Assembly: GCA_013205245.1 (NCBI GenBank)
Contig: JABMNH010000064.1
Location: 62,001-126,000 of the forward strand
Origin: Flavobacteriales bacterium
Lineage (GTDB): Bacteria > Bacteroidota > Bacteroidia > Flavobacteriales > Flavobacteriaceae
Length of the DNA stretch: 64,000 nt
Direction: 5' to 3'
Both the position numbers and the translations under genes were made by a program. Positions within the stretch are counted from its first letter, which is position 1. Each line of letters begins with the position of its first letter. Positions 1 through 64,000 of the stretch are shown here, piece by piece. The notes beneath the pieces are model-generated. The model worked only from the letters and a program-made list of their open reading frames with translations, ran no database searches and was not told where the DNA came from.

Positions 1-767
1 TTTGACAGAAAAATGGGTCTTTTTCTTCCCAATCTCATTCGTTTTGCCTTAGCAGATATCTTGTAATTATTATGACTCATAAACGCTGTAGCTATTAAGT
101 TATCTGAAGGAAAAACAGCATTTTCTTTCGTTAATAGTCGCAATTTCATAAGCTCAATACCTGCCGAATCTGTCATTGCGATTATCAAACCATCTCCAAA
201 GGAAGGTAAATAAAAACCTTCAACCAGATTGTCTTTTTTATAAACATAACCATTCTTTAGATGGCTTTCTATGTGAAAAAATCTGTCTTCTCCTGAGACT
301 AATTTATCTAGATTAATTATTTGATCTTTTAGGTCTTCACTGAATAAAGAAATGTTTTTTGATTTAGTCCAATGGCTATTGCTTTTTATATCCTTAAAAA
401 ACAGATATTCTGTATCGGTTTCAAAACCTAACTTTTCATAAACTATAGCTCCCAAATCAGTTGCGATTAAGTAAATGCTGTCACATTTTTTATTTCTCGA
501 ATTATTTACCAATGTTTGTGTAAGCAATTTTCCAATCCCATTATTTCTGTAATCTTTATGGACAATTATATGGGCTAGCCAACTTATATCATTGTGAATA
601 ATTGTAGTGCCAACGCCAACAATCTTATTATCTACGATTACTTTAATTGGAAAACAAAATTCGGAATTGGTATAAAATTCAAAATTCAGTAAAATATCTG
701 ACCAATCTGTAGGCTGTAAGTCAATTATTGACTTAAGATCATTCTGTTTTAAATCTTGTATTGTCAC
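1..767 (-). CDS. GNAT family N-acetyltransferase (partial, C-terminus off window)
   Basis: Reading the minus strand from a GTG at 767 gives an open frame of 255 codons that runs off the left edge. Residues 1-130 look like a GNAT acetyltransferase: the acetyl-CoA loop is seen as RNNGIG at residues 74-79, preceded by the strand WLAHIIVHKDY and followed by a later YEKLGF segment typical of the last GNAT strand. The remaining ~120 residues look like a second, degenerate GNAT-like domain, as in YitH-type two-domain acetyltransferases. The GTG start is chosen because an in-frame stop lies 18 nt upstream and no ATG occurs near the domain start. The substrate cannot be told. It lies next to the mobile mystery A/B pair, so it may be accessory. 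Confidence 0.75.
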   Translation of the reverse strand, partial: MTIQDLKQNDLKSIIDLQPTDWSDILLNFEFYTNSEFCFPIKVIVDNKIVGVGTTIIHNDISWLAHIIVHKDYRNNGIGKLLTQTLVNNSRNKKCDSIYLIATDLGAIVYEKLGFETDTEYLFFKDIKSNSHWTKSKNISLFSEDLKDQIINLDKLVSGEDRFFHIESHLKNGYVYKKDNLVEGFYLPSFGDGLIIAMTDSAGIELMKLRLLTKENAVFPSDNLIATAFMSHNNYKISAKAKRMRLGRKRPIFLS

Positions 768-886
768 TTTTTTAATATTTGATTTTTAATCTTGTTGGTA
801 ACGTTAAGAATAGTTTGGGGGTTGAAAATGTACTAAATTTTACTTATTTACAACAATTAAGCAATTTACTATATGCAGTATTTACT

Positions 887-1483
887 TTAGCTTAGAGCAA
901 ATTCTATTAATGGTTTAATATTTCCATTGTCAGCTTCTCTTAATGTTTCAATATATGTTATTCTTACTTCATCTGCTTTAACCATATTTGATTGATGCCA
1001 AGTAAATATTTCCTTTCCAAAAATAGACTCCATTATTATATCAGCCATCATTCTAGAATGTCTACCGTTTCCATTTGGGAAACAATGAATCTGAACTATT
1101 CTGTGTTTAAACCTAATGGCTATTTCTTCAGGAGAATAAGTTTTGTTTTCTATCCAATATTTGGTGTCATCAACAAGACTTTTTAATTCTATTCCAATTA
1201 GAGTCCATTTAACTCCAATATTTTTCTCAGTTTTCCTAAACTCACCTGCCCATTTCCAAACGTCGCCATACATTTTTTTGTGTAAATCTTTTATAAATTT
1301 CTCGGTCAATAGTTTATCTAATTTAAAATTTGCATGAATTGTCCATTCAACTGCTTTTTCAATGTTTAGTTGTTCAAATTCGTCTAATTCTTTTTGTAGG
1401 GTAATTGTTTTTATTTTTAAGCCCCTTTTTTTTTCTTCATTTAAAGGCGTTTGTCCTTCTTCATATTTTAAATTTAATCCCAT
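887..1483 (-). CDS. Mobile mystery protein B (Fic/DOC family)
   Basis: A 198-residue Fic-fold protein. The Fic core is visible as IHCFPNGNGRHSR at residues 132-144, matching HxFx(D/E)GNGRxxR except that Asn137 sits where most active Fic enzymes have Asp or Glu. The N-terminus (GQTPLNEEKKRGL, then KELDEFEQLNI) fits the family called mobile mystery protein B (TIGR02613), which in many genomes is paired with mobile mystery protein A, as here. Fic proteins usually transfer AMP or another phosphate-containing group to Ser, Thr or Tyr of a target; target and activity are unknown here. Its start overlaps the end of the upstream gene by 10 bp, so the two are probably cotranscribed and translationally coupled. 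I do not see a clear (S/T)xxxE(G/N) inhibitory motif; the nearest candidate is around residues 34-41. Confidence 0.88.
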   Translation of the reverse strand: MGLNLKYEEGQTPLNEEKKRGLKIKTITLQKELDEFEQLNIEKAVEWTIHANFKLDKLLTEKFIKDLHKKMYGDVWKWAGEFRKTEKNIGVKWTLIGIELKSLVDDTKYWIENKTYSPEEIAIRFKHRIVQIHCFPNGNGRHSRMMADIIMESIFGKEIFTWHQSNMVKADEVRITYIETLREADNGNIKPLIEFALS

Positions 1484-1935
1484 AACGATTTTCTCATTTC
1501 TCTTTTAATTTCTGCAGCTAAGTCAATAATAGATTGGTTTATTTTTTCATCATTTATTCCTTGGTTCTCTAATTTCATGTTTTGATTGGTTCTTAATACA
1601 ATTTTTTTGGCCATTGTTTGAACTTTTATATTAATTAAATTGTCGATAGTTCCATCCTTTGGGACAAATCCATAAACAAATTGCATGTCCAATGCCTTAC
1701 CAACATCCTTTAGTTTGTTGATTGAAATTTGGCCTGCAGCCTCACGTTCTTCAATTTTTTGGATAGCTCCTTTTGTTAACCCTAGTTTGGCTCCTAATTG
1801 GCTCATCGTCATGTTAAGTGCCGTTCTAATATTATTTATCCATCCCTTCTGTGGAGACAAGACCGTTTCGGTGCCTTTAAATACAGCTAGTTTCTGGTCC
1901 AGTTGTTCTATTAGTAGTTTTTTTTTGTTCCTCAT
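1474..1935 (-). CDS. Mobile mystery protein A (HTH regulator)
   Basis: A 153-residue protein with a Cro/C1-type helix-turn-helix at about residues 35-85 (IRTALNMTMSQLGAKLGLTK, then AIQKIEEREAAGQISINKL, then ALDMQFVYGFVP). This layout matches mobile mystery protein A (TIGR02612), found in operon with the Fic-type protein B on mobile or accessory DNA. The likely job is autoregulation of the pair, perhaps also restraint of protein B in a toxin-antitoxin-like way; that second role is inference. Its promoter region holds four phased 14-bp palindromes, listed separately, which are the obvious operator candidates. Start ATG at 1935 is the first of the frame and lies 13 bp from the first palindrome. 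Confidence 0.88.
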   Translation of the reverse strand: MRNKKKLLIEQLDQKLAVFKGTETVLSPQKGWINNIRTALNMTMSQLGAKLGLTKGAIQKIEEREAAGQISINKLKDVGKALDMQFVYGFVPKDGTIDNLINIKVQTMAKKIVLRTNQNMKLENQGINDEKINQSIIDLAAEIKREMRKSLWD

Positions 1936-1948
1936 GACTTAAGATTTT

Positions 1949-2057
1949 ATACATATATCTATATTAGATACTTCAAAAGTATACAAATATGTATAATAAA
2001 ACAAAAAAAGAATACATATATGTATTTAAAAAATATAAATAGTATATTTATATGTAT
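1949..2057. promoter_or_regulatory. Phased array of four 14-bp palindromic operators
   Basis: Four copies of the palindrome ATACATATATGTAT lie directly upstream of the mobile mystery A gene: 1949-1962 (13/14 match), 1981-1994 (13/14), 2012-2025 (14/14, perfectly self-complementary) and 2044-2057 (12/14). Start-to-start distances are 32, 31 and 32 bp, about three helical turns, so the sites face the same side of the helix. The copy nearest the gene is 13 bp from the ATG. Most likely these bind the HTH protein encoded downstream; the binding itself is inference. Confidence 0.7.
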
Positions 2058-2112
2058 GTTTTACGATGTAAATGTTTATCAGTTTAAGTTTTATAAACTT
2101 GTATAAAAACAA

Positions 2113-2145
2113 ATTCCCGCTCTTGAAAATAACAAGAGCGGGAAT
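2113..2145 (-). terminator. Rho-independent terminator of pruA
   Basis: A perfect 13-bp inverted repeat (2113-2125 with 2133-2145, loop of 7 nt) is followed, in the minus-strand direction, by TTTGTTTTTA. It lies 21 bp past the stop codon of pruA. Confidence 0.85.
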
Positions 2146-2165
2146 CTATAAAAAGTAAAATGTTT

Positions 2166-3794
2166 TTATTGTTCTAAAAACGGATATTTATAATCGGATG
2201 CTGGTACAAATGTTTCTTTAATGGTGCGGTTAGACACCCAACGCAATAAATTCCAAACAGAACCTGCTTTGTCGTTTGTGCCAGAACCTCTGGCACCGCC
2301 AAATGGTTGTTGGCCTACTACGGCACCTGTTGGTTTATCATTGATATAGAAATTACCTGCGGCATTTTCTAAAGCATTGGTTGCATAATCTAAAACATAG
2401 CGGTCTTGACTAAAAATAGCGCCTGTTAAAGCGTATTCTGAAGTGGCGTCAAGAATTTCTAAGGTTTCTTTCCAATCGGCATCTTCGTAAACAAAAATGG
2501 TTAAAACAGGACCGAATAATTCGGTGCACATTGTGGTATAATTTGGGTCGCTTGTTAAAATAACTGTTGGTTCTATAAAATAGCCTTTAGAATCGTCGTA
2601 GCCACCACCAATAATCACTTCGGCATTTTTATCAGCTTTAGCTTGGTCTATAAAACCTGATAATTTTTTAAAGGCACGGTCATCAATAACGGCGTTGGTA
2701 AAATTAGACGTATCGTCTGGCGCGCCAACTTTCATAGATTTTAAATCGGCTTCTAAATACTTGCGAATGTCTTGCCATTTGCTTTTTGGCAAATAAGCAC
2801 GCGATGCAGCCGAGCATTTTTGCCCTTGGTATTCAAAAGCACCTCTTGATAAGGCAGTTGCTACTTGTTTGGCATCGGCAGTTTGATGCATCCACACAAA
2901 ATCTTTACCACCAGTTTCGCCTACTATTCTTGGATAAGAAATGTATTTCGATACATTCTCGCCAATCAATTTCCAAAAACTTTGAAATACTGGGGTTGAT
3001 CCTGTAAAGTGGATACCCGCAAAATATTTACTATTTAACATCACATCTGTAATAACATCAGATTGACCAGTAACCATATTTATAACGCCATCGGGTAAAC
3101 CGGCAGCTTTAAATAATTCCATCAAAACTTGTGCAGAATACACTTGCGTTCTGGCAGGTTTCCAAACCACAACGTTGCCCATTAAAGCAGGTGCAGCAGA
3201 TAAATTTCCGGCGATAGATGTAAAGTTAAAAGGTGTGATGGCATATACAAAACCCTCAAGTGCACGGTACTCCATACGGTTCCAAATACCAGGCGATGAT
3301 TGTGGTTGATTGCTGTAAATTTCGGTCATAAATTCAACGTTGAATCTAAAGAAATCTATCAACTCACAAGCGGCATCAATCTCTGCTTGAAAAACATTTT
3401 TAGATTGCGCAATCATAGTGGCTGCATTCATTCTGGCCCTAAATGGCCCAGCCAATAAATCGGCTGCTTTTAAAAAGATAGCGGCACGGTCTTGCCATGG
3501 TGTTTTTGCCCATTTTTCGCGCGCTTCTAACGCCTTCTCAACAGCTTTTTCAACCAAAGCGCGATCGGCAGTATGATATTGTCCAACACAATGTTTATGA
3601 TCGTGGGGGGGGTAAATTTTAACAGTATTGCCTGTTCTAATTTCTTCGCCACCAATATACAAAGGAATGTCTGCCTGTTCTTGGTACATTTTTGCGTAAG
3701 TCGCTAATAATTCGTTGCGTTCTGGGCTGTTAGGCGCGTAAGATTTTACGGGCTCATTAACAGCTACGGGTACTTTATAAAATCCTGAAGCCAT
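2166..3794 (-). CDS. pruA: L-glutamate gamma-semialdehyde dehydrogenase (P5C dehydrogenase)
   Basis: A 542-residue aldehyde dehydrogenase of the stand-alone PruA type (TIGR01236-like), which oxidises glutamate semialdehyde, the open form of pyrroline-5-carboxylate, to glutamate with NAD+: the second step of proline catabolism. Visible are the NAD-binding segment VVVWKPA (208-214), the FTGST loop (263-267), the general base Glu293 in VGETGGKD and the catalytic Cys327 in GQKCSA. Length and the N-terminus (GFYKVPVAVNEPVKSYAPNSPER) fit the family used in Bacteroidota and eukaryotes rather than the PutA fusion. It stands alone, with its own promoter and terminator; a proline dehydrogenase gene is not in this window. 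Confidence 0.95.
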   Translation of the reverse strand: MASGFYKVPVAVNEPVKSYAPNSPERNELLATYAKMYQEQADIPLYIGGEEIRTGNTVKIYPPHDHKHCVGQYHTADRALVEKAVEKALEAREKWAKTPWQDRAAIFLKAADLLAGPFRARMNAATMIAQSKNVFQAEIDAACELIDFFRFNVEFMTEIYSNQPQSSPGIWNRMEYRALEGFVYAITPFNFTSIAGNLSAAPALMGNVVVWKPARTQVYSAQVLMELFKAAGLPDGVINMVTGQSDVITDVMLNSKYFAGIHFTGSTPVFQSFWKLIGENVSKYISYPRIVGETGGKDFVWMHQTADAKQVATALSRGAFEYQGQKCSAASRAYLPKSKWQDIRKYLEADLKSMKVGAPDDTSNFTNAVIDDRAFKKLSGFIDQAKADKNAEVIIGGGYDDSKGYFIEPTVILTSDPNYTTMCTELFGPVLTIFVYEDADWKETLEILDATSEYALTGAIFSQDRYVLDYATNALENAAGNFYINDKPTGAVVGQQPFGGARGSGTNDKAGSVWNLLRWVSNRTIKETFVPASDYKYPFLEQ

Positions 3795-3834
3795 TTGTTA
3801 TGTTATTTAGGTTTATTCGACTATTTTTGGATGG

Positions 3835-3842
3835 CAAAGTTA
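3835..3842 (-). promoter_or_regulatory. -7 box of pruA
   Basis: TAACTTTG on the minus strand fits the Bacteroidota sigma-A -7 consensus TAnnTTTG and lies 41 bp upstream of the pruA ATG. Confidence 0.5.
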
Positions 3843-3936
3843 CGTTTTTTTTTATGGGTTTTTAAAGGAACGCACTGCTAAAATAATCATAAAACTAGGG
3901 TGTAACGAATCTAAAATTAAAACGAATAAAAACCAT

Positions 3937-4638
3937 ATGTGTACTGTAACTTATTTGCCTTTAGGTAATCATGATTTTATTTTAACCTCAAATCGCGATG
4001 TGCCTTATGCGCGCGAAAAAGCATCAGCCCCAAAAACGTATATTGAAGATAATGTGCCATTAACCTATCCAAAAGATGGCAAAGCTGGCGGCACTTGGAT
4101 TGGCTTAAGCGATAAAAATAGGCTGATTTGTTTGCTTAATGGCGGGTTTGAATACCATACTTCAAGAACAAATTACCGCATGAGCCGCGGACTCATTCTT
4201 AAAAAACTTTTAAAAGCAGCTGATTTATTGGGATTTATTGAAGCCATCGATTTATCGGATATCGAACAATTTACTTTAGCCATTGTTGATTGGCAAAACG
4301 ATTTAAATCTGTATGAATTTGTGTGGGATGGCCATCAAAAGCATTTAAAAAAATTGCCACAAGAACCACATATTTGGTCGTCTTCAACATTGTACGATGC
4401 GTCTGTAAAACAACTCCGCCAAGATTGGTTTAAAGCCTGGCAAAAACAGGCTTTTACAAGTAAAAATATCTTAGATTTTCATCACACGGCAGGTGTTGGC
4501 GATAGCCATATAGATGTTGTTATGGACCGTGGTTTGGGTGGTACAGTAAGCATTACATCCGTAAAGAAAAATAAAGAAATTATTCAAATTGATTATGAAG
4601 ATATTTTGACTAAAAAGACAGCTATCCTAAATCTTTAA
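3937..4638 (+). CDS. NRDE family protein (TANGO2-like)
   Basis: A 233-residue protein that starts MCTVTYLP and carries SNRDV near residue 18-22, the signature of the NRDE/DUF833 family (TANGO2 homologues). Members are thought to have an N-terminal-nucleophile-like fold with Cys2 exposed after Met removal; the biochemical role in bacteria is not settled. GGTWIGLS and the late SITSV segment are also family features. The gene faces the DUF3667 gene and overlaps its stop by 4 bp. No signal peptide, so probably cytoplasmic. Confidence 0.85.
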   Translation: MCTVTYLPLGNHDFILTSNRDVPYAREKASAPKTYIEDNVPLTYPKDGKAGGTWIGLSDKNRLICLLNGGFEYHTSRTNYRMSRGLILKKLLKAADLLGFIEAIDLSDIEQFTLAIVDWQNDLNLYEFVWDGHQKHLKKLPQEPHIWSSSTLYDASVKQLRQDWFKAWQKQAFTSKNILDFHHTAGVGDSHIDVVMDRGLGGTVSITSVKKNKEIIQIDYEDILTKKTAILNL

Positions 4639-5759
4639 TCTATTAAAAACGCTAAAAAAGAAACTATAATTAAACCAATTAAAGATAAGGTAAGATAAAC
4701 CATGTTGAATATAGAAAACTTTACAAATGTTTTAAACCAACCTTGTTTGTAAAATTTGAGCAAAGCCAAATACAGATAAATTAAAAACATAAATATAAAA
4801 ATTGGCATACTACTTTTGCTCTCAGATACTAAACTCACACCCAAAACGAGAATCATAAGCAAGAAAAACACAGATTGTGTGTTAAAAACAAACACCAAAT
4901 GTTCCATATAATTTAAACGTCTTCTGATATAAAAGAGTTTTAAAAAGAGGGTGAAAATGGGCAAGAATACAAATAAGGCGATTGATAAATTGGAGACTAT
5001 TTTTTTGTTTAAAGAGTTGCCTTTATCAGCTCTAATTATATAGATGTCTCTAATTTTTGTATAATAAAATCGGTTCCGAAAATTATGCGGATCTCCTAGA
5101 CTGTCTAGGGCTGCCTCTACTGACAAGGTTTTATGGTTTTTGTAAAATTTATTGTATTTCGCTATTTTTTTAGCGAATGCCATGTTATTTTTCCCAAAAG
5201 AAATAGAATCGAAACTGAGATTGAAGTCATTATTTGAAACTTGGTTCTTTTTTATAATCGAATCTAAGTCGAAAGCCTGTATGTCTTTATTATTTGGATT
5301 TGCTATTTTTAAAGAATCTATTTTTTTATTGGCAGCATTGATTATTTTTTCTCCTGTTTCAGAAAAACCTGCTTGGTTTATATCTACTAAATTTAGACGC
5401 TTACCTGTACCTCTAAGTTCTTCGTATTTTGTAACAATTCCTAATAAAATAAAAAAGATAATAGAAATGGTTAAATAAAACCGAAACGGGTTGGCATATC
5501 TAAACCGTTTGCCGTCAATATAATCTCTAGAGACAAGACCTGGTTTTAAAAGCAACACTTTAATTGTGCGCCAAAGTCTAGAATCGTAAGAAATGAATTC
5601 AGAAAAAATAGCGTGTATAAAACTGCCAAAATTAAGCCCTCTTGTATCATTGCGTTGCCCACAGTTTGGGCAAAAATTTTCTTCGCCCGCTAAGGGTAAA
5701 TCACAATTTAGACAAACCTGACCTCTTTTTATTTTTGGTAAAAAACGGATGGGTTTCAT
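4635..5759 (-). CDS. DUF3667 domain-containing membrane protein
   Basis: A 374-residue protein with a zinc ribbon at residues 16-36 (CLNC...CPNC), then the DUF3667 segment (FSEFISYDSRLWRTIKVLL, KPGLVSRDYIDGKRFRYANP, FRFYLTISIIFF), a soluble loop of ~150 residues, and about four more membrane helices toward the C-terminus. The family is common in Bacteroidota and of unknown function. It stops inside the convergent NRDE gene. An ATG start directly ahead of the zinc ribbon is convincing. Confidence 0.85.
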   Translation of the reverse strand: MKPIRFLPKIKRGQVCLNCDLPLAGEENFCPNCGQRNDTRGLNFGSFIHAIFSEFISYDSRLWRTIKVLLLKPGLVSRDYIDGKRFRYANPFRFYLTISIIFFILLGIVTKYEELRGTGKRLNLVDINQAGFSETGEKIINAANKKIDSLKIANPNNKDIQAFDLDSIIKKNQVSNNDFNLSFDSISFGKNNMAFAKKIAKYNKFYKNHKTLSVEAALDSLGDPHNFRNRFYYTKIRDIYIIRADKGNSLNKKIVSNLSIALFVFLPIFTLFLKLFYIRRRLNYMEHLVFVFNTQSVFFLLMILVLGVSLVSESKSSMPIFIFMFLIYLYLALLKFYKQGWFKTFVKFSIFNMVYLTLSLIGLIIVSFLAFLID

Positions 5760-5772
5760 AGCAATAATTTCT

Positions 5773-6159
5773 TTAGTTTAATATTTGAGGCAGTGTTAAT
5801 TGGAATTGTGGAATCAAAACCCGAAAACGTTTTGTGGTGGTAAAATTAATCATGTTAAAAAAACCATGCATTGATCCTATAGGCGAAATTAAATGGCAAC
5901 TTGACGTGTAGGTATAGGTTTTTTTAGGTGATAAAATTGGTTTTTCGCCTATAACGCCTTCTCCTTCTACAATTTCTTCTTTCTTTAAAGAATCAAAAAT
6001 ATGCCAATGACGGCTTAAAAGTTGAACAGCATCTTTACTTTGATTTTCAATAGTGACACTATAACTAAAAATATAATATTTCCTAAATCCATGAATACGA
6101 ATACCTTCGTGTTTGGTTTTTACAGAAATTTTTATACCGTTTGTTATTTGTTGTACCAT
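5773..6159 (-). CDS. apaG: ApaG domain protein
   Basis: ApaG is a ~125-residue all-beta protein linked in Enterobacteria to Co2+/Mg2+ resistance and Ap4A levels; its biochemical role is unclear. Seen here: VTIENQSKDAVQLLSRHWHI, GEGVIGEKPILSP, SPIGSMHGFFNM and a final RVLIPQFQL, all family hallmarks. I place the start at the ATG at 6159 (128 residues). A longer reading from TTG at 6189 is unlikely because that TTG is part of the -7 promoter box. It is 14 bp ahead of the DUF3667 gene, so the two may be cotranscribed. Confidence 0.88.
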   Translation of the reverse strand: MVQQITNGIKISVKTKHEGIRIHGFRKYYIFSYSVTIENQSKDAVQLLSRHWHIFDSLKKEEIVEGEGVIGEKPILSPKKTYTYTSSCHLISPIGSMHGFFNMINFTTTKRFRVLIPQFQLTLPQILN

Positions 6160-6186
6160 CAAAAAAACAAGCTTAAAGTTATGATG

Positions 6187-6194
6187 CAAATATA
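6187..6194 (-). promoter_or_regulatory. -7 box of apaG
   Basis: TATATTTG on the minus strand, an exact TAnnTTTG match, 27 bp upstream of the ATG at 6159. Its last three bases are the TTG that a naive gene call would take as a start codon. Confidence 0.6.
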
Positions 6195-6224
6195 TAAAAT
6201 GTTTGGTTAGATACGTGTAGAAAA

Positions 6225-6659
6225 TTATTCTAGAGATATATACGATTTCCCATTGCGTATGTCTTCGGCAAATTGGGCTATGGTATTGTTTGCTAATTTT
6301 ACAAAAAGATCATTTTTAAAAGGTTCGACAATTGTGTGAACAGAACAAGGTTTTTCGTTTGAGCAGGTATGCAAACCTAAAAAACATTGGTTAAATTTTT
6401 CTAAGCCATCAATACAGGTTACAATATCTAAAACAGAGTTTTTTAAATTGTCTTCTGTAAGGCAAAATCCGCCATGTGGGCCTTTATTCGAAGAAATAAT
6501 ACTTTTTCTAGTTAGATCTTGTAGTATCTTTGCCAAAAAGGGTTGTGGCATGTTCAATTTTTCGGCAACAAACTTAGAACCTAATTTATGTGTCTCATCA
6601 GCCTGCATGGCTAGATATATCACAGCTCTAATAGCATATTTACAAGAATTTGACAGCAT
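6225..6659 (-). CDS. Rrf2 family Fe-S transcriptional regulator
   Basis: A 144-residue Rrf2 protein: winged HTH in the first 65 residues (SCKYAIRAVIYLAMQ, LNMPQPFLAKILQDL, NKGPHGGFCL), then a cysteine cluster Cys92-x6-Cys99-x5-Cys105 (CFLGLHTCSNEKPC) that resembles the iron-sulfur ligand triad of NsrR and IscR. Such regulators sense NO, redox state or iron. It is divergent from the nitrous oxide reductase genes, with a shared intergenic region containing an inverted repeat, so control of the nos operon in response to NO or oxygen is the natural inference. The exact sensor type cannot be told from sequence. Confidence 0.88.
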   Translation of the reverse strand: MLSNSCKYAIRAVIYLAMQADETHKLGSKFVAEKLNMPQPFLAKILQDLTRKSIISSNKGPHGGFCLTEDNLKNSVLDIVTCIDGLEKFNQCFLGLHTCSNEKPCSVHTIVEPFKNDLFVKLANNTIAQFAEDIRNGKSYISLE

Positions 6660-6681
6660 AAATTTAATGTTTTAATAAGGC

Positions 6682-6745
6682 AAAGATAAAAATTTAATTA
6701 AATAAAGACCTTTTTATCTCATATAATAAAATTTTCATATATTTG
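6682..6745. promoter_or_regulatory. Divergent promoters and candidate Rrf2 operator
   Basis: The minus-strand gene has a -7 box TATCTTTG (6682-6689) and the plus-strand nos operon a -7 box TATATTTG (6738-6745). Between them a 9-bp perfect inverted repeat, AGATAAAAA (6685-6693) and TTTTTATCT (6712-6720), covers the regulator's own -7 box and the upstream part of the nos promoter. The position would let one bound regulator affect both genes. Confidence 0.55.
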
Positions 6746-6771
6746 TATCCTAAATTAATTAAACCCGTATT

Positions 6772-7350
6772 ATGAAAATTAGTAACCTTATTTCAATTAT
6801 TGCTTTAGCTTTTAGTGTCGTTATGTTATCTTGCTCAGACAAACAAAACGATTCGGCTAAAAAAGATGTGGCTAAACCCGCAACAGAACATCACGGACAA
6901 GCTTCTGTACAAGATGGCGTATCTGCTGCCAATGTACTTCAAGTTGCCATGTCTCTAGACGATTTTAAAACATTAGTAGTTGCTGTACAAGCTGCTGGTG
7001 TAGAAGACGCATTGGTTAATGCTGGCCCTTTAACTGTTTTTGCGCCTGTTAATAGCGCTTTCGATAAATTACCTGAAGGTACTGTAGAAACATTACTAAA
7101 ACCAGAAAATAAAGCTAAATTAGCTTATATTTTAGTCAACCATGTAGCGCCTAGTAATTACCCAATTAAACAATTAAACAAGGAAGCTGAAAAAGGTAGA
7201 AAATTGTACATGGCTTCAGGTAAGTACTTAGTTGTAGAAAATAAAGAAGATGGTGTTTATGTAGGCGGTACAAAAATATTAAAATCGGTTAAAGTAAGTA
7301 ATGGTTGGATACATGTAATAGGAGATATTCTTGTACCATCAGAAGATTAA
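6772..7350 (+). CDS. Fasciclin domain lipoprotein of the nos locus
   Basis: A 192-residue protein with a lipoprotein signal peptide (lipobox VVMLSC, Cys21) and one fasciclin (FAS1) domain from about residue 50 to the end: LNAGPLTVFAPVNSAFDKLP-like H1 box (VNAGPLTVFAPVNSAFDKLP), then LAYILVNHVAP and the late GWIHVIGDILVP. It is the first gene after the nos promoter and is followed 23 bp later by a cytochrome c and nosZ. FAS1 proteins near nosZ recur in Bacteroidota; whether this one has a role in copper handling or NosZ assembly is unknown. Likely anchored in a periplasmic-facing or outer membrane. Confidence 0.88.
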   Translation: MKISNLISIIALAFSVVMLSCSDKQNDSAKKDVAKPATEHHGQASVQDGVSAANVLQVAMSLDDFKTLVVAVQAAGVEDALVNAGPLTVFAPVNSAFDKLPEGTVETLLKPENKAKLAYILVNHVAPSNYPIKQLNKEAEKGRKLYMASGKYLVVENKEDGVYVGGTKILKSVKVSNGWIHVIGDILVPSED

Positions 7351-7373
7351 TAAAAACAATTAAATAAATAAAA

Positions 7374-7829
7374 ATGAAATTAAAAACACTCAGTCTCATC
7401 TTATTATCGGCTCTGTTTATAATTAGCTGTGGCGGTGACAAAAAAGATAAGACGCCTGTTAGCAAAACAGAAGTGAAAGTCGAAACACCTTCTGACCCTA
7501 TGCAAGACAAAGGTATAGGTCCTGTTAAAAGTATTACTTTAGGCGATTTAGATCAAGCTTTAGCAGATCAGGGTAAAGAAATATTTACTTTAAAATGTTC
7601 TGCTTGTCATAAAATTAGCAAACGTGTTGTTGGGCCAGCTTTAAAAGGCGTAACAACAAGACGTTCTCCAGAATGGATTATGAATATGATTCTTAATCCC
7701 GAAGGTATGGTTGCAGAAAACCCAATTGCAAAAAAATTATTAGCCGAGTATTTAGCACCGATGGCAAATCAAAATTTGACCCATGACGAAGCAAGGGCTA
7801 TTTTAGAATATTTTAGAACAAAAGAATAA
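7374..7829 (+). CDS. c-type cytochrome lipoprotein, probable electron donor to NosZ
   Basis: A 151-residue lipoprotein (lipobox IISC, Cys19) with a single class I cytochrome c domain: haem motif CSACH at 75-79, then VVGPALKGV, and APMANQ near residue 133 as candidate for the sixth, Met, ligand. Located between the fasciclin gene and nosZ, 18 bp ahead of nosZ. Small cytochromes commonly sit in clade II nos loci and are believed to carry electrons from the quinol pool to NosZ; that donor role is inference from position. Confidence 0.9.
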   Translation: MKLKTLSLILLSALFIISCGGDKKDKTPVSKTEVKVETPSDPMQDKGIGPVKSITLGDLDQALADQGKEIFTLKCSACHKISKRVVGPALKGVTTRRSPEWIMNMILNPEGMVAENPIAKKLLAEYLAPMANQNLTHDEARAILEYFRTKE

Positions 7830-7847
7830 CAACCTAATTTATAAATT

Positions 7848-9818
7848 ATGAAATCAATATTTAAAAGTGCTTTATTGGCCATTGTAGCTGTTTCGTTTTT
7901 AACGTCATGCAACAATAGCAGTAAAAAATCTGGAGCATTAACAAGCAATGCTGCAGAGCGTGTATATGTTGCTCCTGGAGAACATGATGAATTTTATGCC
8001 TTTGTTTCTGGTGGCTTTAGCGGACAATTATCCGTTTATGGATTACCTTCTGGACGTTTATTCAAAGTGATTCCTGTTTTTTCTGTAGATGCAGAAAAAG
8101 CTTATGGATTTAATGAAGAAACAAAACCAATGTTAAATACCTCTTTTGGATTTGTTCCTTGGGATGATTCACATCATCCAGACATCTCTCAAACTGCTGG
8201 AGAATTAGATGGTAGATGGGTATTTATTAATGGAAACAATACACCACGTATTGCAAAAATTGATTTAACAACTTTTGAAACTACAGAAATTATTGAAATT
8301 CCAAATTCTGCTGGTAACCACAGTTCTTCTTATGTAACTGAGAATACTGAATATGTAGTTGCAGGAACACGCTTTGCGGTACCAGTACCACAACGCGATA
8401 TGCCAATTAGCGAATATAAAGGAAACTTTAAAGGTGCCCTCACCTTTTTAAAAGTTGATCCAGAAGATGGTAAAATGAACATTTCTTTCCAAATCTTAAT
8501 GCCCGGATTTGATTATGATAAAGCGCATCCTGGTAGAGGTGATTCTCATGGATGGTTCTTTTTTACAACCTACAATAGTGAAGAGGCTAACTCTTTATTA
8601 GAAGTAAACGCATCTCAAAATGATAAAGATTTTATTGCTGCCGTTAACTGGAAAGTAATTGAAGAATATGTAAATAATGGAGGTGGTACAAAAATGCCTG
8701 CTAATTATGCCCATAATGTTTATGATGAAAATACACATTCTGCAACTTCTACAATGATGAAAGAAGTGTTAACAATTAACCCTTCAGACGTTCCTGGTGC
8801 TATTTATTTCTTACCAACACCAAAATCACCACATGGGTGTGATGTTTCTCCAACTGGCGAATATATTGTTGGTAGTGGTAAATTATCCGCAGATGTTACT
8901 GTGCACTCTTTCACTAAAATGATTAAAGCCATAAAAGAGAAAAAATTTGACGGTGATGCGTACGGTATTCCAATCTTAAATTACGAAGCTATTTTAGCTG
9001 GCTCTGTAAAAAGTGGTGGTTTAGGCCCATTGCATACCGAATTTGACGGAAAAGGGAATGCTTATACCACTTTCTTTATTTCTTCTGAAGTTGTAAAATG
9101 GAAATTAGGAACTTGGGAAGTTATCGACAGAAAACCAACTTACTACTCTGTAGGTCATCTTATGATTCCTGGAGGAAACTCAAGAAAACCAGAAGGGAAA
9201 TATCTTTTGGCAATGAATAAAATAACCAAAGACCGTTATTTACCAACAGGTCCAGAGGTTACACAATCTGCGCAATTATATGACATTACTGGTGAGAAAA
9301 TGGAGCTATTGTTAGATTTCCCAACTATTGGAGAGCCTCATTATGCTGCTGGTATTTCTGCCGATATCATTAAGAAAAATTCTAAAAAACTATATAAATT
9401 AGAAGAAAATAAACATCCTTATGTTGCAAAAAGTGAAGCAGAAGCCAAAGTGGTAAGAAAAGGAAACGAAGTTCACATTTCTATGACCATGATTCGCAGT
9501 CACTTTGCACCAGACAATATTGAAGGTATTAAAGTGGGAGATAAAGTATTTTTCCACGTCACAAATTTAGAACAAGATTATGATGTGCCTCACGGTGTGA
9601 GTATGATTGGTGCCAATACATCTGAATTATTAATTATGCCAGGGCAAACAGAAACCTTTATTTGGGAGCCTAAACAAGTGGGTGTGTGGCCTTTCTATTG
9701 TACAGATTTCTGCTCTGCATTACACCAAGAAATGCAAGGTTATGTTCGTGTCTCTGCAAAAGGCTCTAAAGTTCCTATAACATTCACGTTAGATGGTGAC
9801 GCTGTAGATGCCGAATAA
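7848..9818 (+). CDS. nosZ: Nitrous oxide reductase, clade II (Sec-dependent)
   Basis: A 656-residue NosZ, which reduces N2O to N2 in the periplasm with the CuZ and CuA copper centres. The N-terminus is a Sec/lipoprotein-type signal (LTSC, Cys21) instead of a Tat signal, as in clade II enzymes. CuZ region: DSHHPD and GRWVFINGNNTPRI near residues 106-135, NHSSSYVTE and HGCDVSPTGEYIVGSGKL. CuA domain at the C-terminus: His582, Cys618, Cys622, His626 and Met629 in CTDFCSALHQEM, with Asp620 where clade I enzymes have Trp. Followed by a terminator hairpin. No nitrite or NO reductase genes are visible in the window. Confidence 0.97.
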   Translation: MKSIFKSALLAIVAVSFLTSCNNSSKKSGALTSNAAERVYVAPGEHDEFYAFVSGGFSGQLSVYGLPSGRLFKVIPVFSVDAEKAYGFNEETKPMLNTSFGFVPWDDSHHPDISQTAGELDGRWVFINGNNTPRIAKIDLTTFETTEIIEIPNSAGNHSSSYVTENTEYVVAGTRFAVPVPQRDMPISEYKGNFKGALTFLKVDPEDGKMNISFQILMPGFDYDKAHPGRGDSHGWFFFTTYNSEEANSLLEVNASQNDKDFIAAVNWKVIEEYVNNGGGTKMPANYAHNVYDENTHSATSTMMKEVLTINPSDVPGAIYFLPTPKSPHGCDVSPTGEYIVGSGKLSADVTVHSFTKMIKAIKEKKFDGDAYGIPILNYEAILAGSVKSGGLGPLHTEFDGKGNAYTTFFISSEVVKWKLGTWEVIDRKPTYYSVGHLMIPGGNSRKPEGKYLLAMNKITKDRYLPTGPEVTQSAQLYDITGEKMELLLDFPTIGEPHYAAGISADIIKKNSKKLYKLEENKHPYVAKSEAEAKVVRKGNEVHISMTMIRSHFAPDNIEGIKVGDKVFFHVTNLEQDYDVPHGVSMIGANTSELLIMPGQTETFIWEPKQVGVWPFYCTDFCSALHQEMQGYVRVSAKGSKVPITFTLDGDAVDAE

Positions 9819-9849
9819 AATTCTTTTTTAGATTTATTAAAGGTCTATT

Positions 9850-9882
9850 AAACGGGTAAGTATATAATTTACTTACCCGTTT
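9850..9882 (+). terminator. Terminator after nosZ
   Basis: A perfect 12-bp inverted repeat (9850-9861 with 9871-9882, loop 9 nt), with TTT at the end of the stem and an AT-rich tail, 31 bp past the nosZ stop. Confidence 0.7.
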
Positions 9883-9955
9883 TAATTTGAAAAATAACTT
9901 AAACTATTATATCCTTAATGTTAATTTTGTTACATATCTAACCCCCTCTTTTTTG

Positions 9956-9963
9956 TAAATTTG
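9956..9963 (+). promoter_or_regulatory. -7 box ahead of the nos-locus membrane protein
   Basis: TAAATTTG, an exact TAnnTTTG match, lies 49 bp upstream of the ATG at 10013 and after the nosZ terminator, so the downstream genes probably have their own promoter. Confidence 0.45.
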
Positions 9964-10012
9964 TAATAAATTATTACATAAATAACTATCAGAAATTTAA
10001 ACGTTTAAAATT

Positions 10013-10600
10013 ATGAAGAAATCTAAATTGTTAATGATTATAGGTTCTCTATTATTACTTGGTTTATTTGTATTCCCGCTTTGGAACATTACATTAGAAG
10101 CACCTCAATATCCTATTCCTTTAGGGATGGATATACACATTAATAAATTTTCCGACACTCATGAATTTGATGTGAAAAATATCAATTTAATGAATCATTA
10201 TGTGGGCATGCAATATATTCCCGAAACTATCCCTGAGTTTAAATTATTTCCATGGGCTATTATTATAATGGTTGTTTTAGGGGTTACAATTGGCTTTTTT
10301 GGCAACTATAAATTATTTCTAGTTTGGCTTATTGTAATGAGTGTATTGGGTGTTGTTGGTATGTATGATTTTTATTTGTGGGAGTATGATTATGGTCATA
10401 ATTTAAACCCTAAAGCAATTATGAAATTCACAAATCCTGATGGATCAGCAATGGGTTTTCAGCCCCCTTTATTTGGCACCAAACATATTTTAAATTTTAC
10501 AGCGCATTCATATCCTAGATTAGGAGCTTTTATGCTGTTTATTGGCATGAGCTTAACTTTTTTAGCATATTTTAAAGGACTCAAAGAGTCTAAACAATAA
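10013..10600 (+). CDS. Nos-locus integral membrane protein of unknown function
   Basis: A 195-residue protein with four predicted membrane helices (about residues 6-26, 79-96, 99-121 and 168-187). The first loop, ~50 residues, contains LGMDIHINKFSD and HEFDVKNINLMNHYVG; the third contains YDYGHNL and GTKHILNFTAHSYPR. His and Met residues in these loops (HEFD, MNHYVGM, GTKH, HSYPR) could bind copper. It lies between nosZ and nosL with hairpins on either side, a position seen for conserved membrane proteins in Bacteroidota nos loci. I cannot assign it to a named Nos protein. Possible roles are electron transfer, copper delivery or assembly; all are inference. Confidence 0.75.
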   Translation: MKKSKLLMIIGSLLLLGLFVFPLWNITLEAPQYPIPLGMDIHINKFSDTHEFDVKNINLMNHYVGMQYIPETIPEFKLFPWAIIIMVVLGVTIGFFGNYKLFLVWLIVMSVLGVVGMYDFYLWEYDYGHNLNPKAIMKFTNPDGSAMGFQPPLFGTKHILNFTAHSYPRLGAFMLFIGMSLTFLAYFKGLKESKQ

Positions 10601-10617
10601 CTATATTAAATTTAAAA

Positions 10618-10657
10618 AAAAACGGATATATTAAAATCAATGAATATATCCGTTTTT
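10618..10657 (+). terminator. Terminator ahead of nosL
   Basis: A perfect 15-bp stem (10618-10632 with 10643-10657, loop 10 nt) ending in a run of eight T. It separates the membrane protein gene from nosL, whose ATG is only 27 bp beyond. Confidence 0.85.
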
Positions 10658-10683
10658 TTTATCTTTACCGCCAAACATTAATA

Positions 10684-11115
10684 ATGATAAAATATATTAC
10701 ACTTCTTTTTAGTTTTCTAGTTTTAGTTTCGTGTACTATTAAACCAAAACCTATCAATTATGGAAGTGATCATTGCCGTTATTGCGAAATGACAGTTGTA
10801 GATCAAAATCACGCTTCTTTTTATGTTACAAAAAAAGGAAAGCAGTTTAATTTTGACAGCATCGAATGTATGATTAACGATTTAAAAGATAAAGACGAAA
10901 CACAAATGGCATTTATTAATGTGAATGTTTTCGGACAGCCAACTAAAACTATAGAAGCTCAAAAAGCCACCTATTTGGTAAGTCCGGCTATTAAAAGCCC
11001 GATGGGCAAAAATTTATCTGCTTTTGGCACAAAAGAAACTGCTCAAAAAACCCAACAAGAAAATGGCGGTAATCTTTACACGTGGCAACAAATTAAAACA
11101 CTCATCAAAAAATAA
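10684..11115 (+). CDS. nosL: NosL copper-binding lipoprotein
   Basis: A 143-residue NosL family lipoprotein (lipobox VLVSC, Cys17). The family's Cu(I)-binding motif is seen as CRYCEM at residues 31-36 (Cys31, Cys34, Met36), with the second family segment FDSIECMINDL and later SPAIKSPMGKNLSAF. NosL delivers copper for the CuZ centre of NosZ. Its stop codon overlaps the nosD start by 1 bp, so nosLDFY is a tightly coupled unit. A possible weak -7 box TATCTTTA lies at 10660-10667, right after the terminator. Confidence 0.93.
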   Translation: MIKYITLLFSFLVLVSCTIKPKPINYGSDHCRYCEMTVVDQNHASFYVTKKGKQFNFDSIECMINDLKDKDETQMAFINVNVFGQPTKTIEAQKATYLVSPAIKSPMGKNLSAFGTKETAQKTQQENGGNLYTWQQIKTLIKK

Positions 11116-12344
11116 TGCCTTTTAAAAGTCTTTTAGTTTTTTTACTCTTTCCATTAATGTGTTTTTCATCAACCATTAAAGTGTGTAAAACCTGTAAAGA
11201 AACATCCCTTTCATCCGCAATAAGCGTCGCTCAAAAAGGCGATACAATTCTTATATATAAAGGCACTTATAAAGAACATAACCTCATCATAACAAAACCC
11301 ATAACGATTATTGGCGTTGATAATCCTGTTATTGACGGCGAAAGTAAAGAAACTATTTTTACGTTTAAAACGGATAATTTTAACCTTCAAGATTTAACAA
11401 TCATAAATGTAGGTAGAAGTTTTACTAAAGATTATGCCGCAATACTGGTGTCGCGTAGCCATCATTTTAGCATAAAAAATATTCAAATTAGAAATCTATT
11501 TTTTGGCATCCTTATAGAAAAATCGCATTTTGGGTTGATAGAAAATAACATCATAAAAAGTAAATCTACATCAGAAGCTGGTGCGGGCAATGGTATTCAT
11601 ATGTGGCATTCTTCAAACATTATCGTTAAAAACAATGATTTGAGCGGCTTAAGAGATGGTATTTATTTTGAATTTGTATCTAAAAGTACGATATCAAACA
11701 ATAAAAGTTATAACAATTTAAGATATGGTTTGCATTTTATGTTTTCTAACCATAACGAATATCATCACAATACTTTTAAAGATAATGGTGCGGGTGTGGC
11801 AGTTATGTTTTCAAAATACATCAAAATGCACGACAATAAATTTTTGCATAATTGGGGATCTGCATCATATGGTCTTTTATTAAAAGAAATTTATGATGCC
11901 GAAATTTATAACAACACTTTTGAGCAAAATACCATTGGTATAAATGCCGAAGGCTCTACACGAATAAATTACAAATACAATCTTTTTTTGAGAAACGGAT
12001 GGGCTATAAAAGTACGTGGTGCTTGTTATGAAAATATTTTTACAAACAATAATTTTATATCTAATGCTTTCGATTTAGCCTACAATTCTAAAATAAACAG
12101 CAACTTATTTGATAACAATTATTGGAGTGAATATACAGGTTACGATTTAAACAAAGATGGCATTGGCGACGTCCCTTTTAGACCCGTAAAACTGTTTTCG
12201 TATATCGTAAACCAAACACCCGAAACAATTGTTTTATTGCGGAGTTTGTTTGTAGATATTATCAATTTTTCAGAAAAAGTTTCTCCTGTTTTTACGCCAG
12301 ATAATTTGGTTGACAAAGCCCCATTAATGAAAGAAATACAATGA
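11115..12344 (+). CDS. nosD: NosD, periplasmic copper-site maturation protein
   Basis: A 409-residue protein with a cleavable signal peptide (LLVFLLFPLMCFSS) and a right-handed parallel beta-helix made of CASH/PbH1 repeats, for example NNIIKSKSTSEAGAGNGIHM, NDLSGLRDGIYFEF, NNKSYNNLRYGLHFMFSNHN and NNTFEQNTIGINAEGSTR. NosD works with the NosFY ABC transporter in CuZ assembly. KVCKTCKETS near the mature N-terminus contains a CxxC pair. The nosF start overlaps its end by 4 bp. Confidence 0.95.
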   Translation: MPFKSLLVFLLFPLMCFSSTIKVCKTCKETSLSSAISVAQKGDTILIYKGTYKEHNLIITKPITIIGVDNPVIDGESKETIFTFKTDNFNLQDLTIINVGRSFTKDYAAILVSRSHHFSIKNIQIRNLFFGILIEKSHFGLIENNIIKSKSTSEAGAGNGIHMWHSSNIIVKNNDLSGLRDGIYFEFVSKSTISNNKSYNNLRYGLHFMFSNHNEYHHNTFKDNGAGVAVMFSKYIKMHDNKFLHNWGSASYGLLLKEIYDAEIYNNTFEQNTIGINAEGSTRINYKYNLFLRNGWAIKVRGACYENIFTNNNFISNAFDLAYNSKINSNLFDNNYWSEYTGYDLNKDGIGDVPFRPVKLFSYIVNQTPETIVLLRSLFVDIINFSEKVSPVFTPDNLVDKAPLMKEIQ

Positions 12345-13039
12345 TAGAAATTAAAAATTTATATAAATCATTCAACAAACTTACCGTTTTAGACGGATTA
12401 GATCTCGTTTTTAAAGACGGTGGTATTTTTGCAATTTTAGGCCCAAATGGTTCAGGTAAAACCACTTTAATAAAAAGTATTCTGGGTATGGTTGTACCAG
12501 ATAAAGGCGAAATACTTGTAAATAATTCAGATGTTATTGGGCAATGGGCTTATAGAAATGATATTAATTACCTGCCTCAAATAGCCAATTTTCCGAGTAA
12601 TTTAACAGTTATTGAACTCATTAATATGGTTAAAAACCTCAGACCAAAAGAGGCTAAAGAAACCGAACTCATAGCTACCTTTGGGCTGGAACCATATTTA
12701 AATAAAAAATTAGGAAACCTTTCTGGGGGCACAAAACAAAAAGTAAATCTCGTTTTAACTTTTATGTTCGACAGTCCTTTAATAATATTAGATGAACCCA
12801 CAACAGGTTTAGATCCTATTTCTTTAATTCACTTAAAAGAGATTATCCGTAAAGAAAAAAATGAAGGAAAAACCATTTTAATCACCACACACATTATGAG
12901 TTTGGTTGAAGAAATGGCCGACGAAATCGTATTTTTATTAGATGGTAAAATCTATTTTAAAGGCAGCGCCGATACTTTAAAAACACAAACAAAACAACAC
13001 AATTTAGAACACGCTATTGCCTCTCTATTACAAAGTTAA
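12341..13039 (+). CDS. nosF: NosF, ABC transporter ATPase
   Basis: A 232-residue ABC ATPase: Walker A GPNGSGKTT (34-42), Q-loop LPQ (78-80), signature LSGGTKQK (127-134), Walker B LIILDEP (147-153) and the switch His in TTHIMS. It energises the NosFY transporter, which acts with NosD on the copper site of nitrous oxide reductase. Overlaps nosD by 4 bp and is followed by nosY after 5 bp. Confidence 0.94.
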   Translation: MIEIKNLYKSFNKLTVLDGLDLVFKDGGIFAILGPNGSGKTTLIKSILGMVVPDKGEILVNNSDVIGQWAYRNDINYLPQIANFPSNLTVIELINMVKNLRPKEAKETELIATFGLEPYLNKKLGNLSGGTKQKVNLVLTFMFDSPLIILDEPTTGLDPISLIHLKEIIRKEKNEGKTILITTHIMSLVEEMADEIVFLLDGKIYFKGSADTLKTQTKQHNLEHAIASLLQS

Positions 13040-13044
13040 AAATT

Positions 13045-13827
13045 ATGTTTAAAATATTAAAATACAGTTTTTCAGATTTAATTCGCAGCCGTTGGAGCTA
13101 TGTTTATTTTTTATTCTATTTGGCTTTAGGCTTTGTTTTGTTGTTTTTAAATAACAGCATTTCAAAGGCTGTTATTACTTTAATGAACATCATTATAGTG
13201 CTAACACCACTTATTGCCACAATTTTTGGGGTGATGTATTACTATAATTCTAAAGAATTTACAGAACTTTTGTTGGCCCAACCCATTAAGCGTAAGCAAA
13301 TTTTTATGGGACAATATTTAGGGGTTGCTATTTCTTTAAGTTTGAGTTTGGTTTTAGGTCTGGGCATTCCTTTTGTCGCTTATGGCGCATTTCAATCGAC
13401 TGCTATTTTTGATTTTATATTGCTGATTGTTGTTGGGGCTTTTCTCAACTTTATTTTTGTAGCATTATCTTATTCTATTGCCCTATCAAACGAAAACAAG
13501 ATTAAAGGTTTTGGTTACGCCATCTTAATGTGGTTGTTTTTAGCCGTTATTTACGATGGTGTTTTCTTAATTTCGCTGGTTGTCTTTAATGACTATCCCT
13601 TAGATAAAGTCGCTTTATTAGCCACCATGTTTAACCCCATAGATTTATCTAGAATTCTTATTTTATTAAAACTAGATATCTCTGCATTATTAGGATATAC
13701 AGGCGCTGTTTTTAAAGAATTTTTTGGCACAAATACAGGCTTAATTACATCTTTAGGACTGCTATCTTTATGGGTGTTGGCGCCAATTTGGCGCATTAAT
13801 ACAAAAGTGAAAAAGAAAGATTTTTAA
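13045..13827 (+). CDS. nosY: NosY, ABC transporter permease
   Basis: A 260-residue membrane protein of the ABC-2 permease type with six hydrophobic helices; the family segment YYNSKEFTELLLAQPIKRKQIFMGQYLG follows helix 2 and the C-terminal helix LGLLSLWVLAPIW ends the protein. It pairs with NosF. Last gene of the nos locus; 118 bp with a weak TACCTTTA box (13913-13920) separate it from the next gene. Confidence 0.93.
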   Translation: MFKILKYSFSDLIRSRWSYVYFLFYLALGFVLLFLNNSISKAVITLMNIIIVLTPLIATIFGVMYYYNSKEFTELLLAQPIKRKQIFMGQYLGVAISLSLSLVLGLGIPFVAYGAFQSTAIFDFILLIVVGAFLNFIFVALSYSIALSNENKIKGFGYAILMWLFLAVIYDGVFLISLVVFNDYPLDKVALLATMFNPIDLSRILILLKLDISALLGYTGAVFKEFFGTNTGLITSLGLLSLWVLAPIWRINTKVKKKDF

Positions 13828-13945
13828 ATGCTGCTTTATTTGATTACGCTTATTTAAAAGTCTTGTTTTTAGATTTTTAATCTGTGTTATTTTTTTATAT
13901 AAATTTTTATCATACCTTTAAGGCTCAAACTTTAAATAGTGTGTT

Positions 13946-14677
13946 ATGGAAACTAAAAAAAACGCACGCGCTAAATTAGAGAACTATTCTTTGCTTTTTC
14001 TACAACTTGGTTTAGCACTATCATTGTTAATTGTTTATTTAGCGCTTAACATCAAATCTTTTGACCGCCATTTAAGCGATATAGAAGGTCTGTTTAAACA
14101 AGAAGAAGTTATAGAAGAAATTCCGCTTACAAGAAGAGTTGAGCCGGTAAAACCACCACCTCCGCCGCCAGTTGCGCCAGAAATTATTGAAGTTGTAAAA
14201 GATGCAACGGTTGTGAACGAAGTTATTTTACAAACCACAGAAACCGACGAGACCGAATCTGTGAAACCCATTGAAATAAAAGATATCACAGAAGTAACAG
14301 AAGAAGAAGATGTGGCCGAAGACATTCCTTTTACTATTATTGAAGAAGCACCTATTTTTCCTGGATGTTCTGGGTCTAAAGACCAAAAGAAAAAATGTTT
14401 TAGCGAAAAAATGACCCATCACATTAAAAAATATTTTAATGCAGATCTCGCCAAAGACATAGGGCTTACACCAGGAATTAAGAAAATATTTGTTTTGTTT
14501 ACTGTTGATAATCAAGGGAATATCATTAACGTTAAAACGAGAGCGCCTCATAAAAGTTTAGAAAAAGAAGCTTTGAGGGTAATGTCTCTTTTGCCAAAAA
14601 TGATTCCCGGAAAACAAAGAAATAGAAATGTAAACGTTAGTTATGCACAACCCATAATCTTTAAAGTGATGGACTAA
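13946..14677 (+). CDS. Energy transducer TonB
   Basis: A 243-residue TonB protein: one N-terminal membrane helix (about residues 17-36), a proline-rich stretch (VKPPPPPPVAP, ~68-78), an acidic spacer, and a C-terminal TonB domain (IKKIFVLFTVDNQGNIINVKTRAPHKSLEKEALRVM in the source, ending AQPIIFKVMD). It passes proton-motive energy to outer-membrane receptors such as SusC proteins. A conserved-looking ‘APIFPGCSG’ segment precedes the C-terminal domain, as in other Bacteroidota TonB paralogues. Its stop abuts the convergent DUF5103 gene. Confidence 0.9.
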   Translation: METKKNARAKLENYSLLFLQLGLALSLLIVYLALNIKSFDRHLSDIEGLFKQEEVIEEIPLTRRVEPVKPPPPPPVAPEIIEVVKDATVVNEVILQTTETDETESVKPIEIKDITEVTEEEDVAEDIPFTIIEEAPIFPGCSGSKDQKKKCFSEKMTHHIKKYFNADLAKDIGLTPGIKKIFVLFTVDNQGNIINVKTRAPHKSLEKEALRVMSLLPKMIPGKQRNRNVNVSYAQPIIFKVMD

Positions 14678-15931
14678 CTAATTTTGTAAATTCTTAGAAT
14701 TGGCTACGCCACGACCAATAACCCTGTCATATCGGCTACCAAATGCTGTAAAATAAACAAGAACCGTATAGCTGTTTTCTGTCTGATAATAATTGCCAGA
14801 AATGGCATTTAAAGCTGTTTTATCAGATGCTTTTACAATATATTTATAATTGTAAAAACCTTGCTTCAATAAAATTTTTGCCTCATAATAATGAGTGCTT
14901 TTGTTAAAATGCATCTCATTATTATCTGATAAGCGCCAATCGTTAAAATTGCCATAAACATAGATTTGTTTGTCTTTATTATAAGGCAATGCCAAGCTAA
15001 AATGCACCCAAGAATAATCGGCTTCGGTTATCGCCGTAGCGTTATCTATCATCCTTATAACAAAATTACCGTTTACGTCTGGGTAATATGTATAGGGCTT
15101 GTTATGCCTATCTACATCTGCGTATAAATAGGTGTTATACACTTGTGCAACATTTACCCTTTGAATGTTATTTGTAGCAGATCTAATGTCTTTTGTGTCA
15201 AAAAATAGGTATTCATTACCAGCTTCAAAAAGCGATTTATCGCCGTATTTATAAATAAGTTGTGATCCAGAATAAAACTGAGGTACTAAGTTGCTAAATT
15301 CGGTATGCCAATCGTTATTTTGATATATTTTTATTTTTATTTCCTCACGTGGATTGTTGATTTTAAAAGTCCCCGTATTTACCGTAAACTGCACATTTTG
15401 ATGCGTGTTAAACTTTTCAATAACTGGGCTTTTATGCACACTTACACCCACTGTAACTTGAGGCTCATAAACAACAAACCGCCGCGTAAAAATAAGCGCG
15501 TCTAAATCGTCTTTAACTTGTAAAATATAATTCCCGCTTAGCTTTATACTTAAACGCTCATTAGGTATGCCTAATTGGTAATGTGTGTAAGATTGATAGG
15601 TGTTAAAAGCATTGTTGTAATTTCTGATGTTATCTGATGACAATCCGTTTAAATATTCTGTAGGCACAATTCTAGATTGTTGCCAATCATAATCGCAATG
15701 AATAATGGTATAGGTGTAATTTTTTTCGTCGCCATCAAGATCATCAAAAGACAATTCAATAGCTTCTCCTAATTTTATAATGGGTGCGTAAGAATTTACT
15801 TTTGTAGGTTTAAGCTGAATGCTTTTTATATTCTCGGGCGCTTTAATATGTTCTATATTTTGGCTAAAAACAGCAAAAGACATTAAAAGAATACAAGCAA
15901 AACAATGCCTTTTAGAAAAAGGTTTTTTCAT
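14678..15931 (-). CDS. Type IX secretion system plug protein (DUF5103)
   Basis: A 417-residue protein with a Sec signal peptide (HCFACILLMSFAVFSQ). The N-terminal half (SIQLKPTKVNSYAPIIKLGEAIELSFDDLDGD, then YTIIHCDYDWQQSRIVPTEYLNG) fits DUF5103, named the Plug protein because it closes the SprA translocon channel in the resting T9SS. The C-terminal part has a carbohydrate-binding-like beta region (YVYGNFNDWRLSDNNEM). Acts in the periplasm or at the outer membrane. It stands alone between nos/tonB and the nqr operon. Confidence 0.88.
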   Translation of the reverse strand: MKKPFSKRHCFACILLMSFAVFSQNIEHIKAPENIKSIQLKPTKVNSYAPIIKLGEAIELSFDDLDGDEKNYTYTIIHCDYDWQQSRIVPTEYLNGLSSDNIRNYNNAFNTYQSYTHYQLGIPNERLSIKLSGNYILQVKDDLDALIFTRRFVVYEPQVTVGVSVHKSPVIEKFNTHQNVQFTVNTGTFKINNPREEIKIKIYQNNDWHTEFSNLVPQFYSGSQLIYKYGDKSLFEAGNEYLFFDTKDIRSATNNIQRVNVAQVYNTYLYADVDRHNKPYTYYPDVNGNFVIRMIDNATAITEADYSWVHFSLALPYNKDKQIYVYGNFNDWRLSDNNEMHFNKSTHYYEAKILLKQGFYNYKYIVKASDKTALNAISGNYYQTENSYTVLVYFTAFGSRYDRVIGRGVANSKNLQN

Positions 15932-16033
15932 GAAATTTAAATAAGATTTAAAACTACTAAAAATAAGTTTTAATGAGCCACAATATGATTTAAAATAACA
16001 CGAATTATAGCCCCTTCTCCGATATATTTTTTT

Positions 16034-16041
16034 TAAATTTG
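16034..16041 (+). promoter_or_regulatory. -7 box of the nqr operon
   Basis: TAAATTTG, exact TAnnTTTG, 37 bp upstream of the nqrA ATG. A clear TTG -33 element is not seen at the usual distance. Confidence 0.5.
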
Positions 16042-16078
16042 CACAACTTTTTTAATTATTATAATTTAAATATATAAT

Positions 16079-17428
16079 ATGTCAAAAGACATTCATATAA
16101 AAAGGGGCTTGAACATACCTTTACAAGGAGAATCGGATAAAAAAATTACCTCATCCAAGAGCCCAACTCAGTACGCAATTCAACCACCAGATTTCTATGG
16201 ATTAACACCAAAACTTAGTGTTAAAACCAATGATACTGTTGTTGCAGGCGATGTTTTGTTTTACGATAAAAATCAAGAACAAATTAAATTCACATCTCCT
16301 GTTTCTGGCACAATTGCAAATATCAAACGAGGTGCTAAACGTAAAATTTTAACTGTAGAAATTTTAGCCGATGCTAAAGACACTTTTAAAGACTTTGGTA
16401 AAGCCGATGCAAATACGCTATCGCGCGATCAAATAAAAGAGAAGTTGCTACAAAGTGGTTGTTGGCCCTACATAAAACAACGTCCTTACGATGTTGTTGC
16501 CGACCCTAATGCAACGCCAAAAGCCATTTTTATTTCGGCATATAACACGGTGCCTTTAGCTGCCGATTTTGCTTTTATTTTAAAAGATAGAAAAGAGGCT
16601 TTTGCTGCTGGTATTACGGTACTTTCTAAATTGACAGACGGTGCTGTTAATTTGGGCATTAATTCAAAAGATGCCGATTTCTTTAGCGCTATTGCCGATG
16701 CTAACGTTTACAACGTTAGTGGTAAGCATCCTGCCGGAAATGTGAGTTTTCAAATAGCCAAAATAGACCCAATAAACCAAGGCGAAAAAGTTTGGGTTGT
16801 AAGTCCTCAAGATGTGGCTATTATTGGCGCGTTATTTTTAACAGGTTATTATAATCCAACTAGAACTATTGCCATAGCAGGTGTTGGTGTTAAAGAACCA
16901 CAATACTATACCCTAAAAACAGGTCAGCATTTAGAAGAATTGTTTTCAGAAATACTTGTAAATGGTAACTTTAGACTTATTTCGGGCAATGTGCTTTCCG
17001 GCGAGAGAATTTTTAAAAACAGTTATTTACGCTATTTTGCCAATAGTATTTGTGTGATTCCTGAGGGTAATCATTACGATTTTTTAGGATGGCATCCTTT
17101 TATTGGAAACAATAAACTAAGCTTGTCGCGCACCTTTTTCTCTTGGTTAACACCAAATAAAAAATACAATTTAGATACCAATTTAAATGGCGAAGAACGC
17201 GCTTTGGTAGTAACAGGAGAAATGGAACAGGTATTTCCTATGAATATTTATCCTTTACAACTGCTTAAAGCTGCCATGGCAGACGATATTGAAAAAATGG
17301 AAAACTTGGGTATTTACGAAGTAGCTCCAGAAGACTTTGCATTGATAGATTTCACTAACACCTCTAAGTTAGAAGCGCAAGAAATTATTCGTTACGCTTT
17401 AGATGTTATGGTAAAAGAAGTAGGTTAA
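16079..17428 (+). CDS. nqrA: Na+-translocating NADH:quinone reductase subunit A
   Basis: A 449-residue NqrA, the peripheral cytoplasmic subunit of the sodium-pumping NADH:ubiquinone oxidoreductase (Na+-NQR). The N-terminus (IHIKRGLNIPLQGESDK) and the early biotinyl-lipoyl-like segment (VSGTIANIKRGAKRKIL) are typical, as is HYDFLGWHPFIGNNKLS late in the protein. It starts the six-gene nqrABCDEF operon, with 2-24 bp between genes. Confidence 0.96.
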   Translation: MSKDIHIKRGLNIPLQGESDKKITSSKSPTQYAIQPPDFYGLTPKLSVKTNDTVVAGDVLFYDKNQEQIKFTSPVSGTIANIKRGAKRKILTVEILADAKDTFKDFGKADANTLSRDQIKEKLLQSGCWPYIKQRPYDVVADPNATPKAIFISAYNTVPLAADFAFILKDRKEAFAAGITVLSKLTDGAVNLGINSKDADFFSAIADANVYNVSGKHPAGNVSFQIAKIDPINQGEKVWVVSPQDVAIIGALFLTGYYNPTRTIAIAGVGVKEPQYYTLKTGQHLEELFSEILVNGNFRLISGNVLSGERIFKNSYLRYFANSICVIPEGNHYDFLGWHPFIGNNKLSLSRTFFSWLTPNKKYNLDTNLNGEERALVVTGEMEQVFPMNIYPLQLLKAAMADDIEKMENLGIYEVAPEDFALIDFTNTSKLEAQEIIRYALDVMVKEVG

Positions 17429-17445
17429 TAATTAAGATATTTTGT

Positions 17446-18603
17446 ATGAAATTTTTAAGAAAAAAATTAGATTATATTAAACCCGCATTTTTAAGACGTG
17501 GTAAATTTCAAAAATTTGCGCCTGCATTTTTTGCAATCGATAGCTTTTTATTTGTTCCTAATCACACAACAAGAACCGGTGCTCATATCAGAGATGGTGT
17601 CGATTTAAAACGTGTGATGTACACGGTAGTTTTAGCCTTGCTTCCTGCCCTTTTCTTTGGGATGTGGAATGTTGGTTACCAACATTTTTCTCAAATAGGT
17701 GGCGATTTATCCTTTTGGCATTTAATGGGTTATGGCGCCACAAAAGTGTTGCCAATGGTAATTGTTTCTTACGGCATTGGTCTAGGAATCGAATTTTTAT
17801 TTGCCATTAAACGCGGTCACGAAGTTAACGAAGGTTATTTGGTAACCGGTATGTTAATTCCGTTAATTATGCCAGTAGAATTGCCTTTATGGATGTTGGC
17901 TTTAGCCGTTGCATTTGCAGTGGTTTTAGGTAAAGAAGTTTTTGGCGGTACAGGAATGAATATTTTAAATCCCGCTTTATTGGCACGCGCTTTTGCATTC
18001 TTTTCTTATGCCCCTTACATGTCTGGCGATAAAGTTTGGGTAGCCGATGCTGCTAAATTAGATGCCGTTTCTGGCGAAACTATTTTAGGCACATTAGCTG
18101 ATGGCGGTGGTCAAGTATCGCACAGCGTTATGGATATGTTTATGGGATATGTTCCTGGTTCAATAGGAGAAACATCAGTTTTAATGATTTTAATAGGCGC
18201 GGCTCTTTTAATATTTACAGGTGTTGCCAGTTGGCGCATTATGTTATCTGCGGTATTAGGTGCTGCTGTAATGGGTTTAATATTTAATGCAACGGCTGTA
18301 AATCCACTTATGGCATTTCCATGGTGGCAACACATGCTAGTTGGTGGTTTTGCTTTTGGTATTGTGTTTATGGCTACAGATCCTGTAAGCTCTGCTCAAA
18401 CAACCAAAGGGAAATGGATCTACGGATTTTTTGTAGGCTTTTTGGCTGTAATGATTCGCGTGTTTAACAGCGCCTATCCAGAAGGTGTAATGATGGCCAT
18501 ATTACTGATGAATGTTTTTGCACCAACCATTGACCATTATGTGATTCAAAGCAATGTGAAACGTAGAAAAAATCGTTTAAAAAAATTAGTTAAAGCGGCT
18601 TAA
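17446..18603 (+). CDS. nqrB: Na+-NQR subunit B
   Basis: A 385-residue membrane subunit with about ten helices. The covalent FMN site is the Thr in a D-x-x-SG-x-T motif, seen here as DAVSGET with Thr212; many NqrB proteins have SGAT, so Glu for Ala is a small departure. GKEVFGGTGMNILNPALLARAF is the RnfD/NqrB family signature. Carries riboflavin and part of the sodium path. Confidence 0.96.
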   Translation: MKFLRKKLDYIKPAFLRRGKFQKFAPAFFAIDSFLFVPNHTTRTGAHIRDGVDLKRVMYTVVLALLPALFFGMWNVGYQHFSQIGGDLSFWHLMGYGATKVLPMVIVSYGIGLGIEFLFAIKRGHEVNEGYLVTGMLIPLIMPVELPLWMLALAVAFAVVLGKEVFGGTGMNILNPALLARAFAFFSYAPYMSGDKVWVADAAKLDAVSGETILGTLADGGGQVSHSVMDMFMGYVPGSIGETSVLMILIGAALLIFTGVASWRIMLSAVLGAAVMGLIFNATAVNPLMAFPWWQHMLVGGFAFGIVFMATDPVSSAQTTKGKWIYGFFVGFLAVMIRVFNSAYPEGVMMAILLMNVFAPTIDHYVIQSNVKRRKNRLKKLVKAA

Positions 18604-18605
18604 TT

Positions 18606-19319
18606 ATGGATAGAAATAGCAATACATATACTTTCATGTTTTCTTCAATTCTTGTAATTGTTGTGGCTTTGATCTTGGCTTTTGTGAGTCAGGCTACCAA
18701 AAGTAAATATGAATCGAACATAGAAAACGAAAAAATGCAGAGCATTTTAGCAACCATTGGTGTGGCTGTTGATAGAGACAAAGCCTCTGGTTTATATAAT
18801 GACTATATAAAAGAATCGCTTACGCTTAACGCTGATGGTTCTTTAAATATTGGTGTAAATGCCTTTGATATCAATTTACATAAAGAACTTAAAAAAGACG
18901 CTAACAAACAATCTTTTCCGCTATATATAGCCGAAAAAGACGGTAAAAAATACTATGTTATTCCGCTATATGGCGCCGGTCTTTGGGATGCTATTTGGGG
19001 TTATGTAGCTTTAGAAAGCGATAAAAACACTGTAGCTGGTGCTATTTTTGATCATAAAGGAGAAACGCCTGGTTTAGGAGCGCAAATAACCGAAAAATGG
19101 TTTCAAGAACAATTTGCAGGTAAAACAATCTTAACCGATGCAAGTGCCGGTTTTACAGATAACAATTTTATCTCTGTTAGAACTGTAAAAGGCGGTGCTA
19201 AAACAGACGATGCCCATGCCGTAGATGGCATCTCAGGAAGCACAAAAACCGCAGATGGCATAAATAACATGATACAAGAGCGTTTAGCGCATTATTTAAT
19301 TTATTTTCAAAACAATTAA
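18606..19319 (+). CDS. nqrC: Na+-NQR subunit C
   Basis: A 237-residue subunit with one N-terminal membrane helix and a large periplasmic FMN-binding domain. The flavinylation motif is SGST at 210-213 (Thr213), preceded by GETPGLGAQI, both diagnostic. FMN is attached by ApbE, not encoded in this window. Confidence 0.96.
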   Translation: MDRNSNTYTFMFSSILVIVVALILAFVSQATKSKYESNIENEKMQSILATIGVAVDRDKASGLYNDYIKESLTLNADGSLNIGVNAFDINLHKELKKDANKQSFPLYIAEKDGKKYYVIPLYGAGLWDAIWGYVALESDKNTVAGAIFDHKGETPGLGAQITEKWFQEQFAGKTILTDASAGFTDNNFISVRTVKGGAKTDDAHAVDGISGSTKTADGINNMIQERLAHYLIYFQNN

Positions 19320-19330
19320 TGCTTTAAGTT

Positions 19331-19999
19331 ATGGCAGAAAAAGAATCTTTATTTTCTAAAAAAAATATACAACTTCTAAAAAATCCACTTAATACCGATA
19401 ACCCTATTACTGTTCAAGTATTGGGTGTTTGTTCGGCTTTAGCGGTAACCGTTCAGTTAAAACCATCTATTGTAATGGCTATTTCTGTTATGGTAGTTAT
19501 TGCAGCGAGTAATGTTATTGTGTCTTTATTGCGGAATTTAATCCCCAATAGGGTACGCATAATTGTGCAATTGGTAATTGTTGCGGCTTTGGTAATTTTA
19601 GTTGATTTAACACTAAAAGCTTACTCTTATGATGTGAGTAAACAACTTTCGGTTTTTATAGGCTTAATTATTACCAACTGTATTGTAATGGGCAGGCTCG
19701 AAGCTTTTGCTTTGGCTAACAAACCTTGGGCATCGTTTTTAGACGGCCTTGGTAATGGCGCAGGTTATGGTTTAATATTAGTTGTTGTCTCTTTTTTTAG
19801 AGAACTTTTAGGCTCTGGTAAATTAGGGGGTTGGGAAATATTAGGTCATAAAGGAAAAACCATTGCAGATTCTACGGGTCTCTACGGATTTGGTTACGAA
19901 AATAACGGATTTATGCTTTTAGCGCCAATGGCTCTAATTGTTGTAGGTATTTATATCTGGATACAACGGTCTATAAATGTAAAATTAATAGAAAATTAA
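19331..19999 (+). CDS. nqrD: Na+-NQR subunit D
   Basis: A 222-residue six-helix membrane protein of the NqrDE/RnfAE family. Cys34 ([11 protein letters not shown]) and Cys117 ([10 protein letters not shown]) sit in the two inverted half-repeats and correspond to the ligands of the intramembrane iron centre shared with NqrE. Confidence 0.96.
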
Positions 20000-20012
20000 A
20001 TAAGATACTATT

Positions 20013-20627
20013 ATGGAATTAGCTAATATATTTATAAAAAGCATCTTCATAGATAATATGATTTTTGCTTATTTCTTAGGAATGTGTTCCTATTTAGCCG
20101 TGTCAAAAACGGTAAAAACAGCAGTTGGATTAGGTGCTGCTGTTATTTTTGTACTTACAATTACGGTTCCTATTAACTATTTGCTAGACGCCTATATTTT
20201 ACGCCCAGGCGCCTTACAATGGCTAGATGCATCGTATGCTGATATTGATCTTAGTTTCTTAAGTTACATCATGTTTATAGCGGTTATTGCTGCCATGGTA
20301 CAATTAGTAGAAATGATTGTAGAACGCTTTTCACCTGCATTGTACAGCTCATTAGGTATCTTTTTACCGCTAATAGCAGTAAACTGTGCCATTTTAGGAG
20401 GCTCATTATTTATGCAACAAAAAGATTTTTCAACCATTACAGAATCTGTAGTTTACGGATTTGGATCTGGAATAGGTTGGCTTTTAGCTATTGTAGCATT
20501 GGCATCTATTAGAGAAAAAATAACGTATTCAAATGTTCCTGCACCATTAAGAGGTTTGGGTATTACCTTTATCATTACAGGATTAATGGCAATAGCATTT
20601 ATGAGTTTTATGGGTATCAAACTTTAA
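20013..20627 (+). CDS. nqrE: Na+-NQR subunit E
   Basis: A 204-residue six-helix protein homologous to NqrD. Cys25 ([11 protein letters not shown]) and Cys125 ([10 protein letters not shown]) match the other half of the iron-centre ligands. Typical length for the subunit. Confidence 0.96.
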
Positions 20628-20651
20628 TTAAAAAAAATAAGAAATAAAATA

Positions 20652-21944
20652 ATGGGAACAATTGCAGCAAGTATAATTGCCTTTTTAATTCTTACCTTAC
20701 TATTGGTAACCTTACTATTAGTAGCAAAAGCAAAACTATTGCCTTCTGGTAACGTTCATGTTAAAATTAATGGCGAAAAAGATATTGAAGTAGCTATTGG
20801 CGATTCTTTATTAAGCACCTTAAGTAATAATAAAATATTTTTACCATCGGCTTGTGGCGGTGGTGGTACATGCTTACAATGCAAATGTATTGTCTCTTCT
20901 GGTGGTGGCGAAATGCTTCCTACAGAAGTGCCAAACTTTACACGTAAACAAGCTGCCGAAGGCTGGCGCTTAGGATGCCAAGTAAAGGTAAAAGAAGACA
21001 TGGTTGTTGAGGTGCCCGAAGAGGTTTTTGGCGTTAAAAAATGGGAAGCTACTGTGGTTTCAAATTACAACGTGGCCTCTTTTATTAAAGAATTTGTAGT
21101 AGAATTACCCGAAGATATGGACTACAAAGCGGGTGGTTATATTCAAATCGAAATCCCTAATTGCGAAATTCCTTTTACAGATATTGATATTACCGCACAT
21201 CCAGCTGAACATCCTAACGATCCAGATAAATTTAAATTAGAATGGGATAAATTTGGTTTATGGCCAATGGTTATGAAAAATACCGATGATGTTACACGCG
21301 CCTATTCTATGGCTTCTTATCCAGCCGAAGGCCGTCGTGTTATGTTAAACGTACGTATTGCTACCCCGCCTTTCGATAGAAATATTGGTGGTTGGGCTAA
21401 AGTAAACCCTGGTGTGGCTTCTTCTTATATTTTCTCTCGTAAAACTGGCGATAAAGTAATTGTTTCTGGCCCTTACGGCGAATTCTTTATCAATGATTCT
21501 GATTCCGAAATGTTATACATTGGTGGTGGTGCAGGTATGGCGCCTATGCGTTCGCATTTATACCATTTATTCGAAACCCTTAAAACGGGCAGAACTGTTA
21601 CTTATTGGTATGGTGGACGTTCTAAACGCGAATTGTTTTATGTAGATCATTTTAAACATCTCGAAAAACATTTTCCTAATTTTAAATATTTAATTGCCTT
21701 ATCAGATCCAGCTCCCGAAGATAATTGGGTGGTTAAAAAAGATGTGAATGACCCTGTTGGGGATGGCTTTACAGGTTTTATACATCAAGTAGTCATAGAT
21801 AATTACCTAACCAAACACGAGACGCCAGAAGATATAGAATTCTATTTCTGCGGCCCACCATTAATGAACCAAGCGGTTGTTAAAATGTGTGATGACTTTG
21901 GTGTGCCACCAGAAAATGTACGTTTTGATGACTTTGGAGGATAA
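20652..21944 (+). CDS. nqrF: Na+-NQR subunit F (NADH-oxidising)
   Basis: A 430-residue subunit where NADH enters: N-terminal membrane helix (about 5-25), a [2Fe-2S] ferredoxin domain with Cys68, Cys74, Cys77 and Cys109 ([14 protein letters not shown] and LGCQ), then a ferredoxin-NADP reductase module with the FAD motif RAYSMASYP and the NADH segment [24 protein letters not shown] lies near the end. Last gene of the operon. Confidence 0.97.
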
Positions 21945-21974
21945 GCCTTTTATAAATAAACATAAAAATGCTAT

Positions 21975-22388
21975 CTATTTTTTAGCTAATAAATCGCGAA
22001 TCTCTGTTAATAAATCTTCAGAGCTTGGGCCTTTAGGAGCGGCTGGTGCTACTGGGGCAAAGGGTTTTTTTGATTTCTCATAAGCTTTTAACACCATAAA
22101 AATACACAAGCCAATAATGACAAAATCAATTATATTTTGTAAAAAAGAGCCATAATTAATGGTTACGGCTGGTGCAAGTTTATCGCCTTCGGTAACAGCC
22201 TCTTTAATCACAAAGGTTAAATCGCTAAAGTTTACACCGCCCATTAAGTAGCCAATAGGAGGCATAATAACATCTTTTACAAGTGACGAAACCACCTTTC
22301 CAAATGCCCCACCAATAATAACGGCAGTGGCTAAACTAATAATGTCGCCTTTCATTAAAAAGGACTTAAAATCTTTGAGGAATCCCAT
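21975..22388 (-). CDS. mscL: Large-conductance mechanosensitive channel
   Basis: A 137-residue MscL that opens on membrane tension to release solutes during osmotic downshock. The amphipathic start (MGFLKDFKSFLMKGDIISLATAVIIGGAFGKVVSSLV) and DVIMPPIGYLMGGVNF are hallmarks; second membrane helix NIIDFVIIGLCIFMVLKA; cytoplasmic C-terminal helix EDLLTEIRDLLAKK. Typical length. Confidence 0.96.
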   Translation of the reverse strand: MGFLKDFKSFLMKGDIISLATAVIIGGAFGKVVSSLVKDVIMPPIGYLMGGVNFSDLTFVIKEAVTEGDKLAPAVTINYGSFLQNIIDFVIIGLCIFMVLKAYEKSKKPFAPVAPAAPKGPSSEDLLTEIRDLLAKK

Positions 22389-22433
22389 AATATAAGTTTG
22401 ATTGGTTAATAAGTTACTAAAGTAGTTAAAAAA

Positions 22434-23534
22434 CTAAACTATTTTGCGGCCAATTCGCTGTGAAATTGCGGTCAATAATTCGTACGGAATGGTATTTTGT
22501 TTTGCTGCCAAATCTTCAATATGCGCTTGGTCTCTATAAATAAAAATGGCATCACCTTCAGCGCAAGCAATATCTGTCACATTCACCATCAACATATCCA
22601 TACAGACATTGCCAATTATAAAAGCTTTCTGATTGTTGATATACACATAACCAACGCCATTGCCTTGTTGGCGCGAAACACCATCGGCATGACCAATAGG
22701 AATCGTAGCTGTTTTTATGGCTGTAGCCGATGTAAAAGCACGGTTATACCCCACCGTTTGCCCAGCTTCAATATTGTGAATTTGTGAGATTTTAGATTTT
22801 AAAACACCCACAAGTTCGAGTTGTTTTGTAATATTCTCTTCATTGCCAAAACCATACAAACCAATACCAATGCGCACCATATCAAATTGGGATTCGCTGT
22901 AATTCACAACCCCTGATGTGTTTAAAATATGTTGCATCGGCGTATAGCCTAATTCTTTAATTAAAGTATTTGCAATGGCCTTAAACTGGCTGATTTGATT
23001 TAAAGTAAATGCCTTTTCAGAAAGATCTTCGCTTGCTGCCAAATGCGAAAAAATAGAGGCTAATTTTACAGAAGTTGTTGCTTTGAGAATTGAAATGATT
23101 TTTGAAATATCATCCACCACAAAACCCAAGCGGTTGAGACCTGTGTTGAATTTTATATGAATGGGATAATTGTCTAATTTTGTTTTAGAAACCATATTTA
23201 GAAAAGCCTCTAAACTTCTAAAATTATAAAGATTGGGCTCTAAACAGTTTTCTATCAAAAGGTCAAATTGCGCTATTTGCGGATGCAAAACTAAAATCGG
23301 TAATTTTACGCCAGCTTTTCGTAAAACAAGGCCTTCTTTTACATAAGCCACAGCCAAATAATTGGCACCTAAAGTTTCTAAATGTTTGGCAATAGCAACA
23401 GATTCAGACCCATAACCAAAAGCTTTGACCACACCTAAAATTTTAGTAGATTTTAGAAGTCGCGATTTAAAAAAATTATAATTGTGTTGTAAAGCGGCCA
23501 AGCTTATTTCTAACACACTAACGTGATTCATCAT
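22434..23534 (-). CDS. alr: Alanine racemase
   Basis: A 366-residue fold-type III PLP enzyme that makes D-alanine for peptidoglycan. PLP Lys37 lies in [10 protein letters not shown], the second catalytic base Tyr263 in GYNRAFTS, and VRIGIGLYG binds the phosphate. Ala38 follows the lysine where many homologues have AlaNAYG-type sequences. Start overlaps the stop of tdk by 4 bp, so translation is coupled; the ATGATG doublet leaves the exact start open by one codon. Confidence 0.94.
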
Positions 23535-24139
23535 TTTTTGCCAGATTCAATCTCTGATGCCGATTTTTGCATGGCTTTAAAATAGGCTGCCCTACTTAAA
23601 GGTTCGTATTCTTGCACTTCGCCTAATAAAACCAAGTTGTCATTTTGAACAGTACGATGGCTATAATGTGCCAAGTTTCCTGTTTTGGTACACACGGCGT
23701 GTACTTTGGTAACATATTCGGCTGTAGCCATAAGAGCTGGCATTGGGCCAAACGGATTGCCTTTAAAATCCATATCCAATCCGGCCACAATAACACGAAC
23801 GCCTCTGTTGGCTAAATCGTTGCAAACACGTACAATCTCATCGTCAAAAAATTGGGCTTCGTCAATGCCAACCACATCCACATTAGTGGCCAAAATAGGA
23901 ATGTTTGCGGCAGCAGGAACGGGCGTAGAACGAATTTCATTGGCATCGTGACTCACCACCATTTCATCGTCATAACGGGTGTCTATAGATGGTTTAAATA
24001 TCTCAACCGTTTGTTGGGCGAATTTTGCGCGTTTTAAACGGCGTATCAATTCTTCTGTCTTGCCAGAAAACATAGAGCCGCAGATAACTTCTATCCAGCC
24101 AAATTGTTCGTTTTGATTTACTGTATTTTCAAGAAACAT
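23531..24139 (-). CDS. tdk: Thymidine kinase (type II)
   Basis: A thymidine salvage kinase; from ATG at 24139 it is 202 residues. Walker [11 protein letters not shown] at 21-30, DEAQFFDD around the Walker B position, and the lasso segment [14 protein letters not shown] near residue 150. Only one Cys remains in the region that binds zinc through four Cys in many type II enzymes. A longer reading from TTG at 24199 adds 20 unrelated residues and places the start inside the -7 promoter box, so I reject it. Confidence 0.94.
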
Positions 24140-24196
24140 TTTGTAAATTTCAAGCTTGTTAGGGTTAAATGCCCTAAAATAATTATGACATTGCCA

Positions 24197-24204
24197 CAAA
24201 GTTA
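24197..24204 (-). promoter_or_regulatory. -7 box of the tdk-alr operon
   Basis: TAACTTTG on the minus strand, 57 bp upstream of the tdk ATG at 24139. It contains the TTG that mimics a start codon. Confidence 0.5.
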
Positions 24205-24244
24205 TTAAAAATCGTACGTTAATTTAAATTTAAATAGACAACTT

Positions 24245-24943
24245 ATGCACAAAAAAACAGAAGCCGATCTTATGGCGCTAGCCCGTACTATTTTAGCCTT
24301 AAACCCAAATACTGATATAAGTGTCTTAAAAAATAATGCCCAACAAATCTATGAGCAGTTGTGTATTTTAGATTATTTGAATTCTGCTGAAGCTGAAAAA
24401 AAAATAGCTGTTGTTAAAACCGAATCAGAAAAACCAGAGGTCGTAGAAGTAGAAACCTTATTTTCTATTGAAGAAGAAATGGGCGTCACTGCAGATTTGG
24501 AAGATATTTTTATAAAAAAAGAAACTTTATTTACGTCTGAAATAAAACACGAAACTATAAATATTTCCGGCACTTTAAAAGACAAGATCGAAGCGGCAAA
24601 ACAAATAGAAAATAAAAACTTTGAAAACGGCGAAAATACAACTGCCGAAACAGCGATTCAAGAAACACTGAATTCGCAATCTAAACCCAAAGCATCTTTA
24701 AATGATAGCCTTCTTCAAAAAGGATTTTCAATAGATTTGAATGACCGCATTGCCTTGGTTAAACATTTATTTGAAGGCAGTCAAGAAGATTTTAACCGCG
24801 TTTTATCGCAATTAAACACTTTTCGCTCTGAAAAAGATGCCAAAGATTTTATATTAAATCAGGTTAAACCCGATTATTCTTGGCAAGAAAAAGAAGTTCA
24901 CGAAGAGCGATTTATGCTGCTAATTGAACGTAAATTTATCTAA
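24245..24943 (+). CDS. Conserved hypothetical protein, acidic
   Basis: A 232-residue soluble protein without signal peptide or membrane helix. An N-terminal helical part (MHKKTEADLMALARTILAL, QQIYEQLCILDYLNSAEAEKK) and a C-terminal part (LNDRIALVKHLFEGSQEDFNRVLSQLNTF, KDFILNQVKPDYSW) look conserved, joined by a low-complexity acidic linker rich in Glu, Thr and Lys. I recall similar proteins in Flavobacteriaceae without known function. Divergent from tdk and 66 bp ahead of the DUF4254 gene. Confidence 0.7.
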   Translation: MHKKTEADLMALARTILALNPNTDISVLKNNAQQIYEQLCILDYLNSAEAEKKIAVVKTESEKPEVVEVETLFSIEEEMGVTADLEDIFIKKETLFTSEIKHETINISGTLKDKIEAAKQIENKNFENGENTTAETAIQETLNSQSKPKASLNDSLLQKGFSIDLNDRIALVKHLFEGSQEDFNRVLSQLNTFRSEKDAKDFILNQVKPDYSWQEKEVHEERFMLLIERKFI

Positions 24944-24962
24944 AAATATCACTTTAAATCCC

Positions 24963-24970
24963 TATTTTTG
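24963..24970 (+). promoter_or_regulatory. -7 box ahead of the DUF4254 gene
   Basis: TATTTTTG fits TAnnTTTG and lies 39 bp upstream of the ATG at 25010. Confidence 0.4.
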
Positions 24971-25009
24971 AACCCTCTTTTAAGAGCCTTACATTTTTAA
25001 TAAAAAACT

Positions 25010-25612
25010 ATGAAAGCATTACAATACAACCAACTATTTGACACACTTATTAAAAAATACCATGTAATTGACACCGTAGATCAGGTGTTTGAAAACCCGT
25101 TTAATCAAAACAGTTTTGAACATTTGTTGTACAGAAAATCTTGGATAGACACCGTGCAGTGGCATTACGAAGACATTATCCGTTTACCGGACATCAATCC
25201 TGTTGAAGCTTTGACTTTAAAACGAAAAATTGATGCTTCTAATCAAGACCGCACAGATATGGTTGAGTTTATTGACAGCTATTTTTTAGATAAATTTAAA
25301 GACGTTAAAGTTAAAGACGGCGCCAAAATAAATTCTGAAACCCCTGCTTGGGCTATTGACAGGTTATCTATCTTGGCTTTAAAAATTTACCACATGAACG
25401 AAGAAGCTACCAGAGAATCTGCATCGCAAAGTCATAGAGATACTTGTGGTAAAAAATTGGCTGTTTTATTAGAACAACGCATAGATTTATCGACCGCCAT
25501 AGACGATTTACTCAACGATTTTGCCACTGGCGAAAAATTTGTAAAAGTGTATAAGCAAATGAAAATGTATAATGACGATTCTTTAAATCCGATGCTTTAT
25601 AAAAAGAAATAA
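25010..25612 (+). CDS. DUF4254 domain-containing protein
   Basis: A 200-residue all-alpha protein matching DUF4254: HYEDIIRLPDINPVEALTLKRKIDASNQDRTDMVEFID and a later KIYHMNEEATR. The family is widespread in Bacteroidota, often beside lipopolysaccharide glycosyltransferases, and has no proven function. Here the family 9 glycosyltransferase is 9 kb away, not adjacent. Followed 2 bp later by the DUF3089 lipoprotein. Confidence 0.85.
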   Translation: MKALQYNQLFDTLIKKYHVIDTVDQVFENPFNQNSFEHLLYRKSWIDTVQWHYEDIIRLPDINPVEALTLKRKIDASNQDRTDMVEFIDSYFLDKFKDVKVKDGAKINSETPAWAIDRLSILALKIYHMNEEATRESASQSHRDTCGKKLAVLLEQRIDLSTAIDDLLNDFATGEKFVKVYKQMKMYNDDSLNPMLYKKK

Positions 25613-25614
25613 TT

Positions 25615-26634
25615 GTGTTAAAAAAATATTTTATCGGCTATAAAAATCTATTTGTACTTGCTTTACTTATTGGTTTAGGAAGCTGTAAAAGTATTGAAAT
25701 TCCTGTATTTTCTTCTCAAAATCCGCCTGCAGAACCAAATTATAACGACGCTTCAACGTGGGCTGTTTTGCCAAATACCTATCCAGAGAATTTAAAGAAA
25801 TGGCAAACAAATACAGCCAACTTACCAGCCGATGTTTTTTACATTTATCCCACATTAAATCTCGACAAAAAAGACCTGCGATGGAACGTGCCCATATCCG
25901 ATAAGGTCCAACAAAATAAAGTGCTTAATACGGCGGTATATTTTCAAGCTTCGGCCTTTTTAAATGCAGGGAAACTGTATGTGCCCTATTACAGACAGGC
26001 GCATTTACGCGCGTATAGTCAGTATCAAAATGGTGGCAAAGAAGCGCTTAATTTGGCTTACGCCGATGTCAAAGCGGCCTTTCAATATTATTTAAAAAAT
26101 TATAATAACAACCGCCCTTTTATCATTGCATCACACAGCCAAGGCACTACACATGCCATCCGTTTATTAAAAGAATTGGTTGATGGCAAAGCCATACAAA
26201 AGCAATTAATTGCAGCTTATATTCCGGGAATCGCCGTAAAAAAGGATGCGTTCAAGAGTATTTTATTTATGACAAGTCCAACACAGACGGGCGGTTTTGT
26301 GGCTTGGAATACCTATAAAAAGAATTATTACCCAAAAACCTTTTCAAAATGGTTTGAAGGAAGTGCAGTTTCAAATCCCATTACTTGGGATGATTCAAAA
26401 ACCTCATTACGTGCAGCCCATAAAGGCTTTTTATTTGGTAATGGCAAAATGTACACGCAAGCTTTACAGGTATATGTAAAAAATGGCATTTTATGGACGA
26501 GCCTGCCACACTTTCCTTATCGGTTATTTGCCATAGGTAAAAAACGTTACCACGCAGGCGACATTAATTTATTTTGGGAAGACATACGTTTAAATGCAGA
26601 AATGCGCGTAAAGTCTTATTTTAAAGCAGATTAA
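25615..26634 (+). CDS. DUF3089 alpha/beta-hydrolase lipoprotein
   Basis: A 339-residue protein with a lipoprotein signal (LLIGLGSC, Cys24) and a DUF3089 hydrolase-like domain: DVFYIYPTLNL, LYVPYYRQAHLRAYSQYQNGG, and a nucleophile elbow ASHSQGT with Ser175. The start is a GTG two bases after the preceding stop; no ATG lies ahead of the signal peptide. Substrate unknown; likely a periplasmic or membrane-anchored esterase or lipase. Confidence 0.83.
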   Translation: MLKKYFIGYKNLFVLALLIGLGSCKSIEIPVFSSQNPPAEPNYNDASTWAVLPNTYPENLKKWQTNTANLPADVFYIYPTLNLDKKDLRWNVPISDKVQQNKVLNTAVYFQASAFLNAGKLYVPYYRQAHLRAYSQYQNGGKEALNLAYADVKAAFQYYLKNYNNNRPFIIASHSQGTTHAIRLLKELVDGKAIQKQLIAAYIPGIAVKKDAFKSILFMTSPTQTGGFVAWNTYKKNYYPKTFSKWFEGSAVSNPITWDDSKTSLRAAHKGFLFGNGKMYTQALQVYVKNGILWTSLPHFPYRLFAIGKKRYHAGDINLFWEDIRLNAEMRVKSYFKAD

Positions 26635-26641
26635 AATCTAG

Positions 26642-26992
26642 CTATTTACCATAAGCTTCCACCAAATCATCAACCGTTTTTTTACTATTACCAATAAAAA
26701 TCTTGTCGCCATTAATAACAACAGGGCGTTTTAAAAAGGTGTAGTCTGCTAATATTAATTGTTTGTAATCTATTTCTGTTAATTGCTGGTTTTTTAAATC
26801 CATTTGACTGAACTTTTTGGCGCGTCGGCTAAAGAGTGCTTCGTAACTTTTAGAGCGTTTGTACATCTCTTCTAATTGCGCCGCCGTAATAGGATTGGTT
26901 TTTATGTCTTGTAAAATAAAGGCAGCCGTATCTAATTGTTTCAATATTTTAAGACAGGTATCGCAGGTTTTTAAAAAGTAAATTGTCGCCAT
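26642..26992 (-). CDS. ArsC/Spx-like thioredoxin-fold protein
   Basis: A 116-residue member of the arsenate reductase/Spx family. The N-terminus has Cys10-x2-Cys13 (FLKTCDTCLKIL), followed by LQDIKTNPITAAQLEEM and the cis-Pro region LKRPVVINGDKIFIG. The CxxC spacing fits Spx or the redox-active YffB-type more than classical ArsC with CX2-R partners. Reductase or regulator cannot be separated by reading. Confidence 0.82.
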   Translation of the reverse strand: MATIYFLKTCDTCLKILKQLDTAAFILQDIKTNPITAAQLEEMYKRSKSYEALFSRRAKKFSQMDLKNQQLTEIDYKQLILADYTFLKRPVVINGDKIFIGNSKKTVDDLVEAYGK

Positions 26993-27066
26993 GGTTTAAA
27001 TATCTTATGCAAATAAACGGAATGCTCTAAAATTATCTATATTTTTATCCAAAATTAGAAAAAAAT

Positions 27067-27522
27067 ATGAATCCTCAATTTGAAATAGCAAAACTGAGTC
27101 GCACTATCCTTTTAGGATTAACTAAAGATTTAACCGAAGCGCAATATAACAACATCCCAAACGGATTTAAAAATAATATTGCGTGGAATTTAGGTCATAT
27201 TTTAGTGACACAACAATTGCTTGTTCATAAATTGTCAAATATTGCTTGCGAGGTTGATGGTGAAACTATTAAAAAATTCGGAAAAGATTCTGTGCCACAA
27301 ACAGATTATACTTTAGTCGCCATAGAAAATTTAAAATCGCAACTACTTAGCTGTGTCGAAAAAACAAAAGAATTATACACCAGTGGCACGTTTAAAACAT
27401 TTAATGTGTATCCAACCAGCTTGGGCTACACCATAAATAATGTTGAAGATGCCATTGCTTTTAGTAATTATCATGAGGGCATTCATATTGGTATTATAAT
27501 AGCGCTTAAAAAAATAGTTTAA
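27067..27522 (+). CDS. DinB family protein
   Basis: A 151-residue four-helix DinB/YfiT-like protein. The metal triad is His44 (WNLGHILVTQQ), His136 and His140 (NYHEGIHIG). Members include bacillithiol transferases and uncharacterised DNA-damage-induced proteins; the substrate here is unknown. The next gene starts 1 bp after its stop. Confidence 0.87.
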   Translation: MNPQFEIAKLSRTILLGLTKDLTEAQYNNIPNGFKNNIAWNLGHILVTQQLLVHKLSNIACEVDGETIKKFGKDSVPQTDYTLVAIENLKSQLLSCVEKTKELYTSGTFKTFNVYPTSLGYTINNVEDAIAFSNYHEGIHIGIIIALKKIV

Positions 27523-27523
27523 A

Positions 27524-28759
27524 ATGAGTGTCTTTGCCATTGCTTCTGTTTTAATTGTTATAGCCGCCTTATTTGGCTACGTAAACACCCGTTTTTTAAA
27601 ACTCCCCAACACTATTGGTTTGATGCTTATAACCATTGTGATGACACTTTTGGTTTTGGCGATTAGTTATTTTGACACCACTTTACTAGAGCAAGAAAAA
27701 TTGTTTATTTCTCAAATCGATTTCCAATCGGTTTTACTCGATGTTATGTTGAGTTTTTTATTGTTTGCAGGCGCATTGCACACCAATTTTAATCAGCTTA
27801 AAGTACAACGGTACCCTATTTTAGTTTTTGCCAGTTTAGGGACCTTAACCTCTACGTTTATTGTGGGTGTTTTTTCTTATTATCTGTTTCAAATTATTGG
27901 GCTTGATGTGCAATTTATTTATTGCCTATTATTTGGAGCGCTCATATCGCCTACAGATCCTATCGCCGTTTTGGGAATATTAAAAAAAGTAGGCGCACCA
28001 AAAATATTAGAAACCAAAATTGTTGGCGAATCTTTGTTTAACGACGGTGTTGGTGTTGTTATCTTTTTAACCATTTATCAAATAGCGAAAGGCGGTGGCC
28101 AAGTTTCTTTTGCACATATTTCCGAACTTTTTATAGTTGAAGTTTTAGGTGGCATCGCTTTAGGTTTTGTTTTGGGATGGTTGACGTTTAAAATGCTTAA
28201 GTCTATAGACGATTACGATACCGAAGTTATTATAACAATTGCCGCTGTTATGGGAGGCACTATTTTGGCACAAAAACTCCATCTCTCTGCACCTTTGGCG
28301 ATGGTAACTGCAGGTCTTTTTGTAGGAAACGATACCGTAAGAGAATCCGCTATGAGCGAAACTACCGAAACCTATGTCGATAAATTTTGGGAACTTGTAG
28401 ATATCCTTTTAAACACGGTTCTTTTTGTTTTAATCGGCATGGAAATGTTGGTGTTGACCTTTAACAAACAATATATTATTGCTGGAGTTGTTGCTATTCC
28501 TTTACTATTAATAGCACGTTTTTTATCGCTTCATTATCCAGTTAAGTTTTTTGCTAAAAAGTTAGATTTTGTGCCACACACCAATTTAATGATGACTTGG
28601 GGAGGTTTAAGAGGCGGTATCTCCATCGCTTTAGCGTTAAGTTTAACAACAGAAATGCATCGCGATTTATTTTTAGTAATCACATATATGGTTGTTGTCT
28701 TTTCTATACTGGTACAAGGGCTAAGTCTAGGAAAAGTCATTAAAAAATTGGTCAAATAA
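27524..28759 (+). CDS. Na+/H+ antiporter, CPA1 (NhaP) type
   Basis: A 411-residue transporter with about twelve helices. The CPA1 signatures are visible: LFGALISPTDPIAVLGILK (helix 5-like) and GESLFNDGVGVVIF, with the ND pair that replaces the DD of NhaA; GGLRGGISIALAL lies near the end. It would exchange cytoplasmic Na+ or K+ for H+, fitting a marine organism that also uses Na+-NQR. Confidence 0.92.
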   Translation: MSVFAIASVLIVIAALFGYVNTRFLKLPNTIGLMLITIVMTLLVLAISYFDTTLLEQEKLFISQIDFQSVLLDVMLSFLLFAGALHTNFNQLKVQRYPILVFASLGTLTSTFIVGVFSYYLFQIIGLDVQFIYCLLFGALISPTDPIAVLGILKKVGAPKILETKIVGESLFNDGVGVVIFLTIYQIAKGGGQVSFAHISELFIVEVLGGIALGFVLGWLTFKMLKSIDDYDTEVIITIAAVMGGTILAQKLHLSAPLAMVTAGLFVGNDTVRESAMSETTETYVDKFWELVDILLNTVLFVLIGMEMLVLTFNKQYIIAGVVAIPLLLIARFLSLHYPVKFFAKKLDFVPHTNLMMTWGGLRGGISIALALSLTTEMHRDLFLVITYMVVVFSILVQGLSLGKVIKKLVK

Positions 28760-28780
28760 ACGTTTACTATTGTACCTTTG
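28748..28780 (+). promoter_or_regulatory. Promoter of the PLP sulfur enzyme gene
   Basis: TTG at 28748-28750 and TACCTTTG at 28773-28780, separated by 22 bp, fit the Bacteroidota -33/-7 pattern; the ATG is 38 bp beyond. Confidence 0.55.
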
Positions 28781-28818
28781 CCTCTTTTATTTTCCTTAAC
28801 GGATAAAATTTATACACC

Positions 28819-29964
28819 ATGAAATTCAACACAAAAACAATACACGGCGGTCAACAACACGATCCAAGTACAGGTGCTGTTATGCCCCCAATATATCAAA
28901 CATCAACCTATGCACAAACCACGCCTGGTGGCCATAAAGGGTATGAATATTCGCGCACAGCAAACCCAACAAGAACGGCTTTAGAAAACGCTTTGGCAAG
29001 TATAGAAAATGGCAACTATGGTCTTGCTTTTGGCTCTGGATTAGCGGCTATTGATGCCGTTATAAAAATGTTAAAACCTGGTGACGAAGTTATTTCTACC
29101 AATGATTTATACGGCGGGACTTACAGAATTTTTACAAAAATATTTGAGCAATACAATATTAAATTCCATTTTGTTGGGATGGATGCTCTTGCCAATGTTG
29201 AAGCTAAAATTAACGTCAACACAAAGCTTATTTGGGCAGAAACACCCACCAACCCAATGCTTAATATTATAGATATTAAAGCTTTGTCTGCAATTTCAAA
29301 AAAACACAATATATTGTTTGGCGTAGATAATACTTTTGCAACACCTTATTTGCAAAATCCATTAGATTTAGGAGCCGATTTGGTCATGCATTCTGCCACT
29401 AAGTATTTAGGCGGCCACTCTGATGTGGTAATGGGCGCGCTTATTGTAAGCGACAAAGATTTAGCAGATAAATTATACTTTATTCAAAATGCAAGTGGTG
29501 CTGTTTGTGGCCCTATGGACAGTTTTTTAGTGTTACGTGGTATCAAAACATTACATGTGCGCATGCAACGCCATTGCGAAAATGGTAAAGCTGTTGCAGA
29601 ATATCTACAAGTACATCCAAAAATTGAAAATGTGTATTGGCCAGGATTTGAAAACCACCCCAATCATCATATCGCGAAAGCGCAAATGCGCGGTTTTGGT
29701 GGGATGTTATCCTTTACAACAAAGGGGAACAATTACAAAGCCGCTATTTCAATCGTCGAAAATTTAAAAGTCTTTACTTTGGCAGAATCGCTTGGGGGTG
29801 TTGAGTCTTTATCTGGACATCCAGCAAGTATGACACATGCATCTATCCCTAAAGAAGAACGTGAAAAAACAGGTGTTGTAGATTCGCTTATCCGCTTAAG
29901 CGTTGGTATAGAGGATGTTGATGATTTACTTGCTGATTTAGATCAGGCTTTGGCTAAAATCTAA
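28819..29964 (+). CDS. Cystathionine gamma-synthase / gamma-lyase family PLP enzyme
   Basis: A 381-residue Cys/Met-metabolism PLP enzyme. PLP Lys195 in HSATKYLGGHSDV; YEYSRTANPTR and FGSGLAAIDAV bind cofactor; SLGGVESLSGHPASMTHAS is the C-terminal signature. The family covers cystathionine gamma-synthase (MetB), cystathionine gamma-lyase and methionine gamma-lyase, which cannot be separated safely here. Cofactor and fold are certain; the reaction is either methionine synthesis or reverse transsulfuration. Confidence 0.92.
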   Translation: MKFNTKTIHGGQQHDPSTGAVMPPIYQTSTYAQTTPGGHKGYEYSRTANPTRTALENALASIENGNYGLAFGSGLAAIDAVIKMLKPGDEVISTNDLYGGTYRIFTKIFEQYNIKFHFVGMDALANVEAKINVNTKLIWAETPTNPMLNIIDIKALSAISKKHNILFGVDNTFATPYLQNPLDLGADLVMHSATKYLGGHSDVVMGALIVSDKDLADKLYFIQNASGAVCGPMDSFLVLRGIKTLHVRMQRHCENGKAVAEYLQVHPKIENVYWPGFENHPNHHIAKAQMRGFGGMLSFTTKGNNYKAAISIVENLKVFTLAESLGGVESLSGHPASMTHASIPKEEREKTGVVDSLIRLSVGIEDVDDLLADLDQALAKI

Positions 29965-30710
29965 AAGGAATGTGATATACCAGCCCTACGTTTAAGAAAA
30001 CCAACCACTCTCTGTTTTTGTTTTGTACAACTGGGGCATTAAGACCATCTACTTTATTCGAAAAGAAATGTTGGAAACGCATATCGCCCACAATATCCCA
30101 ATCTTCATTAACGCGGTAACGTGTACCGCCACCAATAGTAAAGGAATATGTTGTGCCCCTGCCTTCAAAAATAGTGCCGGGTAATTGATATTTATCTGGT
30201 AAAAGTGTGATGTCTTTATGCCAATCTCCATTGTCTGAAATGACATAAGGTTTGAAGAAATTGAATTGAAATCCAATACTTAAATAAGGATTGTTCTTCT
30301 TCGTAAAAACTATCAAAATAGCAGTCTAATTGTGCGCCTAAATTAAACATCCTATTGCCACCATGCATTTCTCTTAATGGATTTCCTGTCGTTTTGTTTT
30401 CTACCCACTTACCTTGATGCTTAAATTTATTTGTCATAAAAGACAATTCACTTCGTATTTTAAAATGGTCTGCAAAATAAGGGTGTTCCCAATTGCTCTT
30501 AAAAAAACTCAGATAATGAACAGCACCTATGGCGAAGCCAAAATTACCAAATGTGCTTTGAAACTGGTTTCTTGCCCCATAATCAGTCTGCATAGAACCC
30601 GCACCTAAAATAAGTCCAACTTCCTGCGTAAAGCGTGTTTGTGCATTTACAACCATGAATGACAATAGTGTAAAACTTATTATAAATCTAAATTTTCTTG
30701 AGGATTCCAA
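29954..30710 (-). pseudogene. THC0290_0291 family protein, frameshifted
   Basis: Two overlapping minus-strand frames together make one protein. The first, from a TTG at 30710, gives a signal peptide (FIISFTLLSFMVVNAQ), TRFTQEVGLILGAG, DYGARN, GFAIGAVHYLSFF, DHFKIRSELSFM and GAQLDCYF; the second continues KKNNPYLSIGFQFNFF, PYVISDNGDWHKD, YSFTIGGGTRYRVNEDWDIVGDMRFQHFF and ends NVGLVYHIPFRF. This order matches the ~250-residue THC0290_0291 outer-membrane beta-barrel-like family of Flavobacteriia. The frame changes by one base in the AAG-rich stretch at about 30291-30303; dropping one base there restores reading. Real mutation or a sequence error cannot be told. The TTG start lies inside the end of the alkyltransferase-like gene. 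Confidence 0.8.
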
Positions 30711-31024
30711 AAATATTTCTCTAAATCTACTATTTGATGATTTTTAACCTCAACGCCTTCATTCTCTAATAATTGTTGCATCAGGTTGGTGCCATCAAAA
30801 TGGAATTTCCCTGTTAATAAACCTTTTCTGTTAACAACCCTGTGGGCTGGAATCGCCGCGTTATTATGCGCAGCATTCATAGCCCAACCAACCATTCTTG
30901 CAGACTTAGCAGCGCCTAAATATTTGGCTATGGCACCATAAGAAGTAACCATTCCATACGGTATTTGCATAGCAACATTGTGTGCCTTGGTAAAAAAATT
31001 GACATCTTTTGGTTTCTCGGTCAT
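30680..31024 (-). CDS. Alkyltransferase-like protein (ATL), Cys-less MGMT homologue
   Basis: A 114-residue protein of the O6-alkylguanine-DNA alkyltransferase DNA-binding domain: IPYGMVTSYGAIAKYLG (helix-turn-helix entry), ARMVGWAMN (Arg finger) and the active-site loop IPAHRVVNRKG. The reactive Cys of the usual PCHRV is Ala60, so it cannot repair alkyl groups itself. Such ATLs (for example E. coli YbaZ with Trp, Thermus TTHA1564 with Ala) bind O6-alkylguanine and flag it for nucleotide excision repair. It lies between trmB and the THC0290_0291 gene. Confidence 0.92.
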   Translation of the reverse strand: MTEKPKDVNFFTKAHNVAMQIPYGMVTSYGAIAKYLGAAKSARMVGWAMNAAHNNAAIPAHRVVNRKGLLTGKFHFDGTNLMQQLLENEGVEVKNHQIVDLEKYFWNPQENLDL

Positions 31025-31060
31025 TTTAGAATTTTTTAAAAATTAACAAGACCAAACTGT

Positions 31061-31735
31061 TTATAAAAATTTAGGTTTAAACTTTAAATAAGTTATTGGT
31101 TTTTTTATCTCTAAAAATTGTTTTTCGTAAAAAGTTTGTGTTAAAGTAGCCTCTGCAGGTGCCTCAAAGTTTTTATAGATGTCATTATGAGCGTATAATA
31201 ATTCATGCCCTTGGCCCTGAATTAAGCCTAATGTGTAACCGTGTAAAAACTCTGAATCTGTTTTAAGATGAATAAGGCCATTTTCTTCTAAAATATACTG
31301 GTATTTCTTTAAAAACTCTGGATTTGTCAACCGGTGTTTTGTGCGTTTAAACTTTATTTGAGGATCTGGAAAAGTAATCCAAATCTCATTTACCTCGTTT
31401 TCGGCAAAACACAAATCTATCAACTCTATTTGCGTGCGTAAAAAAGCAACATTGGTAATTTTTTCTTCTAAAGCGGTTTTTGCACCCCTCCAAAAACGGG
31501 CACCTTTTATATCTACACCAATAAAATTTCTGTCGGGATATTGTTTTGCAAGCGCAATAGCGTATTCGCCCTTACCACAACCCAATTCTAAAGTAATGGG
31601 GTTATTATTGCCAAAATGTTTATGCCAATGTCCTAGAAAATCAAAACCTTCAGTAATGGTATTACGTGAAGGTTGTATGACATTAGAAAAGGTTTCGTTT
31701 TCACGAAAGCGTCTTAGTTTATTTTTACTTCCCAA
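31061..31735 (-). CDS. trmB: tRNA (guanine-N7-)-methyltransferase
   Basis: A 224-residue SAM-dependent enzyme that makes m7G46 in tRNA. ELGCGKGEYAIALA binds SAM; NEIWITFPDPQIKFKRTKHRLTNPEFL is the TrmB signature. The N-terminus MGSKNKLRRFRENETFSNVIQP is typical of Bacteroidota TrmB. Confidence 0.95.
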   Translation of the reverse strand: MGSKNKLRRFRENETFSNVIQPSRNTITEGFDFLGHWHKHFGNNNPITLELGCGKGEYAIALAKQYPDRNFIGVDIKGARFWRGAKTALEEKITNVAFLRTQIELIDLCFAENEVNEIWITFPDPQIKFKRTKHRLTNPEFLKKYQYILEENGLIHLKTDSEFLHGYTLGLIQGQGHELLYAHNDIYKNFEAPAEATLTQTFYEKQFLEIKKPITYLKFKPKFL

Positions 31736-31760
31736 AATGTTTTAATTAAAAAGGTGTCAA

Positions 31761-31958
31761 TTATAAATTAGCGCCTTTGCTGTATTTATTTAATTGGTTC
31801 ATCCAATAATAAAAGGCTACAAAACCAATAATTACCAATATAAAATTAAAGGCATTTGACAGCCACCAACTATCTGCAAAACGCAATTTATCATAAAAAG
31901 GAAATATTATGTTGGTGAAAAAATCGCCAAGGGCTTTAAAAAAATTGTTTGCTATCAT
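31761..31958 (-). CDS. Small membrane protein, DUF6341-like
   Basis: A 65-residue protein with a short amphipathic N-terminus, WWLSNAFNF and a single membrane helix (FILVIIGFVAFYYWMNQL). It matches the small flavobacterial family I know as DUF6341, found as here next to the DUF6427 and upp genes. Function unknown. ATG at 31958 is 41 bp from the divergent gene's start. Confidence 0.72.
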   Translation of the reverse strand: MIANNFFKALGDFFTNIIFPFYDKLRFADSWWLSNAFNFILVIIGFVAFYYWMNQLNKYSKGANL

Positions 31959-31999
31959 ATCTTAAGTATCTTTACGCAGCAAAAGTATAAAATCTACCC

Positions 32000-32935
32000 A
32001 TGATTGCCAATTTTTTTAATAATGCCAAACCAATTAACAGTGTTTTTCTTTTGGCTGCCTTAATTTTATTTTATTTTTTAGCTCATTTTAATATTGATTT
32101 CATCCCTTTTTCAATTGATTTTTGGTCTATAAAAATAGGCGGATTATTGCTCTTAATTGGCCTGTTTTTTATCTATAATTTTATAATTTCTAAAAACAAC
32201 CTCACCTTAAGTAACAGCTATAGCTTGCTATTTATCAGTTTAAGTATTGGCCTTTTTTACCCAGTATTATCACAATTTAAAATCTTGCTTTCTCTTGTAA
32301 TTATTGGGTTTTCGTTTAGACGCATTTACAGTTTTAGAACGAATCAAAATGTTAAAGAAAAAAATTTTGACAGTGCGCTCTGGATAGCCTTGGCAAGTAT
32401 GGTTTATTTCGAAAATCTTTACTTTTTGCTTTTAATTTATATTGGCTTAATGGTGTTTCAGAGAAATTATTGGAATTATTTTTTTATCCCTATTGTTGGT
32501 TTTCTTGTGCCCTATTTCTTAATATATGTTTACGCACTTACTTTTAATGATTTTACGTTTTTTAACACGCTTGTAAGTAACCGTTTTACCTTTAATACTG
32601 GCATTTTTAATCACACCCATTTGTTGTTTTATATAAGTATCATTACTCTTGTTGGTGTTGCTGCTTTCATTATAAATACCATTAAGACTTCAGAATTTAG
32701 TATAGAATTTCGCGCCTTGTGGAGTTTGGTCTTGGCTCATTTTATTTTAGCCATTTTCTACTTATTTACTGGCGAAACTTTTAATATCAGCAAAACTGTT
32801 TTTCTAATTTTTCCTTTCGGCATTATCATGGCAAATTATATGCAAACAGTTTCAAAAAAATGGATAAAAGAAATTGTGGTTTACCTTTTTATTGGCTTGG
32901 TTATAAGCCGGTTTATTTACAATTTTGTACCGTAA
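32000..32935 (+). CDS. DUF6427-like polytopic membrane protein
   Basis: A 311-residue protein with about nine to ten hydrophobic helices and few polar loops. The start MIANFFNNAKPINSVFLL and FFIPIVGFLVPYFLIYVYAL match the flavobacterial family I recall as DUF6427. It is near the DUF6341-like gene and convergent with upp, overlapping its end by 19 bp. Function unknown. Confidence 0.75.
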   Translation: MIANFFNNAKPINSVFLLAALILFYFLAHFNIDFIPFSIDFWSIKIGGLLLLIGLFFIYNFIISKNNLTLSNSYSLLFISLSIGLFYPVLSQFKILLSLVIIGFSFRRIYSFRTNQNVKEKNFDSALWIALASMVYFENLYFLLLIYIGLMVFQRNYWNYFFIPIVGFLVPYFLIYVYALTFNDFTFFNTLVSNRFTFNTGIFNHTHLLFYISIITLVGVAAFIINTIKTSEFSIEFRALWSLVLAHFILAIFYLFTGETFNISKTVFLIFPFGIIMANYMQTVSKKWIKEIVVYLFIGLVISRFIYNFVP

Positions 32936-33570
32936 GATAAATCGCCGGCATCGCCTAAACCTGGTACAATATAGCCTTTCTCATTTAAAGCATCATCTAC
33001 AGTGGCTATCCACAAATGGGTGTCTTCTGGAAATTTATCTTTAATAAAATCAACCCCTTCTTTGGCACCAATAACAGCCACAATATGAATTTGTTTTGGG
33101 GTGCCCAATTTCTTTAAAGCATCATAAACACTTATCATAGAACCACCCGTAGCCAACATAGGATCGGCTAATAAAAGGACTTTATTTTCTAATGATGGTG
33201 CAGCTAAATACTCTACAACAATTTCAAAAGCATCAGAATTATCTGGATGGTTTCGGTAAGCCGATATAAAAGCATTTTCGGCATCATCAAAGTAATTTAA
33301 CAAACCTTGATGCAAAGGCAAACCGGCTCTTAAAATTGAACAAACAACAATGTCTTTTTCTACCTGAGGGATTTTTTTTACACCTAAAGGGGTTGTAACA
33401 ACGCCCTTTTCGTATTTGAGGTATTTACTTAATTCGTAGCCTAAAATCTCGCCAATGCGCTCTATGTTTCTTCTAAACCTAAGTTTATCTGATTGTGTAT
33501 TGACATCTCGGATTTCTGAAATAAATTTAAGAAGTATCGAATTTTGTTCGCTTAAATTATGAATGGTCAT
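32917..33570 (-). CDS. upp: Uracil phosphoribosyltransferase
   Basis: A 217-residue UPRT-type enzyme converting uracil and PRPP to UMP. CSILRAGLPLHQGL and the PRPP loop LLADPMLATGGSM are clear, as is the C-terminal uracil-binding segment YIVPGLGDAGDLSYGT. The C-terminus overlaps the convergent membrane-protein gene. Confidence 0.95.
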   Translation of the reverse strand: MTIHNLSEQNSILLKFISEIRDVNTQSDKLRFRRNIERIGEILGYELSKYLKYEKGVVTTPLGVKKIPQVEKDIVVCSILRAGLPLHQGLLNYFDDAENAFISAYRNHPDNSDAFEIVVEYLAAPSLENKVLLLADPMLATGGSMISVYDALKKLGTPKQIHIVAVIGAKEGVDFIKDKFPEDTHLWIATVDDALNEKGYIVPGLGDAGDLSYGTKL

Positions 33571-33597
33571 TTGGTTAATCTTTTTGTAAAGATAAAT

Positions 33598-34755
33598 TTA
33601 ATAACTCAATTCTACAATTTCCTTTACTTTTTCTAAAGTAACGTTCTGTTGCTCTCCCATACCTAACCAACCACGTTGTTTAAAACGTTCTGTTACAAAT
33701 TGGGCTGTATTTTTATAACCATCTGTATATTCAGAAAGTTTGGTTTTAACACCTAATGCTATAAAAAAATCACGTGTTTTTTCGATAGCCTTATCGGCGA
33801 TGTCATCATCGCTACCAGACAAATGCCATATGCGTTTGCCATATTGCACCAATTTATCATGTTTGTCAGTTTTCATGACGGTATATAAATTGGGTGCGAT
33901 AACAGCCAGAGATTGCGCATGATCAAGGCCATACAAAGCAGTAAGTTCGTGGCCTATCATATGCGTCGCCCAATCGGTTGGCACGCCTTTAGACAACAAA
34001 CCGTTTAAGGCCATGGTACAACACCACATAAAATTGGATGCTAATTTGTAATCTGTAGGATTTTTAATAACGCTCGGGCCAATTTCAACAAGTGTTTGTA
34101 AAACGCCTTCGGCGATGCGGTCTTGTAAAAAAGCATCAGATTTATAAGTAAGGTATTGTTCCATAACGTGTACAAAAGCATCTACAACACCATTTTGTAA
34201 CTGTCGTTTTGGTAAACTTGCGATAACTTGAGGGTTGCTAAAAGAAAATTTAGGAAATAAAAGCGGACTTCCGAACGCCATTTTTTCTTGTGTTTCTACT
34301 TTCGTAATCACTGCGCCAGAATTCATTTCAGAGCCTGTTGCAGGCAAAGTTAAAACACATCCAAAAGGCGTTGCTTTTTCAACTTTAGCCCCTTTTGATA
34401 AAATGTCCCAGGAGTCTTCGCCTTTAAAAGGAATGGCTGCGGCTAAAAATTTTGTCGCATCAATAACTGATCCACCACCAACAGCTAAAATAAAATCTAT
34501 TTTTTCGTGTTTGGCTAAAGCAACTGCTTTTAAAAGTGTTTCATAATGCGGATTAACCTCGATACCACCAAACTCAACAACTTTAAAACTTTTGAGTTCT
34601 GTAATAACTTTATCGTAAATGCCGTTTTTCTTAATACTGCCGCCTCCATAAGTCAATAATACTTTGGCATTTGTTGGTATTTCTTTGGTTAATTTAGATA
34701 ACTGGTCTTTACCGAAAATTAATTTTACAGGGTTGTAAAGTTCAAAATTGTTCAT
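33598..34755 (-). CDS. Iron-containing alcohol dehydrogenase
   Basis: A 385-residue group III (Fe) alcohol dehydrogenase of the YqhD/butanol dehydrogenase type. GGGSVIDATKF binds NAD(P), TGSEMNSGAVI follows, and metal ligands include the His residues in HVMEQYLT, DWATHMIGHEL and LDHAQSLAV. Reduces aldehydes with NADPH; the physiological substrate is unknown. Starts 4 bp after the glycosyltransferase gene. Confidence 0.92.
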   Translation of the reverse strand: MNNFELYNPVKLIFGKDQLSKLTKEIPTNAKVLLTYGGGSIKKNGIYDKVITELKSFKVVEFGGIEVNPHYETLLKAVALAKHEKIDFILAVGGGSVIDATKFLAAAIPFKGEDSWDILSKGAKVEKATPFGCVLTLPATGSEMNSGAVITKVETQEKMAFGSPLLFPKFSFSNPQVIASLPKRQLQNGVVDAFVHVMEQYLTYKSDAFLQDRIAEGVLQTLVEIGPSVIKNPTDYKLASNFMWCCTMALNGLLSKGVPTDWATHMIGHELTALYGLDHAQSLAVIAPNLYTVMKTDKHDKLVQYGKRIWHLSGSDDDIADKAIEKTRDFFIALGVKTKLSEYTDGYKNTAQFVTERFKQRGWLGMGEQQNVTLEKVKEIVELSY

Positions 34756-34759
34756 ATGC

Positions 34760-35812
34760 TTATTTTAAATTTTCTAAAACTTTATTTACTACAGTTTGAG
34801 GTAAAATACTACGCATACAATCTTCATAACCTTCAATGACTTTATTGCCATAAATAGAACTTGGTAGTTTTGGATATTTTTCTAAATCGGGCACAAGGCA
34901 AGAACTTAACGGATGTCTAAAAGGCATAAATCCAGTATAGGGATGTGTGGCGCCCCAAAGGGTAATTGTATCTACATTTAGCATGGCCGCCAAATGCGAA
35001 TTGGCAGAATCCATACTCAACATCAGTTTTAACTGCGCAATAAGATTAAGCTCTTCTTTAAAGCGCATTTTACCAATAATATTTGTGGTGTTTTCAATAC
35101 CATCTATCATTGTGTTTACCAAATCCATTTCTTTTTTACCGCCGCCAAATATTAAAATTTTAATGTTTGGTCCTTTTGATAACGATTTAACCACTTCTGT
35201 CATTAAATCTATGGGATATGATTTTGAGTCGTAGTGTGCAAAAGGCGCAATACCAATAACCAAATTATGTCTTAAATCAATATTATGACTTTTTAAAAAT
35301 GCGGATACTTTTTCTGATGGTTTTACCCTTTTTGGGAATTTATGTGTGAATAAATTTATAGGATAGCCCAATTCTGCAAACACATCTGCATAACGCTGAT
35401 GTGTTCTTTTAAGTTGTTTAAATACTTTATTTTCTGAACGGGTTAAGGCCTTTTTATCTTCTCTTCCTTTATCAATTTTAACCATTTTGATGTCAGAAAA
35501 CCTAAAATACGAGCGCAATAGTTTTGTTCTGATCACATTGTGCATATCCGCAATAGCGTCAAAATGAAAATCTTTTAAAGTCTTATACAATTTATAAATA
35601 CCCCTGATGCCCTTATGTGTGCCATTAACATCTGCCGCAAAAAAAGACACATTTTTCATGTGCTCAAAAAACGGTTTTACAAAAGCACGCGAAAGCACCG
35701 TAATCTTTACGTTGGGATAGGTCTTTGTAAAAGTTTCTAAAACAGGAACTAACATGGCTATATCTCCTATAGCCGATAGTCTCACAACTAAAATATGTCT
35801 CGGATTTGCCAT
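34760..35812 (-). CDS. Glycosyltransferase family 9 (heptosyltransferase-like)
   Basis: A 350-residue ADP-heptose:LPS heptosyltransferase-like enzyme. The N-terminal Rossmann start ILVVRLSAIGDIAMLVPVL and the C-terminal nucleotide-sugar site MLSMDSANSHLAAMLNVDTITLWG are typical GT9 features; IGIAPFAHYDSKSYP is the hinge region. Probably adds a sugar to the lipopolysaccharide core. It starts 16 bp after the DAHP synthase gene and may ride on the aromatic operon transcript. Confidence 0.9.
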   Translation of the reverse strand: MANPRHILVVRLSAIGDIAMLVPVLETFTKTYPNVKITVLSRAFVKPFFEHMKNVSFFAADVNGTHKGIRGIYKLYKTLKDFHFDAIADMHNVIRTKLLRSYFRFSDIKMVKIDKGREDKKALTRSENKVFKQLKRTHQRYADVFAELGYPINLFTHKFPKRVKPSEKVSAFLKSHNIDLRHNLVIGIAPFAHYDSKSYPIDLMTEVVKSLSKGPNIKILIFGGGKKEMDLVNTMIDGIENTTNIIGKMRFKEELNLIAQLKLMLSMDSANSHLAAMLNVDTITLWGATHPYTGFMPFRHPLSSCLVPDLEKYPKLPSSIYGNKVIEGYEDCMRSILPQTVVNKVLENLK

Positions 35813-35828
35813 ATTTCAAAGATACAAT

Positions 35829-36911
35829 TTATTCCCGTTTCATAATAATTTCTTGGTGTTCAATTGACTCTTGATGTATCACTTTAAAGATATTACTTAT
35901 AAACTCTTCGCTCAATCCAGAACCTGTGCTTTTAGCCACCATTTTATCTATAATTTCACTCCACCGTTTGCTTTGCAAAACAGCCACATTCTTTTCTTTC
36001 TTAACCTCACCAATTTTATCGGCAACACGCATTCTCTCTGACAATAATTCAATTAATTGGTTGTCTAAAAAGTTGATTTGCGTTCTAAATTCAGTTAATT
36101 TATCAATGTAATTTATATCGCCAAACTCAGGTTTTCTGATGCGTAAATCTTTGGTTATTTGCACCAAAGTATCTGGTGTTATTTGTTGTGCGGCATCACT
36201 CCAAGCTTCGTCTGGTGTGCAATGTGTTTCTATCATAAGCCCATCAAAATTTAAATCGAGGGCTGTTTGCGATACTTCAAAAATTAAATCGCGGCGTCCA
36301 GCAATATGTGATGGATCGCAAATAATAGGCAAGTTTGGGTAATCGCGTTTTAAATCAATCGGAATTTGCCATTTTGGTTTGTTGCGGTATTTGTCTTTTT
36401 CGTAAGATGAAAATCCGCGGTGAATAACCCCTAATTTTGTAATGCCCGCTTTATAAAAACGTTCTACAGCACCCATCCATAAAGCATAATCTGGATTAAT
36501 CGGATTCTTAATCAACACTATTTTATCTGAGCCTTTAATGGCATCGGCTATTTCTTGAACCACAAACGGATTAACTGTTGTGCGCGCGCCAATCCATAAA
36601 ATATCAATACCAAATTCTAAAGCCAATTTGGCGTGTTCTGCATTACCAACTTCAACAGTGGTAAGCATACCTGTTTGTTCTTTTACTTTTTGAATCCACG
36701 GCAAAGCTTTAACACCGTGCCCTTCGAATCCTCCTGGACGTGTTCTTGGTTTCCAAATACCTGCTCTAAATACAGTGGCGTCGGTGTTTTTTAATTGGTG
36801 TGCTATTTTTAAAACCTGCTCTTCAGATTCTGCGCTGCAAGGACCCGCAATTACTAAAGGGTGGTCTAATGACATGGCTTCTAACCACGGTCTAAAATTT
36901 TCGTTTTTCAT
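35829..36911 (-). CDS. Bifunctional DAHP synthase / chorismate mutase
   Basis: A 360-residue fusion. Residues ~1-265 form a 3-deoxy-7-phosphoheptulonate synthase of the KDO8P-synthase-like class (VIAGPCSAES, FRAGIWKPRTRPGGFEGHG, IICDPSHIAGRRDL, GLMIETHCTPDEAWSDA); residues ~270-360 an AroQ chorismate mutase (FRTQINFLDNQLIELLSERMRVADKIGEVKKEKNVAVLQ). It catalyses both the first step of the shikimate pathway and the branch to prephenate, a fusion usual in Bacteroidota. In many such fusions the mutase domain serves as a prephenate sensor that inhibits the synthase. Fourth gene of the attenuator-controlled operon. Confidence 0.94.
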   Translation of the reverse strand: MKNENFRPWLEAMSLDHPLVIAGPCSAESEEQVLKIAHQLKNTDATVFRAGIWKPRTRPGGFEGHGVKALPWIQKVKEQTGMLTTVEVGNAEHAKLALEFGIDILWIGARTTVNPFVVQEIADAIKGSDKIVLIKNPINPDYALWMGAVERFYKAGITKLGVIHRGFSSYEKDKYRNKPKWQIPIDLKRDYPNLPIICDPSHIAGRRDLIFEVSQTALDLNFDGLMIETHCTPDEAWSDAAQQITPDTLVQITKDLRIRKPEFGDINYIDKLTEFRTQINFLDNQLIELLSERMRVADKIGEVKKEKNVAVLQSKRWSEIIDKMVAKSTGSGLSEEFISNIFKVIHQESIEHQEIIMKRE

Positions 36912-36918
36912 GATTTTT

Positions 36919-37764
36919 TTACTTAATTTCTGATAAAATATTTTTTAAATGATGCGTGCTTTTCATAGACTTATAAAGGTCTGCTTCGGCCTCTTGTTTC
37001 AATAATTCCTTAAACTGATTTAAATTTTTGATATATTCTTCTAATGATTTTAAAATATTGTCTTTGTTCTGTATAAATATGGGTGTCCATGTGCTGGGCG
37101 AACTTTTTGAAAGCCGTACCGTTGATGCAAAACCACTACCTGCCATGGTGAAAATAGATTTTTCGTCTTTCTCTATTTCTAAAACCGTTTTGCCCAACAT
37201 AAAAGAGCTGATATGCGATAAATGAGATACATAAGCAATATGTCTATCATGCGCTTTAGCTTCCATAAAAGTAGTTGTCATTTGCAACGCATCAAAAAGA
37301 TTTAAAGCTTTTTTAAGAAAAATATTTCCCGATTTATTTGACTCACAAATGATGTTCTTTTTATTGATAAATAATTGCTTAAATGCCGCTTCTGGACCAG
37401 AATATTCTGTACCTGCTATTGGGTGTGCTGCTACAAAATTAATTCGCTTGGGATGGTTTTTTACAGCTTTACAAATAGCCGATTTAACCGAGCCAACATC
37501 AAAAACCAAGGTTTTTGGATTGATTAAATCTAAGACTTTTAAAGTTAATTCTGGCGCAAAATTAACTGGCACAGCTACAATAACAACATCCGCATTAGCG
37601 ACATCTTGCAAAGTGCCTAAACGGTTAACAATGCCTAATTCTAAAGCTTTGTTGGCATTCGTTTCATTGTTGTCAACACCAATAAGCATTCTGTTCTCAT
37701 TTTTTAAAGCCAATGCCATAGACCCGCCAATTAATCCCAAACCAAATACAACAATCGTTTCCAT
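36919..37764 (-). CDS. tyrA: Prephenate dehydrogenase
   Basis: A 281-residue TyrA: NAD-binding GLGLIGGSMALAL at the N-terminus, VVIVAVPVNF, FVAAHPIAGTEYSGPEAA and the C-terminal helical domain with HIAYVSHLSHISSFML. It converts prephenate to 4-hydroxyphenylpyruvate on the tyrosine branch. The start lies 1 bp from the aminotransferase stop. Confidence 0.94.
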   Translation of the reverse strand: METIVVFGLGLIGGSMALALKNENRMLIGVDNNETNANKALELGIVNRLGTLQDVANADVVIVAVPVNFAPELTLKVLDLINPKTLVFDVGSVKSAICKAVKNHPKRINFVAAHPIAGTEYSGPEAAFKQLFINKKNIICESNKSGNIFLKKALNLFDALQMTTTFMEAKAHDRHIAYVSHLSHISSFMLGKTVLEIEKDEKSIFTMAGSGFASTVRLSKSSPSTWTPIFIQNKDNILKSLEEYIKNLNQFKELLKQEAEADLYKSMKSTHHLKNILSEIK

Positions 37765-37765
37765 A

Positions 37766-38911
37766 TTATACGAGTCTTTTTAATGCTGTTTTTAAAAGTG
37801 TTTCTGATTCGCAAAGCGAAATGCGAATGTAATTTTTACCCTGACTTCCAAAAATGAATCCTGGGGTCACAAAAATGTTTTTTTCGGCCAATAAATAATC
37901 GGTTAAAGTTTCTGCATCTTTGTCTGAGGGTACTTTTCCCCACACAAATAAACCCACACTGTCTTTATCGTACGTACATTGTAAAGTATCCATAATTTGC
38001 CACACAATTTTACGGCGTTCTTGGTAAATTTTATTGAGATCTGTAAACCAACTATCAGCCGATTTTAAAGCTTCGATAGCACTTTTTTGGATGGCATAAT
38101 ACATGCCAGAATCCATATTACTTTTAACCTGTAAAACCGCATCAATATATTTTTTATGACCTAAAACCATACCCACTCGCCAGCCCGGCATGTTAAAGGT
38201 TTTGCTAAGAGAATTTAATTCAAGAGCGACCTCTTTTGCCTCGGGAAGACTTAATATACTTGTAGGATTATCGTTTAAAATAAAACTGTACGGATTGTCA
38301 TTCACCAACAATATTTTATGTTTTTTAGCGAATTTTATCAACTTGCTAAAGAGCGTTTTTGAAGCTTGAGCACCCGTTGGCATGTGTGGATAATTAAGCC
38401 ACATCAATTTAACGCCAGATAAATCTTGTTTTTCTAAAGCCTCTAAATCGGGTTGCCAATTATTGGCATCAGACAAGTTGTAAAAAACAGGTTCGGCATG
38501 TAATAACTTGGTTACCGATGTGTAAGTAGGATAGCCCGGATTTGGGATTAAAACCTTATCGCCTGCATTTAAAAATGCCAATGAAATATGCATAACGCCT
38601 TCTTTAGAACCCATCAACGGTAGGACTTCATTTTCTGGATTTAAAGAAACATCAAAACTGGTTTTATAAAAATCGGCCATAGCCTGACGCAACTCTAGCA
38701 GACCTTGGTAACTTTGATATTTATTAGCTTTAACCTCTAATGCGGCATTGTTAAGCGCATCGATTACATTAAGAGGCGGTGCTAAATCTGGGCTTCCGAT
38801 AGCTATATTTAGGATTGATTTGCCCTGCTTTTCTAAAGCACTAATCTCTCGCAATTTCTTAGAGAAATAGTATTCCTTAACGTCAGAAAGTCTGTTTGAT
38901 GGTGAAATCAT
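37766..38911 (-). CDS. Class I aminotransferase of the aromatic operon
   Basis: A 381-residue PLP aminotransferase (fold type I): NIAIGSPDLAPPLNVIDAL at the N-terminus, NPGYPTYTSV, NDNPYSFIL, and the PLP lysine in NSLSKTFNMPGWRVGMVLG. Lying between pheA and tyrA, it most likely makes phenylalanine and/or tyrosine from their keto acids; substrate range is inferred from position. Confidence 0.92.
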   Translation of the reverse strand: MISPSNRLSDVKEYYFSKKLREISALEKQGKSILNIAIGSPDLAPPLNVIDALNNAALEVKANKYQSYQGLLELRQAMADFYKTSFDVSLNPENEVLPLMGSKEGVMHISLAFLNAGDKVLIPNPGYPTYTSVTKLLHAEPVFYNLSDANNWQPDLEALEKQDLSGVKLMWLNYPHMPTGAQASKTLFSKLIKFAKKHKILLVNDNPYSFILNDNPTSILSLPEAKEVALELNSLSKTFNMPGWRVGMVLGHKKYIDAVLQVKSNMDSGMYYAIQKSAIEALKSADSWFTDLNKIYQERRKIVWQIMDTLQCTYDKDSVGLFVWGKVPSDKDAETLTDYLLAEKNIFVTPGFIFGSQGKNYIRISLCESETLLKTALKRLV

Positions 38912-38915
38912 AAGC

Positions 38916-39746
38916 CTAATTATTTTGTTGGTATTCGCCTAAAATTTTTAAGTGACTCACATGAGCCTCTAATTCTATTAAGGCCAGTTTATATTGTTCG
39001 TACGAATCAAATACAACATCCACAAAAAATGCATATTCAAAAGGCGTTTCTATAATGGGCATCGATTGTATTTTAGATAAATTGACTTTACGGTCTGCAA
39101 ATATTTTTAAGGCGCTACTCAAACTTCCCACTTGGTGCTTTGTGATAAATTTTAAAGATGCTTTGTTTATATGTGCCACTTCGTATTTTGGATTCACATC
39201 GTTTTGTAAAACAAAGAAACGTGTGGCATTATTTTTTATGGTTTGAATACTCTGTTCTAAAACAGTTAACTCATAAATATCGGCAGACACAAGGCTCGCC
39301 ACAGCGCCAACACCTTTTAAGTTCTCATTCTTAATTCGTTTTGCAGCCTGAGCAGTATCTGTATATTCTACAAGTTCTATATGAGGATACTTTTTAAAAT
39401 ATTCGCGGGTTTGCAACAGCGCCATTGGATGCGAATACACCATTTTTAAATCGGCTATTTGTTGGTTTGGCAACGCCATTAAATTTTGTTGGATGTTGAT
39501 AAAAACCTCACCTACTATTTTTAACCGGTTGTTATCTATAATGGCATAATTCGGAATTATAGATCCTGCAATTGAATTTTCTATAGCCATTACAGCAAAA
39601 TGCGCTGTATTTGTATGTAAACATTCTGGAATGTCGTGAAAGTTCACACAGCTAACCAAGGCGAACTCTTCATTAAAAAACCGACTTGTGGCTTCGTGAT
39701 GAAACGATCCTAAAATTCCCTGAATTGCTACTTTTTTTATTTCCAT
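38916..39746 (-). CDS. pheA: Prephenate dehydratase
   Basis: A 276-residue stand-alone prephenate dehydratase: catalytic domain to ~185 (AIQGILGSFHHEAT, FAVMAIENSIAGSI, and the catalytic TRF in NNATRFFVL) and an ACT regulatory domain after it (SLSSALKIFADRKVNLSKIQSMPI), including the phenylalanine-binding ‘ESRP-like’ segment. It leads to phenylpyruvate. First structural gene of the operon; the attenuator terminator ends only 15 bp before its ATG. Confidence 0.94.
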   Translation of the reverse strand: MEIKKVAIQGILGSFHHEATSRFFNEEFALVSCVNFHDIPECLHTNTAHFAVMAIENSIAGSIIPNYAIIDNNRLKIVGEVFINIQQNLMALPNQQIADLKMVYSHPMALLQTREYFKKYPHIELVEYTDTAQAAKRIKNENLKGVGAVASLVSADIYELTVLEQSIQTIKNNATRFFVLQNDVNPKYEVAHINKASLKFITKHQVGSLSSALKIFADRKVNLSKIQSMPIIETPFEYAFFVDVVFDSYEQYKLALIELEAHVSHLKILGEYQQNN

Positions 39747-39760
39747 TTCTAAACCATAAA

Positions 39761-39827
39761 AAAAGCCCCGTTAAACGAGGCTTTAGATTATTTATATAAT
39801 TTCATACAATTACATTAACAAAGCCTC
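39761..39827 (-). promoter_or_regulatory. Transcription attenuator: antiterminator and terminator of the pheA operon
   Basis: Three segments on the minus strand can pair in two exclusive ways. Segment 2, GAGGCTTT (39820-39827), is complementary over 8 bp to segment 3, AAAGCCTC (39777-39784). Segment 3 extended, AAAGCCTCG (39776-39784), also pairs with segment 4, CGGGGCTTT (39762-39770), with one G-U pair and a 5-nt loop, followed by a T run: an intrinsic terminator. Segment 2 overlaps codons 22-24 of the leader peptide, so a ribosome that finishes the leader hides it and favours termination, while one stalled on the aromatic codons leaves it free. Confidence 0.88.
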
Positions 39828-39890
39828 TCTTTTTATCATAAAATAAAAATAGAACCAATAATTAGTAAATGTAGAATAATTGTTATTCAT
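39810..39890 (-). CDS. Aromatic-rich leader peptide of the pheA operon
   Basis: A 26-codon ORF with ATG at 39890 and TAA at 39810-39812, too short for standard gene calls. Codons 5-17 read YSTFTNYWFYFYF; of the first 17 residues four are Tyr, four Phe and one Trp, with seven aromatic codons in a row at positions 11-17. It ends KREALLM. A ribosome held at codon 17 would cover about to 39828 and leave the antiterminator segment 39820-39827 exposed; a ribosome at the stop codon would cover it. It is therefore a sensor of charged tRNA-Phe and tRNA-Tyr (perhaps also tRNA-Trp), by the classical attenuation mechanism. Start is 20 bp downstream of the -7 box. Confidence 0.9.
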   Translation of the reverse strand: MNNNYSTFTNYWFYFYFMIKREALLM

Positions 39891-39909
39891 TGTTTTTTGT
39901 AATAAGTGG

Positions 39910-39939
39910 CAAATCTATAAATTAAAATATTAAAAGCAA
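39910..39939 (-). promoter_or_regulatory. Promoter of the leader peptide and pheA operon
   Basis: On the minus strand TTG (39937-39939) and TAGATTTG (39910-39917) are 19 bp apart, matching the Bacteroidota -33/-7 consensus. It places the transcript start just ahead of the leader ATG. Confidence 0.7.
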
Positions 39940-39968
39940 TTTTTTAAAGAGAATTTTTCAATAAATTT

Positions 39969-40844
39969 CTAAATATTGTCAATTATTCGCAATAATTCTG
40001 TCTTTATAAGGTCATCATTCTTAAAAACAATAAAATGTGAGCCACCTTTAATAGTTATCAAATCTAACATGTTGGCAGGCATTTGGTTTTTTATAAATGT
40101 TGCATTGGCATAAGGCACAATTTTATCTTTATCGCCATGATAATAAGTTACAGGGCGTTGTATTGTCTGCCAATCGGGTAACATGAGTCTTAATTCTTCG
40201 GCGTGACTTAGTTTTTCGTCTTCGGCCACTCTAAAAACTTTGGGAACCATCCAACGTGTAAGGCCCCACTTGGCAATTTTTCCAATTGCAAAATATTTTT
40301 CATCGGCGGGCGAAATAGCTGGCGCTATTAATACAACGTGTTTTATAATCTCTGGATGTAAGGCCACTAATTTAGCCGCAATAGTTCCGCCATAAGACCA
40401 CCCTATAACAACAGCATCTTTTACTTGATTTTCTTTAAGGATGCTAAAAGTACTCTCAGCTTGTTCGGTGAGCGAAGTTTCGGCTTTACCATAGTTAGAA
40501 TAACCATAACCCAATCGGTCAATAGAAATTAAATTGGCCTTTGTGTCTAGGATTGAATCTTTTAAATATCTGTAAAAATCGGATGAAGATCCTGGAGCGC
40601 CATGTAAAAAAAGGAGCGTTGGCAAATTGTTATCAAAGGGTTTTGATGCGATATAACGCATGGATTTTCCTTTGTAATTGGTGTGATATATTTTAGGTGT
40701 TCTGGTGTCTTTTTCAAAAGATTTAATAACATCTTTATCACTCATCCGTAAAGAAATACACGCATTTGCAAAAACTAAAAGCGCCACTAAAGACAGCGGA
40801 ATGATGCCTCTTTTCTTTTTAAAAAGACGACTGTATTTTTTCAT
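39969..40844 (-). CDS. Alpha/beta hydrolase, membrane-anchored
   Basis: A 291-residue alpha/beta-hydrolase with an N-terminal hydrophobic segment (IIPLSLVALLVFANACI) that may be a membrane anchor or lipoprotein signal. LLFLHGAPGSSSDFY holds the oxyanion region, GWSYGGT the nucleophile Ser, and GSHFIVF the catalytic His near the end. Probably an esterase, epoxide hydrolase or similar; substrate unknown. Located just upstream of the attenuator region on the same strand, 52 bp before the pheA promoter. Confidence 0.83.
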   Translation of the reverse strand: MKKYSRLFKKKRGIIPLSLVALLVFANACISLRMSDKDVIKSFEKDTRTPKIYHTNYKGKSMRYIASKPFDNNLPTLLFLHGAPGSSSDFYRYLKDSILDTKANLISIDRLGYGYSNYGKAETSLTEQAESTFSILKENQVKDAVVIGWSYGGTIAAKLVALHPEIIKHVVLIAPAISPADEKYFAIGKIAKWGLTRWMVPKVFRVAEDEKLSHAEELRLMLPDWQTIQRPVTYYHGDKDKIVPYANATFIKNQMPANMLDLITIKGGSHFIVFKNDDLIKTELLRIIDNI

Positions 40845-40941
40845 TAAATTGATTTTTTTAACAACTGTTTAAATCGGATATCACCCAAAAATAGGTAATT
40901 TAGCATAAAGATTTGTTTCTTTGTCGCACAACACAAAATTC

Positions 40942-41835
40942 ATGACACTTACAGTAACCAATATTTCTAAAACTTACGGAACGCAAGAGGTCTTAAACAA
41001 GATTAATTTCTCTGTAAAACAAGGTGAAATCGTTGGGGTTTTAGGACCTAATGGTGCTGGGAAATCGACACTTTTTAAGATTTTAACATCATATTTAAAA
41101 CCAACTTCTGGCTCTGCCAAAATAGCCGGTATTGATATAAGTGAAAACCCTTTAGCTGTAAAGAAAAATATTGGGTATTTGCCCGAAAACAATCCGCTTT
41201 ATCTCACCATGTATGTTAAAGAATATTTGGAATTTTTGGCGGATTTACATAAAATTTCCAAACAAAATATAGCAACTGTTATTGCACAAGTTGGCTTAGC
41301 TGATGAAGCGCATAAAAAAATATCTGAACTTTCAAAAGGTTACAAACAACGTGTGGGCTTGGCGTCGGCTTTATTGCACGATCCAAGTGTTTTGTTGTTA
41401 GATGAACCTACTACAGGCTTAGATCCCAATCAGTTAATAGAAATTCGGAATCTTATAAAAGAGATTGGCAAAACAAAAACAATCTTATTTTCATCGCATA
41501 TTTTACAAGAAGTTGAAGCTATTTGTCAACGCGTGCTGTTAATTAATAAAGGCGCATTGGTAGCCGATATTAATTTGAGTGAATTAAAAGCGGCTTCAGA
41601 GCAGCAACTAGAAGTCACTTTTGACAAACCCATTTCAGCAGCCGTTTTAAACACACATTTACATCTTAAAAACGCTACTTCAATAAATGAAAATTCGTGG
41701 CTTTTAACTTTTGAAAATGAAACCGACACCGGCAATGTTTTATTTGATTTTTCTAAAAAACAAGGTTATAAAATCCTCCAAATGGCCCAAAAAACTGACA
41801 CTTTAGAAAGTCTTTTTAAGCGGCTTACTTCTTAG
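40942..41835 (+). CDS. gldA: Gliding motility ABC transporter ATPase
   Basis: A 297-residue ABC ATPase from ATG at 40942: Walker A GPNGAGKST (35-43), signature ELSKGYKQRVGLASAL, Walker B VLLLDEPTTGLDP and a C-terminal extension of ~75 residues. Length and the start MTLTVTNISKTYGTQ match GldA, the ATPase that with GldF and GldG supports gliding in Flavobacteria; gldF and gldG are not adjacent here. A TTG at 40921 would add seven residues but is part of a -7-like TTTCTTTG. Its end overlaps the convergent DUF4136 gene by 11 bp. Confidence 0.9.
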   Translation: MTLTVTNISKTYGTQEVLNKINFSVKQGEIVGVLGPNGAGKSTLFKILTSYLKPTSGSAKIAGIDISENPLAVKKNIGYLPENNPLYLTMYVKEYLEFLADLHKISKQNIATVIAQVGLADEAHKKISELSKGYKQRVGLASALLHDPSVLLLDEPTTGLDPNQLIEIRNLIKEIGKTKTILFSSHILQEVEAICQRVLLINKGALVADINLSELKAASEQQLEVTFDKPISAAVLNTHLHLKNATSINENSWLLTFENETDTGNVLFDFSKKQGYKILQMAQKTDTLESLFKRLTS

Positions 41836-42367
41836 TATTATGTGGTGGATAGCCTTTTAATATTTCTGTAAATAAATCAAAATACATTTTCTCTTTTTCT
41901 ATTGGCGCCAATGAATTTCGATACGTATTGCTGGCATGGCTTTGCCAAATGAGCTTGCGAGATGTGGCATCTCTAAAATCTATTGTGATTGTTTGGGTAG
42001 TTGCATGTCGTTTGATGGGAATAGCGCCACCTATATTAAACCCCACATGACGCGATTGTTGTCCAAGACCAACACCTATCTGAGAATTGCTCTGCGCTTC
42101 TTTTTCTTGACGTAAAATATTAATAATAAGTGTGGCTTTTTTAGCCGATACAATACCTTTATCGCTTAAAGCATTGGCAAAAGCATTTACAAAACGGACA
42201 CTGTCTAAAGGTTTTAAATATAAGGCTGTGTTTTGCGATAATATAAAAGTTTTATAAAGGCTAAAATCGATGGCATCGTCATAATCGTAAGTTATTTTAG
42301 ATGTGGCGCAAGCGTTAAAAAGTAGATTTACGAATATAACGAAAAAGAGGATTTTGATAGTTTTCAT
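41825..42367 (-). CDS. DUF4136 lipoprotein
   Basis: A 180-residue lipoprotein from ATG at 42367 (signal IKILFFVIFVNLLFNAC, lipid Cys20). The mature part matches DUF4136: DYDDAIDFSLYKTFILSQN, IDFRDATSRKLIWQSHASN and a C-terminal EILKGYPP. Function unknown; likely attached to the outer membrane. The longer TTG-initiated reading from 42421 adds 18 residues ahead of a good signal peptide and is rejected. Confidence 0.85.
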   Translation of the reverse strand: MKTIKILFFVIFVNLLFNACATSKITYDYDDAIDFSLYKTFILSQNTALYLKPLDSVRFVNAFANALSDKGIVSAKKATLIINILRQEKEAQSNSQIGVGLGQQSRHVGFNIGGAIPIKRHATTQTITIDFRDATSRKLIWQSHASNTYRNSLAPIEKEKMYFDLFTEILKGYPPHNTKK

Positions 42368-42455
42368 AAACACCAATTTAAATGTTAAAGTTAGAATTTT
42401 TATCTTGAATTTAGGTCGCAAATTTTATACCACTTCTTACAATGAAAGTAAATAC

Positions 42456-42463
42456 TATCTTTG
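42456..42463 (+). promoter_or_regulatory. -7 box of kdsA
   Basis: TATCTTTG, exact TAnnTTTG, 15 bp upstream of the kdsA ATG. Confidence 0.55.
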
Positions 42464-42478
42464 TAAAAAAATTAAACA

Positions 42479-43297
42479 ATGCAGCTCTCATTAATTCCAA
42501 AAATAAAACACACCAACGCAAATAATTTCTTTTTATTGGCTGGTCCTTGCGCTATTGAAGGCGAAGCTATGGCTTTAGAAATAGCCGAAAAAATTGTTGA
42601 AATTACAAACCGCTTAGAAATCCCTTTTATTTTTAAAGGCAGTTTTAAAAAAGCAAACCGTTCTAGGATTGATAGTTTTTCTGGAATTGGCGATGAAAAA
42701 GCTTTAAAAATTCTCAGAAAAGTATCAGACACTTTTGATGTACCTACCGTAACCGATATTCACGATGTCTCTGATGCTATTAAAGCCGCCCAATATGTAG
42801 ATGTGTTGCAAATTCCCGCTTTTTTGGTACGTCAAACCGATTTGGTAGTAGCTGCTGCAAAAACAGGAAAGCTTGTCAATCTTAAAAAAGGACAATTTAT
42901 GAGTCCCGAAAGCATGAAGCACGCCGTTCAAAAAGTGATTGATAGCGGCAACACCCAAGTCATGATTACTGACAGAGGAACAATGTTTGGCTATCAAGAT
43001 ATGATTGTAGATTTTAGAGGTATTCCTGTAATGCAACAATACGCACCAACCATTTTAGATATTACACATTCATTACAACAACCCAATCAGAGTAGTGGCG
43101 TTACGGGTGGCAAACCAGAACTTATTGAAACCATTGCCAAAGCTGGTATTGCTGTTGGTGTTGATGGCTTGTTTTTAGAAACCCATTTTGACCCTAGTAT
43201 TGCCAAATCTGATGGCGCTAATATGTTAAAACTAGATTATCTTGAAGATTTACTAACAAAATTAGTAGCTATAAGAAAAACGGTTAATAATTTTTAA
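42479..43297 (+). CDS. kdsA: 3-deoxy-8-phosphooctulonate synthase
   Basis: A 272-residue KDO-8-phosphate synthase that condenses PEP with arabinose-5-phosphate for lipopolysaccharide. LLAGPCAIEGE, FKGSFKKANRSRIDSFSG, TDIHDV, IPAFLVRQTDLV and GLFLETHFDPSIAKSDGANML are family signatures. It is homologous to the DAHP synthase at 35829-36911 but clearly the KDO type. Confidence 0.95.
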   Translation: MQLSLIPKIKHTNANNFFLLAGPCAIEGEAMALEIAEKIVEITNRLEIPFIFKGSFKKANRSRIDSFSGIGDEKALKILRKVSDTFDVPTVTDIHDVSDAIKAAQYVDVLQIPAFLVRQTDLVVAAAKTGKLVNLKKGQFMSPESMKHAVQKVIDSGNTQVMITDRGTMFGYQDMIVDFRGIPVMQQYAPTILDITHSLQQPNQSSGVTGGKPELIETIAKAGIAVGVDGLFLETHFDPSIAKSDGANMLKLDYLEDLLTKLVAIRKTVNNF

Positions 43298-43364
43298 ATT
43301 ACCAACCGCTTTTAATTGTGTTTTTTAAACACTTTCAATATATCAAGGGGGTGTTAATTAAAAT

Positions 43365-45920
43365 TTACCCACACTTAGAATAACCACAATGTTTACATTT
43401 TAAACAGCCCTCAGAAAATATTAATCCGTCTGGGGCATTACATTCTGTACATTTTTTGTCGGCAGCAGCCGTACCATCTGGCACAAATTGTTTTAAAGCG
43501 CGCACAACACCATTTTTCCATGTGTTGATATTTTCATCAAATAGGTTCAAATTGCCTATCAAATTTATAACATAAGGCATTGGCATACCATGACGTAAAA
43601 CGCCCGAAATGAGCTTGGCATAATTCCAAAATTCTTTATCAAACGATCTAGAAAGGGCTTCGAAAGTTACTTTATAACCATCTTTATCTAAGAATTGGAA
43701 ATCGTAACGCGAATGGCCTTCTTCGTCTCTATTTTTAATAATCCAACCACTAGTTACTGATAGTGGTAAGATAAAAGCTTCGTCAATTTTTCCTGTAAAA
43801 ATCTCGTAGGGTCTGCCATCTATAATCCCTACAACAGCCATCCATTTTTCGTATTCATTTTGAAAACGGACAATGCGTGCTTCTAATCTTTTTGGCCGTT
43901 TTGGTGCAAAAGTTTCGCCAAAAACATGCTCATTACAGGTTTTATCTTCTTTTTTAGCATCGCTAGCAACTAAGATACCACTACGTGAACCATCACGATA
44001 TACTGTAATGCCTTTGAGCCCTTTTATCCATGACTCAATATAAATATCTGCTACTTTTTCTGTAGACACATCAGTCGCTAAATTAATGGTAGAGCTTATA
44101 GAATGTGTGGTATATTTTTGAACCAAAGCTTGCATAGACACACGTTTGTGCCAATCCATTTCTGTGGCAGTTGCGCCGGCATACGGACTCAAATTGATGT
44201 CTGTATTTCCTGTGGCGTTCATCCATGTTTTTACTTTTGGATGGAACACTTCAAACTCTTCAAAAGAATCGCCCATATCATCAACATAAGCTACTTTGGC
44301 ATTTTGTTCTGATGGATTTACCTTGCGGCGACGTTTGTACGACATCAAATAAACAGGCTCAATACCAGATGAGGTTTGCGCTAACATACTTAAACTACCG
44401 GTTGGCGCAACAGTACTTATAGAAATATTACGACGGCCATAAGTCATCATTCGCTTATAGATATCTGGAAACTCCGCTTTAAGCATTTGCACAAAATCTG
44501 ATTTTTCTTCTACTTCTGGGTCAAAGATTTTAAAAGCGCCACGTGAGATGGCCATATCTATACTGCTATCAAATTCGCCTTCTAATTTTTTACGCATAAT
44601 GCTGTCAACCACCTCAAGAGCTTCGTCAGAATCAAGTTTAAATCCTAATGCCGCAACAGCATCCGCAAGAGCGGTAAACCCTAAACCAGTTCTACGTCCT
44701 GTTTTACCATTTTTAAAGAGTAATTTCCAAGTATCAATTTCAATTTGTTTGATATAATTTGGCTCTTCATCACTTAATATTTTATTGAATATTTTATCGA
44801 CAGCTTCTAGTTCTAAATCTACCAGATTGTCCATTAAATGCTGAGATTCGTATATTTTTTTATAAAATTCTTCAAAATCAAAACGTGCGTTTTCTGTAAA
44901 AGGTTCTTTGACAAAGCTGTATAAATTGACAGCTATTAAACGGCAAGAATCGCCACCTTGCATGGCTATTTCTGAACACGGATTTGTAGAGGTGTTTTTA
45001 AAACCCGGGTAAAAAGAAGATGTTGAATAATTGTGTTGTCTGTCCCAGAAAATAAGACCTGGTTCGGCTGTTTTATGCGCACATTCAATAATGGTATCCC
45101 ATAATTTTTTGGCCTTAACTACTTTGGTATATTTAGGGTCTGGACTTTCAATTGGCCAACGCAAAGTAAAATCGCCATCTTTAATAACTGCATTCATAAA
45201 CTCGTCTGACAATCTAACAGACACGTTGGCGCCTGTAATTTTTGTTAAGTCTTGTTTAATGGTAATAAAACTCTCAATATCTGGATGTGCAATATCCATA
45301 GTGAGCATCAACGCCCCACGACGCCCATTTTGAGCTACCTCTCGCGTTGTATTAGAAAAGCGTTCCATAAACGAAACAGCCCCTGTTGTTGTGCCTGCCG
45401 AGTTAGAAACTTCGGCATTATTTGGACGTAAACTCGATAAATCTACCCCAACACCACAACGTCTTTTAAAAAGCTGAACCAATTGTTGATCTGTATAACA
45501 AATCCCACCATAAGAATCGTAAATTTCTGGTACCACCACACAATTTGATAAGGAAGCAATCATGTGATCATTTCCTAAAGCTGCCATAACACTACCCTGC
45601 GGAATGGCATATTTAAAGTTTTTGAACATGTTATAAACCGCTTCTTCTGTTAACGATGATCTTGATGCACCATAAGAAGATAGTTTGTCATTATCTGCGT
45701 CATCTGAAGTGTATTTAGCCTCAACTCTGGCAAATTCCTTTGCCATACGACGGTGCATATCATCGGGGTTTTTTTCTAAAAATTTGCCTTTTGCATCTTT
45801 AATGGCATACTTATTCATCCATGTAGTTGCGGCTAATTCATCATTGTTAAAATAGGCTAAGCAAGCCTCTAAAACCTCGGCATAGGTGTACATTTTTTGG
45901 GTAGTTAGTTGTTCAATCAT
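43365..45920 (-). CDS. nrdJ: Adenosylcobalamin-dependent ribonucleotide reductase
   Basis: A class II ribonucleotide reductase of about 851 residues from ATG at 45920. Seen in order: SNCVVVPEI with the first active-site Cys, GVGVDLSSLRPN, STNPCSEIAMQ with the radical Cys, STVAPTGSLSML, and a C-terminal zinc ribbon (CTEC...CLKCKHCGYSKCG) that also supplies the redox Cys pair. It makes deoxyribonucleotides with or without oxygen, but needs vitamin B12. A TTG at 45983 would extend it by 21 residues but lies upstream of the -7 box. Confidence 0.95.
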   Translation of the reverse strand: MIEQLTTQKMYTYAEVLEACLAYFNNDELAATTWMNKYAIKDAKGKFLEKNPDDMHRRMAKEFARVEAKYTSDDADNDKLSSYGASRSSLTEEAVYNMFKNFKYAIPQGSVMAALGNDHMIASLSNCVVVPEIYDSYGGICYTDQQLVQLFKRRCGVGVDLSSLRPNNAEVSNSAGTTTGAVSFMERFSNTTREVAQNGRRGALMLTMDIAHPDIESFITIKQDLTKITGANVSVRLSDEFMNAVIKDGDFTLRWPIESPDPKYTKVVKAKKLWDTIIECAHKTAEPGLIFWDRQHNYSTSSFYPGFKNTSTNPCSEIAMQGGDSCRLIAVNLYSFVKEPFTENARFDFEEFYKKIYESQHLMDNLVDLELEAVDKIFNKILSDEEPNYIKQIEIDTWKLLFKNGKTGRRTGLGFTALADAVAALGFKLDSDEALEVVDSIMRKKLEGEFDSSIDMAISRGAFKIFDPEVEEKSDFVQMLKAEFPDIYKRMMTYGRRNISISTVAPTGSLSMLAQTSSGIEPVYLMSYKRRRKVNPSEQNAKVAYVDDMGDSFEEFEVFHPKVKTWMNATGNTDINLSPYAGATATEMDWHKRVSMQALVQKYTTHSISSTINLATDVSTEKVADIYIESWIKGLKGITVYRDGSRSGILVASDAKKEDKTCNEHVFGETFAPKRPKRLEARIVRFQNEYEKWMAVVGIIDGRPYEIFTGKIDEAFILPLSVTSGWIIKNRDEEGHSRYDFQFLDKDGYKVTFEALSRSFDKEFWNYAKLISGVLRHGMPMPYVINLIGNLNLFDENINTWKNGVVRALKQFVPDGTAAADKKCTECNAPDGLIFSEGCLKCKHCGYSKCG

Positions 45921-45953
45921 TATTTTTAGTAGTGTATTAGGTAGAAACAGAGT

Positions 45954-45961
45954 CAAAGTTA
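45954..45961 (-). promoter_or_regulatory. -7 box of nrdJ
   Basis: TAACTTTG on the minus strand, 33 bp upstream of the ATG at 45920, and downstream of the rejected TTG. Confidence 0.5.
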
Positions 45962-46041
45962 TTTTAAAAAAATACCCCTTCAATAAGGCACAAAAATAAT
46001 TATTAACTATTTATCGTTGATAACATTTTTGGCGCCGAAAG

Positions 46042-46058
46042 CCCTTTAGCTTAAAGGG
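46042..46058. other. Hairpin between nrdJ and the saccharopine dehydrogenase gene
   Basis: CCCTTTA (46042-46048) and TAAAGGG (46052-46058) form a 7-bp stem with a 3-nt loop, 45 bp past the stop of the minus-strand gene ahead. No T run follows, so a terminator role is doubtful. Confidence 0.3.
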
Positions 46059-46103
46059 AAAACAAAGTGTTTAAGTGGCTAAAAAAAATAAAATTTCTTT
46101 TTT

Positions 46104-47315
46104 TTAACTATCGCTTTTGGTTTCTAAAAAATCTTGTAAGTACTTGTATTTACTGGTTAGTTTGCCATTTTGTGTCATTCTGGCGCGTTCTAAAATACCA
46201 TCGGCATCATTGTTAAAAAACGCGGGCATGACGCTTTTTGCAAACATTTCGCCAAAACCATCTGAGGCATCAATTGGGAGTTCGCAAGGCAGGTTATCTA
46301 CCGCCATAACAGCTATGGCTTTTGGGTTTAAAAAATCGACTTCCTGTTCTAAATTAGGGTCGTATCCATAAATGGGATCTGCAATAGTTGTGGAGTGAAT
46401 TGTACAAGCCACAGGGCCATCTATATCGCAACTAATATCGCCCACCACTTTTATATTAAAATCGGGGTGTTTGGCATCTGCTCTTGTAAAAATATACGGC
46501 GCACCATCGGCATAAAAATGCCCGGCTATATACACATCGGCTACTTTAGCAAAACGCATAAAATTACTTTCAAAATCTGATGCATTTTTAAAAAAATCGT
46601 CTTGAGTAAAAATTTTGCCATCTTTACGCTTGTTATAATCTTCAACATCAATTTGAGCAAATACGGGACAATCGAATTTTTGTGTTAAAAAAGCTTGTGT
46701 ATCTACCTGTTTTAAACCCATCCCGTTAAGGATTTCGAAAGCGCCATTACCAACACGGCCTTTACCTGTTAAAATAATTTTGATAGCGGGTAAATGAAGC
46801 TTTTTTAATGTGTCTATTATAGCTTTTTTGTCGTGAATATCTGAAGCTTTTGGCAAATTAAACCTTTGCGATTTTAAACCATAAGTTCTTATGGCGTTGT
46901 AAGCGCCAACAATACCGGCATATTTACCAAAAGCAACAAGGCGTATACCTTTGGCATTTGTAACGACTTCGTGATCGTATAAAGTGATATTTTTTTCTAA
47001 AACAGCGCGCAATAAATTGCGATTGTAAGCCTGTTTTTTTATGGTATGTGAAAAGAAAAAGTAGCTTTTGTTGGGGATTAATGCCTCAATTGGCACTTCT
47101 TTTACGCCCAATAAAACGTCGCAATCTGAGATGTCTGGAGATAAATTCAAACCGGCTTCGGCATATTTTTCATCGGTGTAAGCCCTAATATCTGAAGGTT
47201 CAACACAAATACTTAATTGCTTATAGGTTTTGAGTAAGTCTTGACAGGCTTTTGGCGATAACACCACGCGGCGGTCTGGTGGCGATTTGCGTTCTTTGAT
47301 AATAGCTAACTTCAT
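46104..47315 (-). CDS. Saccharopine dehydrogenase (L-lysine-forming, LYS1-like)
   Basis: A 403-residue member of the alanine dehydrogenase/transhydrogenase fold. Features match fungal LYS1: catalytic Lys72 in GVKEVP and His90 in FFFSHTIKKQ (counterparts of yeast Lys77 and His96), LYDHEVVTN then RLVAFGKYAG, the nucleotide loop LTGKGRVGNGAFEIL, VVGDISCDIDGP and a closing MAVDNLPCELPIDASDGFGE. It would interconvert saccharopine with lysine and 2-oxoglutarate. In bacteria such proteins are often labelled only NAD(P)-dependent oxidoreductase. No partner genes of lysine degradation are adjacent, so pathway direction is open. Confidence 0.78.
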   Translation of the reverse strand: MKLAIIKERKSPPDRRVVLSPKACQDLLKTYKQLSICVEPSDIRAYTDEKYAEAGLNLSPDISDCDVLLGVKEVPIEALIPNKSYFFFSHTIKKQAYNRNLLRAVLEKNITLYDHEVVTNAKGIRLVAFGKYAGIVGAYNAIRTYGLKSQRFNLPKASDIHDKKAIIDTLKKLHLPAIKIILTGKGRVGNGAFEILNGMGLKQVDTQAFLTQKFDCPVFAQIDVEDYNKRKDGKIFTQDDFFKNASDFESNFMRFAKVADVYIAGHFYADGAPYIFTRADAKHPDFNIKVVGDISCDIDGPVACTIHSTTIADPIYGYDPNLEQEVDFLNPKAIAVMAVDNLPCELPIDASDGFGEMFAKSVMPAFFNNDADGILERARMTQNGKLTSKYKYLQDFLETKSDS

Positions 47316-47393
47316 TTGAGATTTCCTTTCTTAATTTCGTGCTAAATTACTTGTATTTACAAAGATTAGCAAGTATTAAATTTGTAAATATTG

Positions 47394-47401
47394 TATATTT
47401 G
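47394..47401 (+). promoter_or_regulatory. -7 box of ssrA
   Basis: TATATTTG, exact TAnnTTTG, 46 bp ahead of the mature tmRNA 5' end. No TTG at the usual -33 distance. Confidence 0.5.
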
Positions 47402-47447
47402 CAGGCTTTTCTTTTAAAAAGTTCCTGAATTTAATTCAGGATATTAA

Positions 47448-47838
47448 GGGGACGACTGGTTTTGACAGCGAGATCAATTAATCAGTAAGCATGCCGAGCG
47501 ATGATACAAATCTCGTAAAACTTGGTTTCGACTTATAAACGGCGAAAATAATTACGCTTTAGCTGCTTAATCTGAAATACAGTAGGATTTGAGCCTTGTC
47601 CCGCCAGGCGGGAAAGCTTTATGTCTCTTGAAAGCCTTGATTAACGGCGTTCTGTTAGAGGCATCGTAAATGTTAATCTAGAACTAAAATTGCTTCGATT
47701 TTAGTTTAACACTTAAGAAGCTAAGTTTAAAGTGGGCGGTTTTCGGTCAGCTTTAGGTCTAAAATTAATCGGAAACTAAGCATGTAGAAAACTTTTTGGT
47801 TGCTTGTTTGGACGCGGGTTCGAGTCCCGCCGTCTCCA
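47448..47838 (+). ncRNA. ssrA: Transfer-messenger RNA
   Basis: A one-piece tmRNA of about 391 nt. The 5' end GGGGACG pairs with CGTCTCC at the 3' end (7-bp acceptor stem with one G-U), and GGTTCGAGTCCC is the T arm; discriminator A at 47838, CCA not encoded. The tag ORF at 47541-47570 reads GENNYALAA then TAA, a usual flavobacterial tag. It rescues ribosomes stalled on broken mRNA and marks the product for proteolysis. Between tag and 3' domain there is a GC-rich hairpin, TCCCGCC-A-GGCGGGA, near 47600. Confidence 0.96.
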
Positions 47839-47863
47839 CGGATAAAACTCCAAATTATACTAA

Positions 47864-47892
47864 AATCCCGTAAACCAAATGTTTGCGGGATT
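47864..47892 (+). terminator. Terminator of ssrA
   Basis: A 12-bp stem (47864-47875 with 47881-47892, one G-U pair, loop 5 nt) followed by TTTATTT, 26 bp after the tmRNA end. Confidence 0.8.
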
Positions 47893-47910
47893 TTTATTTC
47901 CCTCAAATAC

Positions 47911-47940
47911 CATATAAAACCATCTAAAACCAAATAAAAA
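47911..47940 (+). repeat. Three tandem 10-bp repeats
   Basis: CATATAAAAC, CATCTAAAAC and CAAATAAAAA are tandem units of one helical turn, placed between the ssrA terminator and the recombinase relic. They could be arm-type integrase sites; that is inference. Confidence 0.45.
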
Positions 47941-47947
47941 GGGGCTA

Positions 47948-47988
47948 ATTCGGTGTCACTAAATTAAATCCCTCAACTGACACCGAAT
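47948..47988. repeat. 11-bp inverted repeat near the recombinase relic
   Basis: ATTCGGTGTCA (47948-47958) and TGACACCGAAT (47978-47988) are perfectly complementary, with a 19-bp spacer. No T run follows. It lies 92 bp ahead of the relic's start; a recombination or excision-factor site is possible. Confidence 0.6.
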
Positions 47989-48079
47989 CGCTTAGAACTA
48001 TATGATATTTAATTAATTACAAGAGGTGTTTTAAAATATATTTTGTACCTTTATGGAGTAATTTAAGCAACTGACTCCT

Positions 48080-48426
48080 ATGAAAAACTCATTCACATTG
48101 CTTTTCTTTATAAAAAAAGTAAAGCTGACAAGCAAGGAAAAGCCAATATTTATTTAAGAATCACAGTAGACGCAAGACGTGTAGAGATTTCTGTAAATAG
48201 AAAAATTAGTATTGAGCGGTGGAATTCTAACGCTAACAGAGCTAAAGGTCACTCTGAAGAAGCCCTAAAAATCAACCAATATTTAGACATTATTCAGAAC
48301 AAAATTTATAAAATTCATCAAAGTTTTATCGAAAACGACAAACCATTTTCAGCAGAATTAATCCGAAAACATTACCTCGGCGAGAAGGTGTTCGTTAGCC
48401 GCTCTGTTTTGTTCCATAAACCATAA
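48080..48426 (+). pseudogene. Tyrosine recombinase (integrase) relic, frameshifted and truncated
   Basis: The frame opens at ATG 48080 with MKNSFTLLFFIK, then shifts at the A run 48112-48118 and continues as KSKADKQGKANIYLRITVDA, RRVEISVNRKISIERWNSNA, EEALKINQYLDIIQNKIYKI and KPFSAELIRKHYLGE. This is the N-terminal arm-binding and SAM-like part of Bacteroidota phage-type integrases, normally ~400 residues. Homology stops after LGE; the catalytic domain with its Arg, His and Tyr is missing and a stop follows at 48424. One added A would repair the shift, but the truncation shows the gene is dead. A -7-like TACCTTTA lies at 48046-48053. From here to 48520 I see no other gene. Confidence 0.82.
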
Positions 48427-48520
48427 TTACAAGCGTATTTCGCAATAAATGTCATTCCTTATTACTTTCAACATCTCTGCCAGCTGCAACTGAACACTGA
48501 ACGCCTAAAACGGGAGAAAT

Positions 48521-49939
48521 TTACTTCACTAAAATATGATACTCCCAAGAGCCAAAACTTACCTCTTCTCCATTTTTTAAAATCACTTTAACTCCAGTTA
48601 AAGCTTCTTTAAATTCACCCGAAAAAGTTGGTTTAAAAGTAACTGGTTTAGCCGATAAATTAGCAATGTAAATAAATTTCTCATCCTCTTTTTCACGCTC
48701 AAAAGCTAAGATAGCATCATTATTTGATGTCTCTAAACGCAAATACGAAGCGGCTTTTTTACCTCCGTTAAAGGCTTTATAGTTTGTTTTTAAAGCACCT
48801 AACTTTTCAAGTAATGGCCATACTTTTCCCTTGTTTCTAATGATAGTGTCTTTTTCAAAGTACAACAATCGTTTATCCAAATCGTACTCTTGCCCACTAT
48901 AAATAAGCGGCATCCCAGGAGCAGCATAAGACAGGGCCAACATGGCTTCAGAGGCGCCACCCATACGTTCTTTAACAGAGCCGTTCCAAGAATTCTCATC
49001 ATGATTGGTTATAAAATTCATTAGAATATCGTCTTCTTGATACATCTCGTCTATTTGATTCATTCTACTATCCCAATCTTTAACAGTCTCTTTACCTTGG
49101 GCTATACTATTCATTTTATGATGTGTATCCCAGCCATAAGCCATCTCAAACAAATTATCTTTCATTAATTCTGGCTCCCAAGCTTCAGCTAGCATAAAAA
49201 TATCTTTAGAAGCTCTCAATTTAGGAATGGCTTCTTGCCAAAAATCTGTAGGAACAGAACCCGCAACATCACATCTAAAACCATCAATGTTTTCTTCTTT
49301 AACCCAATACAACATATCTTCTATCATGGCTGTTCTTAGCCCTTTACTGTCGTAATTTAAATCGGCCACATCTGCCCATCCAACAGATATACCCTCAGGA
49401 TTTAAAGGGTCGGTAATCTCACCTTTGCTGTTTTTTGTGTAAAATTCTGAGTTTGTTTTTAGCCATGTATGATCCCAACCCGTATGATTTGGCACCCAAT
49501 CTAAAATAACATAAATACCATTATCATGAGCCGTTTTTAGCAAGTTTCTAAAATCATCTTTTGTGCCAAATTCTGGATTTACTTTCGTAAAATCTGATAC
49601 GGCATAATAGCTTCCTAAGGCTTTTTTACGTGCTTCAGGGTCTTTTATTAGTGAGGCAAAATCGCCACCAGTGGCTTTCCGTCTGGTTTCCGAAATAGGG
49701 AAAATTGGCATCACCCAAATAATTTTAACACCCAATTCTTTTAACTGTGGGATGTCTTTAGTAAAAGCATTAAAAGTGCCTTCTACGGAATATTGACGGA
49801 TATTAGCTTCGTAAATAACTGCATTTTCTAAAACCACATCTGATATTGGTGCGATTTCTTTAACAATCTGTTTGCTTTCTGTGCTTTCTTTACAAGAAAC
49901 TAGAACGATAAGTGCTAGTATATAAATGATGTTTTTCAT
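48521..49939 (-). CDS. GH13 alpha-amylase family lipoprotein
   Basis: A 472-residue lipoprotein (lipobox LIVLVSC, Cys16) with a GH13 barrel: DWVPNHTGWD region I, nucleophile Asp224 in GFRCDVAG, acid/base Glu252 in LAEAW, and Asp314 in TNHDENSW. It should hydrolyse alpha-1,4-glucans or maltodextrins at the periplasmic face or cell surface. Last gene of the alpha-glucan operon, 21 bp after the preceding gene; the C-terminus (GSWEYHILVK) is the usual amylase beta domain. Confidence 0.92.
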   Translation of the reverse strand: MKNIIYILALIVLVSCKESTESKQIVKEIAPISDVVLENAVIYEANIRQYSVEGTFNAFTKDIPQLKELGVKIIWVMPIFPISETRRKATGGDFASLIKDPEARKKALGSYYAVSDFTKVNPEFGTKDDFRNLLKTAHDNGIYVILDWVPNHTGWDHTWLKTNSEFYTKNSKGEITDPLNPEGISVGWADVADLNYDSKGLRTAMIEDMLYWVKEENIDGFRCDVAGSVPTDFWQEAIPKLRASKDIFMLAEAWEPELMKDNLFEMAYGWDTHHKMNSIAQGKETVKDWDSRMNQIDEMYQEDDILMNFITNHDENSWNGSVKERMGGASEAMLALSYAAPGMPLIYSGQEYDLDKRLLYFEKDTIIRNKGKVWPLLEKLGALKTNYKAFNGGKKAASYLRLETSNNDAILAFEREKEDEKFIYIANLSAKPVTFKPTFSGEFKEALTGVKVILKNGEEVSFGSWEYHILVK

Positions 49940-49960
49940 TTTTATTGATTTTTTAATGGT

Positions 49961-51631
49961 TTATTTTTTAATTTCTAACAGTATGAGTGTGTAAGGCGTA
50001 TTCAATTTTACAATACCATTTCTAACAGTGGTTTGGGTTTTAGAATAGGCATCATTTAAAATAGTACCATCTTTAAAAATGGCGCCAATATTAAGCTCCT
50101 TTTCCCCTTTATTTAAGTCTAAACCAACCACAACAGTATCGGTATAATGATCCTTTGAATAGGTTCTTTGAAAAATATAAGGCTGTTTGCTAATCATTTT
50201 ATGGATGCCTGCACCAACCGCCAAATGGTTGTTTCTAAATTTTCCTAATTTTTGCCAATGGTTTAAAATAGCGTTGGTTTCTGGATTGTTTGCAATGGCA
50301 TCCCAATTCATATTAGAACGTAAATTGGCATCGCCAGAAGCGCCATCAATAATTAAAGGCCGCGCCGATTCATCGCCATAATACACCTGCGAAGCGCCAG
50401 GACACAACAACAGTTTTGTAGCCGATTCAAACGGTTTTGTACGCGCTTTATCAAAAGGCGAACCGTCATCGTGAGAACTGATGTAATTTAAAGTACCAAA
50501 TCCTTTAAGCTGATTATTCAAAATATTTGAATACCTTGAAAATAAGCCTTCGTAGGTGTTTTGAGCGGCGTTCCACTTAAATTCAAAATTGATAAGACTG
50601 TTGAATCCGTTTTCGAAATAATTGACTTTTTTATCGCCAAAATCAAAAATTTGTCCAGCACCAATGCCATAATTATAAACTTCGCCAACAAGATAAAAAG
50701 GATTATTATCTAACACTTTTACAGGATTATTTTTCTTCCATTGTTCAAAAGTAAAATCACATTCGGTTTTAAAGGCAGCCCAAACAGACGCCTCGGTATG
50801 CTTAACTGTATCGGCTCTATAGCCATCAATACCAAATTCGTTTATATAATCTGTGAGCCATTTAATGATGTAATATTTAGGGGCTCTTGGATAGCCAGTG
50901 CGTTTAAAAAAAGCGTCAAGCTCTTTTATTTCTTGATCATAACGTCCTTCTGCTTTCCATTTTTTAGCCAATGACGCTGGAATCTCCACGTCTTCATTAC
51001 TTTCTGTTTTTACATCTGGCAGGTTTTTAACCAAGGTGCACGTAACGGTTGATACGTAATTTCTATAAGTGCATTGCGGATTGGTTCTTACCCACTCTTG
51101 TGGCCAAACCTCATCTGCTTCGGTCACTGGTCCTGTATGATTTATAACACCATCTAAAACAATTCTGATGCCGTTTTTATGAGCCGTTTCAACAAGTATT
51201 TTTAAATCTTCTTTGGTGCCATAATTTGGATCTAAAGCGGTCCAATCTTTTGCCCAATAGCCATGAAAACCATAAGTTGAACCAGACCCTTCGTTTACAT
51301 CGCCGTGAATTTGTTCTACAATGGGTGTTAGCCAAATGGCATTTATCCCTAAATCTGTAAAATACCCGTCCTTAATTTTTGCGGTTACGCCTTTAATGTC
51401 ACCACCTTCAAAACCACGCAATTTGGCTGTTTTTTTTGTACGGTTAAAATGGGTGTCGTTAGAAGTATCTGCATTATTAAACCTATCTGTTAATAAAAAA
51501 TAGATGTTGGCATTAGACCAAATAAAAGGATTCTGAACACTATTAACAACAGTTGCATTTTGTTGCATTTTTTGAGAACAACTTCCTAAGGATATTAATA
51601 TAAAAACAAGGCCTAAATACTTTTTCATCAA
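49961..51631 (-). CDS. GH13 alpha-amylase, MalS-like lipoprotein
   Basis: A 556-residue lipoprotein (LISLGSC, Cys18). Catalytic residues: Asp274 in GYRADTVKH, Glu317 in LVGEVYN and Asp388 in SSHDDGSP; region I is DGVINHTG. The long segment with DEVWPQEWVRTNP and two Cys (CTYRNYVSTVTC) resembles the periplasmic alpha-amylase MalS of E. coli. Its start overlaps the GH31 stop by 4 bp. Likely cuts linear maltodextrins. Confidence 0.92.
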   Translation of the reverse strand: MMKKYLGLVFILISLGSCSQKMQQNATVVNSVQNPFIWSNANIYFLLTDRFNNADTSNDTHFNRTKKTAKLRGFEGGDIKGVTAKIKDGYFTDLGINAIWLTPIVEQIHGDVNEGSGSTYGFHGYWAKDWTALDPNYGTKEDLKILVETAHKNGIRIVLDGVINHTGPVTEADEVWPQEWVRTNPQCTYRNYVSTVTCTLVKNLPDVKTESNEDVEIPASLAKKWKAEGRYDQEIKELDAFFKRTGYPRAPKYYIIKWLTDYINEFGIDGYRADTVKHTEASVWAAFKTECDFTFEQWKKNNPVKVLDNNPFYLVGEVYNYGIGAGQIFDFGDKKVNYFENGFNSLINFEFKWNAAQNTYEGLFSRYSNILNNQLKGFGTLNYISSHDDGSPFDKARTKPFESATKLLLCPGASQVYYGDESARPLIIDGASGDANLRSNMNWDAIANNPETNAILNHWQKLGKFRNNHLAVGAGIHKMISKQPYIFQRTYSKDHYTDTVVVGLDLNKGEKELNIGAIFKDGTILNDAYSKTQTTVRNGIVKLNTPYTLILLEIKK

Positions 51632-54012
51632 TGAGATAATTTAATTTTAATGCTTTTCGATGTTACCTTTGTTATAGGAACCCTAACTTTTAATATATGT
51701 GATTTATCATCCCATGAAAATTTAAAGCCTTTAATATTTCTAGGTTTTTTAGAAATATTGTGTATAATTAAATCAATTTCTTTTGCAGAAAATTGAGCCT
51801 TATTCCCAATTTCAGATTCAACTTCAATGGTTAATGTATTGTTTTTGTAGGCGCTCTCAAAATTAAAAATTTCATAATCCCCTTTTTCAAAAGCTTGAGG
51901 TGTTTTGCCATCATCGTTGTATAATTTTCCTTTACTTTCTTTAACCGATGCATCAAAATAAAGATGTAAATCAAAGCTTTTTAAACTGTATTGATTTGTG
52001 TTTTGGATGGATTTAATTCTTGGAATAAAAGCACCGCCACGAACATACGTAGGAATATAATCTTTATGTAAATTAATGGTTTTGATTTGCCCTCCAGCGA
52101 TGATGTTATCGGTATAAAAATCAAACCAATTTGAACCAGAAGGAAAAGAAACTTCTTGTGTTTTTAATCCTGCTTTTACAACTGGACTCACCAAAAAATC
52201 ATTCCCCCATAAATAGGATTTGTCGTTAATAAGCGACTCATTATTTGAAGGTTCATCAAAAAACAAAGGGCGCATAAGTGGTGTGCCATTTTGATGATTT
52301 TCAAAAGCCAAAGTATAATTATAAGGCAACAAACTGTAGCGTAATTCAATACTTTTTTTAGCCAAAGTTTTTGTTTTAGGTTCTCTAAAAACAGGTTCAC
52401 TAGGCACTTCTTCTTGTGCATGTGGTCTGTAAATAGGCTGGAAAACACCGTACTGTAGCCACCTTGTGTAAAGCGCATCATCTAAATTATCGCCTGCAAA
52501 CCCACCTAAATCTGAGTGCATATACCCCATTCCTTGCATGCCCATTTGTAAAGCAATACTAGGTTGCGATTGCAAACCACCCCAACTGCGATTCACATCG
52601 CCAGACCAAGGAATTAATCCGTAACGCTGCGATCCAGAATAACCAGCACGCATCAAAATAAACGGGCGTTGGTTTGGAAAATCTTTTTGATAGCCCTCAT
52701 AAACCAACTTGGCCCAATTGTGTCCGTAGATATTATGTACCTCATCGGCTGTGCCAGTGGCATGTAATAAATCTGTAGGATGTACTTCGGGCTCACCTAA
52801 ATCGCCCCACCAACCACTAACGCCGTAGTCTGTAAATTTTTTATAAATATTCCAAAACCATTCTTTTCCTTGAGGTTTAAAAATATCTACAATGCCTGTA
52901 TTGCCAAAGTAAAAATCGTATTTATAAGGATTCCCTTCTGGGGTTTTTCCTAAAATATCGGCAGCAACTGTTTCTTGCCAACGGTTTGAAGTTGTCAAAA
53001 TAAAGGGCTCTGTAACCAAAATAGTTTTAACACCTTTGGTTTTTAAATCGGCTATCATTTTTTTAGGATTTGGGAATGAGTCTTTATCAAAATCTAAATT
53101 CCCCATAGTACCTTTAATGGTTTTTCCAAACCAATATAAATCGATTATGACCGCGTCAACCGGTATTTTTTCATCAATAAATTTATCAATCGTATTTATG
53201 ACTTCTTTTTGAGAATGGTAGCCAAAACGGCTTGAGAAATTACCCAAAGCCCAACGTGGAATCATGGGCTGCTTTCCGGTAAGTGAAGTGTATTGATTAA
53301 CCAAATCAATCCAAGAATCGCCTGCAATTATTTGGTAGGTTTTACGTCCGCTGATGGTTTCGTACTGCAACGAATTGTCTTTTTTACTGTCTAAATCTAA
53401 ATATCCAATAGGTGCATTGTCAAAATGAATGGCGTACATTTTTGAAGAATACACCAAAGGCATGGTGAAATTCATCAATTCTGAATGTGTTTCATAACCG
53501 TAATGAGCGCGGTTGTACAATTGTAATTTATAACCGCGTCTGTTCATTTCTAAGGCACGTGCGCCACCACCATATAAGACTTCTGTGCTGTTTAAATTGA
53601 AATCTAACACAGCGTGTTTTTCTGTTTTAATATAACCTTTGCGCTCAGAAATGAGTTCATTGTTTTTGTAATAATAAGCTATTTGAAAAGGTCTTTTGGT
53701 TATGCTAACCGATATTCCAGAAGTGTTTAATTCGATTTGATTTGCCTTTTCGGAAACAGAATATTTAATTCCATTTGGCTTTAAAACAACAGCATGAGAG
53801 ACGGAATTGTAAGTTTCGCCATTAGGGATAAATGCGGTTTCTATAATTTTGTCTGAATAAGGTTTAATAATATATAAACCATCATTCGTTTTTACTTCAA
53901 TATGAGACTCCTTTTCAGAAAAACCTATAAATTGTCTGTCAGAATTTTGAGCAAAAGAAAGTATCGTTGTAAAAAAAATAAATAAAAATAGGGCTCTTTG
54001 AATGGTTTTCAT
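51628..54012 (-). CDS. GH31 alpha-glucosidase
   Basis: A 794-residue secreted glycoside hydrolase 31 (signal peptide ending LSFAQ). After the N-terminal galactose-mutarotase-like domain (to ~245) comes the barrel: nucleophile Asp404 in WWGDLGEPE, acid/base Asp472 in WSGDVNRSW, and VDAVIIDLYWFG. The proximal and distal beta-sandwiches follow. It releases glucose from non-reducing ends of alpha-glucans, so it probably trims products of the neighbouring GH13 enzymes in the periplasm. Confidence 0.94.
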   Translation of the reverse strand: MKTIQRALFLFIFFTTILSFAQNSDRQFIGFSEKESHIEVKTNDGLYIIKPYSDKIIETAFIPNGETYNSVSHAVVLKPNGIKYSVSEKANQIELNTSGISVSITKRPFQIAYYYKNNELISERKGYIKTEKHAVLDFNLNSTEVLYGGGARALEMNRRGYKLQLYNRAHYGYETHSELMNFTMPLVYSSKMYAIHFDNAPIGYLDLDSKKDNSLQYETISGRKTYQIIAGDSWIDLVNQYTSLTGKQPMIPRWALGNFSSRFGYHSQKEVINTIDKFIDEKIPVDAVIIDLYWFGKTIKGTMGNLDFDKDSFPNPKKMIADLKTKGVKTILVTEPFILTTSNRWQETVAADILGKTPEGNPYKYDFYFGNTGIVDIFKPQGKEWFWNIYKKFTDYGVSGWWGDLGEPEVHPTDLLHATGTADEVHNIYGHNWAKLVYEGYQKDFPNQRPFILMRAGYSGSQRYGLIPWSGDVNRSWGGLQSQPSIALQMGMQGMGYMHSDLGGFAGDNLDDALYTRWLQYGVFQPIYRPHAQEEVPSEPVFREPKTKTLAKKSIELRYSLLPYNYTLAFENHQNGTPLMRPLFFDEPSNNESLINDKSYLWGNDFLVSPVVKAGLKTQEVSFPSGSNWFDFYTDNIIAGGQIKTINLHKDYIPTYVRGGAFIPRIKSIQNTNQYSLKSFDLHLYFDASVKESKGKLYNDDGKTPQAFEKGDYEIFNFESAYKNNTLTIEVESEIGNKAQFSAKEIDLIIHNISKKPRNIKGFKFSWDDKSHILKVRVPITKVTSKSIKIKLSH

Positions 54013-54023
54013 TTTAAGTTACT

Positions 54024-55865
54024 TTAGTGCAATTCAATAATTAGAGAGGTTTTGCCTTTTACGGATATTTTTTTGGGGGATAAGTCAAAAACGCCCTCAG
54101 ATAGAACATCTTTTCCCGACCTAAAATCCTTTAAATTCTCTGCAAATCTGTCTAGTTTTAACGTTTGGCTTTCTTGATTGTTATTGATAATCACCATAAC
54201 CGTTTTTTTGGCATTATGTCTAAAATAAACATATACATTATTTTCTGGGATGTAATGCGTCAATTCACCTGTATGAATAACATCGGTATTTTTACGCCAC
54301 GTAAATAATTTACTTGTAAAGGCAAATAATTCTTGTTGTTTTGCTGTCCTTCCTGCTTTTGTAAAAGCATTTTTTGTGTCGCCATCCCATCCGCCAGGAA
54401 AATCACGGCGAATATCGCCATCGCCTACATTTTTATCGCCTTTCATGCCTATTTCGCTTCCATAATATATTTGTGGAATGCCACGTGTGGTTGCAATAAG
54501 TGTCATAGCTAATTTGTATTTATCAATAGCGCCATTGTATAATTGATGTACGCGTTGTGTATCGTGATTTTCTATAAAAACAAAAACATTGTTTATGTTT
54601 GGATACATAAAATCGTTGGTAAAATTTTCGTAAACGCGAACCATGCCCTCTTTCCAAGTAGCTTTTTGATTAAAAACAGAGGTAAGTACTTCTTGCAAAG
54701 TAAAATCCATCACACTTGGTAAATAGGTATTGTAGTTTTGGATGGCAGCAATTTTACTGTCTTTTTGCCAATAAGAAATGGCTGCAGATGTATATAACCA
54801 AGCCTCGCCTACGATGTTAAAATTAGGATATTCATCTGTAATGGCTTTTGTCCATTTGGCAATACCTTCTTTATCTCCATACGAATAGGTGTCAACTCTA
54901 AGGCCATCTAAATTCGCGAATTCAATCCACCAAATGGCATTTTGAATAAGGTAATTTAAGACCAATGGATTCCGCTGATTTAAATCGGGCATCTCTCTAA
55001 CAAACCAGCCGTCCATACAATATTTGGCATCAATTTTTGAAGCATTTGTATCGTATTGGGTGGTCATTCTATAATTAGAATTGGCATATCCAGGAAACTG
55101 ATTTACCCAAGAATATGTAGGTAAATCTTTTATCATCCAATGATTAGAACCCCAATGATTGGTTACATAATCCATTATGAGCTTCATGTCGCGTTTGTGC
55201 AATTCTGAAGCCAGATTTTTATAATCGTTATTTGTCCCAAAACGTGGATCAACTTTATAAACATCGGTTTGTGCATAGGTATGATACGTGCCCCTATCTT
55301 GATTGTCTTCTAAAAGGGGTGTGCTCCAAAGTGTGGTTGCGCCCAACTCTTTTATATAATCTAAATGATTGATAACGCCTTGAATATCGCCACCATGACG
55401 GCCACCAATATCACTTCTGTTCGCCTTTTCGGTTACATTGAGATTTGAATCGTTGTTGGGATTTCCGTTTGAAAAACGATCGGGCATTATTAAATAAACA
55501 ACATCGGAGCTGTCAAAACCTTTTCTATTTTTTGAGGCTTCATTTCTTTGTTTAAGTTCGTAAGTAATAGTGTATTTACCGTGTTTCCCTTTTTTTGAAA
55601 AGTCGATTTTAAAAGTACCTACATCGGCTTTAGCTAAGTCTAAATCTAAAAATAAATAATTTGGATTTTCGGTTCTTTTTACATCCGTTAAGGTAATTTT
55701 ACCATTTTCAATTGAAGGTGTGTATTGCGAAATGTTGTCGCCATAAACCATTAATTCTAATTGGTTATGATTCATATCTGCCCACCAAAAAGGAGGCTCA
55801 ACATGCTTAATTTGTCCTTGTGCAAAAAACGATACCAATATTAAAAGTGCTCCTAATTTTTTCAT
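54024..55865 (-). CDS. GH13 neopullulanase/cyclomaltodextrinase (SusA-like)
   Basis: A 613-residue periplasmic enzyme with signal peptide (LLILVSFFAQGQ), an N-terminal beta-sandwich (residues ~20-105) typical of cyclomaltodextrinases, and a GH13 barrel: Asp325 in GLRVDTYSYGD, Glu354 in IVGEAW, Asp435 in IENHDTQR, and DYVTNHWG as region I. The layout equals SusA of Bacteroides. It hydrolyses maltodextrins, cyclodextrins or pullulan to small sugars. Confidence 0.93.
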   Translation of the reverse strand: MKKLGALLILVSFFAQGQIKHVEPPFWWADMNHNQLELMVYGDNISQYTPSIENGKITLTDVKRTENPNYLFLDLDLAKADVGTFKIDFSKKGKHGKYTITYELKQRNEASKNRKGFDSSDVVYLIMPDRFSNGNPNNDSNLNVTEKANRSDIGGRHGGDIQGVINHLDYIKELGATTLWSTPLLEDNQDRGTYHTYAQTDVYKVDPRFGTNNDYKNLASELHKRDMKLIMDYVTNHWGSNHWMIKDLPTYSWVNQFPGYANSNYRMTTQYDTNASKIDAKYCMDGWFVREMPDLNQRNPLVLNYLIQNAIWWIEFANLDGLRVDTYSYGDKEGIAKWTKAITDEYPNFNIVGEAWLYTSAAISYWQKDSKIAAIQNYNTYLPSVMDFTLQEVLTSVFNQKATWKEGMVRVYENFTNDFMYPNINNVFVFIENHDTQRVHQLYNGAIDKYKLAMTLIATTRGIPQIYYGSEIGMKGDKNVGDGDIRRDFPGGWDGDTKNAFTKAGRTAKQQELFAFTSKLFTWRKNTDVIHTGELTHYIPENNVYVYFRHNAKKTVMVIINNNQESQTLKLDRFAENLKDFRSGKDVLSEGVFDLSPKKISVKGKTSLIIELH

Positions 55866-55910
55866 ACCGATAGTTTTTAAGATTTAACCCTTACAAAGCT
55901 AAATTATTTT

Positions 55911-58214
55911 TTAAATTTTTATCAAGGCGTTGGGCAGTACCTCTAATTTTTCGCCAGCCACTTCAATAGTAATAGGCGCATCAGATTCGTTAGTGAAAAC
56001 ACATTCCGTATGGCTTTTATACACTTTTAAAACACAATCTCTGTAGTTTATAGTGAACGAATATGATTGCCATTGGCTTGGTATCTGTGGATTAAAAGAC
56101 AAACTGTTGTTAAATGTGCGCATACCACCAAAACCTTGAACAATTGTCATCCAAGTACCGGCCATACTTGTGATATGACAGCCTTCGCTAACTTCATTGT
56201 TATAATCGTCTAAATCTAATCGTGCAGTGCGTAAATACATTTCGTACGCCTTATCTATGCGGTTTATTTTAGCCGCTAAAATAGCGTGAATACAAGGTGA
56301 TAATGAAGATTCGTGAACGGTTAAAGGTTCATAAAAATCAAAATGCTTGGTAATAGATTCTGTGTCAAAATTGTTTTCAAATAAATAAATGCCTTGTAAA
56401 ACATCGGCTTGTTTTATATAACAAGAGCGCAAAATCCTATCCCAAGACCACGTTTGGTTTATAGGGCGTTGCGATTTTGGTAAAAAGCTTGTTGGTACAA
56501 TTTCTTTATCTAAAAAACTGTCTTGTTGTAAAAACACTTCGTAGTCTTTGCTGTAAGGTAAATGAATATTTTGAGCCACTTCATGCATTTGCTCAAGTTC
56601 ATTAGTGCTTAAGTTTGCTTTTGTTAAAACACGGTCTAAATCTTTTGGGTAATCTGCTTTTAATTTTTCTATATTTTCTATTGTAAAATTAATACACCAC
56701 TGTGCCAAATAATTGGTGTAAAAATTATTATTTACATTGTTTTCGTATTCATTAGGCCCCGTAACACCTAAAATAACATATTTATTTTTCTCTTTAGAAA
56801 ATGTGGCACGTTGGTGCCAAAAACGAGAAACGGCAATCATAACTTCAAGACCAAATTTTGGAATATACTCGTAATCGCCTGTATAGTTTACATAGTTGTA
56901 AATACCATAAATCATGGCGCCATTACGGTGAATCTCTTCGAAGGTAATTTCCCATTCATTATGACACTCTTCGCCATTCATGGTTACCATTGGGTACAAA
57001 GCGGCACCGTTTGTAAAACCTAATTTTTCGGCATTTTCTATTGCCTTTTCAAGATGGTTGTAACGGTATAATAATAAGTTTTTAGCCACATGTTTGTCTT
57101 TTGTAGCCATATAAAATGGGATGCAATAAGCTTCTGTATCCCAATAAGTACTACCGCCGTATTTTTCTCCAGTAAATCCTTTTGGTCCGATATTTAATCG
57201 GGCGTCTTCGCCCAAATAAGTTTGATTTAATTGAAAAATATTAAAACGAATGGCTTGTTGTGCTTTGACATCGCCTTCAATGGTAATATCTGCAGTTTCC
57301 CAAATAGCAGCCCAATCTTCTTTTTGATAGGCTAATAAAGTATCAAATCCTATATCGCCTGCTTTTTGTAAATTAGAGGTCGCTACCTTTAAAAGATCCT
57401 CTTTTTTATGATTCATAGACTGAACATAAGAGGCGTACTTATAAAGTGTTAAGGTTTGATTTTGTTTTACGTCTTGTGTATATTTAAGCTTAACTTTTTT
57501 TGTTTTATTTATTGTGATTTGCTTAAGGCTTAGCAATGTGTCATCTAATGTTAAAGACGTTGCCATAGCGGTACAAACATAAAAATTTGTTTTAAGTGTT
57601 TTTGAAGTAATGGCTGCGTTATTTTGAGAAATAACACAATCTAAAACTTTCCAGAAAAACTCGTCGTAATTAGCATCTTGATTTACAATACCCGCATCAA
57701 TATAAGGAGAAAGACTTATTTGTCCTTCAAAATTTAAAGGGGTTACGCTGTATTTAATGGCACCTACTTCATTATATCTTAAACTTAAGAAACGTTTAGA
57801 AGCTACCTTTATTTGATTTGTGTTTGGTAAAACGGCTGTAAAAGTTCTGGCCATCCACCCTTCTTTCATGTTGAGTTCTTGGTAAAAAGAAGTTGCTTCG
57901 CAGGTGTTTAAATCTAAAACCTCTCCGTTTATTTTAACATTAATACCAATCCAATTTGGGGCATTTAAAACTTTGGCAAAATATTCTGGATAACCATTTT
58001 TCCACCAGCCCACACGTGTTTTATCTGGGTAATATATACCACCTATGTAACTTCCTTGAAGTGAGTCTCCAGAATATTTTTCTTCATAATTGGCACGTTG
58101 TCCCATAGAGCCATTCCCTAAACTGAAAATACTTTCTGAAGCCGTTACATCGGCTTTGTCAAAATGGTCAACAATTATTGACCACTCATTGGGAACTATA
58201 AAATCTTTATTCAT
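55911..58214 (-). CDS. Glycoside hydrolase family 65, maltose phosphorylase-like
   Basis: A 767-residue cytoplasmic enzyme without signal peptide. GH65 signatures: EECHNEWEITFEEIHRNGA (415-433), the catalytic acid Glu489 in GPNEYENNVNNNFYTN, and the N-terminal FSLGNGSMGQRANYEE. Beside beta-phosphoglucomutase, it most likely cleaves maltose with phosphate to glucose and beta-glucose-1-phosphate; kojibiose or trehalose phosphorylase are the alternatives within the family. Confidence 0.92.
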   Translation of the reverse strand: MNKDFIVPNEWSIIVDHFDKADVTASESIFSLGNGSMGQRANYEEKYSGDSLQGSYIGGIYYPDKTRVGWWKNGYPEYFAKVLNAPNWIGINVKINGEVLDLNTCEATSFYQELNMKEGWMARTFTAVLPNTNQIKVASKRFLSLRYNEVGAIKYSVTPLNFEGQISLSPYIDAGIVNQDANYDEFFWKVLDCVISQNNAAITSKTLKTNFYVCTAMATSLTLDDTLLSLKQITINKTKKVKLKYTQDVKQNQTLTLYKYASYVQSMNHKKEDLLKVATSNLQKAGDIGFDTLLAYQKEDWAAIWETADITIEGDVKAQQAIRFNIFQLNQTYLGEDARLNIGPKGFTGEKYGGSTYWDTEAYCIPFYMATKDKHVAKNLLLYRYNHLEKAIENAEKLGFTNGAALYPMVTMNGEECHNEWEITFEEIHRNGAMIYGIYNYVNYTGDYEYIPKFGLEVMIAVSRFWHQRATFSKEKNKYVILGVTGPNEYENNVNNNFYTNYLAQWCINFTIENIEKLKADYPKDLDRVLTKANLSTNELEQMHEVAQNIHLPYSKDYEVFLQQDSFLDKEIVPTSFLPKSQRPINQTWSWDRILRSCYIKQADVLQGIYLFENNFDTESITKHFDFYEPLTVHESSLSPCIHAILAAKINRIDKAYEMYLRTARLDLDDYNNEVSEGCHITSMAGTWMTIVQGFGGMRTFNNSLSFNPQIPSQWQSYSFTINYRDCVLKVYKSHTECVFTNESDAPITIEVAGEKLEVLPNALIKI

Positions 58215-58216
58215 TA

Positions 58217-58870
58217 TTAATTTTTTAATAGGGTATCTATAAAATTTTTGGAAAGCTTTGCAGTATCTTCTAACACATAATTTGCGTCATTTAAAACAGC
58301 TTTACTACCAATACCTATACTCATCATTTCTGCACTATTTGCAGCTTCAACACCTGCTTTAGCGTCTTCTATAACAACACAATACTCAGGCATAACACCT
58401 AATTTATCGGCCGCTTTTAAAAATACTTCAGGGTTGGGTTTGGCTTTTTCGACCACATTGCCATCAATAATGGCATCAAATAGCGCATCTATTTCTAACT
58501 TTTCTAAAATAGGAACTGCATTTTTGCTTGCAGATCCTAAAGCAATGGCAATTTTTTTAGATTTTAAATAATTTAATACGTCTACTATACCTGGTAAAAT
58601 ATCAGATTTAGAAAGCGTATTAATGAATTCTAAATAGGTTTTATTTTTTTGAACTAAGAGCAGGTCTTTTTGCGCTTGATCTAAGTGAATATTACCCCAT
58701 TCTAAAATAAGATCTAAAGACTTTACACGGCTCACGCCTTTTAATTGCTCGTTTTGATGTACTGTTATCTCAAAACCAAATTGTTTTGCCAGTTCATTCC
58801 AAGCTATAAAATGGTATTTTGCTGTATCAACAATAACGCCATCCAAATCAAAAATAAAAGCTTTAATCAT
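58217..58870 (-). CDS. pgmB: Beta-phosphoglucomutase
   Basis: A 217-residue HAD enzyme. Asp8 (phosphorylated) and Asp10 lie in FDLDGVIVDTAKYHF, GSASKNA holds motif II, KPNPEVF the motif III Lys and VVIEDAKAGVEAA the motif IV acids. It turns beta-glucose-1-phosphate into glucose-6-phosphate, completing the phosphorolytic route of the GH65 product. Start is 5 bp after the transporter gene. Confidence 0.94.
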   Translation of the reverse strand: MIKAFIFDLDGVIVDTAKYHFIAWNELAKQFGFEITVHQNEQLKGVSRVKSLDLILEWGNIHLDQAQKDLLLVQKNKTYLEFINTLSKSDILPGIVDVLNYLKSKKIAIALGSASKNAVPILEKLEIDALFDAIIDGNVVEKAKPNPEVFLKAADKLGVMPEYCVVIEDAKAGVEAANSAEMMSIGIGSKAVLNDANYVLEDTAKLSKNFIDTLLKN

Positions 58871-58875
58871 TCTTT

Positions 58876-60222
58876 TTATGAAATTATGGTATCATCTACA
58901 TCTTTAACTCTTACTACTAGTACTGCTGCAATTAAAAAGGATACTCCGCTAATTACTAATGCGAAAATGGGATTGCCTCCGTAAATATATTTTACTATAG
59001 GGCCTCCTATTATGGCGTTTATTATTTGTGGAATTACAATGAAAAAATTAAAAATTCCCATGTAAACTCCCATCTTTTTAGCTGGAATAGATCCTGCTAA
59101 AATTGCATAAGGCATTGCTAAAACACTTGCCCAAGCAATACCAATTCCAAACATTGATAAGAATAACCAGTTTTCGTTTGGTACAAAGTAAATTGAAAGA
59201 AGACCTAATCCTCCACAAAATAATCCAATTGCATACGTCATTTTTCTGCCTAATTTTTTAGCTATTGCAGGTAAAAAGAACGCGTATACAGCTGAAACAG
59301 CGTTGTAAGCACCAAATAAAATTCCAACCCAATCACCTGCAGTTTGATACGCATCACCGTGATCATCTAATGACAAACCATAAACGTGATGTGCAATTGC
59401 TGGAGTAGCGAATACCCACATACCAAACAACCCAAACCAAGAGAAAAATTGAACTGAGCTCAATTGTTTCATAGTTAAAGGCATTTTCTTAAAATCAGAA
59501 AAAATGTTTAATAAGCTTGATTCTTCCTCTACTTCTTCTTCCTTCTCACCTTCATTAGCAGCAAATTGGGCTAATTCTTCTGGAGAATATTCTTTAGTTG
59601 TAAACACAGTAACTAAAATACTGATTACTAAAACTGCAGCTCCAATAATAAATGAAAGTAATAAGTTAAAAGGGACTTCACCTTCTGCAGCATTATTTGA
59701 AACTCCAAACCAATTTGCTAATGCGTATGGTAACCATGAACCTATTACTGCTCCAATACCAATTAAAACGGTTTGAATACTAAATCCAAGTGTTCTTTGA
59801 TCTGAAGGTAATAAATCAGCAACTAATGCTCTAAATGGTTCCATCGCTACATTAAACGATGCGTCCATTATCATGAGCATACCTGCGCCTACCCACAATG
59901 CAGGCATAAACGCGGTAAACATATCGGCATTCGGCATTAAAATTAATCCCATAGATGCTAATAAAGCACCTGTTAAAAAATAAGGACGCCTTCTACCAAG
60001 TCTAGTCCAAGTTCTATCACTATAATAACCAATGATAGGTTGAACAATTAAACCTGTTAATGGTGCTACAACCCAAAACCAAGAAAGTTCATGCACATCA
60101 GCGCCAAAAATTTGTAATATTCTACTGGCATTGGCATTTTGCAATGCAAAACCCATTTGTATCCCAAGAAATCCGAAACTCATGTTCCAGATATCCCAGA
60201 AACTGAGATGTCTTTTTTTCAT
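58876..60222 (-). CDS. MFS maltose/oligosaccharide transporter
   Basis: A 448-residue twelve-helix MFS protein of the GPH/SLC45-like type: NMSFGFLGIQMGFALQNANASRIL, PIIGYYSDRTWTRLGRRRPYF (loop 2-3 motif), DASFNVAMEPFRALVADLLP, and an acidic central loop (NEGEKEEEVEEESS). It should import maltose or short maltodextrins across the inner membrane by cation symport for the phosphorylase. First gene of the alpha-glucan operon, 204 bp downstream of lacI on the same strand. Confidence 0.92.
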   Translation of the reverse strand: MKKRHLSFWDIWNMSFGFLGIQMGFALQNANASRILQIFGADVHELSWFWVVAPLTGLIVQPIIGYYSDRTWTRLGRRRPYFLTGALLASMGLILMPNADMFTAFMPALWVGAGMLMIMDASFNVAMEPFRALVADLLPSDQRTLGFSIQTVLIGIGAVIGSWLPYALANWFGVSNNAAEGEVPFNLLLSFIIGAAVLVISILVTVFTTKEYSPEELAQFAANEGEKEEEVEEESSLLNIFSDFKKMPLTMKQLSSVQFFSWFGLFGMWVFATPAIAHHVYGLSLDDHGDAYQTAGDWVGILFGAYNAVSAVYAFFLPAIAKKLGRKMTYAIGLFCGGLGLLSIYFVPNENWLFLSMFGIGIAWASVLAMPYAILAGSIPAKKMGVYMGIFNFFIVIPQIINAIIGGPIVKYIYGGNPIFALVISGVSFLIAAVLVVRVKDVDDTIIS

Positions 60223-60293
60223 TATTTAAAGTTTTACATTAACAACATCCATAATTAGATGTATAAAGTAATTTTAAACCAAATTGTATAAAA

Positions 60294-60333
60294 TTTAGAT
60301 GTAATACAAAACCATCTAAAAGGCTTTAAAGCC
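60294..60333. promoter_or_regulatory. Adjacent palindromes upstream of the transporter gene
   Basis: TTTAGATG (60294-60301) and CATCTAAA (60313-60320) form an 8-bp inverted repeat; directly next to it GGCTTTAAAGCC (60322-60333) is a perfect 12-bp palindrome. They lie 72-111 bp upstream of the first gene of the operon and 94 bp after the lacI stop. Regulator sites or mRNA ends are both possible; there is no T run for a terminator. The rest of this 204-bp gap is AT-rich without other features. Confidence 0.35.
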
Positions 60334-60426
60334 CTTTAAATAGCAAATAGTGTGAAGTGTGAAACGTAATAAGTTACTATTACTCGGCAGTAAAGATATA
60401 AAAATATTTTAAAAACAAAAGAAACT

Positions 60427-61458
60427 TTAATTAAGAGTTGATTCTCTAAATTTAATATTAGCCGATATTACTTCTGTTTGAAAATCGCCATCTGTCTTAT
60501 TTTCAATACGATTGATAAGCATTTCGGCAGCATTTGTACCCATGGTAAAACCGTGTTGTACCACTGTTGTTAAAGAGGGCGACGAAAACTCAGAAATAAT
60601 GCCATCTGTAAAACCAATTATTTCAATATCTTGAGGTATTTTTAAGCCACGTTCTTTAGCGGCCTTCATAGCCAAAGCTGCGTATAATTCATTAACTGCA
60701 AAAATACCGTCGGGCGGATTTTTAACGAAAATTAATTTTTTAATTTGATTATAGATACCCTCATGGTCTTCATCGTCTTTTTCGATTTTAATAATGACCG
60801 AAGGGTCTTTTTCTAATCCAAATTTATTGAGAGCTTTTACATAGCCGTTGTTTCTTAATTTCCCTACAGTTACATAGTCTGGTGTTGTGATAAGCGCTAC
60901 TTTTATACATTTTTTTTCTAGAAGATATTTGGTGGCTTTATAAGCGCCACCCTCATCATCTACAATGATTTTATCGCAATTTATTGATTCTTCAATACGA
61001 TCAAAAAGCACAAAAGGCACATTGTTTTCAATCAATTCATTAAAATGACTAAAATCTTTAATTTTCTGGGTTTCTTTAGATAGAGAAATAAGCAAACCAT
61101 CTACACTGCCGTTTGCCAACATCTCTATGTTTAGCAGTTCTTTATCATACGATTCATTTGACACACAAATCATAACATTATAACCACGTAAATTGGCGGC
61201 TTTTTCAATACCACTAATAACTCTTGAGAAAAAATGATGCACAATTTCTGGGATAATGACACCAATAACCATCGTTTTCTGATTGCGCAATTTTAACGCT
61301 AAACTGTTTGGTTTGTAATGGTAAAAATCGGCGAAAGCTTTAATTTTGGCTTTGGTAGATTCGCTAATTTCATGACTGTCTTTTAAAGCTTTTGAAACAG
61401 TAGATGTAGAGACGCCTAACTCTCTGGCAATGTCTTTTATGGTAATTTTAGCTTTCAT
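60427..61458 (-). CDS. LacI family transcriptional regulator
   Basis: A 343-residue LacI/GalR protein: HTH in residues 4-25 (ITIKDIARELGVSTSTVSKALK), hinge helix KPNSLALKL near 55-63, and a periplasmic-binding-like sensor domain starting MVIGVIIPEIVHHFFSRVISG. It lies between the alpha-glucan operon and the divergent SusC gene and probably senses maltose or a phosphosugar to control both. A LacI-type operator lies 88 bp upstream of its ATG. Confidence 0.92.
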   Translation of the reverse strand: MKAKITIKDIARELGVSTSTVSKALKDSHEISESTKAKIKAFADFYHYKPNSLALKLRNQKTMVIGVIIPEIVHHFFSRVISGIEKAANLRGYNVMICVSNESYDKELLNIEMLANGSVDGLLISLSKETQKIKDFSHFNELIENNVPFVLFDRIEESINCDKIIVDDEGGAYKATKYLLEKKCIKVALITTPDYVTVGKLRNNGYVKALNKFGLEKDPSVIIKIEKDDEDHEGIYNQIKKLIFVKNPPDGIFAVNELYAALAMKAAKERGLKIPQDIEIIGFTDGIISEFSSPSLTTVVQHGFTMGTNAAEMLINRIENKTDGDFQTEVISANIKFRESTLN

Positions 61459-61545
61459 TTATTTTTATCAAATATTTAACACCTTTTACGTTAAATAATT
61501 ACAGTAATAAGCACTAATATGGTGCAAAATACAAAAGTTTTCAAC

Positions 61546-61561
61546 ACGAAATCGGTTTCGT
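61546..61561. promoter_or_regulatory. LacI-family operator between lacI and susC
   Basis: ACGAAATCGGTTTCGT has perfect 6-bp arms (ACGAAA and TTTCGT) around a central CG, the standard form of LacI/GalR operators. It stands in the 203-bp region shared by the divergent lacI and susC genes, about 120 bp ahead of susC. Confidence 0.72.
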
Positions 61562-61681
61562 AAACGCTAAAATTATTTTTGATAAGGTTAAAATAAAGTT
61601 AAATTAATACATTCGGCTCGTGAAATGTGAAATTTAGTAAGTTGAATTGAAAATTTAAAAATGTTAATTAACCTTAAATTC

Positions 61682-64000
61682 ATGAGAAATTTTAAGTCTA
61701 TTTTTTTAAGTATTCTAATGCTGGTACCCTTTGCAATGTTTGCACAGCAAACTGTAACAGGTAAAGTTTTAGAAAAATCCACCGGCCAACCATTGCCAGG
61801 TGTGAATATTATAGTTAAAGGAACCACAAACGGAACAACATCCGATTTTGATGGCAATTTTAACTTGAACGTAAAAGATGAAAATGCTGTATTGGTATTT
61901 TCGTTTTTAGGATTCAAAACCCTCGAAGTTTCCGCTTCTAGTGGTTTTATGACCATAAGCCTTGAAGACGACGCACAAGCTTTAGGCGAAGTTGTTGTTA
62001 TTGGTTATGGTAGTGTAAAGAAAGAAGATTTAACAGGTTCTGTTGATCTCATTACTTCTAAGGACTTCAATAAGGGGTCTGTTGTGTCAGCGCAAGGGCT
62101 CATAAGCGGGAAAATTGCAGGTGTTTCTGTAACTTCTGGTAGTGGTGCTCCTGGTGATGGTCAAAGTATTGTTATTAGAGGGCTTGGTTCGTTATCATTA
62201 ACCAGCTCTCCTTTAATGGTAATTGATGGTATTCCATTAAATGATGGTGGTGTAGGTGGTTCTAGAAACCCCTTAAACTTAATCAACCCTAATGATATTG
62301 AAAGCATGGTGGTTTTAAAAGATGCTTCTGCTACGGCTATCTACGGATCTCGTGCAGCTAATGGTGTTATTTTAATTACCACTAAAAAAGGAAAGGATTC
62401 AGATTTTAAATTCAATTTTAATTCTATAACAACTACATATACTTCTGTTGATCGGGTTGATGTTCTTTCTGCTTCTCAATTTACTGATTTGGTTAAGGCT
62501 ACTGGTGATGCTGATGCTATTGCCCGTTTAGGAACTTCAAATACCAATTGGCAAGATCAAATTTATAAAAGCGCTATTGGTACAGATAATTCTTTAAGTG
62601 CTTTAGGGTCTGCTTTCGGTGTACCAATGAGAATTTCATTAGGTCAGTCTGATCACGATGGTATTTTAAAACGCGACAATTTTAAACGTACAACAGCTTC
62701 TTTAAATTTAACACCTAGCTTTTTAGATGATCATTTAAAAATAGAATTAAATACACGCGCCATGTATACCGAAAATACTTTTGGTAACAGAGGTGCTATA
62801 GGTTCAGCCGTTGGTTTTGATCCAACACAACCTGTTCTTGACCCTAATTCAATATTCGATAATTATTTTTCTTGGACAGGTGCAAACGGTTATCAGTTAA
62901 ACTTAGCAGGAACAAATCCTGTTGCTTTAATTAACTTGGTTGATGATACAGCCGAAGTAAGACGTTTGGTAAGCAATGCTAAATTTGATTATAATTTAGA
63001 ATTTTTTTCAGATATTACTGCCACTGTGAATGTTGGTTTTGATAAATCAAACAGCCATGGCAGAAATATTGTTTCGCAAAATATACCAACATCTGATGAT
63101 ACATTTCCTGGCTCTACAAACGCCTATACACAAGAAGCCACAAACAAATTGTTTGATGCTTATGTAACTTATAAAAAATCGTTTAATGATGTTCATAATT
63201 TAACCGTAGTTGCAGGTCATTCATACCAATCATTCGAATTTAACAACTTTTGGTCTGATAGCGAATTAAAGAGACAAGGAAACACTTCTGAATTTATTGA
63301 CAAATCTAAAAGTGTGCTATTGTCTTATTTTGGCAGATTAAATTACGATTTTAAAGGCAAGTATTTAATAACTGCCTCGTTAAGAGCTGATGCTTCTTCA
63401 AAATTAAATCCAAACGACCGTTGGGGCTATTTTCCAGCAGCAGCAGTAGCTTGGAATATTAATAAGGAGAATTTCTTAAAAGATGTTTCTGCTATTAACG
63501 AATTAAAGTTACGTGTTGGTTATGGCGAAGTTGGTAATGTAAATGGCTTAGGCGATTATAACTTCTTAACCAGATATTCTGGAAGCCAATCAACAGCTAA
63601 TTATCAATTTGGTTCAAGCTTTTTACAAACTTTTAGACCAGAACCTATCAATGAAAACCTTACTTGGGAAGTTGGTAGAACCATTAATGTTGGTTTAGAT
63701 TATGCCTTATTTGATAGTCGGGTTTCGGGAACTGTAAACGCTTATATTAAAGAAACCAAAGACTTAATTGCCTCTGCTTTTATAGATCCTTTTACAAATT
63801 TTGGAAACGTAATTAATAAAAACATTGGTGATATGGAAAATAAAGGTATTGAATTTACCTTAAATGTTGTGCCAGTAAAAACGGATGATTTAAAATGGTC
63901 TGTAAGCTATAATGTGGCTTTAAATAAAAATACTGTTACCAAACTTCCGTTTGACCAAGCAGTAGGTGGCATTAGTGGTGGTGTGGGTAATAACATTCAA
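61682..64000 (+). CDS. SusC-type TonB-linked outer membrane receptor (partial)
   Basis: The first 773 codons of a SusC/RagA receptor, open to the right edge. Signal peptide SIFLSILMLVPFAMFAQ, a carboxypeptidase-like domain (GKVLEKSTGQPLPGVNIIVKG), a TonB-box-like region with VVVIGYGSVKKEDLTGSV, then the plug (SAQGLISGKIAGVSVTSGSG, IRGLGSLSLTSSPLMVIDGI, LKDASATAIYGSRAANGVI) and barrel strands. It imports alpha-glucan oligosaccharides with an expected SusD partner outside the window. An in-frame ATG at 61661 would add seven residues; I prefer 61682 since the signal peptide begins there. Confidence 0.94.
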   Translation, partial: MRNFKSIFLSILMLVPFAMFAQQTVTGKVLEKSTGQPLPGVNIIVKGTTNGTTSDFDGNFNLNVKDENAVLVFSFLGFKTLEVSASSGFMTISLEDDAQALGEVVVIGYGSVKKEDLTGSVDLITSKDFNKGSVVSAQGLISGKIAGVSVTSGSGAPGDGQSIVIRGLGSLSLTSSPLMVIDGIPLNDGGVGGSRNPLNLINPNDIESMVVLKDASATAIYGSRAANGVILITTKKGKDSDFKFNFNSITTTYTSVDRVDVLSASQFTDLVKATGDADAIARLGTSNTNWQDQIYKSAIGTDNSLSALGSAFGVPMRISLGQSDHDGILKRDNFKRTTASLNLTPSFLDDHLKIELNTRAMYTENTFGNRGAIGSAVGFDPTQPVLDPNSIFDNYFSWTGANGYQLNLAGTNPVALINLVDDTAEVRRLVSNAKFDYNLEFFSDITATVNVGFDKSNSHGRNIVSQNIPTSDDTFPGSTNAYTQEATNKLFDAYVTYKKSFNDVHNLTVVAGHSYQSFEFNNFWSDSELKRQGNTSEFIDKSKSVLLSYFGRLNYDFKGKYLITASLRADASSKLNPNDRWGYFPAAAVAWNINKENFLKDVSAINELKLRVGYGEVGNVNGLGDYNFLTRYSGSQSTANYQFGSSFLQTFRPEPINENLTWEVGRTINVGLDYALFDSRVSGTVNAYIKETKDLIASAFIDPFTNFGNVINKNIGDMENKGIEFTLNVVPVKTDDLKWSVSYNVALNKNTVTKLPFDQAVGGISGGVGNNIQ

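Follow-up and report, generated by a model that had tools for sequence, protein, structure and literature searches.

How does a bacterium of the family Flavobacteriaceae switch its nitrous-oxide reductase genes? The window, meaning the whole 64-kb stretch of DNA analysed here, holds a clade II nos operon in the order fasciclin-domain gene, cytochrome c gene, nosZ, membrane protein gene, nosL, nosD and further genes, and an rrf2-family regulator gene on the minus strand diverges from it across an intergenic region of 112 bp (Table 1). N2O reducers of clade II act as a biological N2O sink, and nos switching in Bacteroidetes is hardly described in the open-licence literature. Rrf2 genes beside clade II nos genes have been reported on Bacteroidetes scaffolds from Ushuaia Bay (PMC6264515), and in Melioribacter roseus a Rrf2 gene beside nos was suggested to control it (PMC3534657). 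The locus is like the reported Bacteroidetes rrf2–nos pairs in its gene association; relative to those accounts, the operator, the promoter geometry, the regulon and an FNR-type partner are added here. For a nos-adjacent Rrf2 of Bacteroidetes, we found no operator in the open-licence literature. The reading that we favor, and consider probable, is that positions 6703–6722 are the operator of an NsrR-like Fe-S repressor, the Rrf2 product of the divergent gene, that NO would release this repressor, and that the window's lineage has lost the FNR-type box present in most relatives. Putative -7 boxes were called with the consensus TAnnTTTG described in PMC9723704.

Table 1. Features of the divergent rrf2–nos region, with positions counted in the window.
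Feature	Positions	Strand	Details
rrf2-family regulator gene	6225..6659	-	144 aa; C92-X6-C99-X5-C105-X2-H108
rrf2 putative -7 box	6681..6688	-	CAAAGATA on the plus strand, the reverse of TATCTTTG on the minus strand; fits TAnnTTTG
Left arm of the 9-bp repeat, AGATAAAAA	6684..6692		judged to be -7 box plus A-tract, no operator half
Operator A (predicted), TAAAGACCTTTTTATCTCAT	6703..6722	+	core 6705-6720; leave-one-out PWM 15.7 bits
nos operon putative -7 box	6738..6745	+	TATATTTG; fits TAnnTTTG
Fasciclin-domain lipoprotein-like gene, nos operon gene 1	6772..7350	+	PF02469
c-type cytochrome gene	7374..7829	+	PF00034
nosZ, Sec-dependent (clade II) nitrous-oxide reductase	7848..9818	+	TIGR04246, 936 bits (cut-off 625)
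nosL	10684..11115	+	PF05573
nosD	11115..12344	+	TIGR04247

The original prediction saw the operator in a 9-bp inverted repeat with an 18-bp spacer, lying over the regulator's -7 box. That repeat exists: AGATAAAAA-N18-TTTTTATCT is letter-perfect at 6684–6719, is the sole exact match in the window, and does overlap the box. Perfect 9-bp inverted arms with a spacer of at most 40 bp form 57 pairs in the 64 kb, and at least one such pair arose in 18.6% of 2,000 mononucleotide shuffles of the 112-bp intergenic region. With both arms fixed, the near matches (3) were unequalled in any shuffle, a question defined by the repeat itself. The left arm mostly coincides with the putative rrf2 -7 box. Upstream of nos in relatives, among the 69 rrf2-divergent loci with motif A (described below) that reach far enough, the exact left arm stands at its place in one, the window itself. 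The 9-N18-9 dyad is at chance level, is not conserved and is not supported as an operator. Its right arm, at 6711–6719, falls in the right half of 6703–6722. An intrinsic terminator reading of the repeat was put aside, each arm having one G or C.

Comparison of nos promoters across the family revealed a different element. nosZ was detected in 176 of 397 family genomes, and nos loci were taken from 80 plus 20 of these 176, mostly one per genus. The upstream 2.8 kb from 80 genomes (one shortened by a contig end), together with a second collection of 80 named loci among the matches listed, gave a set that with the window comprised 161 loci, of which 97 have a divergent rrf2; 157 promoters could be used, and 141 of them are distinct. 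Starting from a seed picked out by eye in the promoter sequences, we built motif A, a 20-bp dyad of the form AAAAGAYAnnTTTRTCYTAA, which scored at least 13 bits under leave-one-out in 114 of the 141 distinct nos promoters and in none of the 705 dinucleotide shuffles. The 141 include two loci with a misplaced region (L103 and L107, both below 13), which were re-anchored to their own intergenic regions for the co-occurrence count. Locus L129 lies at a contig end and has no promoter region; G066 is therefore absent from all counts.

In the window, 6703–6722 is the only 20-mer of 127,962 to reach 13 bits (full profile, window site included). This copy (AAGACC/TATCTC) falls short of the consensus in symmetry, and at 15.7–16.2 bits it scores below many relatives. 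Its centre is 28 bp from the rrf2 -7 box and 29 bp from the nos -7 box; lying midway between the two, A covers the -33 region of both promoters. The 29-bp distance to the nos -7 box recurs in L081 and L082, and the longest run of the 112-bp intergenic region that is identical between the window and its congener L081 is TAAAGACCTTTTTATCT, 17 bp within A. A degenerate form of the pattern was not enriched in the window's genome (20 matches versus 57 for the reversed control). A Rrf2 operator overlapping the divergent promoters, as originally proposed, is thus retained as a candidate at 6703–6722 and given up as a 36-bp repeat.

Most relatives carry a second element beside A. Box B, TGAYnnnnRTCA, occurs within 60 bp downstream of A in 106 of the 114 promoters with A, at a centre-to-centre distance of 19 bp in 80, 20 bp in 12 and 25–29 bp in some others. 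From A to the nos -7 box the distance is 52 bp in 76 promoters and 53 bp in another 12. This geometry places B near -41, the position of a class II activator, and A at about -60. The relatives' box B, ATGAYnnnnRTCAT at about -41, resembles the FNR/DNR boxes of proteobacterial nos promoters (DNR box CTTGATnnnnATCAAG in PMC1274295); unlike these promoters, the window's nos promoter has no such box. Eight loci have A without B (the window, L061, L081, L082, L104, L124, L217 and L231). L124 and L231 keep the 52-bp spacing from A to the -7 box, and L124 has a form of B that differs by one letter. A is just 29–31 bp from the -7 box, at about -36 of the nos promoter, in the window, L061, L081, L082 and L104. 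The idea that Rrf2 offers an alternative to FNR/DNR-type control suits the window's lineage and the few others without B, but not the 106 promoters in which A and B stand together. The window's genome still holds 28 copies of the B pattern (12 for the control) and has two matches of CRP/FNR type that exceed the cut-off, so what was lost is the box at nos and not evidently the system as a whole. A search at 1e-3 of frames of at least 80 aa in loci L141–L238 and the window gave no match to CRP/FNR genes. On L259 (G000:C16), a gene of the CRP/FNR family whose product has an N-terminal CxxC adjoins what by eye is a P-type ATPase-like gene; this product is a candidate B binder.

The occurrence of A at nos followed that of one Rrf2 subfamily, which a profile of 13 Rrf2 proteins delimits (at least 141 bits, with other Rrf2 genes below 89 bits). 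Of 91 genomes that encode the subfamily, 79 have A at nos; of the 9 that do not, none has it (Fisher 1.5e-7, ancestry ignored). In this count the first set was scored by a profile trained on that same set. In a second set of 20 genomes, fetched once the motif was fixed, the corresponding figures were 10/13 and 0/7 (p 0.003, ancestry again ignored). The first set of 80 contributed only two subfamily-negative genomes, G160 and G330; the other seven were five picked for having no close Rrf2 and two congeners of these. In the other 12 of the 91 subfamily-positive genomes, nothing at nos reaches 13 bits for A. Scored at 14 bits, A is present in 70/84 promoters with divergent rrf2 and in 42/57 without it, so that in the latter an unlinked paralog would have to serve. 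L189, with its Rrf2 on the other strand, was not taken as divergent. By sequence comparison, the Rrf2 protein is very likely the ligand of operator A, and an Fe-S protein.

Paralogs add to this picture. Of seven ric-type Rrf2 paralogs off the nos promoter (L142–L145, L147–L149), five carry an A of at least 13.5 bits in the promoter of the paralog itself, in each case 28–29 bp from a -7 box. In two other paralogs, L152 and L157, the distance from A to a -7-like box is 19 bp instead of 28. The Rrf2 paralog of the window's genome has no clear A in its own promoter. Several details of these loci are recorded here as observations in their own right. The window genome's second Rrf2, at 8771–9199 of L141 (G000:C52), belongs to the same subfamily, and near it an A-like site at 8256 (14.4) is followed after about 70 bp by a membrane-protein-like frame of 140 aa. 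In seven relatives (within L142–L149) a distinct Rrf2 clade is found near nos genes, with an MFSKACEY start and Glu at the NsrR Asp8 position; it adjoins ric in L144, L145, L147, L148 and L149. At the G036 nos promoter (L271), the nos-adjacent Rrf2 is a partial match with an internal stop, A and B are retained, and an intact subfamily member is encoded elsewhere in that genome.

Two other views of the bound site have to be set against binding of Rrf2 to 6703–6722. One takes the full 36-bp dyad as the operator, with half-sites at 6684–6692 and 6711–6719 occupied by one Rrf2 dimer or two. The exactness of the 9-bp repeat favors it, as do the resemblance of the left arm to AAGATA, the outer half of motif A, and the sequence ATATAAAAA in the congener L081, which keeps 8/9 letters of the arm at a one-base shift (4/9 in an ungapped count). 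We nevertheless hold this view to be very unlikely, given the single locus with the exact arm, the frequency of 9-bp inverted repeats in shuffles, the coincidence of the left arm with the rrf2 -7 box, and a scan of 6655–6778 in which no 20-mer exceeded 4.0 except that at 6703 (16.2; other strand 9.0). On the same scan, the left arm was rejected as a second operator copy. The other view assigns A to a second CRP/FNR-family protein in place of Rrf2. Its half-site spacing would allow this, as the A core can be read as 5-4-5 in the manner of FNR boxes; A also keeps a mostly fixed 19–20 bp from a clear FNR-type box, and CRP/FNR genes are present in the window's genome. The genomes without the Rrf2 subfamily, however, have no A at nos (0/9) and keep the FNR-type box, exact in 8/9 and in a near form in G016, and A stands in the promoters of rrf2 genes themselves, which leaves a CRP/FNR protein a highly improbable ligand of A.

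The regulator belongs to the Rrf2 family by both models applied, with 89.6 bits for the Rrf2 domain PF02082 (cut-off 30) and 90.1 for TIGR00738 (cut-off 73.3). Cys92, Cys99 and Cys105, which the original prediction had proposed as a cluster site, are each Cys in 97/97 divergent Rrf2 rows, and His108, at C105+3, is His in 97/97; the rows are not de-duplicated and include the window's, and the first Cys gap is X6. Because these four residues are invariant in the 97 rows, the protein likely bears an Fe-S cluster. IscR holds its cluster by a Cys3-His ligand set with C-X5/6-C-X5-C-X2-H spacing, and in Streptomyces NsrR the fourth cluster ligand is Asp8. Here the residue aligned with Asp8 is Lys7, with Lys in 87/97 rows and Glu in 3. 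The regulator is like IscR in its Rrf2 domain and possibly in a C-X5/6-C-X5-C-X2-H ligand pattern; unlike IscR, it is associated with NO and denitrification genes and not with Fe-S assembly, and it did not reach the IscR equivalog cut-off (TIGR02010, 48.2 bits against 207.55). With NsrR it shares the Rrf2 family, three cluster cysteines and a gene set for detoxifying NO and for denitrification, represented in the window's genome by nos and ric. It differs from NsrR in the Lys found in most rows at the Asp8 equivalent, in the His at C105+3, in an NsrR equivalog score short of the cut-off (NF008240, 33.2 bits against 182), and in the operator, AAGAYA-N4-TRTCTT here versus gATGyAT-N5-ATrCATc for NsrR (PMC1274295).

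What signal might such a protein sense? NsrR regulons, as described in PMC1274295, include ytfE/dnrN (ric), nirK and norB, and nos as well in certain species; the same paper predicts NsrR control of nos in Photobacterium profundum and, in Neisseria, of the denitrification pathway. NsrR binding has been reported at the Magnetospirillum nosZ promoter (PMC11014258); a 2026 paper (PMC12774639) contests a role of NsrR in Magnetospirillum magnetosome formation. In 333 kb, made up of 18 neighbourhoods and the window, A of at least 13.5 bits was found before ric (5 loci), norC-like (3), nirK (2) and nrdG-like (3) genes and before rrf2, with several further sites before other frames. Among the A-bearing genes tested, NCBIfam cut-offs were passed by two NirK proteins (TIGR02376), two Ric proteins (TIGR03652) and one NrdG protein (TIGR02826). 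The norC-like label reflects, in L146, a cytochrome c domain together with a neighbour of COX1 type and, in the other loci, resemblance.

ric (TIGR03652) took no part in the training of motif A, and 51 ric loci were collected from 78 genomes. A occurs in 27/44 ric promoters of genomes with the subfamily versus 0/6 (five genomes) without it (p 0.006, ancestry ignored; mononucleotide shuffles, 0.4%), G188 (A 20.9) being excluded from the count; the other 17/44 have no A at 13 bits. The sole ric gene (Fe-S repair) of the window's genome is preceded by AAAAGATATCATTGTCTTTT, an A that scores 18.6 bits and lies 29 bp from the -7 box, which is the geometry of the window's nos promoter. nirK had no match in the window's genome (94% complete). 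A further A-like site, AAAAGACCTTTGTGTCTTTA (18.9), was seen at about 1499 of L249 (G000:C48), immediately ahead of a frame of some 135 aa. By eye, this frame is similar to the NifX/NifB cofactor-binding family; it may be a further regulon member. The gene set under A (ric, nirK, norC-like, nos and rrf2) appears NsrR-like and of NO type, and because it resembles that of NsrR, NO is the likeliest signal; from these other A-bearing genes we infer NO as the ligand of the nos-adjacent Rrf2. The proposal of an iron-sulfur sensor for NO or oxygen is upheld in that the Fe-S protein is very likely and ric, nirK, norC-like and rrf2 favor NO; oxygen is not favored.

The same operator and protein could nonetheless respond to oxygen, iron or cluster supply, in the manner of IscR or RirA, and not to NO. 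In line with this, His108 at C105+3 recalls the IscR Cys3-His ligand set, the residue aligned with NsrR Asp8 is predominantly Lys, and nrdG, an anaerobic gene, bears A too. The A-bearing set is, however, near the published NsrR regulons as given in PMC1274295, the genes recognised with A include none of suf or isc, and we regard a signal other than NO as unlikely. A similarly low probability attaches to Rrf2 acting at nos as an activator, or as a co-activator with an FNR-type protein, instead of as a plain repressor. Such a role would suit most relatives examined, where A at about -60 is near the class I activator position and mostly 19–20 bp from the FNR-type box (80 plus 12 loci). It sits less well with the window, where A overlaps the -33 region, or with the ric, norC-like and nirK genes of relatives, where the centre of A is 19–61 bp from the start codon; both are usual repressor positions. 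Where relatives have A at -60 and B at a near-fixed distance from it, Rrf2 could either help or hinder the FNR-type activator.

On the preferred reading of an NO-released repressor, the operator would be bound by the Rrf2 of the divergent gene and possibly also by the same-subfamily paralog of the genome. The bound dimer would block nos and rrf2 together. NO would then nitrosylate the cluster and release Rrf2, as the A-bearing gene set suggests, turning on nos and rrf2, and release would also turn on ric from its own operator copy. Comparison of the sequences shows the operator with its conservation and its dependence on the Rrf2 subfamily, the genes that share it, the geometry of the promoters and the missing FNR-type box; DNA binding, repression and the role of NO as ligand are what we infer here from comparative data. 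The claim that the regulator controls both N2O reduction and itself accordingly survives through Rrf2 and the shared operator, without the dyad first attached to it. In the window's lineage, the nos promoter has lost the FNR-type box and the Rrf2 operator stands at the -36 position instead.

A tree of 116 Rrf2 proteins (a short alignment with many weak forks) does not place the nos-adjacent ones in one group. The window and L081 form one supported group, and L082 and L104, with L023 (not known to be near nos), form a separate one; both pairs have A near -36 and no B. Independent rewiring of nos promoters seems likely. More tentatively, and with some doubt on our part, Flavobacteriaceae may share a composite element, occupied at a near-fixed 19–20 bp by an FNR-type protein and by an NO-type Rrf2 acting as repressor or co-activator, that computes 'no oxygen plus NO' ahead of nos expression, several lineages having independently become Rrf2-only through loss of B, an operator slide of about 23 bp and recruitment of a different paralog each. 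If this is true, N2O reduction in the Rrf2-only lineages would be uncoupled from oxygen control. A lineage lacking the FNR-type box naturally suggests itself as one in which N2O reduction need not depend on anoxia, and with operator, regulator and gene set named, NO control is directly testable in culturable genera.

Two other regions of the window caught our attention. Shortly 3' of nos, at 16079–21944, are six genes that by eye are nqrA–F, for a sodium-translocating NADH:quinone reductase. At 887–1935, a Fic-domain-like protein and an adjoining helix-turn-helix protein (by eye) possibly form a toxin-antitoxin-like pair.

Follow-up and report, generated by a model that had tools for sequence, protein, structure and literature searches.

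A putative transcription attenuator with a mixed aromatic leader peptide upstream of pheA in Flavobacteriaceae and related bacteria

The pheA operon and the anatomy of its leader region

The stretch of DNA analysed here (64,000 nucleotides, referred to as the window) comes from a draft genome (79 contigs, 2.38 Mb in total), whose nearest relatives judged by PheA belong to the Flavobacteriaceae or Flavobacteriales. On its minus strand lies an operon of four genes whose products supply precursors of both phenylalanine and tyrosine (Table 1). The preliminary description had placed pheA and tyrA together in this operon, and the Pfam PDT and PRK08507 matches agree with it, while the same operon also holds an aminotransferase and a DAHP synthase-chorismate mutase. 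Elsewhere in the window, at 47448-47841 on the plus strand, there is a tmRNA gene (Rfam RF00023, 147 bits).

Upstream of pheA, a consensus promoter, a 26-codon ORF, two mutually exclusive hairpins and a T run had been proposed, and each of these was recovered on the minus strand, exact to the base; reading codons 11-17 directly likewise returned the seven successive aromatic residues that had been claimed. The promoter is predicted from its sequence and is of the flavobacterial type. The motif TANNTTTG alone has 100 matches in the window, and the combination TTG-N17..20-TANNTTTG has nine, counting both strands. A Shine-Dalgarno site is apparently absent from the leader start at 39890, and the leader ATG of the relatives favours A at -3 and -6.

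Table 1. Features of the pheA operon and its leader region, in window coordinates.
Feature	Coordinates	Strand	Details
Promoter, flavobacterial-type (predicted from sequence)	39910..39939	-	-33 TTG at 39939-39937, 19-nt spacer, -7 TAGATTTG at 39917-39910
Leader peptide ORF	39810..39890	-	26 codons, MNNNYSTFTNYWFYFYFMIKREALLM; stop codon 39812-39810
Control codons 11-17	39840..39860	-	Tyr Trp Phe Tyr Phe Tyr Phe (YWFYFYF)
Segment 2	39820..39827	-	GAGGCTTT, antiterminator 5' half, within the Glu-Ala-Leu codons near the end of the leader
Segment 3	39776..39784	-	AAAGCCTCG, common to terminator and antiterminator
Segment 4	39762..39771	-	ACGGGGCTTT, terminator 3' half; 10 bp with 39784-39775
Terminator hairpin	39784-39762	-	AAAGCCTCGT-TTA-ACGGGGCTTT
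T run, intrinsic terminator	39758..39764	-	Seven T; 3' end of attenuated RNA expected nearby
pheA, prephenate dehydratase	38916..39746	-	276 aa; ATG at 39746; Pfam PDT 9e-54; first gene of the operon
Class I/II aminotransferase	37766..38911	-	Pfam Aminotran_1_2; 4 bp past pheA
tyrA, prephenate dehydrogenase	36919..37764	-	NCBIfam PRK08507, 344.6 bits against a cut-off of 295; 1 bp past the aminotransferase gene
DAHP synthase-chorismate mutase fusion	35829..36911	-	Pfam DAHP_synth_1 and CM_2; 7 bp past tyrA
Alpha/beta hydrolase gene	39969-40844		pheA leader region downstream of it on the minus strand

The antiterminator is a perfect 8-bp pairing, GAGGCTTT being exactly complementary to 39784-39777, and since this stretch is used by both hairpins the terminator and the antiterminator are mutually exclusive. 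The predicted fold of the terminator has an energy of -12.9 kcal/mol (z -4.9) and that of the antiterminator segment -15.9 kcal/mol (z -4.5), and in neither case did any shuffled sequence fold as well. In the locus of a member of the same genus with a PheA 75% identical (L112), the promoter boxes and their spacing are identical and the hairpin is kept, and the leader reads MKNIQFTLANFWFYYYFKITKGAICVFN.

Conservation of the aromatic reading frame

The comparison covered 80 PheA loci of species genomes and additional loci from the same genus, family, order, class and phylum, with the best 30 of 130 genomes having a pheA match used at the family level. The aromatic run had been put forward as a feature that relatives should share, and a small ORF rich in codons for the three aromatic amino acids is indeed found 5' of pheA in 132 of 142 dereplicated loci (those with distinct upstream sequence), mostly 50-270 bp upstream of the gene, and in every Flavobacteriaceae locus examined. 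Conservation goes beyond T-richness and is specific to the reading frame: at the seven final codons of the run, counted over the 132 loci, Phe, Tyr or Trp makes up 95% in frame 0 but 37% and 33% when the other two frames are read, there are no stops in frame 0, and the third base is nearly always T or C. All 132 leaders contain Phe, 131 contain Tyr and 90 contain Trp (42 lack it), and the control residues counted over the last 14 codons are 718 Phe, 418 Tyr and 90 Trp. The genes downstream are also kept, with the aminotransferase gene after pheA in 124 of the 132 leader-bearing loci and tyrA downstream in 118.

At the end of one contig (L050:1-146) the start of the leader is lost, whereas its run of aromatic codons and the sequences of the hairpins are intact. 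Adding this truncated contig brings the count to 133 of 142 pheA loci, and it indicates that automatic ORF filters undercount the pheA leader. Within the window, searched in six frames, a seven-codon aromatic run is unique, and two six-codon runs occur elsewhere, so that the run alone is weak evidence. It is the position and the conservation of the leader, and not the composition of its run, that set it apart from chance.

Covariation of the two hairpins

A hairpin followed by a T run (at least five T in seven positions were required in the relatives) separates the leader from pheA in almost every locus, and the shuffle test on the pheA leader loci gave p<=0.05 in 123 of 131. Terminators can also be recognised by eye in three loci where the automatic finder had called none (L121, L127 and L143).

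The preliminary description also expected relatives to keep the alternative pairing through compensatory changes, and both hairpins bear this out. For the terminator, a structure-blind alignment of 85 loci showed 96% standard pairs between segments 3 and 4, with changes on both sides at nine of the nine pairs, and sliding one partner by a single base lowered the standard pairs to 65% or less. For the antiterminator, the structure-blind MAFFT alignment was rejected; it placed segment 2 off by one base in the GTCCC clade, gave 63% paired cells between segments 2 and 3 and was improved by a one-base slide. Because of this misregister, a swap test and an alignment anchored on segment 3 were used instead. 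The region after the run pairs with its own segment 3 at a mean of -12.3 kcal/mol and with that of other species at -9.2 kcal/mol. In the anchored alignment of 81 loci, each of the core columns 4-8 is paired in 94-100% of the loci; column 7 shows 27 double changes (GC to AT) and column 5 shows 12, and permuted partners, which were given the identical optimisation, score lower by about ten standard deviations. This figure and the z of -13.5 for own versus swapped partners (89 distinct segments) ignore the kinship of the sequences; a non-structural explanation is unlikely because many distinct segments contribute and segments 2, 3 and 4 change together.

We also looked for a segment-1 stem with segment 2, and no conserved 1:2 pairing was found, a crude test reaching p<=0.05 for 12% of the 85 loci. 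The pause or protector hairpin usual in enterobacteria may be missing here and, if the 1:2 stem is truly absent, an untranslated leader would read through rather than terminate.

Distribution of the leader

Beyond Flavobacteriaceae, the leader is present in five order-level families (f2, f3, f9, f13 and f15) and in eight class-level families (f17, f21, f28, f30, f46, f47, f50 and f55), with doubtful leaders in four more (f18, f31, f64 and f70). It was not found in f12, f27, f39 and f69, in the tiny genomes of f16 and f40, or in f5, where PheA is divergent. The loci called as leaderless were inspected by eye. Three loci from genomes of 0.5-0.6 Mb, which are probably those of endosymbionts, have no leader (L124, L125 and L145), nor do L131-L133, whose pheA is divergent with about 30% identity, and in L122, L136 and L137 it is apparently missing. 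Twenty of 30 class-level genomes without a hit apparently have no prephenate dehydratase at all. The simplest reading of this distribution is that the pheA leader is old in the class and was lost in some lineages.

Among the pheA loci of other classes in the phylum, about 20 showed no leader, and one leader was found outside the class of the window (f78, locus L168 in G264:C45). This locus encodes a closely similar PheA, preceded by the aromatic leader NYYTGFGFYYFYLT and by a terminator hairpin; inheritance and transfer are both conceivable.

Other leaders in the genome and relation to known systems

Two further amino acid operons of the same genome carry leaders. An ORF, MFNNLHHHHLQTNERNRVS, with four His codons lies 132-72 bp upstream of hisG (L201, G000:C16) and is followed by a terminator, AAGCTCGCCTGATAGGCGGGCTTTTTTTT; ORF and terminator together form a probable His attenuator. 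Upstream of trpE (L202:691-805, G000:C53), a leader ORF with three Trp codons, MKIQLTNTWWWTNELQGS, matches the Rfam Bacteroid-trp family (RF01692) with 49.7 bits against a gathering threshold of 49. The His and Trp leaders suggest that leader-peptide attenuation is probably a general habit of this genome. Scanning the genome for other runs of aromatic codons returned eight matches, fewer than in the reversed control and none of them in an attenuator context.

The pheA leader of enterobacteria is rich in Phe, is devoid of Tyr or Trp clusters and forms a pause stem, whereas the leader of the window mixes Phe, Tyr and Trp, and a pause stem was not detected in it. Multivalent attenuators, in which a single leader has control codons for more than one amino acid product of its operon, are found in Escherichia coli at ilvGMEDA and thrABC; their specificity is for branched-chain amino acids or Thr/Ile, whereas the pheA leader is aromatic with a nearly uninterrupted tract. 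Attenuation has reportedly been surveyed comparatively by Lopatovskaya and co-workers in 2010. In Rfam, no family covers the pheA leader. The enterobacterial PheL family (RF01859, Phe_leader) shares with it the control codons, the antiterminator and the terminator before pheA, and its model shows a weak resemblance, 35 bits at 39756-39840, below the gathering threshold of 55. Bacteroid-trp is likewise a leader-peptide element of Bacteroidetes, but with Trp codons and trp genes, and its model has no hit in the pheA region. The Lactococcus Leu/phe leader (RF01743) is a mixed leader that includes Phe, but it belongs to another phylum and does not match at the pheA leader.

Bacteroid-trp and the Leu/phe leader are both listed in the survey of Weinberg and colleagues (2010; PMC2864571), Bacteroidetes are not mentioned in a 2010 attenuator survey (PMC2965389), and a transcriptome of B. 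thetaiotaomicron (PMC7366714) mentions leader-like sORFs and not pheA. The preliminary description knew of no described case in this family, which is too strong. A transcriptome study of Flavobacterium psychrophilum (2021; PMC9723704) describes in its main text structured 5' elements upstream of pheA, hisG and other genes, conserved in other Flavobacteriaceae genera and devoid of Rfam hits, and sees strong clues of leader-peptide attenuation before amino-acid operons. Compared by that main-text description, its pheA element agrees with that of the window in gene, position and bacterial family, but a leader sequence, a pairing scheme, a mixed-aromatic specificity and a spread beyond the family do not appear in that text. 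The pheA element is thus partly anticipated by the F. psychrophilum study and is broader and better defined here, and it very probably belongs to a classical kind of switch.

Proposed mechanism and alternative explanations

The element combines a leader ORF with cognate codons, an intrinsic terminator and an exclusive antiterminator, the features of an attenuator. In E. coli, the ribosome covers about 10 nt of mRNA beyond the codon in its A site. Segment 2 starts at a modal distance of 10 nt past the last aromatic codon across the loci, and in the window codon 17 and GAGGCTTT are 12 nt apart, so that the stall geometry argued for the window leader agrees with the ribosome's downstream footprint and its spacing is conserved. 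The stop codon lies at a modal 11 nt past the start of segment 2, and in a second class of leaders it falls just at segment 2. Judged from E. coli footprints, segment 2 would be accessible while a ribosome is stalled on the run and would be covered once the ribosome sits at the stop codon, in both classes of leader.

With anatomy, frame-specific conservation, covariation, spacing and operon content established, the pheA leader is very probably a classical ribosome-mediated attenuator of transcription, responsive to aromatic amino acids, a reading made from sequence. We infer that RNA polymerase would start at the promoter and a ribosome would enter the leader at 39890. Under a shortage of charged tRNA for Phe, Tyr or Trp, the ribosome would stall with its A site on a codon within 39860-39840 and its downstream edge, some 10 nt on, would end before segment 2; segments 2 and 3 could then pair, and the antiterminator would block the terminator and allow the whole operon, from pheA to the DAHP synthase-chorismate mutase gene by way of the aminotransferase gene and tyrA, to be transcribed. 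When the aromatic tRNAs are charged, the ribosome would reach the stop codon and cover segment 2, the terminator of segments 3 and 4 would form, and transcription would end prematurely at the T run.

Which amino acids are sensed is a separate matter. A mixture of Tyr and Phe is near-universal in the leaders, and mixed sensing of these two is therefore likely; we are less sure of Trp, which has one codon in this species and none in 42 leaders. A real switch that responds in essence to Phe alone or to Tyr alone, with the other aromatic codons tolerated because TTY and TAY are one base apart, is rather unlikely, even if Phe is the commonest control residue, Trp is missing from 42 of 132 leaders and the enterobacterial counterpart is Phe-rich. 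Tyr is found in 131 of the 132, usually alternating with Phe, the other one-step neighbours Ser, Leu and Cys are nearly missing from the run, and the operon makes precursors of both amino acids.

A dense aromatic tract at a fixed spacing from segment 2 would also suit an arrest peptide, in which the nascent aromatic chain and not hungry codons halts the ribosome. Known arrest peptides retain specific residues, whereas order and identity vary in the pheA leaders (FYFYFYF, FYFYFFF, FFYFFFYFF and YWFYFYF), and the cognate pathway is that of the target operon, which makes arrest very improbable. Slightly less probable still is a terminator under the control of a protein, a small RNA or a metabolite, the ORF being incidental or encoding a functional micropeptide. 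A second regulator is conceivable, but the Rfam riboswitch and T-box models have no match at the pheA leader, and what is conserved in the ORF is mainly its aromatic identity and its spacing from segment 2. Coincidence in an AT-rich sequence would have in its favour the two six-codon runs of the window and the eight incidental-looking Phe/Tyr pattern matches elsewhere in the genome, but position, frame and covarying structure are kept over many genera and families, and its probability is negligible.

Implications for the class

Amino-acid control is little studied in this major class of bacteria, for which a Trp leader was the only one found in Rfam, and the pheA leader adds a sharply defined, experimentally tractable regulatory RNA. 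Bacteria of this class initiate translation largely without Shine-Dalgarno sites. Beyond the attenuator itself, we tentatively put forward, at somewhat less than even chances, a wider reading: an ancestral, class-wide attenuator that integrates Phe, Tyr and Trp in one tract, uses two alternative hairpins only and reads through by default if untranslated, and that would imply a polymerase kinetically coupled to a leading ribosome independent of Shine-Dalgarno sites throughout the class. Transcription-translation coupling, which the mechanism needs, was not found established for the phylum in the literature. Since the mechanism needs a ribosome close behind RNA polymerase, a class-wide attenuator would be indirect evidence of such coupling. 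The leader ORF is below gene-caller length and merits annotation and an Rfam family, and the pheA leader provides a ready reporter for testing coupling.
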